From Thermosipho sp. (in: thermotogales) (GTDB taxonomy: Bacteria; Thermotogota; Thermotogae; Thermotogales; Fervidobacteriaceae): a DNA stretch of 51,001 nucleotides. Position 1 is the stretch's first letter. Every line of letters starts with the position of its first letter. Positions 1-51,001 of the stretch are shown piece by piece. The position numbers were made by a program, and so were the translations under genes. The stretch is taken from NCBI GenBank assembly GCA_030153605.1, contig JASKLO010000008.1, forward strand, positions 1-51,001, in the 5' to 3' direction. The notes beneath the pieces are model-generated. The model had not been told where the DNA came from. It saw only the letters and a list, made by a program, of their open reading frames with translations, and did not search any database.

Positions 1-110
1 ATAGTTGAAAATTAACTATTTTTAACTATTTAAAATTACATAACACTATTTACTTTTCAATGACCAATTTATACTTTTTTCTAAACTAATTATACGAGGG
101 GGATTAAGAA

Positions 111-932
111 TTGGACAAAAAGTGGCTTGCAATTTTAAACCTATTATTAGTCACAATAATTTGGGGATTAACTTTTCCAATTCAAAAACTCATACTTCCA
201 GAAATATCTCCTTTTGTATACAATGCACTTAGATTTTGGATTGCAACATTTTTTTCATTTTTCTTTTTTGGCAAAGGTAATAAATACGGCTTTTTTCTAG
301 GAATAATTCTAGGTTTTGCTTATGCCACACAAACATGGGGACTTTCAATTACCACGTCCTCCAAAAGCGGGTTTATAACCGCTTTCTATATAGTTTTGAT
401 ACCGATTTTCTCTTATTTTATTGAAAAAGAAAAACCTAGTGTGTTTCAAATTTCAGGATTTTTCATAGCAATGATTGGTGAATATTTTCTCTCCGGTGGA
501 ATAAATAATTTCAACTTTGGTGATTTTTTAACAATAATATGCGCAATTTTATACGCACTTCATGTTGTTTTAATTACTCATTATTCAAAAATCACTGAAG
601 AAAAACATCTTTTAACTTCTCAATTTTTAACTGTTGCAATAATAAATTCACTACTTGGCATAAACTCATCTTGGAAAATTACATTCAACGCCGTTAGCGT
701 TGCAACATTTACTGCTGTTTTTGCTACTATATATGCTCTAATTGCTCAAATCAAGTATCAGAAAATAGTAGGGAGTAATACATCTGCTCTTATTTTTGTT
801 GGGGAACCACTTTTTGCAACAATTTTTTCAATTTTAATTCTTTCAGAACATCTCACAAAATTTCAATTTATTGGCGTTATTTTAACTACATTTGCTTTAA
901 TTCTAGCCGTTTTCCAATCAAAAAAGAGGTGA
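111..932 (+). CDS. EamA/DMT-family membrane transporter
   Basis: Predicted inner-membrane permease of the drug/metabolite transporter superfamily. The 273-residue protein is almost wholly hydrophobic, about ten membrane segments in two EamA-like halves, the usual size for the family. The first half begins with the typical LLLVTIIWGLTFPIQK stretch, and the second half carries the conserved SALIFVGEPLFATIFS region near residues 225-240. The start is TTG, chosen because a GAGGGGGAT ribosome site lies just before it. The substrate cannot be told from sequence; members export amino acids, nucleotides or drugs. It is followed four bases later by pcm, so the two are probably co-transcribed, without an obvious functional link. 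Confidence 0.85.
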   Translation: MDKKWLAILNLLLVTIIWGLTFPIQKLILPEISPFVYNALRFWIATFFSFFFFGKGNKYGFFLGIILGFAYATQTWGLSITTSSKSGFITAFYIVLIPIFSYFIEKEKPSVFQISGFFIAMIGEYFLSGGINNFNFGDFLTIICAILYALHVVLITHYSKITEEKHLLTSQFLTVAIINSLLGINSSWKITFNAVSVATFTAVFATIYALIAQIKYQKIVGSNTSALIFVGEPLFATIFSILILSEHLTKFQFIGVILTTFALILAVFQSKKR

Positions 933-936
933 TTAA

Positions 937-1533
937 ATGTATGAACATCTTGAAAAATGGGGTGTTTCAAAGAAAATAATTGAAGCAATGAATAAAATTG
1001 ATAGAAAACTATTTGTACCTGAAAATCTTCAAAACTATGCATATGAAGACATTCCTCTTACTATCGGTTTTGGCCAGACAATTACAGCCCCTCACATGGT
1101 TGGTATAATGTGTCAGGAATTAGAATTAACTGAAGGGGATAAAGTCCTTGAGATCGGAACAGGAAGCGGGTATAATGCAGCAGTAATGAGTTTACTTGTA
1201 GGAAATTCAGGCCATATCTATACAATAGAACGAATTGAAGAACTTCATAAATTAGCAAAAGAAAGGTTTGAAAAACTAAATTTAACAAATATTACGGCAA
1301 TTCTTGGCGATGGAAAAGATGGGCTAAAAGAATTTGCACCGTTTAATAAAATAGTTTTCACTTGTTATTCAAGAAAAGTACCAGAAAAATTACTTGAACA
1401 ACTTGCTGATAATGGGGTAATGCTAATTCCCATTGGTAATGAGTATTTGCAAGTGCTCAAGAAAATCAGGAAAATAAATGGAAAAATTAATGAAGAAAAT
1501 TTATTGAATGTAAGATTTGTTCCTTTAATTTAA
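937..1533 (+). CDS. pcm: Protein-L-isoaspartate O-methyltransferase
   Basis: Cytoplasmic repair enzyme that methylates L-isoaspartyl residues of aged proteins using S-adenosylmethionine, so that they can revert to aspartate. The 198-residue length is normal. The family core is visible: TIGFGQTITAPHMV near residues 42-55 (substrate loop) and the SAM-binding motif I VLEIGTGSGYNAAV near 70-83, followed by the acidic IYTIERIEEL strand. An AAGAGGTG ribosome site overlaps the end of the transporter gene and supports the ATG start. Such repair fits a thermophile, where asparagine deamidation is fast. Confidence 0.93.
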   Translation: MYEHLEKWGVSKKIIEAMNKIDRKLFVPENLQNYAYEDIPLTIGFGQTITAPHMVGIMCQELELTEGDKVLEIGTGSGYNAAVMSLLVGNSGHIYTIERIEELHKLAKERFEKLNLTNITAILGDGKDGLKEFAPFNKIVFTCYSRKVPEKLLEQLADNGVMLIPIGNEYLQVLKKIRKINGKINEENLLNVRFVPLI

Positions 1534-1557
1534 TTCTTATCACGGAGTTGGTATATT

Positions 1558-2961
1558 ATGCAGGATAAAACAAAAGATAGAAGAATATATGGCGAACATT
1601 TAACGCCAGTAGAAGTTTTTAATGATTTTATCTTACCAGAAATCAAAAATAAAAAAAATGACTATATCTGGGTTGATTTATTTGCTGGTGCAGGTAATCT
1701 TATTCTTCCAATTTTAAATTTAATTCCCGAAGAAAAAAGAATTGAATTTTTTAAAAAACGTATTTATTTGTTTGATATTCAGAAAGAATTGGTGGAACAA
1801 GCTATTAACAACGCAAGCAAATATGGTATCCCAAGAAAAATTGCAGAAAAAAATATTATTCAAAAAGATACAATTAAAGAATATCCAAAATTCTTACTTG
1901 ATTTAGATTTACCAATATATCATATAACAAATCCTCCTTATTTATATCTGGGTTATATTGTAAAACACAAGGAAACTCAAAAGTATTTAGAATTTTTTAA
2001 AGGAGATAACAAAGGATATCAAGATTTATATCAACTTGCGTTAATAAATGATTTAAGAAACGGAATTGAAAAAATGATTTACATTATACCTTCAAATTTT
2101 TTATTTGGATTTTCTGTTTCAAATAAAATAAGAGATGATTTCTTTAAATATTATTTAATAGAAAAGGCAATAATATTTGAAAAAGAAATATTTGAACACA
2201 CAGGTACAAACGTTGTAATATGTTTTTTTAATAGAAAAAAAGCTCCAAAAAAAGAAAGTATTAAATTTCAGGGAATAAAAATAAATAATGAAATCCAAAA
2301 AAAGACATATGTACTTAAACCAGAAAATCATTATAGAGCAGGAAGCGATTTTGAGGAATTTGTAAACAACAACAAAGCAAAAAACCCAATAAAAATTACC
2401 TATTATCTTACACTCGACGAAGTAATTAAAAACAAGGGAGAATATAAAATAAGTGTTATAGACGCAAATGAAATAAATGGAAAAAAATATACAAAAAAAG
2501 TAATATACGTAAACGAAAAATTATACAAAAAAATTAAATCAAATATTTTGTTTGTAAGGACAGTAGATACTGGAACAATTAATGGGAGAGCAGGTCTTTA
2601 TAATATAAAAGAAGTTTTTGAAGCTGACGGGATATTAGTTACTAAAGCAAAATATAGAACTCACCCAATTCAAATCTTTTTTGACCCTGCTCTTACAGTA
2701 GACGAACAGAAGTTATTGATGAACTACTTTAACTTAATTTTAGAGTATTTTAGACAAAAAACAGATAGCGAATTTTTAACCACTTACAAATATTCAAATA
2801 GCAAATATACAAGAAAGTATCTAGGATTAAGACAAGTAAAAAATTTAATTCAAACTTTTCCATGGCTAAGTTTAAATGAAGAAGAAAAAAATATGCTAAA
2901 AAATCTAATAGAAGCCAAAAACATTAAAAAACTTATTACTTTTATTAGTCACGTTAAATAA
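1558..2961 (+). CDS. Putative adenine-specific DNA methyltransferase (orphan)
   Basis: Likely N6-adenine DNA methyltransferase. The N-terminus has YGEHLTPVEVFNDFILPEI, typical of gamma-type methylases, then motif I WVDLFAGAGNLILP (about residues 40-53) for SAM binding and the catalytic motif IV as NPPY (in ITNPPYLYLG, about 124-133). A later TGTNVVICFF stretch resembles the TG/VVxxFF region of Eco57I/TaqI-like enzymes. The C-terminal half has no motif I recognise and may hold target recognition. Overall architecture fits a type II methylase, 467 residues. No restriction endonuclease gene lies on either side, so it may be an orphan regulator of DNA methylation or the modification half of a type IIG-like protein. 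The function class is well supported; the recognition sequence is unknown. Confidence 0.75.
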   Translation: MQDKTKDRRIYGEHLTPVEVFNDFILPEIKNKKNDYIWVDLFAGAGNLILPILNLIPEEKRIEFFKKRIYLFDIQKELVEQAINNASKYGIPRKIAEKNIIQKDTIKEYPKFLLDLDLPIYHITNPPYLYLGYIVKHKETQKYLEFFKGDNKGYQDLYQLALINDLRNGIEKMIYIIPSNFLFGFSVSNKIRDDFFKYYLIEKAIIFEKEIFEHTGTNVVICFFNRKKAPKKESIKFQGIKINNEIQKKTYVLKPENHYRAGSDFEEFVNNNKAKNPIKITYYLTLDEVIKNKGEYKISVIDANEINGKKYTKKVIYVNEKLYKKIKSNILFVRTVDTGTINGRAGLYNIKEVFEADGILVTKAKYRTHPIQIFFDPALTVDEQKLLMNYFNLILEYFRQKTDSEFLTTYKYSNSKYTRKYLGLRQVKNLIQTFPWLSLNEEEKNMLKNLIEAKNIKKLITFISHVK

Positions 2962-3058
2962 TTATTCATTCTTTCCTCGTTAAGAAAATCGAATATATTC
3001 AGTAGCACCTTTTTGAATATCACTTTCCACTTGATATTTTTCTTAGGTATAATAAAAT

Positions 3059-3102
3059 CCCCTTCTTGGCTTTATTTTCTAACACCAAGAAGGGGATATT
3101 TT
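3059..3102. terminator. Bidirectional intrinsic terminator
   Basis: A perfect 11-bp inverted repeat (CCCCTTCTTGG at 3059-3069 and its complement at 3085-3095) with a 15-base loop. It is followed by ATATTTT on the + strand and GATTTTATT on the - strand. It sits between the convergent methyltransferase and rny genes and can stop both transcripts. Confidence 0.85.
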
Positions 3103-3147
3103 AATTTATCAAAATTTTTAACTCAAGGTTTTATTGAAAACCTTTAT

Positions 3148-4680
3148 TTATTTCGCGTAAGCGACACTTCTTTTTTCTCTAATAACCACTACTTTTAATA
3201 CTCCTGGATATTGCAATTCTTCTTCGATCTTCATAGCAATGTCATGCGATAGTTTTTCTGCAAGAGCATCATCAACTTTATCTGGTTGGACTATAACTCT
3301 TACTTCTCTTCCAGCTTGAATTGCATATGCATTTTCAACATATTTGAAGCTCTTTGCAATTTCTTCTAGTTTGAATAATCTTTTAATATAATTTTCAACA
3401 TCTTCTCTTCTTGCTCCTGGACGCGCAGCCGACAAGGCATCAGCAGCTGCTACTATTACCGCTTCAGGAGTCATTGGTTCTTCTTCTCCATGATGAGCCA
3501 TAACCATATTTATTATTTCATCTTTTTCGCCATATCTCTTTAAAATTTCTGCACCAATTACCGTGTGCGAACCTTCTACTTCATGATCTAAAGCTTTACC
3601 AATATCGTGTAGCAATGCTCCTCTCTTAGCTTTTTCAACATTTAAACCTAATTCAGAAGCAATTAAACCTGCTATTAATGCTACTTCTATTGAATGAGAA
3701 AGCACATTTTGACCATAACTTGTTCTAAATTTGAGTCTACCTAATAGCTTGATAAGTTCTGGATGTAAGCCACCAACACCTGTAATAAATGTTGCTTCTT
3801 GACCAGCTTCTTTAATTATTTTTTCAACTTCTGCTTTGGATTTTTCATACATTTCTTCTATACGTGTAGGATGAATTCTACCATCAGCAACTAATTTTTC
3901 TATAGTTCTTCTGGCAATTTCTCTTCTTAAAGGATTAAAACAACTTACCGTTACCATTTCTGGAGTATCATCAATTATCAAATCTACTCCAGTCACTTTT
4001 TCAAATGCCCTTATATTTCTTCCTTCTCTTCCAATTAATCTTCCTTTCATGTCATCATTTGGAAGCATTACAGTACTAACAGTTATTTCTCCTGAATATT
4101 CTGGTGCATATCTTTGAATTGCATCTGCTATAACTTTTTTGGCATATTTTTCAGAATCTTCTTCATATCTCGCTTTTATCTGTGAATATACCTTTGCTAT
4201 TTCATATTCATATTTTTCTCTTGCTTCTTGAAGTACCATTTCTTTAGCCTGCTCAGAAGTAATTCCTGCAAGTTTTTGGAATTTTTCTTCTAATTCTTTT
4301 TCTTTTTCCACAATTTCTCTTTGTTTATTTTCTATCTCTTGTCTTAATTCTTCTATATAATTTTCTTTTTTGTCAAGAAGCTCCTCACGTTTGGAAACCA
4401 TTTCTTCTCTTTTAATTAATCTTTCTTCAGCGTGCCTTATTTCTTCTTCACGTGTTCTTCTTTCTTTTTCCCATTCTTCTCTTAACCTGTGAAGTTCCTC
4501 TCTTGATTCAATTACTGCTTTCTTTTTTATTTCACTTGCTTCTTTTTCAGCTTCTTTAATTATATGTTCTGCATCTTTTTTAGCTTTTAATAATGATCTT
4601 TCAATATTATTTTTTGCAACTACATATCCAAGCAGTAAGCCCAAAAAAAGTGCTACTCCGCCAACAATATATGTCAACAT
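3148..4680 (-). CDS. rny: Ribonuclease Y
   Basis: Membrane-anchored endoribonuclease that starts mRNA turnover. The 510 residues show the family order: an N-terminal membrane helix (about 3-20), a long charged coiled coil (about 30-170), a KH RNA-binding domain (about 200-265, with GRLIGREGRNIRAFE), and an HD domain with the metal-binding HD in ALLHDIGKA (about residues 350-360). The length matches the usual 510-520. It is the last gene of the recA operon, two bases after recX, and ends close to a bidirectional terminator. The location next to recA matches gene order in Bacillus. Confidence 0.96.
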   Translation of the reverse strand: MLTYIVGGVALFLGLLLGYVVAKNNIERSLLKAKKDAEHIIKEAEKEASEIKKKAVIESREELHRLREEWEKERRTREEEIRHAEERLIKREEMVSKREELLDKKENYIEELRQEIENKQREIVEKEKELEEKFQKLAGITSEQAKEMVLQEAREKYEYEIAKVYSQIKARYEEDSEKYAKKVIADAIQRYAPEYSGEITVSTVMLPNDDMKGRLIGREGRNIRAFEKVTGVDLIIDDTPEMVTVSCFNPLRREIARRTIEKLVADGRIHPTRIEEMYEKSKAEVEKIIKEAGQEATFITGVGGLHPELIKLLGRLKFRTSYGQNVLSHSIEVALIAGLIASELGLNVEKAKRGALLHDIGKALDHEVEGSHTVIGAEILKRYGEKDEIINMVMAHHGEEEPMTPEAVIVAAADALSAARPGARREDVENYIKRLFKLEEIAKSFKYVENAYAIQAGREVRVIVQPDKVDDALAEKLSHDIAMKIEEELQYPGVLKVVVIREKRSVAYAK

Positions 4681-4682
4681 TA

Positions 4683-5075
4683 CTATTCACCTCCAAACCC
4701 TTTTCTATATAGTACTTCTCGTGCTTTTTTTTCATTCAATCCTTTTGTTATTTCTTTTTTGATTTCTTCTAAATCAACCTCGCTTAAAACCTTATTAATA
4801 GCATCTTCAATAATGTATTCATCTACTCCTAATTTAATTAATTCCATTCTTATCCTAAATGGACCTTTTTTGTGCAAAGTTAATGAATCATAAGCATAAA
4901 GATAAGCAAATTTTTCATCGTCTATAAATCCCTTGTTTTTTAGTTCTTTTATTGTGTCTTCTATTTCTTCATCACTATAGCCCTTTTCTTTCAATCTTAA
5001 AGCTAGCTCTTTTTCAGATCTTATACGAAATTTTAACAATCTTAAAGCATCACTCTTTGGATTCTTTTTCTTCAC
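4683..5075 (-). CDS. recX: RecX family RecA modulator
   Basis: Small cytoplasmic protein that binds RecA filaments and limits RecA activity. Its 130 residues are made of the three-helix repeats typical of RecX, with [20 protein letters not shown] at the N-terminus and [18 protein letters not shown] after it. The start is GTG at 5073-5075, with AAAGGAG about ten bases upstream. It overlaps the end of recA by 26 bases, so its translation is coupled to that of its target. At 130 residues it is on the short side for the family, which often runs to 150 or more. Confidence 0.9.
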
Positions 5076-6099
5076 TTGGCTTTTCTCCTTTAACTAAACC
5101 ATGTTTTTCTCGAAGTCTAAATTCGATCTCATCTAGGAGTTCGGGATGATTTACCAAATATTCTATTGAATTATTTTTACCTTGCCCTAAGGAGTGTTCA
5201 GTGCCTTTTAAATCAACGTATGAGAACCAACTTCCTCGTCTAGAAATTAAGCTTTCATCAACAGCTAGGTTAAATAATTCATATTCTCTTACAATACCTT
5301 TTCCGTAAATTATATCAACTATAGCTTCTTTGAAAGGTGGTGCAACTTTATTTTTTACAAATTTTACCCTAACTTCATTACCAATATGATTTTGACCTTC
5401 GGTGAGTTTTCCTATAGTTCTAACTTCAAGTCTCATAGTTGAATAAAATTTCAAAGCTACTCCTCCAGTAGTTGTTTCAGGATTTCCATACATAACTCCA
5501 ATTTTCATACGAGTTTGATTTATAAAGATAACAACAGCTTTGGATTTATTAATATTGCCAGCTAATTTTCTCAATGCCTGAGACATGAGCCTTGCTTGAA
5601 GACCCACCTGAACATCTCCCATTGAACCTTCAATTTCTGCCCTTGGAACAAGTGCTGCTACAGAATCAATTACTACCAAATCGACTGCGTTACTTCTTAC
5701 AAGTTCATCAACTATTTCCAACGCCTGTTCTCCAAAATCTGGTTGGGCTATAAGCAGATTTGCAACATCTACACCAAGATTTTGAGCATATACTGGATCA
5801 AGTGCATGCTCTGCATCAATAAAAGCAGCTACTCCTCCATTTTTTTGAGCTGAAGCTATAGCATGAAGGGCAATAGTAGTTTTACCACTTGATTCCGGCC
5901 CATACACTTCTATGATCCTTCCTCTAGGATAACCTCCTACACCTGAAGCAATATCAATTGCTACAGAACCACTTGGAATAGTTTCAATATTAGGTACATG
6001 AGTATCCTCACCCAAAAGCATTATTGACCCTTTACCATATGTTTTTTCGATTTTGTTAATTGCTTTTTTAAGAACTTCCATCTTCTCTTTATCGCTCAT
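5050..6099 (-). CDS. recA: Recombinase RecA
   Basis: DNA-dependent ATPase for homologous recombination and repair. Walker A is GPESSGKTT, Walker [11 protein letters not shown], and the canonical RecA signature [13 protein letters not shown] is present, followed by a short acidic C-terminal tail rich in E and K. I take the ATG at 6097-6099 ([12 protein letters not shown]), giving 349 residues, because AAGGAGG lies 11 bases upstream. The longer open frame beginning with TTG at 6120 would put the start inside that ribosome site. It overlaps thpR by 11 bases and recX by 26 bases. No SOS box was recognised near it, and it is read from an upstream operon promoter. Confidence 0.98.
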
Positions 6100-6661
6100 T
6101 TTTAACCAAACCTCCTTCAAATTTTACCCTGTATAACCATTTATAAATGGGACCAGCTGGTGTTAAAGTCGATGAGTAAATAGTTACACTATCTACTGGA
6201 ACAGTTATTTTAGTGGTGGAAATATCTTCAATCAAACTTTCCCAACGTTCGGGACTATATTTCACTCTTCCTAAAGTAATATGTGGAACAAAATTTCCTT
6301 GATCATCAAAAGGAATTCTCAATTTTTTCATTTCAGACCTCATTTCAAGATATAACGTTTGCAAAGCCTTGCTTTGAGGAACTTTTAAGAAAAAAACTCG
6401 AGGTCTGTTTTTAAACCTGAAAAATCCAAAACCTGAAACATCAAAAGAAAAAGAAGGAAAACCAGCAAGCCTTTTATGTAAACGTTCTGCTAGATTATCA
6501 ATCAAATCTTCTTTTACATCTCCAAGAAAAAATAAAGTTAAATGCATATTTTCAGGTTTCACCCACGATGCTTTAAAACCCATTCTCATTAATTTTGAAA
6601 TAATTTCATTGGCAACTTCTTTAACCTCTGAATTTATATCTAATGCAACAAAAGTTCTCAT
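6089..6661 (-). CDS. thpR: RNA 2',3'-cyclic phosphodiesterase (LigT/2H family)
   Basis: Member of the 2H phosphoesterase superfamily, historically called 2'-5' RNA ligase; it opens 2',3'-cyclic phosphates on RNA ends. Both catalytic HxTx motifs are present: HLTLFFLG (about residues 40-47) and HITLGRV (about 127-133). The length of 190 is typical. GGGGTGAG precedes the ATG. It lies between pgsA and recA in the operon, four bases after pgsA and overlapping recA by 11 bases. The biological substrate in bacteria is not settled. Confidence 0.9.
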
Positions 6662-6665
6662 TTAC

Positions 6666-7202
6666 TCACCCCTTCATAACATGTCGATTTTGAACAATAT
6701 AAATAAATCCTGAAAGTATGGTTGCAATAGCAACAAAATAACCAACAATTTCATTAAAAAGAGTCAAACTTGAAAAATTTAAAATCTGAAGGAATAAACC
6801 CACAATCCAAACAATCTGAGAAACTGTTTTAAGCTTACCAAAATAATTTGCAGCTATAACCAAACCACTACTGGCAGCAACCATTCTAATAGTACTTACC
6901 AAAGTATCTCGGAAAACAATAACAATTAAAATCCATACTGGAATTAGATTCATTTGGGCAAAAATAATTAAAACACTGGTTACAAGGATTTTGTCGCTCA
7001 TTTGATCAAAAATCTTTCCAAAGTTACTTACTTGATTTAATTTTCTAGCAAAATATCCATCAAGATAATCGCTTAAAGACGCAATTATAAAAAGAATAAA
7101 TGCTGATAAATACCAATTCTCAATTAAAAACCAGACAATAAAAACAGTTAAAATAACCCTAACCCACGTAATCAAATTAGGAACATTTAAAGATTTACTC
7201 AT
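6666..7202 (-). CDS. pgsA: CDP-diacylglycerol-glycerol-3-phosphate 3-phosphatidyltransferase
   Basis: Integral membrane enzyme that makes phosphatidylglycerol phosphate, the committed step to acidic phospholipids. The CDP-alcohol phosphatidyltransferase signature D-x2-D-G-x2-A-R-x8-G-x3-D-x3-D is complete, running from SDYLDGYFAR to GKIFDQMSD around residues 44-70. The remaining sequence forms about five membrane helices, and the 178-residue length is normal. The start ATG overlaps the end of rimO by eight bases. Confidence 0.93.
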   Translation of the reverse strand: MSKSLNVPNLITWVRVILTVFIVWFLIENWYLSAFILFIIASLSDYLDGYFARKLNQVSNFGKIFDQMSDKILVTSVLIIFAQMNLIPVWILIVIVFRDTLVSTIRMVAASSGLVIAANYFGKLKTVSQIVWIVGLFLQILNFSSLTLFNEIVGYFVAIATILSGFIYIVQNRHVMKG

Positions 7203-8484
7203 CAGTAATCACTCCTTCATAATCATATGTATCTACATCAATAATTTTTACTTTATGAAAGCCTTTTTTGAAATTTCCTTTTACAAATACATTTGCATCA
7301 ATTTCTGGAGCATCCATATAAGTTCTTCCAATTAAAACCCCATATTCTTCATCATCAAATAGAACTTTAAAAGTTTTACCAATCAATTGATTGTTTTTTT
7401 CAAAAGAAATTTCAGATTGAACTTCCATCAAAATATCCAATCGTTCTTGCGCAATATCTTCACTAACTTTACCTTCCAACTTAAAAGAAGGAGCTTCTTC
7501 TTCATCAGAATATAAAAATGCACCAAGCCTGTCAAATTTTATATCTTTAACAAATTTTATCAACATCTCAAAATCACTATCTGTTTCTCCTGGAAAGCCT
7601 ACAATAATGCTGGTTCTAATAATTGCATCATTGTATTTTTCTCTGATTTTTGTAATTAATTGTTTAAGTTGTTTTGCATTTTTAGTTCTATTCATTAGCT
7701 TTAAAATTTTATTACTCCCATGCTGAACAGGAATATCGAAATATTTTAAAACTTTATCAAATGAAAATGCGTCAATGATTCTTTCAGTTATATGGTCAGG
7801 ATGCATATACATTACTCTTATCCAAAAATCACCCGGAATTTCATTTAAACTTTTTAAAAGTTCTGGTAAGGCTTGCTTACCATAAAGATCAATGCCATAT
7901 CCTGTAGTATCCTGCGCAACTAATATTATCTCTTTTTTCCCTCTTTCTATTAATACTTTTACTTCCTCTACAATATCTTCAATTTTTCTACTTTTAAAAC
8001 TTCCTTTAAAAAGTGGTATAGTACAAAACGAACACGCTCTGTCACAACCATCAGCAATTTTTACGTAAGCATACTGATAATCATCATCTATCCTGTCTTC
8101 AAAATCATATATTGGATCAGGATTTTTCAATATTATTTTCTTCTTTGTAATATTTTTAGCAATTTCTTCTGGATTCACAACTCCAAACCATCCATCAACT
8201 TCCGGAATTTCTTTTTCCAATTCTCTTCCATATCGTTGAACTAGACAGCCTTTTACAAAAATTTTAAAATTCTTATCTACTTTTTTTCTTTCAACATTTA
8301 GCAATATTTCTTCAATTGATTCCTTTTTAGAATCTAAAATAAAACCACAGGTATCAATAATAATTGCATCTGCTTTTTCTAAATCATCCACTATTTCGTG
8401 GCCATATTTTTTCAACTTAGCTTTTAAAATAGCACAATCTGCTACATTTTTTGGACATCCCAATATCTCAAAATAAAATTTCAT
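7195..8484 (-). CDS. rimO: Ribosomal protein S12 methylthiotransferase
   Basis: Radical SAM enzyme that adds a methylthio group to an aspartate of ribosomal protein S12. The order of domains is an N-terminal MTTase domain with Cys in GCPKNVADC (second cluster ligands), a radical SAM domain with the CxxxCxxC ligand set in DGCDRACSFCTIP (about residues 140-152), and a C-terminal TRAM domain. The KGSFKSRKIEDIVEEV stretch after the cluster motif is typical of RimO and argues against MiaB. The length is 429 residues. GAGGT lies upstream of the ATG. Confidence 0.94.
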   Translation of the reverse strand: MKFYFEILGCPKNVADCAILKAKLKKYGHEIVDDLEKADAIIIDTCGFILDSKKESIEEILLNVERKKVDKNFKIFVKGCLVQRYGRELEKEIPEVDGWFGVVNPEEIAKNITKKKIILKNPDPIYDFEDRIDDDYQYAYVKIADGCDRACSFCTIPLFKGSFKSRKIEDIVEEVKVLIERGKKEIILVAQDTTGYGIDLYGKQALPELLKSLNEIPGDFWIRVMYMHPDHITERIIDAFSFDKVLKYFDIPVQHGSNKILKLMNRTKNAKQLKQLITKIREKYNDAIIRTSIIVGFPGETDSDFEMLIKFVKDIKFDRLGAFLYSDEEEAPSFKLEGKVSEDIAQERLDILMEVQSEISFEKNNQLIGKTFKVLFDDEEYGVLIGRTYMDAPEIDANVFVKGNFKKGFHKVKIIDVDTYDYEGVITDE

Positions 8485-8498
8485 ATTATTCTTTTACC

Positions 8499-9038
8499 TC
8501 ACTTTAAATATTTTTTTCTTTTTTCTAGATACATCAACCTAATTTTTTCAAGCTCTCTTTTATACTCATCCTCTTTATAATTTGGATAGGTAAAATCATA
8601 ATCCTTCCATTTTCCGTTTATATACATTAAAGTTGGTTCGGCATAAATTCCCTTTCCAATATAAATTCTATGTGGCCACATCTTCGTTGTTGCAAGTACA
8701 AACTGCATATGATGAATATACCCTGGATCAATATTAAATCTTCTATTCCCATTCACTGCAAATTCTTGTTCAATATTGTTTGTAATGTTTTTAATATCAG
8801 CTAATTGATAAGGATGTATAAGCCTTTCAAAGCTAATTAAAATTCCTTTTACACCTTCGCCCATTTCTTTGTTATAATACAACGTATATTTTTCAAAATC
8901 TAATACTTCAGAAATATAATCTATTGGTCCAAATTCTTTTATTAATGTTTCTTTTACTTCTTCAAACCAATATTCTACATGGGCGGAGAAAAAAAATACT
9001 ACCAAATTTACAAGATCAATTCTTCTTATTTTCCCCAC
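8499..9038 (-). CDS. DUF4416 family protein
   Basis: Cytoplasmic protein of unknown function, 179 residues, matching the DUF4416 pattern found in Thermotogota and other thermophiles. The best-kept block is NIDPGYIHHMQFVLATTKMW followed by HRIYIGKGIYAEPTLMY, rich in conserved polar and aromatic residues. No catalytic motif from a known enzyme is visible. The start is GTG, overlapping the rodZ-like gene by 13 bases, with GGTGGTGAT upstream. Its place between rodZ-like and rimO suggests only that it is a co-expressed housekeeping gene. Confidence 0.8.
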   Translation of the reverse strand: MGKIRRIDLVNLVVFFFSAHVEYWFEEVKETLIKEFGPIDYISEVLDFEKYTLYYNKEMGEGVKGILISFERLIHPYQLADIKNITNNIEQEFAVNGNRRFNIDPGYIHHMQFVLATTKMWPHRIYIGKGIYAEPTLMYINGKWKDYDFTYPNYKEDEYKRELEKIRLMYLEKRKKYLK

Positions 9039-9586
9039 TTTATCACCACCAAGTATTCATCCATCAACACTTTTTTTACCTTGTTATTAATTTTCTCAAA
9101 AATTGCTGGGCCCTTAATATAATATTCTCCCTCATTTAACTTTCCTTCTTTAACTACCTTTTCATTTAACTCTATTGTTCCGTTCAATGCGCTTACACTA
9201 ACCAAAGGAGCATTTAGAACTTTTATAAACAAAAATAAAGATATTGAAAATAAAAACACAGATAAAATAATAAATAATAAATAGGGAATTATATATTTCT
9301 TACTCTCTTTTTCATCTTCATGGAATTCTTCTTGATTTTTAATTTTTTTACTTTTACCTTCTAAATATAATGCCACCAAATCTTCTTCAATGTTTAAAAA
9401 ATCTTTTAATTTACTAAGATGATGCTTTACATAAATTTCTGGTCCACTAAAATCGCCGTTTAAATAACGTTGAAGGGTAATTTTATCAATACCCAACTTT
9501 ATAGAAATTTGCAATAATGAAAATTTAGAGGAGTTTACCTCTTTCTTTAAAATTTCAGATAAAATTTCCCATGTATTTTTTTCCAT
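9026..9586 (-). CDS. RodZ-like helix-turn-helix membrane protein
   Basis: Probable cell-shape or morphogenesis protein. Residues 1-75 form a Cro/C1-type helix-turn-helix (SLLQISIKLGIDKITLQRYL), followed by a charged linker, one membrane helix near 100-123 (IIPYLLFIILSVFLFSISLF) and a short outer domain of about 60 residues. This is the RodZ layout but smaller than the 300-residue form of E. coli. The gene order rodZ-like, pgsA, recA, rny is the same as ymfM-pgsA-recA-rny in Bacillus, which supports the assignment. I chose ATG at 9584-9586; no ribosome site is present and the promoter is only about 12 bases away. Confidence 0.7.
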   Translation of the reverse strand: MEKNTWEILSEILKKEVNSSKFSLLQISIKLGIDKITLQRYLNGDFSGPEIYVKHHLSKLKDFLNIEEDLVALYLEGKSKKIKNQEEFHEDEKESKKYIIPYLLFIILSVFLFSISLFLFIKVLNAPLVSVSALNGTIELNEKVVKEGKLNEGEYYIKGPAIFEKINNKVKKVLMDEYLVVIKWGK

Positions 9587-9597
9587 AATCAATTTAT

Positions 9598-9627
9598 ATT
9601 ATACTCTAATTGTACTACTATGTGCAA
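9598..9627 (-). promoter_or_regulatory. Promoter of the rodZ-recA-rny operon
   Basis: Read on the - strand, TTGCAC (9622-9627) is followed after 18 bases by a perfect TATAAT (9598-9603). The expected transcription start, about seven bases past the -10, falls near 9590-9592, only a few bases from the ATG at 9586, so the message would be leaderless or nearly so. Confidence 0.75.
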
Positions 9628-9632
9628 GCTTG

Positions 9633-11738
9633 TTATTTACGATATATAAATTTTATAAGAGTCGGTAAAAAAGTCAAACTTAAGAAAGAACTTGAAAGCA
9701 TTGAGACCCACATAATTGCAACAAAATACTCATGAATTTTAAAAGGAGAAAGTATCAAAATTGAAAATCCTATTGATAGACCAAGTGCATTAGCTAAAAT
9801 AGGTTTTGATGTTGTAATAAAAGATTCTTTAATTGCTAAATCTATATTTTTTTTGTTTTTTAAGTTATATCCAAAACTTTCTATAAAATGTATCGCATAA
9901 TCTATGCCTACTCCTACAACTATACTACCCATTGTAGCAGTTATAATACTAAGTTTTATACCAGCATATCCCATAAAGCCAAACAATACAATTAAAGTTA
10001 AACTGATTGGAATTATAGATATAATGGCCTTCTTTAAGTTTTTAAACCTTATAAAGACAATTGTGAATACAAGAAAAACTGCTAAAATTAATGATTTAAT
10101 CTGCTGAGGTACAATAGTTTCATTCATTTCTTTCATAATATATGGGATTCCAGTTACTTTAATTGGTTCTTCTACTTTCTTTTCTATTTTATTTAAACTT
10201 TGTTTTGATATTTCTGCAGGAAAAATTAATATTCTTCCAGCTTTTCTATCTTGATTTAAAAAATTTTTATAAACACTTGGTAATAGGTTCATTAAAATTC
10301 TAACCTGACCTATATTTTGTGGATATCCTTCTCTTCTTAATATTTTTTCATTTAAATTTTCAACAAAATCATAGAAAGAAATTACCTTATTTCCTTCGTT
10401 TCTAAGTGTTTCTTCAATTTCCAGAACTTTATTTGCAAATGAAGGTTCAATGGGATCAAAATTAGTTTCAAAATAACCATAAACAGGAACAGTTATACCA
10501 AAAACATCTTGAATTTTATCCATATTTTTCTTTACCTGGGTGGTGTTTTTATACATATCTATCATATAAAATTCTGTATTCAACCTGAATAATCCAGGGA
10601 AAAAAACAATTAATAAAACAAGAGAAACTATCACGGATTTTTTACCTAAAAAGCTTTCAAAGAAGCTAGATATTTTACTTTCTTGCTTTGCTGATTTAAG
10701 TTCACTGTTTAATAATATTATTGGCAAAAACAACCATGTAGCAATACCCGCAAAAGAAATTCCAATACTGCTTATCAAAGCCATTTGTGCTAATGATTCC
10801 GAATTTATAAAAGAAAGAGATAAAAACCCAACAACAGTTGTCACAGTTGTTAAAATCATTGCTACCCCAGTACTTTTTAATGTCTCAACCAAAGCTTCTT
10901 CTTTTTCTCTTTTATCTTTTAAATCAAGAAAATGAGATACAAAATGCAATCCATCAGCACTTCCCATTACGATTGTAAATATTGGAGCCAGTATCGTTAA
11001 AACAGAAATTTCTCCTTTGTACCATCCTAAAAAACCCATAGTCCACAATGCACCTATTCCAGCTGGAAAAACAGAAAAAAAGGTAGCTTTTGCACTACCT
11101 AGGCGCCATTTAAAAACCAAAAACACTGTTAATATGGCAAGAGGTGGTAGAGTAAAAATCAACATGAACAAATAATCAAATATTTTTTCCTCAAGGTACC
11201 TTGTCCCTCCAAAGTAATGTGGTACTTCCTGAAGAACTTCTGCCAATTGTTTTAAAATTTTACTTTCTGAGGGTAAAACATAAAACATTACATAATATTT
11301 TCCATCTTTTTTTATTATATTATCAGTCTCAATCTGATTAAGAAAATTTATTACATATTTGTAGTTATCTTGATTAATTTCAGAAACATCAATTTTTCTA
11401 AATCCAACTGGAACTTCCTCAGGAATTGGAGATATTACATCTAAAATACCATTTATGTTTTTAATCTTTTTTTCAATACTTCTGATCTTTTTTAAACCAT
11501 CAATCGAATAAGGATCTTCATCTATCTCAAAAATTACATTTAATTGATCATTTGACTGAAAAACTCCTTCCATTCTCTCTAAAATTTCCATATATTTTGA
11601 ATTTTTAGCCATAAATAGAGTAAAGTCAGTATTAATTCTTAACTTAAAAAGACCTGCAAAAAAAACTATATTCAAAATAGCAAGTAATATTAGAAAGCGT
11701 TTGCCATGTTTTTTAAAAAAGTCAATGTAGGTTTTCAT
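9633..11738 (-). CDS. RND/MMPL superfamily exporter
   Basis: Predicted inner-membrane transporter of the RND superfamily with MMPL/sterol-sensing-like domains, 701 residues. There is one membrane helix near the N-terminus, a first periplasmic loop, a bundle of about five helices around residues 190-350, a second periplasmic loop and a second bundle around 550-700. Each bundle carries the conserved small/polar pattern (VMGSADGLHFVSHF and VVGVGIDYAIHFIESF). The substrate is unknown; relatives export lipids or hopanoids. The ATG at 11738 is preferred because AGGAGGAT precedes it; it overlaps holA by 17 bases. The gene is separated from the rodZ-like gene by that gene's own promoter. Confidence 0.85.
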   Translation of the reverse strand: MKTYIDFFKKHGKRFLILLAILNIVFFAGLFKLRINTDFTLFMAKNSKYMEILERMEGVFQSNDQLNVIFEIDEDPYSIDGLKKIRSIEKKIKNINGILDVISPIPEEVPVGFRKIDVSEINQDNYKYVINFLNQIETDNIIKKDGKYYVMFYVLPSESKILKQLAEVLQEVPHYFGGTRYLEEKIFDYLFMLIFTLPPLAILTVFLVFKWRLGSAKATFFSVFPAGIGALWTMGFLGWYKGEISVLTILAPIFTIVMGSADGLHFVSHFLDLKDKREKEEALVETLKSTGVAMILTTVTTVVGFLSLSFINSESLAQMALISSIGISFAGIATWLFLPIILLNSELKSAKQESKISSFFESFLGKKSVIVSLVLLIVFFPGLFRLNTEFYMIDMYKNTTQVKKNMDKIQDVFGITVPVYGYFETNFDPIEPSFANKVLEIEETLRNEGNKVISFYDFVENLNEKILRREGYPQNIGQVRILMNLLPSVYKNFLNQDRKAGRILIFPAEISKQSLNKIEKKVEEPIKVTGIPYIMKEMNETIVPQQIKSLILAVFLVFTIVFIRFKNLKKAIISIIPISLTLIVLFGFMGYAGIKLSIITATMGSIVVGVGIDYAIHFIESFGYNLKNKKNIDLAIKESFITTSKPILANALGLSIGFSILILSPFKIHEYFVAIMWVSMLSSSFLSLTFLPTLIKFIYRK

Positions 11739-12687
11739 TTTTATCCTCCTCAAAAACAACTTTTATAAAATCTATTATTTCAACCTCGAGTATTCCGCCC
11801 AATTTAATTGCTCTATCTATTGTAAATATTTTTTTAATAATCTCTTTTAAAAAATCTGGCGTGTATACTTTCAAATGATTTAATGGCATAAAATCTTGTC
11901 CTTTAAATTTAAAGCCTAGAAATCTTGCTACTTTAGAAGTATTTATACCTAATTCCTTAGAAATTTTACTAATCTCAACCCAGTTAAATTTTTCTTTGTA
12001 TGGAACATTTAAAGTTAAATTAAAAAGCGAAATGAAATGTTTAGACAAAGCACCTATTATCAGAACTGGTTCGTAATCATTTAAAATGTCTTTTAACATG
12101 CTAAAAACTTGCTTGTTTCTTTCAGAAATCATAAAACAAAATTCATCTAATTTTGAAACTGCATATTTATGAACATAGTCTTTTATGCCATTAACAGTCA
12201 ATCGCATATTTAGAATTTTTAATTTTTTTATTTCATTATATAAAGCTAGTTCGTTCGGTCCAACAACATCAAAAAGATATTCAGGAACATTTTCTTCATA
12301 TTTAATAGAATGATTTTCTAATAAATTTTTAATATAATCAAGCCACTTGAATTTTTCCCAAGGATTAGGTACTGTAAAACTCTGAGATTTTATTTTTTTT
12401 GAAAGTTGTTTTTCAGTTCTTACAAAAACTGTTATATTTTCTGGGATTTCTAAACTTAAAATCTGTTTTCTTTCAGAAGATTTCCAATTATCAAAATCAA
12501 CCAAGTCAATAACACTTTCTGGAGCAAAAAGACTAATATTTATTGTTTTTTCAGTTATTATGTCAAGTTTATCGTTATCATCAGAATAAAGTCTTAAATA
12601 TTCAACATTATTCTTATTTTTTAAAAATTCTTTTACGTAAAATTCTTTACCCAACTCCGAATTTCCATATAAATTGATAAGAGGCAT
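11722..12687 (-). CDS. holA: DNA polymerase III delta subunit
   Basis: Clamp-loader subunit that opens the beta sliding clamp. The protein is divergent, as HolA often is, but the 321-residue length, the N-terminal YGNSELGKEFYVKEF stretch (the degenerate nucleotide-fold start), the central VGPNELALYNEIKKLKIL helix and the C-terminal helical domain ending in LGGILEVEIIDFIKVVF fit the family. Here GG(I)LE in the final domain takes the place of the usual KTG/G..E signature. GGGGTGATG precedes the ATG. It is divergent from the radical SAM gene and forms a two-gene unit with the exporter. Confidence 0.75.
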   Translation of the reverse strand: MPLINLYGNSELGKEFYVKEFLKNKNNVEYLRLYSDDNDKLDIITEKTINISLFAPESVIDLVDFDNWKSSERKQILSLEIPENITVFVRTEKQLSKKIKSQSFTVPNPWEKFKWLDYIKNLLENHSIKYEENVPEYLFDVVGPNELALYNEIKKLKILNMRLTVNGIKDYVHKYAVSKLDEFCFMISERNKQVFSMLKDILNDYEPVLIIGALSKHFISLFNLTLNVPYKEKFNWVEISKISKELGINTSKVARFLGFKFKGQDFMPLNHLKVYTPDFLKEIIKKIFTIDRAIKLGGILEVEIIDFIKVVFEEDKNENLH

Positions 12688-12752
12688 ATCATCACCCCAT
12701 AATTAATATTATTTAGTCAATAGCTTTATAATTTTAACACAAATTTTTGTTG

Positions 12753-12758
12753 TATAAT
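12753..12758 (+). promoter_or_regulatory. Probable -10 box for the radical SAM/kinase/nfn operon
   Basis: TATAAT lies about 30 bases upstream of the ATG at 12789. No good -35 box is seen at the normal distance, so only the -10 is called. Confidence 0.45.
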
Positions 12759-12788
12759 TAAAGAAAGAAGAAGAGAAAGGAGAGAAAT

Positions 12789-13649
12789 ATGCTTGAAAAT
12801 TGTGTTCTTTGCCCTAGAAACTGCGGAATAAATAGATACAAAAACAAAGGAGTTTGTGGTGTCAAAGATAAAATACTTGTTTCAAATATTCTTCTTCATA
12901 AAGGAGAAGAACCACCAATTTCTGGAAAAAACGGAGCAGGAATTGTATTTTTTTCAGGTTGCCCTATGAAATGTATATATTGTCAAAATATGGGTTTTTC
13001 ACAAAAGGGAATAGGAATGGAAATATCTATTGAAAAACTTGCTGATTCCTTTTTATTACTTCAAAAAAATGGGGCTTATACTTTAGACCTTGTAACTCCA
13101 AGTCCACACGTTATAGGAATAATAGAAGCATTAAAAATCGCAAAAAGCAGGGGCTTTAATCTCCCTGTAGTTTATAATACTTCTAGTTATGAAAAGGTAG
13201 AAACATTGAAATTATTAGAAAACTATGTTGATATTTATTTGGCAGATATCAGATATACTAATTCTTATTATGGAGAAATCTACTCTAAAGTCAACAATTA
13301 TTGGGAAATTGCCCAAGAAGCTATCAAAGAAATGTATAGACAAGTAGGCCCATATAATGATAATAAAAGAAAAGGATTAATTATAAGAATTCTTGTAATG
13401 CCTAATAAAGTCTCTGGACATTTTGAAGCATTAAGGTTTGTGGCAAATCTAGATCCAGAAATTCCAGTTTCTTTAATGTCTCAGTATATGCCAGTTTTTG
13501 GTGCTAAAAATGATCCACTAATAGGCAGAAAAATAACTTCAGCTGAATATCAAGAAGCTATTGAATATATGGAACTTTTAGGTTTAAAGGGTTGGGTCCA
13601 AACTAACGAAAAAGAGAAAATAACTACAAAGGCAGTGGATTGGAAATGA
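12789..13649 (+). CDS. Radical SAM protein, PflA-like (COG1313 type)
   Basis: Radical SAM protein related to pyruvate formate-lyase activating enzymes. The N-terminus has a cysteine-rich segment (CVLCPRNCGINRY, then GVCGVKD) that could hold an extra metal site, and the SAM cluster motif is in FFSGCPMKCIYCQN at about residues 56-69. The following TPSPHV block and the LADIRYTNSYYGEIYS segment are typical of COG1313 proteins, whose substrate is unknown. The length is 286 residues. AAAGGAG precedes the ATG. It overlaps the next radical SAM gene by ten bases, so they probably act in one pathway. No glycyl-radical enzyme is encoded nearby. Confidence 0.8.
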   Translation: MLENCVLCPRNCGINRYKNKGVCGVKDKILVSNILLHKGEEPPISGKNGAGIVFFSGCPMKCIYCQNMGFSQKGIGMEISIEKLADSFLLLQKNGAYTLDLVTPSPHVIGIIEALKIAKSRGFNLPVVYNTSSYEKVETLKLLENYVDIYLADIRYTNSYYGEIYSKVNNYWEIAQEAIKEMYRQVGPYNDNKRKGLIIRILVMPNKVSGHFEALRFVANLDPEIPVSLMSQYMPVFGAKNDPLIGRKITSAEYQEAIEYMELLGLKGWVQTNEKEKITTKAVDWK

Positions 13650-14398
13650 TTATTGTTAATCCTTCTGGAACCTTACCTGTTACAGTAACCTCATCGTGTA
13701 ATATGAATTGTAAACATTGTGGTGGAATTTATATAAAAAGTATGGCCCATATTTCTCAGATGGAAAAATATATCAAAAAATATAAGTCATTTTTGATTAG
13801 TGGAGGTATGACAGAGGAAGGAATTATTCCTTTTCATCATTATGTTCCAAAGCTTCAGAACTTAAAAAATCAACATAAATTAACCTACAATTTTCATATA
13901 GGATTTCCAAAAAATCCCCCTTTTGAAATCGAAAATTTAGCAGACGTAATCAGTTTTGATTTTTTTGCTGATCCTGAAATTTTAAAAGAAGTTTATGGTA
14001 TAAAAAGAACCCCGAATGAAATTTTAAATTCTGTTTTACCCTTAAAGACTCACAAGGTTCCTCATATTACAATAGGAATATATTGTGGAAGAATTACACA
14101 CGAATATAATAGTCTTGAAATATTGAGTAATTATTTTGATACAATTGTATTGAATATTTTTATCCCAACTAGAAATACTATATATGAAAAATGCAAACCT
14201 CCTGTCATTGATGAAGTAGCAGAAATTTTTAAAGAAGCAAATAAGAAATTTAAAAATGTTATTTTAGGTTGCATGCATCCTCATGGCAAATATAGAGAAG
14301 ACCTTCTTGGGAAAATTTCAAATTATTTACACGTATTTGTTAATTCTGCAAGTAAGGAATTTGATTTTAAAGGCTGTTGTTCTTTTTTAAAACTATAA
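13640..14398 (+). CDS. Second radical SAM protein, function unknown
   Basis: A 252-residue protein with a radical SAM cluster motif near the N-terminus: VTSSCNMNCKHCGG, about residues 16-29. The LISGGMTEEG segment afterwards corresponds to the SAM-binding GGE region. Three further cysteines near the C-terminus (GCMHPHGKYRED and KGCCSFLKL) could bind a second cluster. I do not recognise a characterised relative. The ATG overlaps the end of the previous radical SAM gene, so translation is probably coupled. The pairing suggests that one enzyme works on the product or partner of the other. Confidence 0.75.
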   Translation: MEMIIVNPSGTLPVTVTSSCNMNCKHCGGIYIKSMAHISQMEKYIKKYKSFLISGGMTEEGIIPFHHYVPKLQNLKNQHKLTYNFHIGFPKNPPFEIENLADVISFDFFADPEILKEVYGIKRTPNEILNSVLPLKTHKVPHITIGIYCGRITHEYNSLEILSNYFDTIVLNIFIPTRNTIYEKCKPPVIDEVAEIFKEANKKFKNVILGCMHPHGKYREDLLGKISNYLHVFVNSASKEFDFKGCCSFLKL

Positions 14399-14418
14399 AA
14401 AAGAAGGAGGAAATTTCA

Positions 14419-15354
14419 GTGAAGATAATTGGAGTTGATCTTGGTGGAACATTTGTAAAAATCGGACTTGTTGATTCATTAACAGGAAAAATACTTAAAA
14501 AATCCGAAATAGAAACAAAAGTAGACCTAGGCGGAGATACTGTTGTTAAAAGAATATCTGATGAAATCAAAAGATTAACTGAAAACGAAAACTATGAAGC
14601 AGTAGGAATAGGGTCCCCTGGCTCTATTGATAAAGAAAATGGAATTGTCAAATTTTCGCCTAATTTTCCAGATTGGAACAATTTTCCACTAGGACCAAAA
14701 CTCTCAGAATTAATTAATAAGAAAGTATATGTGGAAAACGATGCAAATTCATTTGCATTAGGTGAAAAATGGTTTGGAGCTGGAAAAGGAAAAGAACATA
14801 TTATTGCTCTTACACTTGGAACGGGTGTTGGAGGAGGAATTATTTCCCATAACTTTCTAATTACAGGTTCCACTGGGATTGGTGGAGAACTTGGCCATGT
14901 TATCATTAATCCTAATGGCCCGTTATGTGGTTGTGGAAATTATGGGTGTTTGGAAGCTTACGCTTCCGCAACTGCAATAGTTAGAATGGCAAAGGAAAGA
15001 AGGAAAAAATTCCCCAATTCTCTAATTTTTCAAAACGAAAATATTTCTGCAAAAGTTGTATTTGATGCAGCAAAACAAAATGATCGTTTGGCTTTAATAA
15101 TTAGGGATGAAGTGGTAGAAGCTTTAGCAGTTGCGATAACAGGATTTATTCACACATTTAATCCTGAAGTAATAATTATTGGAGGAGGAGTTTCAAAAGC
15201 AGGAAACATTCTTTTTGAACCTTTAAGAAAACGTGTAGATGAACTAGTTATGCCTTCTTTTAAAAACACTTACGAAATTCTCCAAAGTCCTCTTGTTGAA
15301 AACGCTGGTATATTGGGGGCGGCATCTATTGTTTTGCAAAGAGAAAACTTATGA
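14419..15354 (+). CDS. ROK-family sugar kinase (glucokinase-like)
   Basis: Cytoplasmic ATP-dependent sugar kinase, about 311 residues, most like glucokinase. The N-terminal phosphate loop is GVDLGGTFVKIGL; the sugar-binding region has ENDANSFALGE and GTGVGGGII; and the ROK zinc motif is intact as CGCGNYGCLEAYAS (about 175-188), preceded by GELGH. No DNA-binding domain is fused, so this is a kinase and not a ROK repressor. I use the GTG at 14419 because AAGGAGG lies just upstream; the longer frame reaching back to 14377 starts inside the previous gene. It runs directly into a PfkB-type kinase. Confidence 0.9.
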   Translation: MKIIGVDLGGTFVKIGLVDSLTGKILKKSEIETKVDLGGDTVVKRISDEIKRLTENENYEAVGIGSPGSIDKENGIVKFSPNFPDWNNFPLGPKLSELINKKVYVENDANSFALGEKWFGAGKGKEHIIALTLGTGVGGGIISHNFLITGSTGIGGELGHVIINPNGPLCGCGNYGCLEAYASATAIVRMAKERRKKFPNSLIFQNENISAKVVFDAAKQNDRLALIIRDEVVEALAVAITGFIHTFNPEVIIIGGGVSKAGNILFEPLRKRVDELVMPSFKNTYEILQSPLVENAGILGAASIVLQRENL

Positions 15355-15355
15355 T

Positions 15356-16168
15356 GTGTTTTGTATAGGAAAAACAAATTTGGACCTTTTTTATTTTGTT
15401 GATCAAATTAAATTGGAAGAAAATCATGTAGCAAATGAGTTTTATTATTTCGTCGGAGGAAAAGCAACAAATGTGGCCATAAATCTTTCAAGACTAGGTT
15501 TAAATGTGGCTTTAATCTCAGTAGTTGGAAACGATATTTTCGGACAAATAGCTCTAGACTTTCTAAAAGAAACAAATATTGATTTTTGTGGAAAAAAAGT
15601 TGATACATCTACTTCACTTACAAGTATTATAGTAGATAAATTTGGCAAAAATACTATGTTTCATAATATGGGTTCTAATTCAAGTTTTTCTTCCGATTTA
15701 ATTCCTGATAACCTATCATTTTCATTTGTTCAGTCGGGGATTCCAGTTGAAGCTATAATTAAAACTATAACTAATTCAAAAATTACCTTTCTAGAACTTT
15801 CAGAAGTTTCTCAATTTGAATTGATTAAAAAATATCTAAAAAAAGTTAAATTTGTATCTTTAAATGAAAATGAATTAAATAATATTTTTGAAACAGATAA
15901 CTATAAAGAAAACTTGTATTTACTTTCAAATTACACAAACAATATAATTCTAAAAAGAGGAGAAAAAGGATTAGTTTTTTTAGACGAAAATCAAAACATT
16001 TTTATGGTGCCGGCAAAAAAGACAAAAGTTGTAAATACAACTGGAGCAGGTGATGCTATTTCTGCGTCATTCATATTTGGCTTCTTAAAAAATTGGGAAA
16101 TTTCTGAAATTTTAAATTTTTGTGTTGAATATGCTTCTAAAATTATAAAAAGTAAATATTCAACATAA
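15356..16168 (+). CDS. PfkB-family carbohydrate/nucleoside kinase
   Basis: Ribokinase-like kinase. FCIGKTNLDLFY at the N-terminus, FVGGKATNVAINLSRLG (about residues 30-50) and the C-terminal anion-hole and catalytic motif NTTGAGDAISASF (about 230-242, catalytic Asp in GAGD) are all present. The substrate could be ribose, a hexose or a nucleoside. The start is uncertain: I use GTG at 15356, two bases past the ROK stop, because family members begin right at this point. The ribosome site is weak, and the open frame extends upstream into the ROK gene. The protein is then about 270 residues, a little short for the family. Confidence 0.8.
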   Translation: MFCIGKTNLDLFYFVDQIKLEENHVANEFYYFVGGKATNVAINLSRLGLNVALISVVGNDIFGQIALDFLKETNIDFCGKKVDTSTSLTSIIVDKFGKNTMFHNMGSNSSFSSDLIPDNLSFSFVQSGIPVEAIIKTITNSKITFLELSEVSQFELIKKYLKKVKFVSLNENELNNIFETDNYKENLYLLSNYTNNIILKRGEKGLVFLDENQNIFMVPAKKTKVVNTTGAGDAISASFIFGFLKNWEISEILNFCVEYASKIIKSKYST

Positions 16169-16183
16169 ATGGAGGGTGAAAAC

Positions 16184-18387
<2,204 letters not shown>

Positions 18388-18538
18388 AAAATTTATAAAT
18401 GATTAAATTTTTGACGATATTATATTTTTTTAAAGAAACATATCTATTATCTACTGAGTCTAAAAAAGTGGCTGAAAAAAACTTTTTCAAAGTTTTATAA
18501 ATCTAAAAATGAAGGACTCATAGTATTTTCCAATAAAA

Positions 18539-18547
18539 TGGTATAAT
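18539..18547 (+). promoter_or_regulatory. Extended -10 promoter for the DUF4382 lipoprotein gene
   Basis: TGG followed directly by TATAAT (18542-18547) forms an extended -10 element. No -35 match is seen. It implies a leader of about 90 bases before the ATG at 18643. The rest of 18388-18642 is AT-rich, with a weak TGAAAAA/TTTTTCA hairpin near 18471-18490 that might end the nfn transcript. Confidence 0.5.
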
Positions 18548-18642
18548 ACAATATAGATCTATAATGCATGTATTTAAATTATAACTAAATTAGAGCTTTA
18601 AATGCGGATTTGAATAAAATATTTCGAAAAGGAGGTGAAAAA

Positions 18643-19461
18643 ATGAAAAAAAGTATTTTATGGGTATCATTAACATTATTACTTTTCATTTTATTTGGAT
18701 GTATTTTTAATAACCCGTTTCAAACTGCTCGCGTTGAAGTTTTATTAACAGATGCTCCTGTCACCGATATCGATAGACTAACAGTTGATATTACTGGATT
18801 AACATACCACTATTCATATGAAAATGCATTTGGAGATGAAATAGGAATATGGGCAACTCCAACAAATGTTGCCACAACTGTTGATGTTTTATCACTTGCA
18901 GGCACAGAAGTTAATTGGTTAACAATTGATGTACCAGTACCATCGACAATAACACAATTAAGACTTTTTGTTGATGCTGCAACTGTAACGGTAAATGGAC
19001 AAGATTATACGGTAAATTTGTCAAATCCTGTAGTAAAATTACCAAAAGCAGATATTTTTATTAATGAAGATGGACAGCTTGTTCTTGACTTTGATGTTTT
19101 AAGATCTTTAAAATATCAAAATGGAAACTATAGATTAACTCCTGTTATATTGCCTACTTTCAAAAACGCTGATGTTTATCCAATTTATGGAATAGTCACT
19201 CAAAATTCTACCCCAGTTAAAAATGCAGTAGTTGCTTTGTTTGATTCCAACGATTCTACAACTTTAAGACTTTCACTAACAAGATCTGATGGAACATTTT
19301 ATCTTGGAAAATGGCATGAAGGAGATTACTTAATTAAAGTTTATACTGATGTCCAAATCCCAGAAGATGATCAAGAATTTGATATTAGTTCTTACACAGA
19401 AGCAGCTTCAAAAACTATAAGCGTTCCTCTTGAAGAGAGCATATCAATACAATTACCTTAA
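18643..19461 (+). CDS. DUF4382 lipoprotein
   Basis: Exported lipoprotein, about 272 residues. A lysine start and hydrophobic stretch end at a lipobox-like ILFGC, so Cys near residue 21 would be lipidated. Residues about 30-170 match DUF4382 (VEVLLTDAPVTDIDRLTVDITGL and the later PKADIFINEDGQLVLDFDV block). The C-terminal 90 residues look like a carboxypeptidase-regulatory beta sandwich (PVKNAVVALFDSND, TRSDGTFYLGKWHEGDYLIKV). A binding or structural role on the cell surface is likely; no enzyme motif is seen. The ATG follows GGAGGTG, and this start is preferred over the upstream TTG at 18610. The gene stands alone and ends at a strong terminator. Confidence 0.85.
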   Translation: MKKSILWVSLTLLLFILFGCIFNNPFQTARVEVLLTDAPVTDIDRLTVDITGLTYHYSYENAFGDEIGIWATPTNVATTVDVLSLAGTEVNWLTIDVPVPSTITQLRLFVDAATVTVNGQDYTVNLSNPVVKLPKADIFINEDGQLVLDFDVLRSLKYQNGNYRLTPVILPTFKNADVYPIYGIVTQNSTPVKNAVVALFDSNDSTTLRLSLTRSDGTFYLGKWHEGDYLIKVYTDVQIPEDDQEFDISSYTEAASKTISVPLEESISIQLP

Positions 19462-19480
19462 TATTTATATTATAAAAAAT

Positions 19481-19522
19481 AATCTCCGAAGTAGCCTTTT
19501 AATGGTTACTTCGGAGATTTTA
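19481..19522. terminator. Bidirectional intrinsic terminator
   Basis: A 16-bp inverted repeat with one G-T wobble (AATCTCCGAAGTAGCC at 19481-19496, partner arm 19504-19519) and a seven-base loop. TTTTATT follows on the + strand and an A-rich stretch precedes, so it serves both the lipoprotein gene and the convergent phosphatase gene. Confidence 0.85.
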
Positions 19523-20365
19523 TTCTATTAATTCCAACTTTGCATATAATCCCATATGATCTGAAACTCTTCCATATTTATCATCATCTTTAAAAACTAC
19601 TTTACTTTCTATTGCTTTAAAGTGTTTTGAAGTTAAGATATAATCAATCCTTGAACTACCAGTAAATTTGTCTCCTCTAAAAGTAGCTTCCTTAAAGTTA
19701 TTTGAATTAGTTTCTAAAAATACATCTATCAATTCTTGACCTTTTACTTTCATAGATATAAATTCTTTATATTCTTCAGTTCCTGCTTCAACATTAAAGT
19801 CTCCAGCAATTATAAATCTATCATTCGAACTTTCATTGACCCAATCTACAAGCTCTTTATATTCTTTCTTAAATCCCTTTTCTATCCAATTAAAATGAAC
19901 AATATAAACATCAATAATTTGACTATTAAAATTTACTGAAGCTTTCAAAAGTTTCCTAGAATAAAATGATGATACATCTTTAATTTCAGAAACATACCTA
20001 TTTTCAAAATCAGTAATTGGATATCTATTTAAAATCCCCAATCCTTCTTCCCAGATATTCCAACCATAATGAGACCAATCCCAGGCATATTCATAAAATT
20101 TACCATCTTTCAAAAGAAGTTCTCGCAGTGTCTTGATATAATTTTTTTCTTTTATATATACTCTAAATTTTTCTTCAATAATTTTCATATCTTTGTGTTG
20201 GGCTGCTTCTTGAAAAACCGCAATATCAATATCTTCATCTAGAATAAATTGAGTAATTTTGTTCTGAATTTTCTCACATTCCCTAAAAAAATGTTTTAAA
20301 TTTTTTGCATCATTTAAATCAACTTCTTGAAATGTATGAAGATTCAAAGTTAATATTTTAAGCAT
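19520..20365 (-). CDS. Endonuclease/exonuclease/phosphatase family protein
   Basis: Member of the DNase I-like metal-dependent phosphoesterase superfamily, 281 residues. The fold's motifs occur in order: LTLNLHTF (metal-site Asn), AVFQEAAQ (Glu), IAGDFNVEAG, SRIDYILTS and the catalytic His in VSDHMGLYAKLEL at the C-terminus. There is no signal peptide, so it acts inside the cell. It may cleave nucleic acid or a small phosphodiester; the substrate cannot be read from sequence. The gene is divergent from the GntR operon and has no partner. Confidence 0.85.
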   Translation of the reverse strand: MLKILTLNLHTFQEVDLNDAKNLKHFFRECEKIQNKITQFILDEDIDIAVFQEAAQHKDMKIIEEKFRVYIKEKNYIKTLRELLLKDGKFYEYAWDWSHYGWNIWEEGLGILNRYPITDFENRYVSEIKDVSSFYSRKLLKASVNFNSQIIDVYIVHFNWIEKGFKKEYKELVDWVNESSNDRFIIAGDFNVEAGTEEYKEFISMKVKGQELIDVFLETNSNNFKEATFRGDKFTGSSRIDYILTSKHFKAIESKVVFKDDDKYGRVSDHMGLYAKLELIE

Positions 20366-20408
20366 AAAATTACCTCCCTATCCTATTTTATCACTTTAAA
20401 ATAAAAAA

Positions 20409-20446
20409 TTGACAAAATAATACTGTCATATTATAATATTACAGTA
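20409..20446 (+). promoter_or_regulatory. Consensus promoter with palindromic operator of the GntR-ABC operon
   Basis: A perfect TTGACA (20409-20414) and TATAAT (20432-20437) are separated by 17 bases. A 26-bp near-perfect palindrome (20421-20446, arms TACTGT and ACAGTA around a fully symmetric 12-base core, with a single mismatched pair) covers the spacer, the -10 and the likely start site. GGGAGG follows at once. This is where the GntR protein encoded just downstream would be expected to bind and block RNA polymerase. Confidence 0.8.
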
Positions 20447-20459
20447 GGGAGGTTGAAAA

Positions 20460-20828
20460 ATGTGGTTTACAATTGATTTTTCATCACATATTCCTGTTTA
20501 TAAACAAATTGCAGAAAAAATTAAAATGGAGATTGTTCAAGGAAATATTAAAAAAGGAGAATTTCTTCCCTCAATTAGAAAATTAGCTGATTCTCTAGGA
20601 GTTAATTTGAATACTGTTGCAAGAGCATACCGTGAACTGTCTAATGAAGGTATTATAAAACCAATTCGTGGGGAAGGTTATATTGTAAAAATTGAGAATA
20701 TGGAAAAATTTAATGAAACACTTATAATCCAACTTGAAGAAATTGTTGATAAATGTATAAAAGCGGGTATCCCAAATGAAAAAATATGCAAAATTATTGA
20801 AGAAAAAACCAGGAGGGAAGTAAAATGA
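20460..20828 (+). CDS. GntR family regulator, YtrA subfamily
   Basis: Transcriptional repressor of 122 residues. The winged helix-turn-helix occupies residues 1-75 (VYKQIAEKIKMEIVQGNIKKG, then SIRKLADSLGVNLNTVARAYREL), with the GNIKKGEFLPSIR pattern diagnostic of GntR proteins. The short C-terminal part is two helices for dimerisation, as in YtrA, which controls ABC transporters for envelope stress in Bacillus. It heads an operon with an ABC ATPase and permease and likely represses it from the palindrome at its own promoter. Confidence 0.9.
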   Translation: MWFTIDFSSHIPVYKQIAEKIKMEIVQGNIKKGEFLPSIRKLADSLGVNLNTVARAYRELSNEGIIKPIRGEGYIVKIENMEKFNETLIIQLEEIVDKCIKAGIPNEKICKIIEEKTRREVK

Positions 20829-21610
20829 TTTTAAAAATTGAAAATCTTAAAAAGTATTATGGCGAAAATAAAGCTGTTGATGGTATTAGTTTTGAAGTTA
20901 ATTCGGGTGAAATATTTGCTATTTTAGGCCCTAATGGTGCCGGAAAAACTACAACACTAAAATGCATATTGGGTTTGAGGAGACCTGATTCTGGAAATAT
21001 AACTTTAAAAGGAACATATTCCTATTTGCCAGAAAAAAAAGAACTTTATAATTATTTAACTGTTTCAAAAATGTTAGAAATTACTGAAGAACTTTCAAAA
21101 AATTTTTCAAAAGAAAATGCAATTAATCTTTTAAAAGAGTTTAAAATTCCACTAAATGAAAAAATTGCCAATCTTTCTCATGGAATGTTAACTCAGGTGT
21201 ACATATCAATAGTATTTTCTGAAAATGTCGATGTATATTTTCTAGATGAACCAACTTGGGGGTTAGATCCACTGGTTAGAACACAAGTTTTAGAACTTAT
21301 AAGAAATAAAGCAAATAATGGAAAGACAATAATATACACAAGTCATATACTTTCAGAAGTTGAAAAAATCGCTGATAAAGTTGCAATAATGGCAAACGGA
21401 AAAATACTTGAAAATGATTATTTAGATACCATAAAAGAAAAGTACTTAACTTGTATTGTAAGCAAAAATGAAGAAGTTGACGGTTATTTATATAAAACTA
21501 CTGAAGATGAAAAAATATATGTAACAACTAAAGATAAAGCAAAAGGAAAGGTAGAACCAGCAACATTTGATATGATTTTTGAAGCTATAGTTAAAGGGGT
21601 GAAAAAATGA
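20825..21610 (+). CDS. ABC transporter ATP-binding protein
   Basis: ATPase subunit of an export-type ABC transporter, 261 residues. Walker A is GPNGAGKTT (about 35-43), Walker B is VYFLDEPTWGLDP, and the H-loop is in YTSHILSEVEKIADK. The signature is LSHGM instead of LSGGQ, as in several YtrB/BcrA-like ATPases. ATGA overlap with the GntR gene and with the permease gene shows strict co-expression. The partner permease is single and small, typical for export of peptides or antibiotics, or for envelope maintenance. Confidence 0.93.
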   Translation: MILKIENLKKYYGENKAVDGISFEVNSGEIFAILGPNGAGKTTTLKCILGLRRPDSGNITLKGTYSYLPEKKELYNYLTVSKMLEITEELSKNFSKENAINLLKEFKIPLNEKIANLSHGMLTQVYISIVFSENVDVYFLDEPTWGLDPLVRTQVLELIRNKANNGKTIIYTSHILSEVEKIADKVAIMANGKILENDYLDTIKEKYLTCIVSKNEEVDGYLYKTTEDEKIYVTTKDKAKGKVEPATFDMIFEAIVKGVKK

Positions 21611-22350
21611 AAAAAGAATGGTATGACATGAAAGTCAGATCTTTAGTAATTTTTATAGTATTAGTCGGAATATTCTTTTCATTAGCACCTCTTCAAAATT
21701 GGACAGTTAACCTCCTTGAAGAAAATTCTCAAGTAATACAAAAATATGTAAATCCAACTATGATTGCAAAATTAAAAGAATGGGATTTTTACATATATTC
21801 TCAATGGTTTGGAAAGAATTTCGGACAATTTGTACCAATTATAGCTTTAATAATTGCATTTCCGCTGTTTTCCAGAGAATATGAAAATGGAACCATTGAA
21901 TTCTTGCTTACAAGGGCATCAAGAAAGAAAATTTTTATAAATAAATTATTTTTAAGTCTTTTAGTTTTAATTGCCCAAATAACAATTTTGTCTTTATTAC
22001 CTCTGATTTATTCAATAATTTTTTCCAAAGAGTTTACAGCTATTTATACTTTTAAGTTTCTAGTTCATTGCTTAATAGGTGGTATATTCTGGTATTCATT
22101 AACCTTTCTTTTTACAACATTTTTTAATGATCAAGTAAAACCAATATTATCATCAATTTCTGTACTCGGAGTTTCAACTGTTTTAGGACTTTTAAAACCT
22201 TTGAAATTTTTAAATACATTTTCATATATACTTGGCACTTCAATTTTTAATCACAATACTATAGACTGGACTTATTCAGTTGTACTATTAATATTAAGTA
22301 CATTCTTAATTCTAACTTCTTATCTTGTTTTTATTAAAAAGGAGATTTAA
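21607..22350 (+). CDS. ABC transporter permease (ABC-2 type)
   Basis: Membrane subunit of 247 residues with about six helices: one near 10-30 and the rest from about 75 onward. A large extracytoplasmic loop lies between the first two helices (about 30-70). The PLFSREYENGTIEFLLTRASRKKIFINK stretch (given here only as the region near residues 88-116) is the cytoplasmic coupling loop typical of ABC-2 permeases such as YtrC/D or NatB-like proteins. It overlaps the ATPase gene by four bases (ATGA). The substrate is unknown. Confidence 0.88.
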   Translation: MKKEWYDMKVRSLVIFIVLVGIFFSLAPLQNWTVNLLEENSQVIQKYVNPTMIAKLKEWDFYIYSQWFGKNFGQFVPIIALIIAFPLFSREYENGTIEFLLTRASRKKIFINKLFLSLLVLIAQITILSLLPLIYSIIFSKEFTAIYTFKFLVHCLIGGIFWYSLTFLFTTFFNDQVKPILSSISVLGVSTVLGLLKPLKFLNTFSYILGTSIFNHNTIDWTYSVVLLILSTFLILTSYLVFIKKEI

Positions 22351-22356
22351 TATACG

Positions 22357-22384
22357 AAAAAAGTGCTATGTTTTTACTTTTTTT
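22357..22384 (+). terminator. Weak hairpin-plus-T terminator after the ABC operon
   Basis: An AAAAAAGT arm (22357-22364) pairs with ACTTTTTT (22376-22383), forming a weak A-T stem followed by T residues. It sits just after the permease stop. The rest of the gap to 22513 is AT-rich and includes a TATAAT at 22444-22449 that may serve the next gene. Confidence 0.35.
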
Positions 22385-22513
22385 ATTCATTACCTCCAGA
22401 TTATTTATAAATACTAGCGCATATGAAAATAAAGTGATCCAATATAATTATTTAATGAAAAAGTAGCAAAGTAATAAAAACATCAACAAAATGGATAAAG
22501 GAGGTTGAAAATC

Positions 22514-22837
22514 ATGATAGTAACAACAATCGAGCATGTTCCTGGATATGAGGTTAAAGAAGTATTAGGAATTGTAATCGGAAATATTGTTCATTCAAAG
22601 CACTTAGGTAAAGATATAGCTGCTGCTTTTAAAACTTTAGCTGGTGGGGAAATAAAATCATATACCGAGATGATGACCGAAGCAAGAAATAAAGCACTTG
22701 AGAGAATGATAGATGAAGCAGAAAAATTAGGAGCCGATGCTGTTATCGGAGTTAGATTTGGTAGTTCTTCTGTAATGTCAGGAGCCGCAGAAATGCTAGC
22801 ATATGGTACAGCTGTAAAATTAAGAGAGAAAGAGTAA
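22514..22837 (+). CDS. YbjQ/UPF0145 family protein
   Basis: Small cytoplasmic protein, 107 residues, of the YbjQ family (DUF74), which forms beta-rich pentamers of unknown function and is often linked to metal or stress responses. The diagnostic end block is AEKLGADAVIGVRFGSSSVMSGAAEMLAYGTAVKL, here spread over residues 70-104, and the N-terminal VPGYEVKEVLGIVIGNIV also fits. ATG at 22514 is used because AAAGGAGG lies ten bases upstream; the TTG at 22505 touches that site. It is followed by its own terminator and stands alone. Confidence 0.88.
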   Translation: MIVTTIEHVPGYEVKEVLGIVIGNIVHSKHLGKDIAAAFKTLAGGEIKSYTEMMTEARNKALERMIDEAEKLGADAVIGVRFGSSSVMSGAAEMLAYGTAVKLREKE

Positions 22838-22890
22838 TTTCAGTCAAAAGTTAATATTGCTATAATTTTTAGTAAAATTTATATTAACTA

Positions 22891-22927
22891 AACGGATAGC
22901 GTTGTAATTACTTGCTGTCCGTTTTTT
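22891..22927 (+). terminator. Intrinsic terminator after the YbjQ-family gene
   Basis: AACGGATAGC (22891-22900) pairs with GCTGTCCGTT (22914-22923), with one wobble pair and a 13-base loop, followed by a run of T. It insulates dnaK from upstream transcription. Confidence 0.8.
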
Positions 22928-22939
22928 CTCAATTTAATA

Positions 22940-22977
22940 TTATCACTCTTGACAATAGAGTGCTAATATCATATAAT
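22940..22977 (+). promoter_or_regulatory. CIRCE operator overlapping the dnaK promoter
   Basis: The inverted repeat TTATCACTC-N9-GAGTGCTAA (22940-22966) matches the CIRCE consensus (TTAGCACTC-N9-GAGTGCTAA) except for one base in the left arm. The nine-base spacer contains a perfect -35 TTGACA (22949-22954); TATAAT follows at 22972-22977 after 17 bases. HrcA bound here would directly block RNA polymerase. hrcA is not in this window, so it must act from elsewhere. Confidence 0.92.
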
Positions 22978-22997
22978 ATAATCGGGAGGTGAAAGAA

Positions 22998-24794
22998 ATG
23001 GCAGAAAGAAAAGAATATGTTGTAGGTATAGACCTGGGTACAACAAACAGTGTTATTGCTTGGATGAAACCCGATTCAAGTGTTGAAGTTATACCAAACG
23101 CCGAAGGTTCAAGAACTACACCATCTATTGTTGCATTTACAAAAACAGGAGAAATTCTTGTTGGTGAACCTGCAAAAAGACAATTGATTTTAAACTCTGA
23201 CAGAACCATAAAATCTATTAAAAGAAAAATGGGTTCTAATTATAAAGTAAAAATTGATGACAAAGAATACACCCCACAAGAAATCAGTGCGTTTATACTT
23301 AAAAAACTTAAAAGAGACGCAGAAGAATATCTTGGTGGTGAAGTCAAAAAGGCAGTAATTACTTGTCCTGCTTACTTCAACGACGCACAAAGACAGGCAA
23401 CCAAAGAAGCCGGAATTATTGCTGGATTTGAAGTCTTAAGAATTATTAACGAACCAACTGCAGCAGCACTTGCATATGGACTTGATAAAAAAGGCAAAGA
23501 AGAAAAAGTACTTGTATATGACCTTGGTGGTGGAACCTTCGACGTTTCAATACTTGAAATTGGCGATGGAGTTATTCAAGTTGTAGCAACCTCTGGTAAT
23601 AATCATCTCGGTGGCGATGACTTCGATCAAAGAATAATCGATTGGATGGCTGAAGAATTTAAAAAACAACACGGTATTGATTTGAGAGAAGACAAGCAAG
23701 CATTACAAAGGCTCCGAGATGCAGCAGAAAAAGCTAAAATTGAGCTCTCAAGTAAACTTGAAACAGATATAAGTCTTCCATACATAACTGCAACAGCTGA
23801 AGGACCATTACATCTTGAAATGAGACTTACAAGAGCGATGTTTGAATCATTAACAAAAGATCTCGTAGAAATGACAAGGAAACCAATTGAACAGGCACTT
23901 TCAGATGCAAAACTTAAACCTGAAGACATTGATGAAATCATACTTGTTGGTGGAATGACCAGAGTTCCAATGATTCAGAAATTTATCAAGGAAATATTCG
24001 GAAAAGATCCTAATAAAGGAGTTAATCCAGACGAAGCAGTAGCAATGGGTGCAGCAATTCAGGCAGCTATACTTGCAGGTGAAGAAGGCGCACAAGGAAA
24101 AGACATAGTATTGGTAGATGTAACTCCTCTAACCTTGGGAATTGAAGTCAAAGGTGGATTATTTGAACCAATAATCCCAAGAAATTCAACAATACCAATT
24201 AAAAAGAGCAAAGTGTTCACTACTGCAGAAGACGGACAAACTGAAGTAGAAGTTAGAGTATACCAAGGTGAAAGACCAATTGCAGCAGATAACATACTAT
24301 TAGGAAGCTTTAGACTAGTAGGAATTCCACCTGCTCCAAGAGGCGTACCACAAATTGAAGTAACATTTGACATCGATAGTGATGGTATTGTACATGTTTC
24401 AGCAAAAGATCTTGGAACTGGAAAAGAACAATCAATGGTGGTATCTGGAAGACATCAACTTAGTGAAGATGAAATCAACAAGATAATTGAAGATGCCAAA
24501 AAATTTGAGGAACAAGATAAAAGAAGAAAAGAAGAAGTTGAACTTAAAAACAAAGCTGATGATCTTGCATACTACATTGAAAAGTCATTAAAAGAATACG
24601 GAGATAAAATTCCTGAAGATGAAAAGAACAAATTGCAAACTCTTGTAAATGATTTAAGAGATGCAATTAACAAAAACGATATTGCAAAAATCAAAATGTT
24701 ATTTGATGAGTTAGATAGAGAAAAAACAAAAATAGGTGAATACATTTACAAACAACAACAAAATCCTGGTGATCAACAAGCAAGTAATCAATAA
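22998..24794 (+). CDS. dnaK: Chaperone protein DnaK (Hsp70)
   Basis: ATP-driven Hsp70 chaperone, 598 residues. The ATPase domain begins [14 protein letters not shown], has [13 protein letters not shown] (about 190-202) and VGGMTRVPM. The substrate-binding domain includes [14 protein letters not shown] and the [19 protein letters not shown] strand region, and the helical lid ends in a short QN-rich tail. ATG at 22998 is chosen because GGGAGGTG is positioned before it; the GTG at 22989 lies inside that site. There is no dnaJ or grpE beside it; instead hsp20 follows after 27 bases. Confidence 0.98.
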
Positions 24795-24821
24795 AAAATC
24801 TTGAATCGGGGAGGTGAGATT

Positions 24822-25250
24822 ATGTTAGCAAGAAGAAACTTCTTTGATCCATTTGTAGAATTACAAAGAGAAATTGACAAACTATTTGAAGATTTCATTT
24901 CTCCATCAAGAAGAGATTACGATTTTGTACCAAGAGTTGATGCATACGAAACAGACAAAGAACTTGTCATAGAAGTAGAACTTCCAGGTCTTAAGAAAGA
25001 AGACGTTAAAATAACCGTAGAAGACGGTATACTAACAATAAAAGGAGAAAGAAAATTCGACAGAGAAGACAAGAAAAAGAACTATAGATTGATAGAAAGA
25101 GTCGAAGGAAGATTTGAAAGATCATTCACATTACCAGAATACGTAGATCTTGAAAAAATCAAAGCAAAATTCGAAGATGGAATCCTTAAAATTGAAATAC
25201 CCAAAAAAGAAGAAAAAGCAAGAAAAGTAATAGACATTAAAGTTGAGTAA
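24822..25250 (+). CDS. Small heat-shock protein (Hsp20/alpha-crystallin)
   Basis: ATP-independent holdase chaperone of 142 residues. The alpha-crystallin domain spans about residues 38-130 with the strands VPRVDAYETDKELVIEVELPG and KKEDVKITVEDGILTIKGER (each about 20 residues). The C-terminal IEIPKKEE carries the I-x-I-like contact used for oligomer assembly. GGAGGTGAG precedes the ATG at 24822. It is in one transcript with dnaK under CIRCE control and is closed by a strong terminator. It is similar to the Hsp18 proteins of Thermotoga. Confidence 0.95.
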   Translation: MLARRNFFDPFVELQREIDKLFEDFISPSRRDYDFVPRVDAYETDKELVIEVELPGLKKEDVKITVEDGILTIKGERKFDREDKKKNYRLIERVEGRFERSFTLPEYVDLEKIKAKFEDGILKIEIPKKEEKARKVIDIKVE

Positions 25251-25254
25251 AACA

Positions 25255-25278
25255 AAAGCGGCCTTTCGGCCGCTTTTT
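25255..25278 (+). terminator. Intrinsic terminator of the dnaK-hsp20 operon
   Basis: AAAGCGGCC (25255-25263) and GGCCGCTTT (25268-25276) form a 9-bp stem with a TTTC tetraloop, followed by T residues. It is unusually GC-rich for this genome. Confidence 0.93.
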
Positions 25279-25383
25279 ATTTTATCTTAAAATTGAGTTT
25301 TTAAGTCGAATATTATTTCAAAATTAAAAAATAATAATCAATATACTTCTATGCTTTCTAATGCTACTTTATCCTTTGCTATG

Positions 25384-25434
25384 AAAATCCCCCTTTCATT
25401 GTTAAAATACTATTGCAAGAAAGGGGGATTTTTT
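25384..25434 (+). promoter_or_regulatory. Long hairpin holding the pckA ribosome site
   Basis: A perfect 14-bp inverted repeat (AAAATCCCCCTTTC at 25384-25397, partner at 25419-25432) with a 21-base loop ends four bases before the pckA ATG. The right arm contains the only ribosome site, AAAGGGGGAT, and is followed by six T. It can be read as a terminator/attenuator or as a translation-blocking hairpin. The region 25279-25383 has a possible TATACT at 25342-25347 but no clear promoter. Confidence 0.7.
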
Positions 25435-25435
25435 A

Positions 25436-27079
25436 ATGGCAACCAAAGAATTTTTTAGTATTTCTGAAATTTCAAAAACAAATTCATTGTTCTCAAAAAT
25501 TAGAGTTACTATAGAAACAGCTTTTTATAGAAACAATGTTGAAATAGTTTCTTCACCTAGAGAAGCCTATAAACTTGCCAAAAATTCACCAGGAACAATT
25601 GTTACGGACTGGGAAGTTTATAAACCCGAGCTTTTAGGTTTAGATAAAGGAACAAAAGTTCTTTTATTTAACGATGGAGCGGTAACCGGAAGATATGCCG
25701 CAGGAAGACGAATAATTGGCACACCAGGAATTGACGAAAATATGTATGCCGAAATAATTAGAGAAGCAATTTACAATAGTAGATATAGAAAAATGTATCA
25801 TGCAATTTCATTCACAGGACTTTCAAAAGAATTTATGGTAAAAAATCACATTTTAATTCCTGAAAAGCACGAAAATTTACTTTATAATTGGCTACTAAAC
25901 TTTCAATATCCTTCACCAGAGTATGAAAAGATGTATCAAAATTCATATCAATACAACGAAGGAGACATTTACATTTTCACAGATCCAGATTGGAAACATC
26001 CAGATTATCCACTAGGTGTTGCTGTTTTCGACCCGGAGCATAACTGTGCTGCAATTCTTGGGATGAGATATTTTGGAGAGTTAAAAAAAGGAACTCTTAC
26101 ACTTGGTTGGGGAATAGCAAATAGAAATAATTATGTCTCTTGTCATGGAGGGCTTAAAAAATTCAAAAAAGAAGATAATACAACATTTGTAGCTGCATTT
26201 TTTGGTCTTTCAGGTTCTGGAAAATCCACCCTAACTCACGCAAAACATGCTGGTAAATATGATATTACAGTTTTACACGACGATGCATTTATCATTTCTT
26301 TAAAAGATCTTTCTTCAATAGCACTTGAACCCTCATATTTTGATAAAACTGCAGATTATCCTTCTGATTCACCTGATAACCAATATCTCTTAACTATTCA
26401 AAATTGTGGTGCTACAAAAGATAAAAATGGGAAAATTGTTCCAGTAATGGAAGATATAAGAAACGGAAATGGAAGAGCAATAAAATCGAGACTTTGGTCC
26501 CCCAATAGAGTTGATAAAATCGAAGAGCCAATTAACGTAATATTCTGGTTGATGAAAGATCCAGTTTTGCCTCCAATTGTTAAGATAGAAGACCCAACAC
26601 TTGCATCTACTCTTGGAGCCGCACTAACAACTAAAAGAACTTCTGCAGAAAAATTGGACAATAATGTTGACCCCAATGCTCTTGTTTTTGAACCATATGC
26701 AAATCCTTTTAGAACATATCCTTTGTCTGATGACTTTTTTAAATTTAAATCTCTCTTTGAAAAAGGTGTAGATTGCTACATTTTAAATACAGGTTATTTT
26801 TTAAACAAAAAAGTTCATAAAGAATTAACAATTTCGCTTGTTGAAAAAGTAATAGAAAACGATCTTGAATGGGAATATTGGTATGAAAATTTAAAATACG
26901 CAAAAATTGATGGATTTACTCCTCCAAATGATGATAATTATTTACATCTCTTAAAAGAATCAATACTTAAAAGATTGAAGTTTATCGTTTTGAAAAAATC
27001 AGAAAACGGTGGAAGAGATAAATTACCAGAAGAAGCCGAAGCTTCACTTGAAAGTTTAATAAATAGTATAAGAATTTAG
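25436..27079 (+). CDS. pckA: Phosphoenolpyruvate carboxykinase (ATP), divergent type
   Basis: Converts oxaloacetate plus ATP to phosphoenolpyruvate plus CO2 (or the reverse). The phosphate loop is GLSGSGKSTLTHAKH (about 258-272), followed by the metal-binding VLHDDAFII. The substrate loop region is present in GRYAAGRRIIG (about 80-90), and TLGWGIANRNNYVSCHGG lies before the nucleotide loop. The 547-residue length is in the ATP-type range, but the kinase motif differs from the common GLSGTGKTTLS form, so it belongs to a divergent branch. The start ATG comes right after a hairpin that contains its ribosome site. It lies alone, after the heat-shock terminator. Confidence 0.82.
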   Translation: MATKEFFSISEISKTNSLFSKIRVTIETAFYRNNVEIVSSPREAYKLAKNSPGTIVTDWEVYKPELLGLDKGTKVLLFNDGAVTGRYAAGRRIIGTPGIDENMYAEIIREAIYNSRYRKMYHAISFTGLSKEFMVKNHILIPEKHENLLYNWLLNFQYPSPEYEKMYQNSYQYNEGDIYIFTDPDWKHPDYPLGVAVFDPEHNCAAILGMRYFGELKKGTLTLGWGIANRNNYVSCHGGLKKFKKEDNTTFVAAFFGLSGSGKSTLTHAKHAGKYDITVLHDDAFIISLKDLSSIALEPSYFDKTADYPSDSPDNQYLLTIQNCGATKDKNGKIVPVMEDIRNGNGRAIKSRLWSPNRVDKIEEPINVIFWLMKDPVLPPIVKIEDPTLASTLGAALTTKRTSAEKLDNNVDPNALVFEPYANPFRTYPLSDDFFKFKSLFEKGVDCYILNTGYFLNKKVHKELTISLVEKVIENDLEWEYWYENLKYAKIDGFTPPNDDNYLHLLKESILKRLKFIVLKKSENGGRDKLPEEAEASLESLINSIRI

Positions 27080-27080
27080 A

Positions 27081-27740
27081 CTATTCCTTATAAAAGAAAT
27101 ATACTTGTCTTGGTTTTATAGTAAACGTCTGATTGTTTGATGTAATAAAAATATTCCTGTCTGCAAAAAATACTAATTTATAACCCTCGGGGACAACATA
27201 TTGTGCATCGGAAAATGGATCAGGATTTGTTATCATCAAAACTTGATAGTTTCCATAATATCTTTCAATTGAATTTAAATTTTTAAAATAGGTTCTTAAA
27301 ACCATATCTCCCCTAGAAAGGGGGAGATTTTTTTAAGTTAATTACCTTCTTTAAATAATTATAAAGTGAATTTGGAATCTCTTTTTGTTCTTCTACTGAT
27401 ATACCATCATTAGAATCATCATACATTGCTCCATCTATATTAGCATTTCCAAAGCTAATATTAGCATATTTCTCTTTAGTCCAGAATGTTTGCCCAATAC
27501 CATCTCCACTCTTATACCATTGCATTGGTTCTCTAACAGGAATACTTGATGGATAATCATTCTACTTATAGCCTCTCAATCCAAATTCATCTCAATAATA
27601 AACTGTTGGAATTTCTTTTAAAGAAATTAAATCAGCATTCAATTTGAAAATGTGCTTCTACATAAAATCTTGTGCATCAAATAACTCGTTTCAAATGGAA
27701 AATTAGAATACTTAACTAACAATAATTGTATTTTAAACGT
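27081..27740 (-). pseudogene. Broken GH13 alpha-amylase gene (3' part)
   Basis: Read on the - strand, one frame gives PTVYY-stop-DEFGLRGYK-stop-NDYPSS, then IPVREPMQWYKSGDGIGQTF, the very typical C-terminal part of the alpha-amylase catalytic domain. Stops stand where Gly (TGA for GGA) and Trp (TAG for TGG) are expected, and a third stop follows FDAQDFM. After LKKS a one-base change in a C5 run (27309-27313) shifts the frame. With one C fewer the text continues PLSRGDMVLRTYFKN and goes on to the beta-sandwich end with VPEGYKLVFFADRN and IKPRQVYFF. The N-terminal half, including the catalytic nucleophile region, is missing or unrecognisable. The two short open frames here (27081-27305 and 27313-27525) are fragments of this gene. 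Confidence 0.85.
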
Positions 27741-27791
27741 TTTTATCTAATCCTTCTTTCAAGCTTTTTATTATATTAAAACTTTTAATAT

Positions 27792-27799
27792 GATATAAT
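27792..27799 (+). promoter_or_regulatory. Extended -10 promoter of the prcB-like/psuG operon
   Basis: GATATAAT preceded by T forms TG-A-TATAAT (TATAAT at 27794-27799), an extended -10 element, about 28 bases before the ATG. No -35 match is seen, which is usual for this promoter type. Confidence 0.55.
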
Positions 27800-27826
27800 T
27801 TGTATGTAAAACAAGGAGGCGAAAGA

Positions 27827-28579
27827 ATGAAAAAAATAATTTTAATTTTATTACTGATTTTTAATATCATTATTTTTTCTGAAATAGTTTATGTTCACGA
27901 TGTTTCAGCAAATATCCCGCAAAACCTTTTCGAATATACCGGCAATCGAAGCAGCATGATTTATTATTTGGAACTTTTTAATGACGAAAAAGAAAAAGGA
28001 TATTTAATAACAGGATGGTTTTTTACTCCTGTTAAGCCTATTGAAAAAACCACGATACTTATCGAGTATGACAATTTTAAGTTCGAATATAATGTAGACA
28101 ACAAAATTTCAAAAATTTACTCAGATATTCCTCTTCATTTAATTATTTGTCCAGCAAATTCAAAAATTAAAATCGGAAGCATTTATTTACCAAATGATGA
28201 TAGTAATAAAAGTAATAATGCCACAATTGAAAATATACCCAAAATCCAAGAAATGGGAATTTATACTTTTTCTATTGAAAATGGAAATATATTAATAAAA
28301 GATTATTTTTTTGAAAACGAAGAAATTTACGTATTAATAAATGCAGGATTAAGAAAAACTGGTGGATTTTCTATAGAAATAAAATCCTATGAAATTAGAG
28401 GAAATGAAATTGTTATTGATGGCGAATTTTTAGAACCTTCAAAAAAAGATATTGTCACTCAAGCATTTACATTTCCTTCTGTACAAGTTAAAATAGGTAA
28501 ATTAAAAACTGGAAATTATGTAATAACCGCAAATATTAAAAATCTTGGAAATTTTACTAAAACAATTGAAGTAAAATAA
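27827..28579 (+). CDS. Exported protein with PrcB-like C-terminal domain
   Basis: Secreted protein of about 250 residues. A signal peptide (MKKIILILLLIFNIIIFSE) is followed by a domain of unknown type. From about residue 165 a PrcB-like domain follows: YVLINAGLRKTGGFSIEIKS, then DGEFLEPSKKDIVTQAFTFPSVQVKIG. PrcB domains accompany extracytoplasmic proteases or act as small beta folds of unknown binding. No protease gene is adjacent, so a role cannot be stated. AAGGAGGC precedes the ATG, which is preferred to an ATG 27 bases upstream. It is the first gene of a run that continues with psuG. Confidence 0.75.
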   Translation: MKKIILILLLIFNIIIFSEIVYVHDVSANIPQNLFEYTGNRSSMIYYLELFNDEKEKGYLITGWFFTPVKPIEKTTILIEYDNFKFEYNVDNKISKIYSDIPLHLIICPANSKIKIGSIYLPNDDSNKSNNATIENIPKIQEMGIYTFSIENGNILIKDYFFENEEIYVLINAGLRKTGGFSIEIKSYEIRGNEIVIDGEFLEPSKKDIVTQAFTFPSVQVKIGKLKTGNYVITANIKNLGNFTKTIEVK

Positions 28580-28591
28580 GGAGTGTGAATC

Positions 28592-29467
28592 GTGATAATT
28601 TCTGACAAAGTTAAAGACGCAATAAATAAAAAATTACCAGTTGTTGCTTTAGAAAGTACCGTATTAGCCCACGGTCTTCCTTACCCTGAGAATATTAAAG
28701 TATTTGAAAAACTTGAAAAAATAGTGTACGATAACAATTGCATTCCTGCAACAATAGGTATTTTAAAAGGAAAAGTAAAAATAGGCTTAGAAAAAGAAGA
28801 GGTTATCGAATTAATAAACAACAACCCTATAAAAGTAGGAACAAGAGAAATTCCTTTTGCTGTTGCTAAAAATTTATACGCTGCTACAACTGTTAGTTCT
28901 ACCGCTTATCTTTCTTCTTTAGCTGGGATAAAAGTTTTTGCAACTGGTGGTATAGGAGGAGTACATAGAGGAGATTGGGATGTTTCTCAAGATATAATTG
29001 AACTTTCAAAAACTAATATCATTGTTGTTTCGGCAGGATGCAAATCAATTTTGGATATTGATAAAACTTTAGAATTTTTAGAAACATTCCAGGTACTCGT
29101 AGTAGGCTATAAAACTAATCTTTTCCCCATTTTTTACAACGGACTTTCTGATAAACCAATTTATTCTGTTAATTCACCAAAAGAAATTGCTGAAATTTTT
29201 AACAGCAAAAACAACCTTAATATCAAAAGCTCTATTTTAGTAGCAAATAAAATTCCAGAAGAATTCATTATCCCAAATAACGAAATTGAAAACTACATAA
29301 ATATCATTGAAAATGAAATAAAATTAAAAAATATAAAGGGAAAGGAAGTTACACCTTACATGCTTAGTAGACTCGTTGAACTTTCCAAAGGAAAAACTCT
29401 TATCTCAAATATTGCTTTGCTTGAAAATAATGTCAAACTTGCTTGTGAGATAGCCAAAAATATTTAA
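28592..29467 (+). CDS. psuG: Pseudouridine-5'-phosphate glycosidase
   Basis: Splits pseudouridine 5'-phosphate into uracil and ribose 5-phosphate in the cytoplasm. The family blocks LPVVALESTVLAHGLPYPEN (about 15-34), ATTVSSTAYLSSLAGIKVFA, TGGIGGVHRG and VVSAGCKSILDIDKTLEFLE (with the catalytic lysine region) are all present. The 291-residue length is close to the usual 300. The start is GTG with AAGGAGTG upstream. No pseudouridine kinase (PsuK) is adjacent, although a PfkB-family kinase of unknown substrate occurs at 15356. Confidence 0.93.
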   Translation: MIISDKVKDAINKKLPVVALESTVLAHGLPYPENIKVFEKLEKIVYDNNCIPATIGILKGKVKIGLEKEEVIELINNNPIKVGTREIPFAVAKNLYAATTVSSTAYLSSLAGIKVFATGGIGGVHRGDWDVSQDIIELSKTNIIVVSAGCKSILDIDKTLEFLETFQVLVVGYKTNLFPIFYNGLSDKPIYSVNSPKEIAEIFNSKNNLNIKSSILVANKIPEEFIIPNNEIENYINIIENEIKLKNIKGKEVTPYMLSRLVELSKGKTLISNIALLENNVKLACEIAKNI

Positions 29468-29483
29468 AAGTTGAGGTGAAACT

Positions 29484-30038
29484 GTGAAAGTTTTGGTTAT
29501 ATCAGACACTCATGGCTCTTTGTTTTTTTGGAATAAAATAAAACATATTTTACCGACTGTAAACGAGATTTTCCACTTGGGAGATATTTTATACCATGGC
29601 CCTAGAAACCCTTTACCTAAAGGCTATGACCCAAAAAATCTTTCTGAAGAATTGAAAAAGCATAAAATAAAATATATTAGAGGAAACTGTGACGCAGATG
29701 TAGACTTGAAAGTTCTTGGTGTAGAAGAAATGCCTAAACAAATGTATGAATTTTTCGGCGATTATTCAATATTTATGCTCCATGGAGAAATTGTAGAAGA
29801 CGACAATGTGAATCTACTTGAATTTGCAAAAAGTCACAACGCAAAAGTTCTTTTACATGGTCATACTCATATACCCAAAATTGAAGAAAAAGAAGGAATT
29901 GTTATAGCAAATCCAGGTAGCCTTTCTCTTCCAAAAAATAACAATAAACCAACTTATATGATTTTAGATTTTGAAAATAAATTAAAAATTACCATTTATT
30001 CAGTTGATGGGGATGAGGTGGCTTCAATAGAAATATGA
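29484..30038 (+). CDS. YfcE-type metallophosphoesterase
   Basis: Calcineurin-like phosphodiesterase, 184 residues. The five metal-binding motifs are visible in order: SDTHGS, HLGDILYHGP, RGNCDADVD, MLHGE and LHGHTHIPK. The match with YfcE is close, including the GPRNPLPKGYDPKNL insert after the second motif. Such enzymes act on phosphodiester model substrates and their natural substrate is not known. GTG start, preceded by GAGGTG. The stop overlaps the next gene by four bases. Confidence 0.92.
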   Translation: MKVLVISDTHGSLFFWNKIKHILPTVNEIFHLGDILYHGPRNPLPKGYDPKNLSEELKKHKIKYIRGNCDADVDLKVLGVEEMPKQMYEFFGDYSIFMLHGEIVEDDNVNLLEFAKSHNAKVLLHGHTHIPKIEEKEGIVIANPGSLSLPKNNNKPTYMILDFENKLKITIYSVDGDEVASIEI

Positions 30039-30631
30039 AAAGCTATAAAACTATTTTTGGAATTCATGAAGATAAAATCAATATTAATAGATCAATTTTT
30101 ATTACCACGTTATCACATGTTGAAAGTATAGAAGAAGCAAAGGATTTTTTTAAGCAAATTTCAAAAAAATATAACGATGCAACCCATAACTGTCCTGCAT
30201 ATAGAGTACTTGAAAATGAGAAAATTTTAGAATTTTCTTCTGATGCCGGAGAACCATCTGGCACTGCAGGAAGACCAATACTTGGAGTGCTAAGAAAATA
30301 TGATTTAGTTAATGTCGCAGTCGTAGTTACAAGGTACTTTGGAGGAATTAAACTTGGTGTACGAGGGCTAATCGATGCTTATTCAGAAAGTGTTGAAAAT
30401 TTAGTTAAAAAACTTAAAATTGTGAAAATGATCCCAAAACCATTTTATAAGATTAAATTAGATTATACTGAATATGGAAAAGCAATGCAAGATTTACATT
30501 ATCGAGGATTTACAATTTTAAATTCTACTTTTGACGAAAAGTATGCATACATAGAACTAATGGGAGATGGTGAGTTGGAAGGTTATAAAATTATTGATAG
30601 TACAATAAAATACATTGAGGAGGCGACATAA
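30035..30631 (+). CDS. YigZ/IMPACT family protein
   Basis: Protein of 198 residues of the YigZ family (related to eukaryotic IMPACT). The N-terminal domain has the signature AGEPSGTAGRPILGVL and VVVTRYFGGIKLGVRGLIDAY, and the C-terminal RNA-binding-like domain is the usual DUF1949 part. Function in bacteria is uncertain, probably linked to translation or RNA handling. It overlaps the upstream phosphodiesterase by ATGA and abuts the aminotransferase gene. Confidence 0.93.
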   Translation: MKSYKTIFGIHEDKININRSIFITTLSHVESIEEAKDFFKQISKKYNDATHNCPAYRVLENEKILEFSSDAGEPSGTAGRPILGVLRKYDLVNVAVVVTRYFGGIKLGVRGLIDAYSESVENLVKKLKIVKMIPKPFYKIKLDYTEYGKAMQDLHYRGFTILNSTFDEKYAYIELMGDGELEGYKIIDSTIKYIEEAT

Positions 30632-31813
30632 ATGGTTTCTAAAAGGGCGTTAAATATGCCTGCAAGTCCAATAAGAAGACTTGTCCCTTATGCTGACGAA
30701 GCCAAAAGGAAAGGAATTCACGTTTATCATTTAAACATTGGTCAACCTGATCTTGAAACTCCAAAAGAATGGTATGAATATATTGAAAAATTTAAAACCA
30801 AAGTAGTTGCTTACACTCATTCTCAAGGTATTTTACCCTTGAGAGAAAAATTTTCTGAATACTATAAAAAGTGGAATATAAATGTTTCTCCTGATGAAAT
30901 TATGGTTACCAACGGCGGAAGTGAGGCAATAATGTTTGCATTAGGTGTTGTATGTGATCCTGGTGACGAGGTAATAGTTGTTGAACCATTCTACGCTAAT
31001 TATGCTGGTTTTGCTGCATATTTAAACATAAAGCTTGTTCCTGTTTCAACTACTCCTGAAAATGGTTATAGAATGCCTGAAAAAGAAGCATTTGAAAAAG
31101 TTATATCTTCAAAAACAAAAGCAATTTTATTTTCAAATCCTTCGAATCCAACAGGAGTAGTTTACTCAAAAGATGAGCTTCAAACAATTGTTGAAGTTGC
31201 AAAAGAAAATAACTTAGTAATTATATCTGATGAAGTATATAGAGAATTTGCATTTGATAATAAAAAATCAATTTCTGCATTTGAATTTGAAGAAATTCAT
31301 AATAATTTGATAATTGTGGATAGTATTTCTAAAAGATACAGTGCTTGTGGTGCAAGAATCGGGACATTTATTACAAAAAACAAAGATTTTTACAACGCTG
31401 CAATGAAATTTGCTCAGGCAAGGTTATCCCCAGCAGAAATCACACAATATGGTGCTATAGGTCTTCTGAATTCTTCTGAAGAGTATATGAAAAATGCAAT
31501 AGCTGAATATGAAAAAAGAAGAGACGTTGCTTATGAAGAAATTAAAAAGATTCCTGGAGTTGTGGCTCATAAGCCAGAAGGCGCCTTTTATCTTTCTGCA
31601 AAATTACCAGTAGATAATGCAGAAGAATTTATTAAGTGGATGCTTTTAAATTTCAACGTAGATGGAAAAACAACGATGGTTGCTCCTCTTTCAGGTTTTT
31701 ACGCAACTCCAAATGCAGGACTTAGCGAAATAAGAATTGCTTATGTCCTAAGTGCAGAAAAAATAAAAGACGCAATAAATATACTAGCTAAAGGAATTAA
31801 AGAATTTAAATAA
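30632..31813 (+). CDS. Pyridoxal-phosphate aminotransferase, class I/II
   Basis: Fold type I aminotransferase of 393 residues, most like aspartate aminotransferases of the AspC/AraT type. The internal aldimine lysine is in DSISKRYSACGARIG (about 225-239), with the phosphate-binding VTNGGSEAIMFAL and FSNPSNPTGVVYS motifs ahead of it. The arginine for the substrate carboxylate is in LSEIRIAYVLS near the C-terminus. The start ATG directly follows the stop of the YigZ gene, with GGAGGCG upstream. Substrate range is not readable from sequence. Confidence 0.9.
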   Translation: MVSKRALNMPASPIRRLVPYADEAKRKGIHVYHLNIGQPDLETPKEWYEYIEKFKTKVVAYTHSQGILPLREKFSEYYKKWNINVSPDEIMVTNGGSEAIMFALGVVCDPGDEVIVVEPFYANYAGFAAYLNIKLVPVSTTPENGYRMPEKEAFEKVISSKTKAILFSNPSNPTGVVYSKDELQTIVEVAKENNLVIISDEVYREFAFDNKKSISAFEFEEIHNNLIIVDSISKRYSACGARIGTFITKNKDFYNAAMKFAQARLSPAEITQYGAIGLLNSSEEYMKNAIAEYEKRRDVAYEEIKKIPGVVAHKPEGAFYLSAKLPVDNAEEFIKWMLLNFNVDGKTTMVAPLSGFYATPNAGLSEIRIAYVLSAEKIKDAINILAKGIKEFK

Positions 31814-31839
31814 TTCATCTGTTATTAAGGGGGATAAAA

Positions 31840-33351
31840 ATGAAACTTTCTAGTAAATTTCTTTTTATTGAATCATTAGTCATATTATTCATATTAGTAA
31901 TCGCGTTTTTCTTATTTAATAACATAGAAAAGAATACAAACTTATTAATCAAACATGATCAAGAGATCTTTCAAAATGCAGCGGAAAAAATTTTTTTTGA
32001 AGAAATTGAGCCAATAGTTGATTTCTGTTCAGATTACTCTTTGTGGGATGATACAGTAAATTTTGTAAATTCTTTAGATATGGATTGGGCTGCTGATTAT
32101 TTAGATGCTGAATACTTTAAGCAATTCAATATTGATTTTGTTGCAGTTTATTCAAAAGAAGGATCTAACATTTTTGTAGATTCAACTTTTGAAAATATAA
32201 TCCCACTTTTAGAAAAAATTAACGCAAAAGAATTCTTTTCTAGAGTTGATATTGGAAACCCTATTTTCAAATACTTATCTAGCAATAATTTATTAATAGC
32301 TTTAACCTATGCTACTATACATCCTACAAACGATGTAGAAAGATTAACTCCTCCATCTGGATATCTAGTTATGGGAAGAATTTTATCTCAAGAAAGTTTT
32401 ACGCACATTAAAGATATATTATTGGCTAACGTACAATTTTATCCTTATGAAACTTTAACTGAAGTTCCAAATCATGATAAATTCACCCTTTTGTTTCGCA
32501 AAAATCTTAAAGATGAAAAAGGAAATGAAATTGGTATGTTAGAAATTTCTAGAAAATCTATAGAAATTTCAAAATTATATAATTCTCTATTAAATACAGT
32601 AATAGCTATAATATTTTTTGGATTATTATTTACTATATTTGTTTCTATTTCATTAATGAAAACAATTATAAATCCTCTTAAAAAAGTTACAAATGGTATT
32701 TCAGAACACAATATAAGTGCGTTTGAAGATTTACTTAAAAGAAATGATGAAATAGGAGAACTAGCTAAAGCTACTAAAGAATACTTATTACAATCAGATA
32801 AAATAAAACAGTATGTAAATGAACTTGAAGTTAAAGCCAACGAGTTAAGAAATGCAAACGCTAAGATCAGAAAATTGCTTGAAACCGACCCTTTAACTAA
32901 CTTATTGAGTAGACATGTCCTAGTTGAACAATTTGATAGACTTATAAAACAGTCAAAAGAAAATTTCACTCCTTTATCTGTTATATTTATGGATCTCGAT
33001 AACTTTAAAAAAGTAAATGATATTCATGGACATTTAACCGGAGATAATCTTCTCAAAAAAATCGGAGAAATTGTTACTTCTTCATTAAGAGAATCTGATT
33101 TTCCAATAAGATACGGTGGAGACGAGATAATTATACTTCTTCCTAATACTACAAAAGAAAATGCAACCATTATAGCTGAAAGAATTAGAAAAAGGATAGA
33201 GAATGAATTATATGATAAATATGGGGTTACTGCTTCTATTGGAGTTACTGAATTACTCCCTTCTGATGATTTTGATTCTTTAATTACCAGAGTTGATAAT
33301 TTAGCTTATAATTCAAAAAATAATAAGAAAAACAAAGTAACTAGTGGTTAA
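31840..33351 (+). CDS. Membrane diguanylate cyclase (CHASE4-like, HAMP, GGDEF)
   Basis: Sensor that makes cyclic di-GMP, 503 residues. There is a signal-anchor helix near 7-27, an extracytoplasmic sensor domain of CHASE4 type (about 35-235, with DYSLWDDTVNFV), a second membrane helix (about 245-268), a HAMP-like linker and a GGDEF domain from about 350. The active site reads RYGGDEII, so the fifth position is Ile instead of Phe. The product-inhibition site RxxD is present as RESD just before. It is the last gene of its operon and is followed by a terminator. Confidence 0.9.
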   Translation: MKLSSKFLFIESLVILFILVIAFFLFNNIEKNTNLLIKHDQEIFQNAAEKIFFEEIEPIVDFCSDYSLWDDTVNFVNSLDMDWAADYLDAEYFKQFNIDFVAVYSKEGSNIFVDSTFENIIPLLEKINAKEFFSRVDIGNPIFKYLSSNNLLIALTYATIHPTNDVERLTPPSGYLVMGRILSQESFTHIKDILLANVQFYPYETLTEVPNHDKFTLLFRKNLKDEKGNEIGMLEISRKSIEISKLYNSLLNTVIAIIFFGLLFTIFVSISLMKTIINPLKKVTNGISEHNISAFEDLLKRNDEIGELAKATKEYLLQSDKIKQYVNELEVKANELRNANAKIRKLLETDPLTNLLSRHVLVEQFDRLIKQSKENFTPLSVIFMDLDNFKKVNDIHGHLTGDNLLKKIGEIVTSSLRESDFPIRYGGDEIIILLPNTTKENATIIAERIRKRIENELYDKYGVTASIGVTELLPSDDFDSLITRVDNLAYNSKNNKKNKVTSG

Positions 33352-33371
33352 ATAAATTTTTCAATAATAAG

Positions 33372-33406
33372 AAAAAGGGTGCCTTTTGGCACTCTTTTTT
33401 TTTTTT
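33372..33406 (+). terminator. Intrinsic terminator after the diguanylate cyclase
   Basis: AAAAAGGGTGCC (33372-33383) pairs with GGCACTCTTTTT (33388-33399), with one G-T wobble and a TTTT loop, followed by a long run of T. Confidence 0.9.
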
Positions 33407-33413
33407 GGAATTT

Positions 33414-33463
33414 TTGACAATTTAAAAATATATTGTATACTATATATGAACAATTAAACATAT
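33414..33463 (+). promoter_or_regulatory. Promoter and probable metal-responsive operator of the ArsR-CDF operon
   Basis: TTGACA (33414-33419) and TATACT (33436-33441) are 16 bases apart. An imperfect inverted repeat with ATATGAACAA at its left side and TTAAACATAT at its right (about 33444-33463) overlaps the expected start site. TGAACA half-sites of this kind are found in operators of zinc and cadmium sensors of the ArsR/SmtB family. Confidence 0.6.
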
Positions 33464-33477
33464 GTGGGGTGTATTCA

Positions 33478-33777
33478 ATGGATAAAATATCATATTTTAA
33501 ACTTGCAGAATTTTTTAAAATATTAAGTGACCCAACTAGATTAAAAATATTGATGTTATTATCAAAAAAAGAATGTAATGTTTCTGAAATCCAAAAAAAT
33601 GTTGGAACTAGTCAATCTACAGTTTCACATCAATTAAGAATTTTGAGACAAACAAATCTTGTAAAATATTCTAAATATGGTAAGCATGTATTTTACAAAT
33701 TGTATGATGATCATGTTAAAACAATTATTGACTTTGCCGTAGAACATATTCTAGAAGGAGAAGAAAAAAATGCATAA
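33478..33777 (+). CDS. ArsR/SmtB family metal-sensing repressor
   Basis: Winged-helix repressor of about 99 residues. The DNA-binding region has ILSDPTRLKILMLLSKKECN and then VGTSQSTVSHQLRILRQTNL, and a dimerising alpha5 helix follows with DDHVKTIIDFAVEHILEGEE. The D and two H of this last helix match the D-x-H-x(10)-H type zinc site of SmtB/CzrA proteins. ATG at 33478 is preferred, with GGGGTGT upstream; the open frame reaches back to 33433 but that would lie over the promoter. It overlaps the CDF exporter by eight bases and should repress it. Confidence 0.9.
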   Translation: MDKISYFKLAEFFKILSDPTRLKILMLLSKKECNVSEIQKNVGTSQSTVSHQLRILRQTNLVKYSKYGKHVFYKLYDDHVKTIIDFAVEHILEGEEKNA

Positions 33778-34648
33778 TCATTCGCATGAAACAAAAGATA
33801 TTATTGAAGCTAAATTAATTTTTTCTGTGATATTTAACTTGATAATTACTTTATCAGAAGTAATTGGCGGCATACTTTCAGGAAGTTTAGCGCTTATTTC
33901 AGACGCTCTTCACAATCTTAGTGATACTGGTGCTCTTTTAACTAGTTTTTTTGCAAGAAAAATTTCAAAAAAGCCAAAAAATCTAAAATATACATATGGA
34001 TATAAAAGGGCAGAAATTATAGCTGCAATTATAAATACAACAATTTTACTTGCAATTTCTGCAACTCTCTTGATTGAAGGGGTTAAAAAAATCATAAGTC
34101 CCGCTGAAATAAAAACCAACTTAATGCTCATAATTGCATATATTGGTTTATTTGGAAATGGTCTTACAGCAATTCTTTTATTTTCTCATAGCAAAGAAAA
34201 TTTAAACCTAAAATCATCTTTCTTACATATTTTAAGCGATTTGTTTTCATCAATTGCAATAATTATTACAGGACATTTAATTTCAAAATATAACATATTG
34301 ATATTAGATCCAATTATAACTTTTTTAATCGCTTCTTATATTATCATTGAATCAATAAAAATACTTAAAGAAAGTTTAAAAATAGTAATGCAAGCTACTC
34401 CAGAAAATATTGATATCAATTATTTAAAGCAAGAACTGGAAAATTTGAATTTTGTAAAAGATGTACATCATGTCCATGCTTGGACACTAGATGGACAAGA
34501 TGTATATTTAGAATGCCATGTTAAGATAAATTCAAATGATTATGACAAATGCTTGGAAATAATAAACAAAAAACTAAAGGATTTGGGATTTAATCACAAC
34601 ACTATACAATTAGAACTCGAAAAGTGCACTGACAATTGTATTGCCTAA
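33770..34648 (+). CDS. Cation diffusion facilitator (zinc/cadmium-type exporter)
   Basis: Proton-driven divalent-metal exporter, 292 residues. There are six membrane helices followed by a cytoplasmic ferredoxin-like domain with VHHVHAWTLDGQDVYLECHV. The transport site of zinc-type CDF proteins is visible: HxxxD in ALHNLSDT (helix 2) and HxxxD in LHILSDLFSS (helix 5), the H/D combination of zinc/cadmium-selective members. A short histidine-rich N-terminus (MHNHSHETK) may bind metal. It is translated from an eight-base overlap with the repressor gene. Confidence 0.92.
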   Translation: MHNHSHETKDIIEAKLIFSVIFNLIITLSEVIGGILSGSLALISDALHNLSDTGALLTSFFARKISKKPKNLKYTYGYKRAEIIAAIINTTILLAISATLLIEGVKKIISPAEIKTNLMLIIAYIGLFGNGLTAILLFSHSKENLNLKSSFLHILSDLFSSIAIIITGHLISKYNILILDPIITFLIASYIIIESIKILKESLKIVMQATPENIDINYLKQELENLNFVKDVHHVHAWTLDGQDVYLECHVKINSNDYDKCLEIINKKLKDLGFNHNTIQLELEKCTDNCIA

Positions 34649-34669
34649 AAAATTAAGCTATGCTAAAAT
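34641..34669 (+). promoter_or_regulatory. Promoter of the tRNA-Pro gene
   Basis: TTGCCT (34641-34646) and TAAAAT (34664-34669) are 17 bases apart, with TG-C before the -10 making it an extended type. The -35 overlaps the end of the CDF gene; the expected start lies a few bases before the mature tRNA. Confidence 0.6.
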
Positions 34670-34680
34670 ATTAAAGCAGT

Positions 34681-34757
34681 CTGGGCGTAGTTCAGATGGC
34701 TAGAACGCCAGAATCGGGATCTGGAGGTCGTGGGTTCAAATCCCACCGCCCAGACCA
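34681..34757 (+). tRNA. tRNA-Pro(CGG)
   Basis: A complete 77-base cloverleaf with encoded CCA. The acceptor stem is CTGGGCG/CGCCCAG with discriminator A; the D stem is GTTC/GAAC; the anticodon stem is CCAGA/TCTGG with loop ATCGGGA, giving anticodon CGG and G37; the T stem is GTGGG/CCCAC with loop TTCAAAT. The CGG anticodon reads the CCG proline codon, which is rare in this AT-rich genome. Confidence 0.97.
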
Positions 34758-34793
34758 ATTTTTTCTACATTGTACAAATATTGTTTTTGTAAC

Positions 34794-34829
34794 AAAAAAT
34801 GGTCTCGATGTTCTCGAGACCATTTTTTT
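34794..34829. terminator. Bidirectional intrinsic terminator
   Basis: AAAAAATGGTCTCGA (34794-34808) pairs perfectly with its partner at 34814-34828 around a five-base loop. The A and T ends make it work for the tRNA on the + strand and for the glycerol cluster on the - strand. Confidence 0.9.
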
Positions 34830-34843
34830 AACTAAAAATACTT

Positions 34844-35221
34844 TCATTTTTTTGGTGCAGGCCTAGTTGTAACAATATCTGCATCTGTTCCAGCTACATT
34901 TTTAATAATTATTTGACCAATTTCAACTGGAGCTTCTAAAGTAATATTAGAAATTTCTTTCATAACATCAAAAATCTTGGATTTTAAAACTGGTTTATTT
35001 GTTTTGACCGAAACAGTTGGAAAAATGCTACCTTTTACATAAACAACACTCATAACAACTCTCTTTGGAGCAGTTACCTCTTGGATAGCATAATCTTTTC
35101 CTTTAGGACATGTGTTTCCAGTTACTGCAACAACATTTCCATTCTCGTCAATTTCAACTTCTAATTCACAACCTAAAGGACAAACAATACATGTCATTAA
35201 TCTTTTTTCATTATTACTCAT
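34844..35221 (-). CDS. DUF1667 cysteine-rich protein
   Basis: Protein of 125 residues that usually accompanies a GlpA-type dehydrogenase and an FAD oxidoreductase. It has a CIVCPLGCELEVEID motif near the N-terminus and a fourth cysteine in GNTCPKGKDYA, which could bind an iron-sulfur cluster or zinc. The role is unknown but the constant gene neighbourhood suggests an electron-transfer subunit of the glycerol-3-phosphate dehydrogenase complex. ATG at 35221 is preferred, with GGAGGTG upstream, and overlaps the previous gene by eight bases. Confidence 0.85.
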   Translation of the reverse strand: MSNNEKRLMTCIVCPLGCELEVEIDENGNVVAVTGNTCPKGKDYAIQEVTAPKRVVMSVVYVKGSIFPTVSVKTNKPVLKSKIFDVMKEISNITLEAPVEIGQIIIKNVAGTDADIVTTRPAPKK

Positions 35222-36467
35222 TAGAAAGCACCTCCATAGTGATCCTGTCAACTGCTCTTTGGATTTCTTCTTTTTTGAGCTTAATTGAAATCATTTCAGC
35301 TGGTTTAACAACTGGTAATCTAACTTCTTTATTGATTTCAGGGAATCTAACTTTTACTTTATTCATAGGTCTACTGACTCTTGCATAAATTATAACATCA
35401 TTTTCCCCACTAACGTAATGAGGCACAAGTAAACGGACATTTCTACCACGAAATACCCTTTTCCACTTTCTTGTTGGGATACCTTCATTTTTTACAAACT
35501 CTGAAGCACCAAAAGCAGCTAGTTCCCCCTGTTCAACAACATGGTCAACTAAATCATTTATAACAAGAGCATTTCCGGCTGTGAAAACACCAGGTATGAG
35601 TGTTTCTAAATATTCATTAACAATTGGACCTCTAGTTGCTTGATCTTTCACTACACCAATTTTTTCTAATATCTTTATGTAAGGAACAAGACCTGCAGCT
35701 ACAACTACAGTATCACATTTTATTTCTTTTTCAGTGCCTTCTTTTATTTCCAATCTTTCATTAACCTCAGATATAATTACTTTTTCAACAGTACTGTCGC
35801 CTTCGACTCTTGTCACAGCATGACTTAAATAAAGAGGTATTCCAAAATCATCTAGACATTGCACTACATTTCTAGTTAAACCTCCAGGGAATGGCATTAA
35901 TTCTATAACAGCTTTAACAGTTGCTCCTTCCAACGCAAAACGTCTTGCCATTATCAAACCAACATCACCTGAACCAACAATTACTATTTCTTTTCCAGGC
36001 ATTATTCCGTATACATCCATCATTGTTTGAGCTTCTCCAGCGGTGAATATTCCAGGCAATCTTTTTCCAGTAACTCCTATTTCGTATAAATGTCTTTCTC
36101 TAGCTCCAGTAGCATAAATAATTGTTTTAGCAGTGAAAGTTTGTAAACCTTTAGAAGTTATAACCTTTATTCTTTTTTCAGTATCTGAAATATTTTCTAT
36201 TTCAGTAAGATGAGCATTTGTGAAATATTCAATACCCATTTTTTGAAATTTATCTATAAATCTATAAATAAATTCTGTTCCTGTTAAATCTTCTTTAAAA
36301 TAATGCAAACCAAAGCCTGGATGTAGACACTGTAAAGGAATTCCACCTAAAACATCCCTATTTTCAAGTAATAAAACATTCAAACCGAGTTCTTTAGCCT
36401 TTATTGCAGCAGCTAACCCTGCAGGACCTCCACCAATAATTATTGAGTCATATTTTGTAGTCATCAT
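35214..36467 (-). CDS. FAD-dependent NAD(P)/disulfide-type oxidoreductase
   Basis: Flavoprotein of 417 residues. The N-terminal FAD-binding motif is IIGGGPAGLAAAIKAKELGL, with GGIPLQCLHPGFG following; a second nucleotide motif IVGSGDVGLIMARRFALEGA lies near 165-185; the FAD-contacting GVFTAGNALVINDLVDHV is near 300. Together with the upstream GlpA-like protein and the downstream DUF1667 protein it probably forms a three-part glycerol-3-phosphate oxidising complex that passes electrons to NAD(P) or another carrier. It starts in an ATGA overlap with the glpA-like gene. Confidence 0.88.
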   Translation of the reverse strand: MMTTKYDSIIIGGGPAGLAAAIKAKELGLNVLLLENRDVLGGIPLQCLHPGFGLHYFKEDLTGTEFIYRFIDKFQKMGIEYFTNAHLTEIENISDTEKRIKVITSKGLQTFTAKTIIYATGARERHLYEIGVTGKRLPGIFTAGEAQTMMDVYGIMPGKEIVIVGSGDVGLIMARRFALEGATVKAVIELMPFPGGLTRNVVQCLDDFGIPLYLSHAVTRVEGDSTVEKVIISEVNERLEIKEGTEKEIKCDTVVVAAGLVPYIKILEKIGVVKDQATRGPIVNEYLETLIPGVFTAGNALVINDLVDHVVEQGELAAFGASEFVKNEGIPTRKWKRVFRGRNVRLLVPHYVSGENDVIIYARVSRPMNKVKVRFPEINKEVRLPVVKPAEMISIKLKKEEIQRAVDRITMEVLSNE

Positions 36468-37972
36468 ACCTCACCATCTCCTTGACTAGTTTTAAAGAAT
36501 GTTTTAACGTATCCAACACCGTAAGAACTCTTGTTATCTTTAACAAAAATTTTCCATTCAGGCATACCTAGGTAATTAGCAGCTACTCTAGCAATACGTA
36601 CTCTACAAAATGAACCTTGACACCAACCAAACATTGATGTTGTTCTAAATTTAATACCATCTAAGGATATTGTTTTAATTCCAATTTTTTTCATTCTTTC
36701 TATAGCTTCAATAATCTCAGCCTCTGTTACTTCTTTACACATACACAAAACATTACCAAATTTTGGATTTTCCTTAATTAATTCTTCTTTTTTTCTATCA
36801 TCAAGTAATTTGAATTTTTTGATTCCTTTTCTATATGGATTCCAATCTTTCTTTTCAACAAGTTTTACTCCTAATTTGTTTTTTATTAACTCATTAACTA
36901 TATATTCAGCTATTGCTGGTGAAGAAGTCAAAGCGGGAGATCTCATTCCTGCAGCATTAATAAATCCCTTAGGATTGTCATAAGCTTCTATAATCCATCT
37001 ACCTGAAGGTGGTTCCGCCCTTAATCCAGCAAAAGTTTTAATAACACTGCTTTTTGGCGGCATTTTAGCCAGCAGCCTCTTCGCGGATTCCCAAATGTAA
37101 TCTAAATACTTTTTCGTTGTAGAAACATCATCTTTAGCATCTAAAGGTAAATTTTCTGCAGAAGGACCAATTAAAATATTACCTTCCACAGTTTCAGAAA
37201 TAAAGACTCCCTTTGTAATTTCAGTAGGTACTTGGTGTACTATCCTTTTGACGCGAGGTTGTACATCCTCCTCAAGCAAATAATACTCTCCTCTTCTAGG
37301 AGTTATATCGAAATCAATTCCTGCTTTTTTAGAAATTATATCTGCATATAACCCAGCAGCATTTATTACTATATCTGCTTCAAAAAATCCTCTATTTGTT
37401 TGAACACCTTTCACTATTCCATTTTCAATAACAATATCTTCTACTTCTGTTTCAGTAAAGAGTTTTACACCATTATCTACAGCATTTTCTACCAAGCCAA
37501 GTACTGCATCCCAAGGAGCTATAAGACCTGCTGTAGGAGCCCATAAACCTGCAATTGCATCAGGACTAGCATTTGGTTCTAATTCCCTAAGTTCATCAGA
37601 ATAAACAATTTTCACATCAGGAACACCATTTTTTTCAGCTAAATCTAAGTAATATTGAAATTTTTCAACATCACGTTCACTAAAAGCTAACATCAATTCA
37701 CCTGGCCATTTTACAGGGACATCAAGTTCTTCTGCCCAAGAATGCCACAAACGATTTCCTCTCACACAAAGCTTCGATCGAAGTGGATATTTGCTAGGAT
37801 CATCTTCATGCCCAGGATGGATTACTGCGCTATTTGCCTTACTCGAACCCCATCCTACGTCGATGTTTTTTTCCAATAAAAACACTTCTAAATTTTGATA
37901 TTTACTAAGAACACGAGCAATAGCTGAACCAACTACGCCGGCTCCTATAACAACTACTTTTTTCGTTTCCAT
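36464..37972 (-). CDS. FAD-dependent glycerol-3-phosphate dehydrogenase, GlpA-like
   Basis: Oxidises glycerol 3-phosphate to dihydroxyacetone phosphate. The 502 residues hold an N-terminal DAO-type FAD domain (VVVIGAGVVGSAIARVL, then GWGSSKANSAVIHPGH) and a C-terminal BFD-like [2Fe-2S] domain from about residue 405 with the ligands in CMCKEVTEAEII and WCQGSFCRVRI. GlpA of E. coli has the same end domain. It has no membrane helix, so electrons must pass to partner subunits, likely the two genes that follow. AAGGAGG lies before the ATG. L-2-hydroxyglutarate oxidase-like function is an alternative, but the glycerol gene neighbourhood favours GlpA. Confidence 0.87.
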   Translation of the reverse strand: METKKVVVIGAGVVGSAIARVLSKYQNLEVFLLEKNIDVGWGSSKANSAVIHPGHEDDPSKYPLRSKLCVRGNRLWHSWAEELDVPVKWPGELMLAFSERDVEKFQYYLDLAEKNGVPDVKIVYSDELRELEPNASPDAIAGLWAPTAGLIAPWDAVLGLVENAVDNGVKLFTETEVEDIVIENGIVKGVQTNRGFFEADIVINAAGLYADIISKKAGIDFDITPRRGEYYLLEEDVQPRVKRIVHQVPTEITKGVFISETVEGNILIGPSAENLPLDAKDDVSTTKKYLDYIWESAKRLLAKMPPKSSVIKTFAGLRAEPPSGRWIIEAYDNPKGFINAAGMRSPALTSSPAIAEYIVNELIKNKLGVKLVEKKDWNPYRKGIKKFKLLDDRKKEELIKENPKFGNVLCMCKEVTEAEIIEAIERMKKIGIKTISLDGIKFRTTSMFGWCQGSFCRVRIARVAANYLGMPEWKIFVKDNKSSYGVGYVKTFFKTSQGDGEV

Positions 37973-38301
37973 TGATACATACCTCCTTATATAGTAGATT
38001 CTAACTAGCTTTTATACTAAAAATAATTCTTAAAACGTTAAATTTAACAGGATTTCACTAACTAGAATTGAAAAGTAAAAACTATAATGTAAAATTTGAA
38101 ATTAACAACCAACAATAATAATATCAAAAAACTTTAAAAACTCCAAAAAACCAATTAATGTATGAGATTTTTTTCACCAATTGAAAAAATGCTTTATATT
38201 CAAATCATTGAAATTAATACTCAAAAATAGTCTAGTCTAATTTTCCTTAAGGTCATCACATAATTAACATAATTTTAACCATTATAGTAACCATTATAGA
38301 T
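37973..38301. other. 329-base AT-rich intergenic region
   Basis: No open frame or RNA structure could be supported. It must hold the promoter for the glpA-like gene on the - strand; TATAAA- and TATATA-like boxes occur at 38010-38020 and 37990-38000, but no convincing -35. A weak A-T hairpin (TTTTTTC/GAAAAAA) lies near 38169-38188. A 12-base tandem repeat occupies its right end. Confidence 0.5.
38276..38299. repeat. Tandem 12-base repeat, two copies
   Basis: TAACCATTATAG occurs at 38276-38287 and again at 38288-38299, directly after the dhaM stop codon. Two copies of an AT-rich unit may be chance or a protein-binding site. Confidence 0.7.
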
Positions 38302-40812
38302 TCACAAATTACAATTTTTTGAAATAAATTCTCTTACCTGACTTGCATTCTCTAACTCCAGAACTTTTAAAGCCAATTTTTGAAGTTGACTATATTCTAA
38401 TGTTCTAATTAACCCCTTTGCATATGGAATCATTCTTGGATTCATACTTAATTCATCCACGCCCAAACCAACTAAAATAGGAATAGCTTCTTTTTCACTA
38501 GCTACTTCTCCACATACACTTACTAAACGCCCATATTTATGTGCATTATCAACAGTAAGTTTAACAAGCCTTAAAATAGATGGTTCTAAAGAATCAAAAA
38601 GATATTTTAAATTCTTATTTCCACGATCAACTGCAAGGGTATATTGTGTAAGATCATTTGTTCCTATACTAAAAAAATCAACTTCTTTTGCTAAAATTTC
38701 ACTCATAATTGCTGCAGAAGGAATTTCAATCATAATTCCAACTTCAATTTTTTGGTTGAATTTAATTCCTTTGCTTGATAGTTCAGATTTACATTCATTG
38801 ATTATTTCTTTTGCCCATCTTACCTCATCAATTGATGCTATCATCGGGAGCATTAACTTAATATTACCTTGATTGGCTCTTAATATTGCTTTTACCTGCG
38901 TTTTAAACAACTCTGGATATTTTTTATACAATCTTATTGCTCTTACTCCAAGAAAAGGGTTTGCTTCTTTATCCAAAGATACATACTCTAATGGTTTATC
39001 TCCACCTATATCTAAAGTCCTAATAACTACTGGTTTTTTCCCCATAGTTTGTGATACAGATAAATAATTATTATATTGTTCTTCTTCTGTGGGGGCTTCT
39101 TTTTTACCCACATATAAGAATTCTGTTCTCAACAGTCCTATTCCTTCTGCTCCATATTTATGAATTTCTTCCACTTCTTCAACTTTTCCAACATTAGCAA
39201 AAACTTCAATCCGGTAACCATCTTTAGTTTTTGATGGTTCTTCGGCTTTGTTAATTAATTCTTTTTCTTTTAACTTCAATAATTTGTCCTTTTTTTCAAA
39301 TTCATCCTTAATTTTCACATTAGGATTAACAAGTAGAACACCGTCAACACTGTTAAGAGCAACAATAGTACCATTAGGAATTTTAAGTATCTTGGGGCCT
39401 AAACCAACAATTGAAGGTATTCCTAACATTCTCGCAATAATAGCAGCATGGGATGTTGTACCTCCATAAGCTGTGGCTATTCCAATTATATTCTCTTTAT
39501 CAAGTAATGCTGTTTCCGAAGGTAAAAGTTCATCAATCAAAAGAATAGATTTTACATTTGGAGAAATTATCTTTTTTCCTTCTTTAAACAAAGCTGTTAA
39601 TACTCTGTTTTTAATATCTTCTAAATCTTTAGTTCTTTCTTTCATTAAATCAAAACTCTGTTTTTCGAGTTTATCAATCCAAGAATCCACTACTTTTGCA
39701 AAAGCTTTATCTGCAGACATACCATTCTCTACTAAATTTTTTACATCATCTTTTATCTTTTGATCATTTAAAATCATCTCATGAAAATCAAAAATAGCAG
39801 CAACCTTAGAATTACTTTCTTTTTCTAACTTTTCCTTAATAATTCTTGTTTCATCAGAAACTTCTTTAATAGCTTCTAATAATTCTTCAAAAGTTATAAA
39901 CTTTTCTTTTTTCTTTTCAAGTATTTTAGAAGGCCGCCTTTCATAAACCCAAACAGGTGCAACAACATATCCAGGATATATAGGTGTACCGCGAAAACTT
40001 CCTTTCATAGTTGTTTCACGAATATCGTTTTTCACCAGTTTATTTGAGTGTTCTTCAGTTAATATTTCATTCCTTTCAAGGTTCACATTCTCCCCTTTTT
40101 CAAGCTCTCCAAATCCCGATTCTACAAGTTCCTTAAGTTCTTTTAAAGCTTCTTCGGCATCTTCGCCTTCAGCTATTATACGAATTACATCGCCTTTCTC
40201 CCCAGTACCGTTCACCGCCATATCCATTATACTTTTTGCATCTGCTGGAGCTTTTTTCGCTGTAATGTTTTGTACTTTTATTTCAGATTTAAATTTTGAT
40301 GCAACCTGAACAAACAATGAAGCAGGTCTGGCATGTAAACCTGTAGGATTGATTAACTTGACATCAATTGCGATTGCATTTTCGGAGTATTTAATAGTTT
40401 CTTCAGGAAAATCTTGTTGAACTTTTGAAGTATTAACTTTTTCAGCAATTTCTTTGACTTTCTCTATTGAAAAACCTTGAGCTGCAGCAGAAGCAGCAGC
40501 TATAGAACCCTCAACTAATGGCGCGTTGCAAAGTAAAACCTTACTTTGAATTTCGGGTGGTAAAAACTCAAGACACGTTTGGGTAGTCATTACTGCGCTC
40601 CCAAGGTCCATTAATACTAATACTCCATCTTCAGAATACACCTTATTAATTGCATCCATAATTTTATCAAAGCTTGTTCCTATTTCTCCGTTCTCTAAAC
40701 CACCCGCTGGAATAATAGGAACATTTTCACCCAATGTCATCTGCTTAGCTAATTCAACAACACCTTCTGCCAATTTCTGACTATGTGATACTATAACCAA
40801 TCCAACCATCAT
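38302..40812 (-). CDS. dhaM: DhaM-HPr-Enzyme I fusion, PEP:dihydroxyacetone phosphotransferase
   Basis: Phosphorelay protein of 836 residues that carries phosphate from PEP to the ADP bound in DhaL. The order is an EIIA-Man-like DhaM domain (about 1-125, active His in IVSHSQKLAEG), an HPr domain (about 155-235, active His in PTGLHARPASLF, with the regulatory-type Ser in KSIMDMAV) and a full Enzyme I from about 270. Enzyme I has its active His in GGTTSHAAIIARMLGIPSIVG (about 455) and the PEP-binding barrel with LDIGGDKPL, SIGTNDLTQYTLAVDRGN and the catalytic Cys in SVCGEVAS. The DhaM of E. coli has a shortened Enzyme I; here it is complete. Confidence 0.93.
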   Translation of the reverse strand: MMVGLVIVSHSQKLAEGVVELAKQMTLGENVPIIPAGGLENGEIGTSFDKIMDAINKVYSEDGVLVLMDLGSAVMTTQTCLEFLPPEIQSKVLLCNAPLVEGSIAAASAAAQGFSIEKVKEIAEKVNTSKVQQDFPEETIKYSENAIAIDVKLINPTGLHARPASLFVQVASKFKSEIKVQNITAKKAPADAKSIMDMAVNGTGEKGDVIRIIAEGEDAEEALKELKELVESGFGELEKGENVNLERNEILTEEHSNKLVKNDIRETTMKGSFRGTPIYPGYVVAPVWVYERRPSKILEKKKEKFITFEELLEAIKEVSDETRIIKEKLEKESNSKVAAIFDFHEMILNDQKIKDDVKNLVENGMSADKAFAKVVDSWIDKLEKQSFDLMKERTKDLEDIKNRVLTALFKEGKKIISPNVKSILLIDELLPSETALLDKENIIGIATAYGGTTSHAAIIARMLGIPSIVGLGPKILKIPNGTIVALNSVDGVLLVNPNVKIKDEFEKKDKLLKLKEKELINKAEEPSKTKDGYRIEVFANVGKVEEVEEIHKYGAEGIGLLRTEFLYVGKKEAPTEEEQYNNYLSVSQTMGKKPVVIRTLDIGGDKPLEYVSLDKEANPFLGVRAIRLYKKYPELFKTQVKAILRANQGNIKLMLPMIASIDEVRWAKEIINECKSELSSKGIKFNQKIEVGIMIEIPSAAIMSEILAKEVDFFSIGTNDLTQYTLAVDRGNKNLKYLFDSLEPSILRLVKLTVDNAHKYGRLVSVCGEVASEKEAIPILVGLGVDELSMNPRMIPYAKGLIRTLEYSQLQKLALKVLELENASQVREFISKNCNL

Positions 40813-40819
40813 TTAATCC

Positions 40820-40990
40820 TCACTTTTTTCTTGAAATTAAATCTAATGCAATCCAAAAACCAAACCATGCGATGGGAAAAAGCACCATACTAATCCAACG
40901 CCCAGCTACTGAAAACATATACTCACTCCAAATCAATGGAACAATAAACAAAATTATTTTCAACCATAAGGGTATTTTTTTTTCGTTCAT
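40820..40990 (-). CDS. Small two-helix membrane protein in the dha operon
   Basis: A 56-residue open frame from ATG at 40990 to TGA at 40820-40822, with a good ribosome site GGAGGTACCT upstream. After a polar MNEKK start it has two hydrophobic helices (about 8-22 and 33-51, with FPIAWFGFWIALDLI) and ends in a basic SRKK. It begins 93 bases after the dhaL stop and ends seven bases before the dhaM start, so it belongs to the operon. I recognise no family; it could be a small transporter helper or a regulator of the glycerol facilitator. Confidence 0.7.
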   Translation of the reverse strand: MNEKKIPLWLKIILFIVPLIWSEYMFSVAGRWISMVLFPIAWFGFWIALDLISRKK

Positions 40991-41019
40991 AGGTACCTCC
41001 TTTTACTTTTTTTAGAAAA

Positions 41020-41047
41020 GGTCGTCTCTTCAAAAAAAGAGACGACC
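41020..41047 (-). terminator. Hairpin between dhaL and the small membrane gene
   Basis: GGTCGTCTCTT (41020-41030) pairs perfectly with its partner at 41037-41047 around a six-base loop. On the - strand TTTTCTAAAAAAAG follows, a weak T-run, so it may be a partial terminator that lowers expression of dhaM relative to dhaKL. Confidence 0.7.
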
Positions 41048-41083
41048 AAACAATTAATTCATCAAAAAAACTTTAAAGATTTT

Positions 41084-41722
41084 CTAAACTTTCTCTTTTA
41101 ATGTTTCTAACATAGCTTCGAAAATTAAATAAGAGGACGTTGCGCCAGGATCCTGATGACCGATACTTCTATCTCCCAAATAGCTCGCTCTTCCCTTGGT
41201 TGCTTTCATTGGGACAGTATTTTCAACACCTTTTTTAGCCGCAGCAACAGTTGCCTCTAATATTTCAACAGGCGTTCCACCAGACTTTAGCTTTTCTTCA
41301 AATGCTCTTAAAGCAGGAGCTATGGCATCTATCATTGTTTTTTCTCCTTCAGTTGCTTTTCCGCGCATTTGGATACCTTCTAAAGCAGCTTTCAAAGCTT
41401 CTAAAAGTTCATTCATATCAATCTCAAATTTACCATTAAGGGATTTTGAAGCATATAAAAAGGCTGTACCATAAAGTGGCCCACTGGCACCTCCAACTGT
41501 TGAAATTAAAGCCATAGAACAAGTTCTGAGAATAGTTCCTATATCTTTGTCTCTTAGAGTGTCTATAGAAGACATAATTTTACTGAACCCTCTATCCATA
41601 TTTATACCATGATCTCCATCACCTATAGCAGAATCAAGCTGAGTTAAAAATTCTTTATTCTCTTTAATCTTACCAGCAGCTTTTTCTAAAAATTTAATTA
41701 CATCTTGATTATTAATCATCAT
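41084..41722 (-). CDS. dhaL: Dihydroxyacetone kinase subunit DhaL
   Basis: ADP-binding subunit, 212 residues, all-helical. The Mg-ADP site is seen in SAIGDGDHGINMDRG (about residues 30-44), then TVGGASGPLYGTAFLYAS and, near the end, RASYLGDRSIGHQDPGATS. In PTS-type kinases ADP stays bound and is rephosphorylated by DhaM; the neighbouring dhaM supports that type. It starts 29 bases after dhaK. Confidence 0.95.
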   Translation of the reverse strand: MMINNQDVIKFLEKAAGKIKENKEFLTQLDSAIGDGDHGINMDRGFSKIMSSIDTLRDKDIGTILRTCSMALISTVGGASGPLYGTAFLYASKSLNGKFEIDMNELLEALKAALEGIQMRGKATEGEKTMIDAIAPALRAFEEKLKSGGTPVEILEATVAAAKKGVENTVPMKATKGRASYLGDRSIGHQDPGATSSYLIFEAMLETLKEKV

Positions 41723-41751
41723 AATTATCCCTCACTATTTCATTTTCTTAT

Positions 41752-42753
41752 TTAAATTCCCCATCGTAACGCAGGAGTTTTTACAGGTGCATCCCATAAT
41801 TCTTTTAACTCATCATCAAGTTTTAATAATGTTATTGAAACTCCTTGCATTTCCAAGGATGTTATATATCTTCCTACTAACTTTCTAGCAATTTTAATGC
41901 CTTTGCTTTCAAGAATTTTATAAAGTTTCCTATAAACAATATACAATTCGATTTCTGGTGTACCACCCATGCTATTTACAAAGGCCAATACTTCATCGCC
42001 TTCTTTAAAAGGTAAATCTTCAATTATAGCTTCTGCAAGCATTTCAGTTATTTCATCAGCTGATTTAATTTTCATTCTTTCTCTTCCAGGTTCACCATGG
42101 ATTCCTATACCTATTTCCATTTCATCTTCAGCAAGTTCAAAAGTTGGTTTTCCTGCAGCAGGCACAGTACAAGGTGTAAGAGCCATTCCCATACTTCTGC
42201 CCCAACCATTAACCTTTTTACAAAGTTCTGCTAGTTTCTTTAAATCATAACCTTTTTCAGCAGCTGCACCACATATTTTTTCTGCTAAAACAGTTGTCCC
42301 AACTCCACGTCTTCCTTGAGTATAAAGACTATCTTTAACAGCAACATCATCATCAATTATTACATTTTCAACATCAATACCTTCAGCTTTTAACATATCT
42401 GCTGCCATTTCAAAATTCATAACATCACCACTGTAATTTTTAACAATAAATAATATACCAGCACCGCCATGAACTTTTTTTGCTGCCTCATACATTTGAT
42501 CCGGTGTAGGAGATGTAAAAACTTCTCCAGGACATGCTGCATCTAACATTCCGTATCCGACAAATCCTGCATGCATTGGTTCGTGTCCACTTCCTCCACC
42601 TGAAATAATTGCAACTTTGTTATTAACAGGAGCATCCGCACGATATACAAACATTGGTTCATAATTAACTTTGACAATTTCACTCCAAGCAAGTCCTAAT
42701 CCTTCCACTGATTCTTTCACAACATCTTCTGGTTTATTAATTATTTTTTTCAT
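41752..42753 (-). CDS. dhaK: Dihydroxyacetone kinase subunit DhaK
   Basis: Substrate-binding subunit of 333 residues that links dihydroxyacetone covalently to a histidine. Family motifs are [21 protein letters not shown] (about 50-70; 21 residues, cited by position), [17 protein letters not shown] and the substrate His in [16 protein letters not shown] (about 212-227). There is no ATP-binding C-terminal domain, so it needs DhaL and DhaM. Divergent DhaR-type regulators are not present. GGGGGG-type ribosome site upstream of the ATG. Confidence 0.96.
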
Positions 42754-42808
42754 AATAATCCCCCCTATGTTTAAAATTATAAAATTCTAAAAATGCTTTT
42801 TAAATAAA

Positions 42809-42841
42809 GGGGGGGCTAATAACATAAATTATTTCCCCCCC
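42809..42841 (-). terminator. G7/C7 hairpin between glpF and dhaK
   Basis: Seven G (42809-42815) and seven C (42835-42841) can pair, with an inner AATAA/TTATT stem. On the - strand TTTATTT follows. It probably ends part of the glpKF transcript before dhaK. Runs of seven G and seven C are striking in this AT-rich DNA. Confidence 0.65.
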
Positions 42842-42880
42842 AGAAAAAATTTCCTATATTGTATGGACTATTTGTTGAAA

Positions 42881-43684
42881 TTATTCGTTGTTATCTGGTA
42901 AATGCTTTGAAACAAAAATTGCATAAAATGCAACAGCAATAGCAGCACCGACAAGAGGACCTAAAATAGGTGCTATAAACCAGTAGGAACCATCAAAAAG
43001 ACCAGGGGTACCTGCAACTGCACCAAAGAGTCTTGGACCTAAATCACGAGCGGGGTTAATTGCATAACCGCTTGGCCCACCAAGAGTTAAACCAATAGCA
43101 GTCACAAGCATACCTACCATAAATGGACCGATATTTGATTTAACTGCTAAATTCTTTGAATCACCCATTGCAAGAACACCTAAAACAAGAACCATTGTTC
43201 CAATAACCTCTGCAATGAAAGCATTTCCTAGTGAATAAGTACCCATTGCTGCAGCGCTTGTTGCTCCGCCCCAGAATGCTTCCCCAAAAATGGAACCTGG
43301 ACCTGTAGCCCAAACATTAGGCATGCCAGCAGCAACTAAGCCATCATGATATGCAAGCCAAACACCAAAAGCGCCAACAAAAGCACCAAATGTCTGAGCA
43401 ATCCAGTAAGGAATTACTTTGGCCCAAGATAAGCTTTTCTTAATTGCAAGAGCAAAAGTTACTGCAGGATTAATATGGGCTCCTGAAACTCCACCGGTTA
43501 CATAAACTGCTGTCATAACAGCCAAACCCCAACCAAAGGCAATAGTATTCCAGTTATAGGCACCACTTGCCAACCTTGGAGCTAAACCTACATTTGCTAC
43601 AACTCCATCACCCATTAAAATTAGTATCATTGTTCCAAAAAATTCTGCCAGTAATTCACCCATAAGTGTCGGTTTTTTACTCAT
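42881..43684 (-). CDS. glpF: Glycerol uptake facilitator (aquaglyceroporin)
   Basis: Membrane channel of 267 residues for glycerol entry. Both NPA motifs are present: AHINPAVTFAL (about 70-80) and AINPARDLGPRLFG (about 207-220); the D-x-G-P-R after the second is typical of glycerol-conducting members. Six helices plus the two half-helices are seen. It follows glpK by 58 bases in the same transcript. Confidence 0.96.
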   Translation of the reverse strand: MSKKPTLMGELLAEFFGTMILILMGDGVVANVGLAPRLASGAYNWNTIAFGWGLAVMTAVYVTGGVSGAHINPAVTFALAIKKSLSWAKVIPYWIAQTFGAFVGAFGVWLAYHDGLVAAGMPNVWATGPGSIFGEAFWGGATSAAAMGTYSLGNAFIAEVIGTMVLVLGVLAMGDSKNLAVKSNIGPFMVGMLVTAIGLTLGGPSGYAINPARDLGPRLFGAVAGTPGLFDGSYWFIAPILGPLVGAAIAVAFYAIFVSKHLPDNNE

Positions 43685-43742
43685 ATTTACCTCCCCCTAT
43701 ATAATAGTGTGTTAAAAAATCATAGTATTTAAACTTCATTTA

Positions 43743-46007
<2,265 letters not shown>

Positions 46008-46334
46008 TTAATAAATCAAAATTCCTACTATTAAAAACGGGAGACCTGAAACTGACATTGCTAACAAAACATTTTGCCCAGCAGTAACTCCAGCAAAAAT
46101 TATAAAGATAATTGCTGTAAATATAACAATTAAAGCTCCTACTTTTCTATACTTCCAACTAAGCACAAAACCAAAGATTTCAGTCAAAACTATTATCATA
46201 AGTATAATACCTTCAATTTTAGCACTTTCTGTAAGATATTCTTCTCCACCTCCACCCAAAATTTCTCCAAAAAAAATAATTAACCATATTGAGATTACAA
46301 TAATGCCCAATATTCTCCCAATTTTTGTTCTCAT
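46008..46334 (-). CDS. Small membrane protein, unknown function
   Basis: A 108-residue protein with four predicted membrane helices (about 8-25, 42-60, 66-84 and 90-107) and very short loops, one with GEILGGGGEEYL. No motif of a known transporter is seen. A GAGGTGGTG ribosome site precedes the ATG. It lies 52 bases after the secretin-N-domain gene but shows no clear link with it. Confidence 0.7.
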   Translation of the reverse strand: MRTKIGRILGIIVISIWLIIFFGEILGGGGEEYLTESAKIEGIILMIIVLTEIFGFVLSWKYRKVGALIVIFTAIIFIIFAGVTAGQNVLLAMSVSGLPFLIVGILIY

Positions 46335-46386
46335 TACTTAAACACACCACCTCACTATTCAATCGAGAATATATAAAATGAATAGA

Positions 46387-47709
46387 TCACCAAAAGAATC
46401 CTAACATTATCCCAAATACCATTCTACTATCAAAATACATGTTAACATCATAATTTAAATATCTTGTTCCAAGTTCTCCAGAAATTAACAAATCTTTGTT
46501 TATCTCTATTCTTCCTTTTAAAAGAAGATCTTTATTAATTTTATGTGTCATTCCTATGCCAAGCCCAAATTCCAAATTATCTATCAAATATTTCCCATCC
46601 ATACCTCCTAAATTAGAAATACCAATTGGAAAACTTCCAAATAATTCAACAAAAATTGGTTCAAAAAAATATTTATCTTTAGCTGTTAAAATCAAATTCG
46701 TGGCTTGATCTAGTTGAATCATTGCCCCAAGATAAAAATCATCAACTAGCTTCAAATTAAATCCTGCAAAATAATTACTGTCTTTCAAAACAAACACACC
46801 AAAATTCTTATCAGACAAACTTATTTTGAAATCATTTGAAGAATAATATACAAAACTAAATGATTTAGTTGGTATATAATCAATTTTTGATTTTTCTTCT
46901 TCAACTATACTTTTTAGTTCACTTACTTTTATTAAGACAATGAATTTTCCAAAACTTCCATTTAAAACTGATCTATGAATTCCCATCGAAATCTCAGATT
47001 CATAGTTTACGAAATCACCTTGGGATTTAACACTGAAAACCATTTTATTTGATTTAACATCAGCATTTAAAGTTATATCACCTACTGTACTAAATTTAAT
47101 ATCATTTCCAACAAAAAAACCACTAGTATTTGTAACAAATTGAGCTTTTTCTAATACCGGAATTAAATCAAGTAATTTTTGATGATCTAAATTGTATTTT
47201 TTAATATCAGTATTTTTTATATAATATACAACATAGGAAATAATTATATTCTTTTCTTCAGCATCAATATCTTGAAGTTTTTTTAGATATTCCGGCCATA
47301 ATTCATTAGGGCAATAAACCACAACATTATCTCCCACTACATAAGAATGAATAGCTCCTAAACTTTCAACAATCGATTGAGCCGAACGATTTACTGGTTT
47401 ATAAACATGTGGGACAAAATATGAAAATGATGATTCAGAAAAAACAATGTAAACATCATCAATTTTTTCATACGAATAACCAAGAGGAGATAAAATAACT
47501 TTTAATACAGTTTCAAGAGAAACATCGTATAAAGTTACATTTACCTCGCCTGTTAAATCATTAGAAAAAATTATTGTTGAGTTATAAAGTTGTCCAAGTT
47601 CCATTAGAACATCCTTGATATCAGTGTTTTGAAAACTGACATCATTAGTTTTAGAAAATAAAGTTAACATCAAAAAAGACAGAATAAATATCACAAGTAT
47701 TTTTTTCAT
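46387..47709 (-). CDS. Exported STN-domain protein with possible outer-membrane barrel
   Basis: A 440-residue exported protein. The signal peptide is MKKILVIFILSFLMLTLFSK. Residues about 22-90 form a secretin/TonB short N-terminal (STN) domain: TDIKDVLMELGQLYNSTIIF, then LYDVSLETVLKVILSPLGY. The same domain is in the secretin encoded just upstream, and the two are clearly related over this part. After a second small domain (about 95-150) there is no secretin core; the last 200 residues look like alternating beta strands and end in FGIMLGFFW, an aromatic C-terminus as in outer-membrane barrels. Barrel insertion is inference. The ATG overlaps the restored secretin stop. Confidence 0.7.
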   Translation of the reverse strand: MKKILVIFILSFLMLTLFSKTNDVSFQNTDIKDVLMELGQLYNSTIIFSNDLTGEVNVTLYDVSLETVLKVILSPLGYSYEKIDDVYIVFSESSFSYFVPHVYKPVNRSAQSIVESLGAIHSYVVGDNVVVYCPNELWPEYLKKLQDIDAEEKNIIISYVVYYIKNTDIKKYNLDHQKLLDLIPVLEKAQFVTNTSGFFVGNDIKFSTVGDITLNADVKSNKMVFSVKSQGDFVNYESEISMGIHRSVLNGSFGKFIVLIKVSELKSIVEEEKSKIDYIPTKSFSFVYYSSNDFKISLSDKNFGVFVLKDSNYFAGFNLKLVDDFYLGAMIQLDQATNLILTAKDKYFFEPIFVELFGSFPIGISNLGGMDGKYLIDNLEFGLGIGMTHKINKDLLLKGRIEINKDLLISGELGTRYLNYDVNMYFDSRMVFGIMLGFFW

Positions 47710-47758
47710 TTAGCATCACCTACCAATTTAGCTTGAATTACTATTATTACATTTTTTT
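47706..47758 (-). other. Frameshift site and displaced secretin C-terminus
   Basis: Read on the - strand, ATGCAT is followed by A7 (47752-47758) and TGTAATAATAG, so the in-frame product stops at once. With one extra A (or a -1 slip) the frame reads HKKNVIIVIQAKLVGDAK and stops at 47706-47708, with TGA overlapping the next ATG as ATGA. This matches the missing last strand of a secretin. Confidence 0.8.
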
Positions 47759-48832
47759 ATGCATTTCATATCTGGTATTTTTAAACAATTTTCCAAGAAT
47801 TGGTACATCTTTTAATCCGGGGATCCCTCCATCAATTTTTGAAAATGTTTCAAAAGATATCCCGGCTATGTAATATGGTTTATCATATTGAACATCTACA
47901 TTAGTTTCAAGCAATGAACCTATAGGATTATCATTATAACCATCACTCATAGCGGATTCAACAACTGTTTTTATATACATATTTATATGATCTAGAAATA
48001 CATTTCCTGAAATTGTCACTTCTGTTGTTAGTCTTCTCTCAACATAAGTATTATTAGTCTCATTAGTAATTCTCAAACCAATAGTTGTATATCCAGAAAT
48101 TTTTGAGGTTGAACCAGACTTTAATAATAAGGTTCCTTCGCCTAAAACTTTTGCATTCCCTGATTCAACAAGTGAATCAAGAAGGAAAACAATTTCATAA
48201 GACAAAGGATTTAAAACAGCAGAAATACCATTTGAAGAATAATTAATATCAAATCCTTCAGATCCTTCAGAATTCCATGACCAATTAATTCCAAATTTCT
48301 CAAAATCCTTTTCATCGACCTCAAATATTTTTACGTTGACTTCTGCTGTATTTACTTGCTTATCAACAAATGTTATGGTTTCAGCAATTTGTGAAGCAAT
48401 TTTGGGAGGAGCATAAATTAAAATTTGATTTTCATTAGGGGTTCTGTAAATATAATTTTGCATAATTTTTGGTAAAGCGTTAGCTATATCCTCAAAAGTT
48501 GTATAGTACAAATTTATTAAATATCTACTAGAAATTAAACCAAATCCAGGACTGTCAGGGTTAGCAGTTCCTACAAAATACACATTATCAATTTTAGTCC
48601 AATAATACCCCAATGGAAGAAGCATCAAATCCAGAGCTTTTTCTAAAGAAACATCATAAACTTCCACTGTAATAAAACCTGAAACTAGTGGATCATATAA
48701 AATTGAAACTCCTTCTTGCATAGAAATCTGACTCAAAGCATCCCTTATATCTGTTTGATAAAAGTACACATCAACACCAAAAAAAGTTACAAGCAAAAAT
48801 AAAAAACTCATTAAAACCAATATTTTTTTCAT
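47747..48832 (-). CDS. Short secretin (GspD/PilQ-like), C-terminus frameshifted
   Basis: Outer-membrane secretin-family protein, 361 residues as read. After a signal peptide (MKKILVLMSFLFLLVTFFG) there is an STN domain (about 22-90), one N1/KH-like domain (about 100-160) and the secretin core, with VNVKIFEVDEKDFEKFGINW, the gate region and GIPGLKDVPILGKLFKNT, the hallmark end motif. Family members then have a final strand such as ELIIFITP; here the frame ends in HKKM. A one-base slip at A7 restores VIIVIQAKLV. It is shorter than most secretins, with one N domain. The start overlaps the previous stop as TAATG. It probably forms a pore for export or assembly. Confidence 0.85.
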   Translation of the reverse strand: MKKILVLMSFLFLLVTFFGVDVYFYQTDIRDALSQISMQEGVSILYDPLVSGFITVEVYDVSLEKALDLMLLPLGYYWTKIDNVYFVGTANPDSPGFGLISSRYLINLYYTTFEDIANALPKIMQNYIYRTPNENQILIYAPPKIASQIAETITFVDKQVNTAEVNVKIFEVDEKDFEKFGINWSWNSEGSEGFDINYSSNGISAVLNPLSYEIVFLLDSLVESGNAKVLGEGTLLLKSGSTSKISGYTTIGLRITNETNNTYVERRLTTEVTISGNVFLDHINMYIKTVVESAMSDGYNDNPIGSLLETNVDVQYDKPYYIAGISFETFSKIDGGIPGLKDVPILGKLFKNTRYEMHKKM

Positions 48833-50238
48833 TATTTCACATCCCCTACGATTTTCTTTTTATCGAATGTTTCATCTCCATACAGTCTATACAGTATAAA
48901 TGTACTATTCTTTGCAATTTCGTTGTATCCTGATGGAATAACAAACTTTTTAGTCTCTTTTGGAAAAAGTACAAAAACTTTTGTTAAATCTGAACTTTGA
49001 AGCGGATCCTGTTTAATAATTTTTCCTTCTAAAATAGTATTTCCAGTATTTTCAACATTAACTATAAAAGTGTCTGTTGAAACATCAGATACAAAAGTAT
49101 TACATTCAGTAATTAAATTCCCATTTCTTAAAACAACTACAGGTTCTTTAAAGAGTAAAATATCCTTATCAGAAGTTATGTTTATTTTATAAATATTATC
49201 CCCATCTTCTAAAGTAGTATTTCTCGAATCAAATTTAACAAAGCCATTTATTTTAGTGTATGGGAACAAACGAATCTTGGAGGGAAAAATTTCTAAAGCA
49301 TCATTTTCAGTTTTCAGGCTAAATTCTAATGATTCTGGAGAAAGGTTTTGAATATTTACTTTAAAATTCTCTATTGTTCTTTGAACATCAATCAGAACTA
49401 TATACGGATCTATCAAAACTGCTACTTCCTTTGGTTGTTCACCCACTATAGTAATTTTTTTAAAGTTTGTAACCCGAATACCTTGAGAAACCCCATCTAA
49501 CTGAATTTCAAACTCTCCTCGTGGAAAAACAAAAGGAACAAAATACTCAAAAGTAGCTGTCTGTTCTGGAAAAACAACAAAAGTAGTATTATCAAGTGGT
49601 AAAGAAGTAATTATTCTGTTTATTTCTCTTGATATGAGTCTAATTTCCCCATTGACTGCTAAAACTGCATTCCCATTATTTCTAACTTCCAAGTCTAAAA
49701 CTGTTCCAAAATTTCCATATTTTTCTAAAAAAGTTTCAGAAGCATTTGAAGTTAAATCAAAAATTTTTACATCTAGAATTTCTGGCCTAATAACTTTTTG
49801 AAATGGAAAATCAAGAATAATTACAGAAACGTAGTCAAAAACTGTTTCAAAAACATCAGTTTTACCACCTTTTTGTTTAAAGTGAACAGCACCAAAAGCT
49901 TGAGCCCCACGGAAATCCCTGGGAATATTTATTGTGATTTCATAATCCTTTGATTCGCCCGGTTGAAGAATCAGTTTTGTACCTTCAACACTTATCCAAT
50001 TTTTTATACTGTATTTATAATTTTCCACTTCATATAAATATGTAGTTCCTTCAATTATAAAATCAGTAAATTCAACATCCACCTCGGCTATTCCTGCATT
50101 TGGATTTGAAACATTTATGCTCAATTTTAATTCATCTTTATTTGGTTCTACCTCAATTCTATTTACAAGAGGATAAATAGTCACAGTAAAAGAAATAATA
50201 CCAACAAAAATTATTAATAAAGAAAAAAACTTTTTCAT
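48832..50238 (-). CDS. Exported Ig-like/chaperone-like protein (DUF916/COG1470 type)
   Basis: Exported protein of about 468 residues. A signal peptide (MKKFFSLLIIFVGIISFTVT) is followed by beta-sandwich domains. The first has ILQPGESKDYEITINIPRDF and then GAQAFGAVHFKQKGG, which resembles the conserved part of DUF916 and pilus-chaperone-like Ig folds. A second and third similar region carry LEVRNNGNAVLAVNGEI and FIVNVENTGNTILEGKI. No membrane helix at the end. It could be a periplasmic chaperone or a scaffold for the small proteins encoded upstream. ATG at 50238 is used because GGGGTGA precedes it. First gene of the secretin operon. Confidence 0.75.
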   Translation of the reverse strand: MKKFFSLLIIFVGIISFTVTIYPLVNRIEVEPNKDELKLSINVSNPNAGIAEVDVEFTDFIIEGTTYLYEVENYKYSIKNWISVEGTKLILQPGESKDYEITINIPRDFRGAQAFGAVHFKQKGGKTDVFETVFDYVSVIILDFPFQKVIRPEILDVKIFDLTSNASETFLEKYGNFGTVLDLEVRNNGNAVLAVNGEIRLISREINRIITSLPLDNTTFVVFPEQTATFEYFVPFVFPRGEFEIQLDGVSQGIRVTNFKKITIVGEQPKEVAVLIDPYIVLIDVQRTIENFKVNIQNLSPESLEFSLKTENDALEIFPSKIRLFPYTKINGFVKFDSRNTTLEDGDNIYKINITSDKDILLFKEPVVVLRNGNLITECNTFVSDVSTDTFIVNVENTGNTILEGKIIKQDPLQSSDLTKVFVLFPKETKKFVIPSGYNEIAKNSTFILYRLYGDETFDKKKIVGDVK

Positions 50239-50272
50239 ATTTTCACCCCATATATTCAATTCATCTATTTTT

Positions 50273-50281
50273 ATTATATCA
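50273..50281 (-). promoter_or_regulatory. Extended -10 promoter of the secretin operon
   Basis: On the - strand TGA-TATAAT (TATAAT at 50273-50278) forms an extended -10 element, about 35 bases before the ATG at 50238. No -35 match. It lies after the terminator of the small-protein genes, so the secretin operon has its own start. Confidence 0.55.
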
Positions 50282-50341
50282 CAGATATTCCAATAATGAT
50301 TAAATTTTATAAACCTCAAATTATATTTACCTAATTATTAC

Positions 50342-50369
50342 AAAAAAGTTGGCCCCATTAGGGGCCAAC
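50342..50369 (-). terminator. Intrinsic terminator of the small exported-protein genes
   Basis: GTTGGCCCC (50348-50356) and its perfect partner (50361-50369) with an ATTA loop. On the - strand six T follow (50342-50347). Confidence 0.92.
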
Positions 50370-50386
50370 AACTAATTTTTCATTTT

Positions 50387-50848
50387 TTAAAATGTTACTG
50401 TTGGTTGAAAAGTAATTCTTAACGTTACTGTATAATCACCTGCTGGTGTATCTGGATCGATACTTGTAATTGAAACTCCAATTAAATATTCACCGTCTTC
50501 AATTGGATTAGTTGGGACAAATGGTACTCCATCTTTTGTGACATATATCGTTCCAGTTATATAAGTAGCAAGTCCACCCCAGTCTGCCCATGCTGATACT
50601 GTCACTGGTGCATTTGAATCAAGTGTAAATGATAAAAGATCTACATTCTCTGGGGCTTGTTCATAGTCACAAATATTGTATGACGGACCTATTATCCATT
50701 GATAATCTAAATCCATCCATTGGTGGACATATATTGTGATTGTTGAATTTAAAGTATAGCTCTCAAATTCACAACCAGGAACATGTACCACATCAGCAAA
50801 AATAATAAATGCAAATAAAACCAAAATTCCAATTAATATTTTCCTCAT
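50387..50848 (-). CDS. Small exported beta-rich protein, surface-subunit candidate
   Basis: A 153-residue exported protein. The signal peptide MRKILIGILVLFAFIIFAD is followed by a beta-rich domain with two cysteines (VPGCEFES and YNICDYEQ) that might form a disulfide. The end reads PAGDYTVTLRITFQPTVTF, a pattern as in subunits of spore-coat-U or WxL-like surface proteins. The next protein upstream, cut by the window, ends in a very similar way (AGVYHLPVVFTFNPTVSW), so they are paralogues. AAGGAGGGG precedes the ATG. It is probably a surface subunit or cell-wall-bound protein; the family is not firmly recognised. Confidence 0.7.
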   Translation of the reverse strand: MRKILIGILVLFAFIIFADVVHVPGCEFESYTLNSTITIYVHQWMDLDYQWIIGPSYNICDYEQAPENVDLLSFTLDSNAPVTVSAWADWGGLATYITGTIYVTKDGVPFVPTNPIEDGEYLIGVSITSIDPDTPAGDYTVTLRITFQPTVTF

Positions 50849-50904
50849 AAATAAACCCCTCCTTTTAATTAATTTTTGTTTTACTCATAATTTTTTACCA
50901 AATT

Positions 50905-51001
50905 TTACCAACTAACTGTTGGATTAAATGTAAATACAACAGGCAAATGATATACTCCAGCGACTGCATCTTTGTCAACTGTCAATGTATCCATCGATAT
51001 T
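50905..51001 (-). CDS. Partial exported protein, paralogue of the next gene
   Basis: Only the last 31 codons are in the window. The text ends with TVDKDAVAGVYHLPVVFTF and then NPTVSW and stop at 50905-50907. The V-x-A-G-x-Y-x-(V/L)-x-(L/V)-x-(F/I)-T-F-x-P-T-V-x-aromatic pattern matches the end of the 153-residue protein. The 56-base gap to the next start suggests co-transcription. Confidence 0.7.
   Translation of the reverse strand, partial: ISMDTLTVDKDAVAGVYHLPVVFTFNPTVSW

Follow-up and report, generated by a model that had tools for sequence, protein, structure and literature searches.

A group of minus-strand genes at the end of a Thermosipho contig (46387-51001) looks like a previously undescribed cassette for the ATPase-free passage and surface assembly of small fibre-like proteins. 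It encodes small exported proteins (SPs), a multi-Ig protein that is likewise exported (IG), and two secretin-family members, one minimal (SEC) and the other a paralogue with a putative C-terminal barrel (BAR), all of them gene types described in the original prediction. The window analysed, 51,001 nt long, is the entire contig (C35). The novelty lies in the system; its parts belong, distantly, to families already known. The cassette falls outside type II secretion (T2SS) and type IV pilus (T4P) systems, chaperone-usher systems, and WxL clusters.

The first SP gene (SP1, 50905..51001; profile match at 50908-50997) is represented by its 3′ end, truncated at 51001 by the end of the contig (C-terminal residues ...AVAGVYHLPVVFTFNPTVSW). 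Its remainder is found on contig C25 (C25:3-572), with 99 terminal bases identical between C25 and C35; C25 also encodes a divergent winged-helix regulator. SP2 (50387..50848), a small exported protein of 153 aa and a beta-sandwich according to AlphaFold2 and Foldseek, is followed in the gap before IG by an intrinsic terminator with a 9-bp stem and a T-run (50348..50369). IG (48832..50238; 468 aa) more likely starts at the ATG at 50238, where relatives also start, than at the TTG at 50319. SEC (47747..48832) is composed of an N0 domain, one N-domain, and a secretin domain; its annotated sequence ends ...HKKM, while homologues run on to ...NVIVIIEAKL, because an A-run near 47750 is one base short, at a cost of about 13 family-typical C-terminal residues. 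BAR occupies 46387..47709. The gene 3′ of it (46008..46334, also minus strand) encodes a small DUF7670-like membrane protein (Pfam E 4e-6), found in this position solely in Thermosipho (6 loci, one genus) and considered peripheral. Sigma-70 promoter matches do not exceed chance level.

Judging by gene order and overlap, IG, SEC, and BAR are a conserved operon. Full-length IG and SEC occur together in 57 of 103 Thermotogota genomes; none has a full IG but no SEC, and the two with SEC alone have it at a contig edge; 57-59 of the 103 are cassette-positive overall. IG is immediately 5′ of SEC in 36 of 37 loci examined, most commonly with a 4 bp overlap, an order beyond chance. SEC is followed by a same-strand gene in all 37, overlapping it in 35: this is BAR at 25 loci and a different barrel-type protein wherever the rest were inspected. 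Two loci (L061 and L063) have IG and BAR, with SEC missing. IG and SEC distances are correlated (r 0.94; 0 of 2000 permutations), shared ancestry contributing to this, and multiple cassettes in one genome each group with counterparts in other genomes. The neighbourhood is kept over much of the heat-loving Thermotogota; its loss in relatives, which the original prediction named as a refuting outcome, did not occur.

IG is, by profile comparison, a homologue of WxLIP, a Firmicutes protein that interacts with WxL. In PDB profile searches it matches EfmWxLIP1 (9i1y, 9i25) over both Ig domains with an E-value of 3.8e-9, the next unrelated match being at 0.006. Alignment with WxLIPs of Lactobacillales plasmids gives an hhalign probability of 98.1% (1.1e-13, 249 columns), against 0.2-2.8% for control comparisons, and the tandem PGBD and HBD Ig domains of WxLIP are present. 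PF06030 scores above cut-off in 7 Thermotogota genomes. Ig-like domains are generic, and other Pfam Ig families match IG at comparable E-values. No PapD family is among its Pfam matches, and hhalign against FimC gives 0.2%; a FimC-type chaperone was rejected for lack of a sequence match. In the literature searched, DUF916 and Thermotoga occurred together in a single paper, on metalloproteins.

The short secretin claimed originally is confirmed by Pfam matches of SEC to PF00263 (E 1.6e-10, above cut-off) and STN (1.1e-10). Like GspD, PilQ, and other short secretins, it has N0, N-, and secretin domains, but members of its family are just 360-390 aa long, and it adjoins a secretin-barrel paralogue; at this size, and with neither a pilotin nor an inner-membrane partner known for it, SEC might be unable to form a gated channel of the classical kind. 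That paralogue, BAR, likewise bears out the claim of a second protein with a secretin N-domain and a barrel end. Its N0 domain matches STN (5.5e-7, Pfam) and PilQ (3e-12, PDB profile), and its N0-N1 region aligns with SEC (hhalign 99.9%, 2e-35) as well as with GspD and PilQ (PDB profile); Pfam finds no PF00263 secretin domain in it. In the model the middle region (154-265) is beta-rich, and the C-terminus is predicted to be an outer-membrane beta-barrel of about 12 strands, which Foldseek supports, with porins among the matches. In some lineages other proteins take BAR's place. A Thermotoga-type partner (A4) matches the SEC secretin domain over its first half (85.9%) and is not detectable as BAR by profile comparison; another type (A6) has a weak match to the BAR C-terminal region (87%).

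The SPs have signal-peptide-like N-termini and share a C-terminal motif, PAGxYxxxxxxTFxPTVxF, but searches of Pfam, NCBIfam, and PDB sequences with them gave nothing usable. The SP2 model (AlphaFold2, pLDDT 85.5) predicts an Ig sandwich that is incomplete, its conserved N-terminal strand having nothing to pair with: residues 31-44 are unpaired in the model, and are inside the best conserved segment apart from the signal peptide (32-46 in SP2, TLNSTITIYVHQWMD). The top Foldseek matches are CfaB, the Saci_0406 thread, Pyrodictium cannula, FimI/FimA, Caf1, and CsuE, making nearly all of the top PDB matches donor-strand pilus or thread subunits, at E-values of 1.6e-3 and weaker and TM scores of about 0.3-0.44, with the signal peptide included in the model. 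By profile comparison, sequence similarity to FimA was undetectable, and SP as FimA was rejected. A strong hairpin follows the last SP gene at 13 of 25 SP-IG junctions, against 1 of 25 sets of five shuffles; a terminator dividing SP from machinery genes is as expected for abundant subunits. The homology of IG to WxLIP and the likeness of the SP model to donor-strand fibre subunits both lend independent support to the original guess of an Ig-like chaperone serving small subunits.

We give an even chance to the proposal that the cassette is an ATPase-independent surface-assembly pathway for SP fibres by way of IG, SEC, and BAR. The SPs would be exported by Sec, and IG would lend each a beta-strand, completing and holding it in the periplasm, by analogy with WxLIP, for which donation of a strand that completes the WxL sandwich has been predicted (PMC10599100). 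Subunits would then be passed, via N0/N1 domains, to SEC and BAR in the outer membrane, and be threaded through the pair or anchored at it. At the surface, the N-terminal strand of one SP would complete the next to build a fibre. The energy would come from folding and strand exchange, and this would account for the absent ATPase. The broader claim, of a new class of outer-membrane pathway in which a WxLIP-type chaperone hands donor-strand subunits to a secretin/secretin-barrel pair for ATPase-free fibre formation, is put forward more tentatively, as somewhat improbable. No SP-like fibre in Thermotogota was found in the literature searched, nor did the search find thread-like donor-strand pili in thermophiles.

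If the model holds, the outline is similar to that of chaperone-usher pili (FimC/FimD/FimA, Csu, Caf1), with Ig-like subunits whose model resembles their pilins, an Ig-like periplasmic partner of several domains, an outer-membrane pore, and no ATPase. The predicted SP fold and its unpaired conserved strand would suit subunits linked through donor strands. However, the PapD/FimC-type chaperone is absent, and in place of the usher, a family with no Pfam match among the window proteins, there are a secretin and the predicted barrel. Archaeal threads (Saci_0406) and Pyrodictium cannulae are built in thermophiles from Sec-exported subunits joined by donor strands, and are likened to SP by predicted fold alone; their hosts lack an outer membrane, and the archaeal thread gene has no definite chaperone or usher in its vicinity (PMC9715654). 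A plasmid locus of Deinococcus psychrotolerans (WP_124874126 to WP_124874132, all hypothetical proteins) has, flanked by two small exported proteins, a two-Ig protein that aligns with IG (hhalign 99.3%, 1e-20); after these, where SEC and BAR would be, comes a protein of 1058 aa in which Ig, SdrD_B-like, and beta-rich regions are combined.

Among other readings, a diderm counterpart of the WxL complex survives best, though it is unlikely: IG and SP would be static, adhesive or bound to peptidoglycan or the outer membrane, with SEC and BAR a mere anchor and no fibre or polymerisation. Besides the homology of IG, it is favoured by the composition of Firmicutes WxL clusters, in which one WxLIP (DUF916/DUF3324) is found beside small exported WxL proteins, along with large ones, and no secretion machine is needed (PMC10599100). 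However, the WxL domain (PF13731) has no match over cut-off in the 103 genomes, with a positive Lactococcus control, and SP shows no detectable sequence similarity to it (hhalign 5.8%), so that SP as a WxL domain was rejected. The IG of the window is longer than WxLIP and lacks its C-terminal membrane helix, ending ...YGDETFDKKKIVGDVK with no hydrophobic segment (as read by eye); SP matches polymerising subunits; and the host is a diderm, with an added outer-membrane pair whose genes overlap that of IG in nearly all loci, suggesting conveyance.

As a second alternative, SEC and BAR could be a channel for soluble cargo, from which the SPs would be released in diffusible form, as binding proteins, inhibitors, or bacteriocin-like products, with IG their chaperone. 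The SPs are indeed highly variable, often number two to four per locus, and adjoin SARP/BTAD or two-component regulators, but their conserved N-terminal strand and C-terminal motif fit a common mode of binding or assembly better than free cargo, and we consider this reading distinctly doubtful.

A role in sensing or uptake, with the STN/N0 and barrel regions of BAR forming a TonB-dependent or porin-type receptor and the SPs acting as extracellular binding proteins, is very improbable. STN, by its Pfam name, also occurs in TonB-dependent receptors, and the porin matches of the barrel agree with this. One argument against it is that BAR aligns with SEC, PilQ, and GspD through N0-N1, its match to a TonB-type receptor's signalling domain (2a02) reaching just E 0.35; in addition, the plug domain is absent, and no transport genes recur among the 25 commonest of 96 neighbour families.

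The original prediction suggested that the locus could serve the toga, which its hosts bear and which exported, beta-rich proteins might suit. This is now a faint prospect, and a universal toga part was rejected on distribution: the toga is a defining trait of the whole lineage, with OmpA in each Thermotogales species and OmpB in nearly all (PMC3387000; the 2012 toga study does not mention a secretin), but about 44 of the 103 genomes have no cassette, well-assembled ones included (about 33 of 82 good genomes). Taken as a whole, the original interpretation of the locus is partly supported.

Fragments of an ordinary T2SS or T4P locus are barely credible and were rejected, in spite of the genuine secretin-family domains of SEC and BAR, since SEC scores 57 bits against cut-offs of 351 (GspD) and 284 (PilQ), a long PilQ-like secretin (contig C32) and T2SSE-type ATPases (C21 and C29) are encoded elsewhere in the genome, and, as first claimed, no assembly ATPase, platform, or pilin families were found among 78 neighbour proteins in relatives (25 commonest of 96 families). 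A peptidase is likewise missing at the cassette. The other refuting outcome named in the original prediction, a match of the proteins to S-layer components or to those of an ordinary T2SS, did not occur either.

In a survey of secretion systems, Thermotogae proved to be the sole diderm clade without any of the typical ones, and the suggestion was made that they may have evolved their own (PMC4793230). The cassette is a concrete, genetically coherent, and testable candidate for this. If the proposal is true, Thermotogota would have in it their first specific system dedicated to protein export or fibre formation, one that uses a secretin without an assembly ATPase. WxLIP would then be an ancient strand-lending chaperone of monoderms (with WxL), Thermotogota, and Deinococcus, with differing outer-membrane partners, linking a little-understood Firmicutes family to outer-membrane biology.

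The genes IG, SEC, and BAR (a multi-Ig exported protein, a minimal secretin, and a secretin paralogue with a C-terminal barrel), together with genes for small exported proteins (SPs), form a conserved cassette in the Thermotogota. SEC of the cassette type is found in 59 of the 103 genomes searched, a count that excludes matches to long PilQ-like secretins and BAR-only matches. Full-length IG is found in 57, all of which also have SEC; in the two genomes with SEC but not IG (G056 and G062), SEC lies no more than about 20 bases from a contig start. IG is directly upstream of SEC on the same strand at 36 of 37 SEC loci, and at all 37 a further gene follows SEC on that strand, in most cases with a 4-bp overlap. 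SP-family genes, up to four per locus, adjoin the cassette at most loci, either upstream or downstream in the opposite direction. Pairwise distances of IG, SEC, and BAR are correlated (r 0.90-0.95; 0 of 2000 permutations as high), common ancestry adding to the correlation, and in genomes with two cassettes (e.g., G012, G053, and G079) each clusters with its counterparts from other genomes. SARP/BTAD-like and two-component regulators recur among the neighbor families listed, and that list contains nothing belonging to a T2SS or a pilus.

Some loci are incomplete. L061, L063, and L071 have IG and BAR, or BAR alone, beside response regulators and without SEC, so BAR may function without a secretin in some lineages. 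G024, G027, G029, G033, and G075 have shorter proteins whose match to IG is limited to its first two Ig domains, and some of these contain an in-frame stop; the G075 fragment is degenerate, which suggests cassette loss.

The window is the whole of contig C35 of a Thermosipho-like genome, with Thermosipho MAGs as relatives, and the cassette (46387-51001, minus strand) lies at its end, reading inward as the tail of SP1, SP2 (153 aa), IG, SEC, and BAR; next comes a small membrane protein confined to the genus Thermosipho. This end has an exact 99-base overlap with the end of another contig (C25), which carries the remainder of SP1 and then a winged-helix gene in divergent orientation; the joined order is that of a relative's intact locus (L005/L038). 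Contigs also break in or near SP genes in G083 and G079, and these breaks are consistent with near-identical SP repeats. Such duplicates occur within single loci (L005/L038, 1512-6406; L040, 5530-7644), with other genes between the copies; the SP2 copies are identical in L040 and differ by one residue in L005. The listed end of SEC in the window (47747-47760) is shortened: an A-run is one base short, by sequencing error or a real change, and the final ~13 residues of the family are missing. In relatives, both this tail and the overlap of 4 bp between SEC and BAR are retained. Directly downstream of the cassette is an ordinary glycerol/dihydroxyacetone operon (41084-45254), encoding dihydroxyacetone kinase subunits, an aquaporin-type channel, and glycerol kinase.

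Pfam and PDB sequence searches with SP matched nothing useful. Its AlphaFold2 model (44 sequences; pLDDT 85.5, pTM 0.68) has six main strands and leaves residues 31-44, where polar and apolar residues alternate, unpaired. The best-conserved segment outside the signal peptide is 32-46 (V41, Q43, W44), followed by 71-85 and then by the C-terminal PAGxY...TFxP; a strand conserved yet unpaired in the model is the pattern a donor strand would show. The top Foldseek matches in the PDB are almost all donor-strand polymers (CfaB, the Sulfolobus 0406 thread, the Pyrodictium cannula, FimI/FimA, Caf1, and CsuE). With scores no better than modest (lowest E 1.6e-3, TM 0.3-0.44), this modeled likeness is a strong lead, short of proof.

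SP2 of the window is followed by a GC-rich hairpin with a 9-bp stem and a T-run. Hairpins of -11 kcal/mol or below with a T-run are found at 13 of 25 SP-IG junctions, 35-86 nt into the junction and with sequences unrelated among loci; shuffled controls reached -11 kcal/mol in 1 of 25 sets of five shuffles. These terminator-like hairpins suggest that SPs are produced in excess over the machinery, as structural subunits would be.

The IG profile (38 sequences) matches in the PDB the Enterococcus structure of WxLIP1, a WxL-interacting protein (9i1y, 9i25; E 3.8e-9), with both Ig domains aligned; the next match after these is at 0.006. Pfam WxLIP_PGBD is matched by 20 of the 38 members (best 2.6e-8); there are matches to further Ig families too. 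Alignment of IG with a profile built from eight plasmid-encoded WxLIP proteins of Lactobacillales gives 98.1% (1.1e-13, 249 columns), against 0.2-2.8% for control comparisons with unrelated proteins. A PF06030 match is also present in the control genome of Thermotoga maritima. Beyond the Thermotogota, the searches cover plasmids, by tblastn with IG, and 14 controls, for named families; the scan of further genome contigs covers close matches only. One record labeled as a Klebsiella pneumoniae plasmid (CP069367.1, 101758-102465) encodes a WxLIP with 74% identity to that of Enterococcus, probably through contamination or mislabeling. For WxL clusters, the prediction is that the hairpin of WxLIP inserts a strand and so completes the WxL sandwich (PMC10599100); by analogy, IG might do the same for SP.

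SEC consists of an STN/N0 domain, one more N-domain, and a secretin domain (about 360-410 aa). The first 180 positions of BAR match SEC (99.9%, 2e-35), and its N0 matches PilQ/GspD in the PDB. In the BAR model (pLDDT 85.4, pTM 0.52), the C-terminal part is made up of about 12 strands (283-439, pLDDT mostly >90); Foldseek matches include a transmembrane barrel of designed origin (5.5e-6) as well as porins and PilQ. At Thermotoga-type loci, the protein encoded after SEC lacks N0/N1, resembles the SEC secretin domain in its first half (85.9%, 5e-6), and has an aromatic last residue, as in outer-membrane barrels; in another branch, the partner has weak similarity to the C-terminal region of BAR. 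Thus, the gene following SEC appears to encode a barrel-type protein throughout, with a secretin-derived part in many.

The components fit a pathway that would begin with export of the SPs through Sec. For all later steps, we infer that IG completes and holds the SPs, that SEC and BAR provide passage or anchoring at the outer membrane, and that SP-SP strand exchange drives growth. On this model, the lack of an ATPase would require no further explanation, as chaperone-usher pili work without one as well.

Novelty was assessed against the open-access literature searched. The cassette resembles chaperone-usher assembly in its presumed way of working, although its proteins match neither the chaperone family nor the usher family. 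It has the WxLIP in common with WxL clusters, yet searches for a WxL domain gave no match; it has secretin domains in common with T2SS and type IV pili, with none of their remaining parts among the neighbor families listed. The original prediction of a role in the toga is not favored, since the cassette is missing from about 33 of the 82 genomes of good quality.

A plasmid locus of Deinococcus psychrotolerans (NZ_CP034185.1, 7901-13647), annotated as hypothetical throughout, encodes a two-Ig protein related to IG (99.3%), placed between two small exported proteins, together with a 1058-aa beta-rich protein that is possibly usher-like, hinting at a broader family. As the Thermotogae are reported to be the sole diderm clade without any typical secretion system (PMC4793230), a lineage-specific system in this group is plausible.
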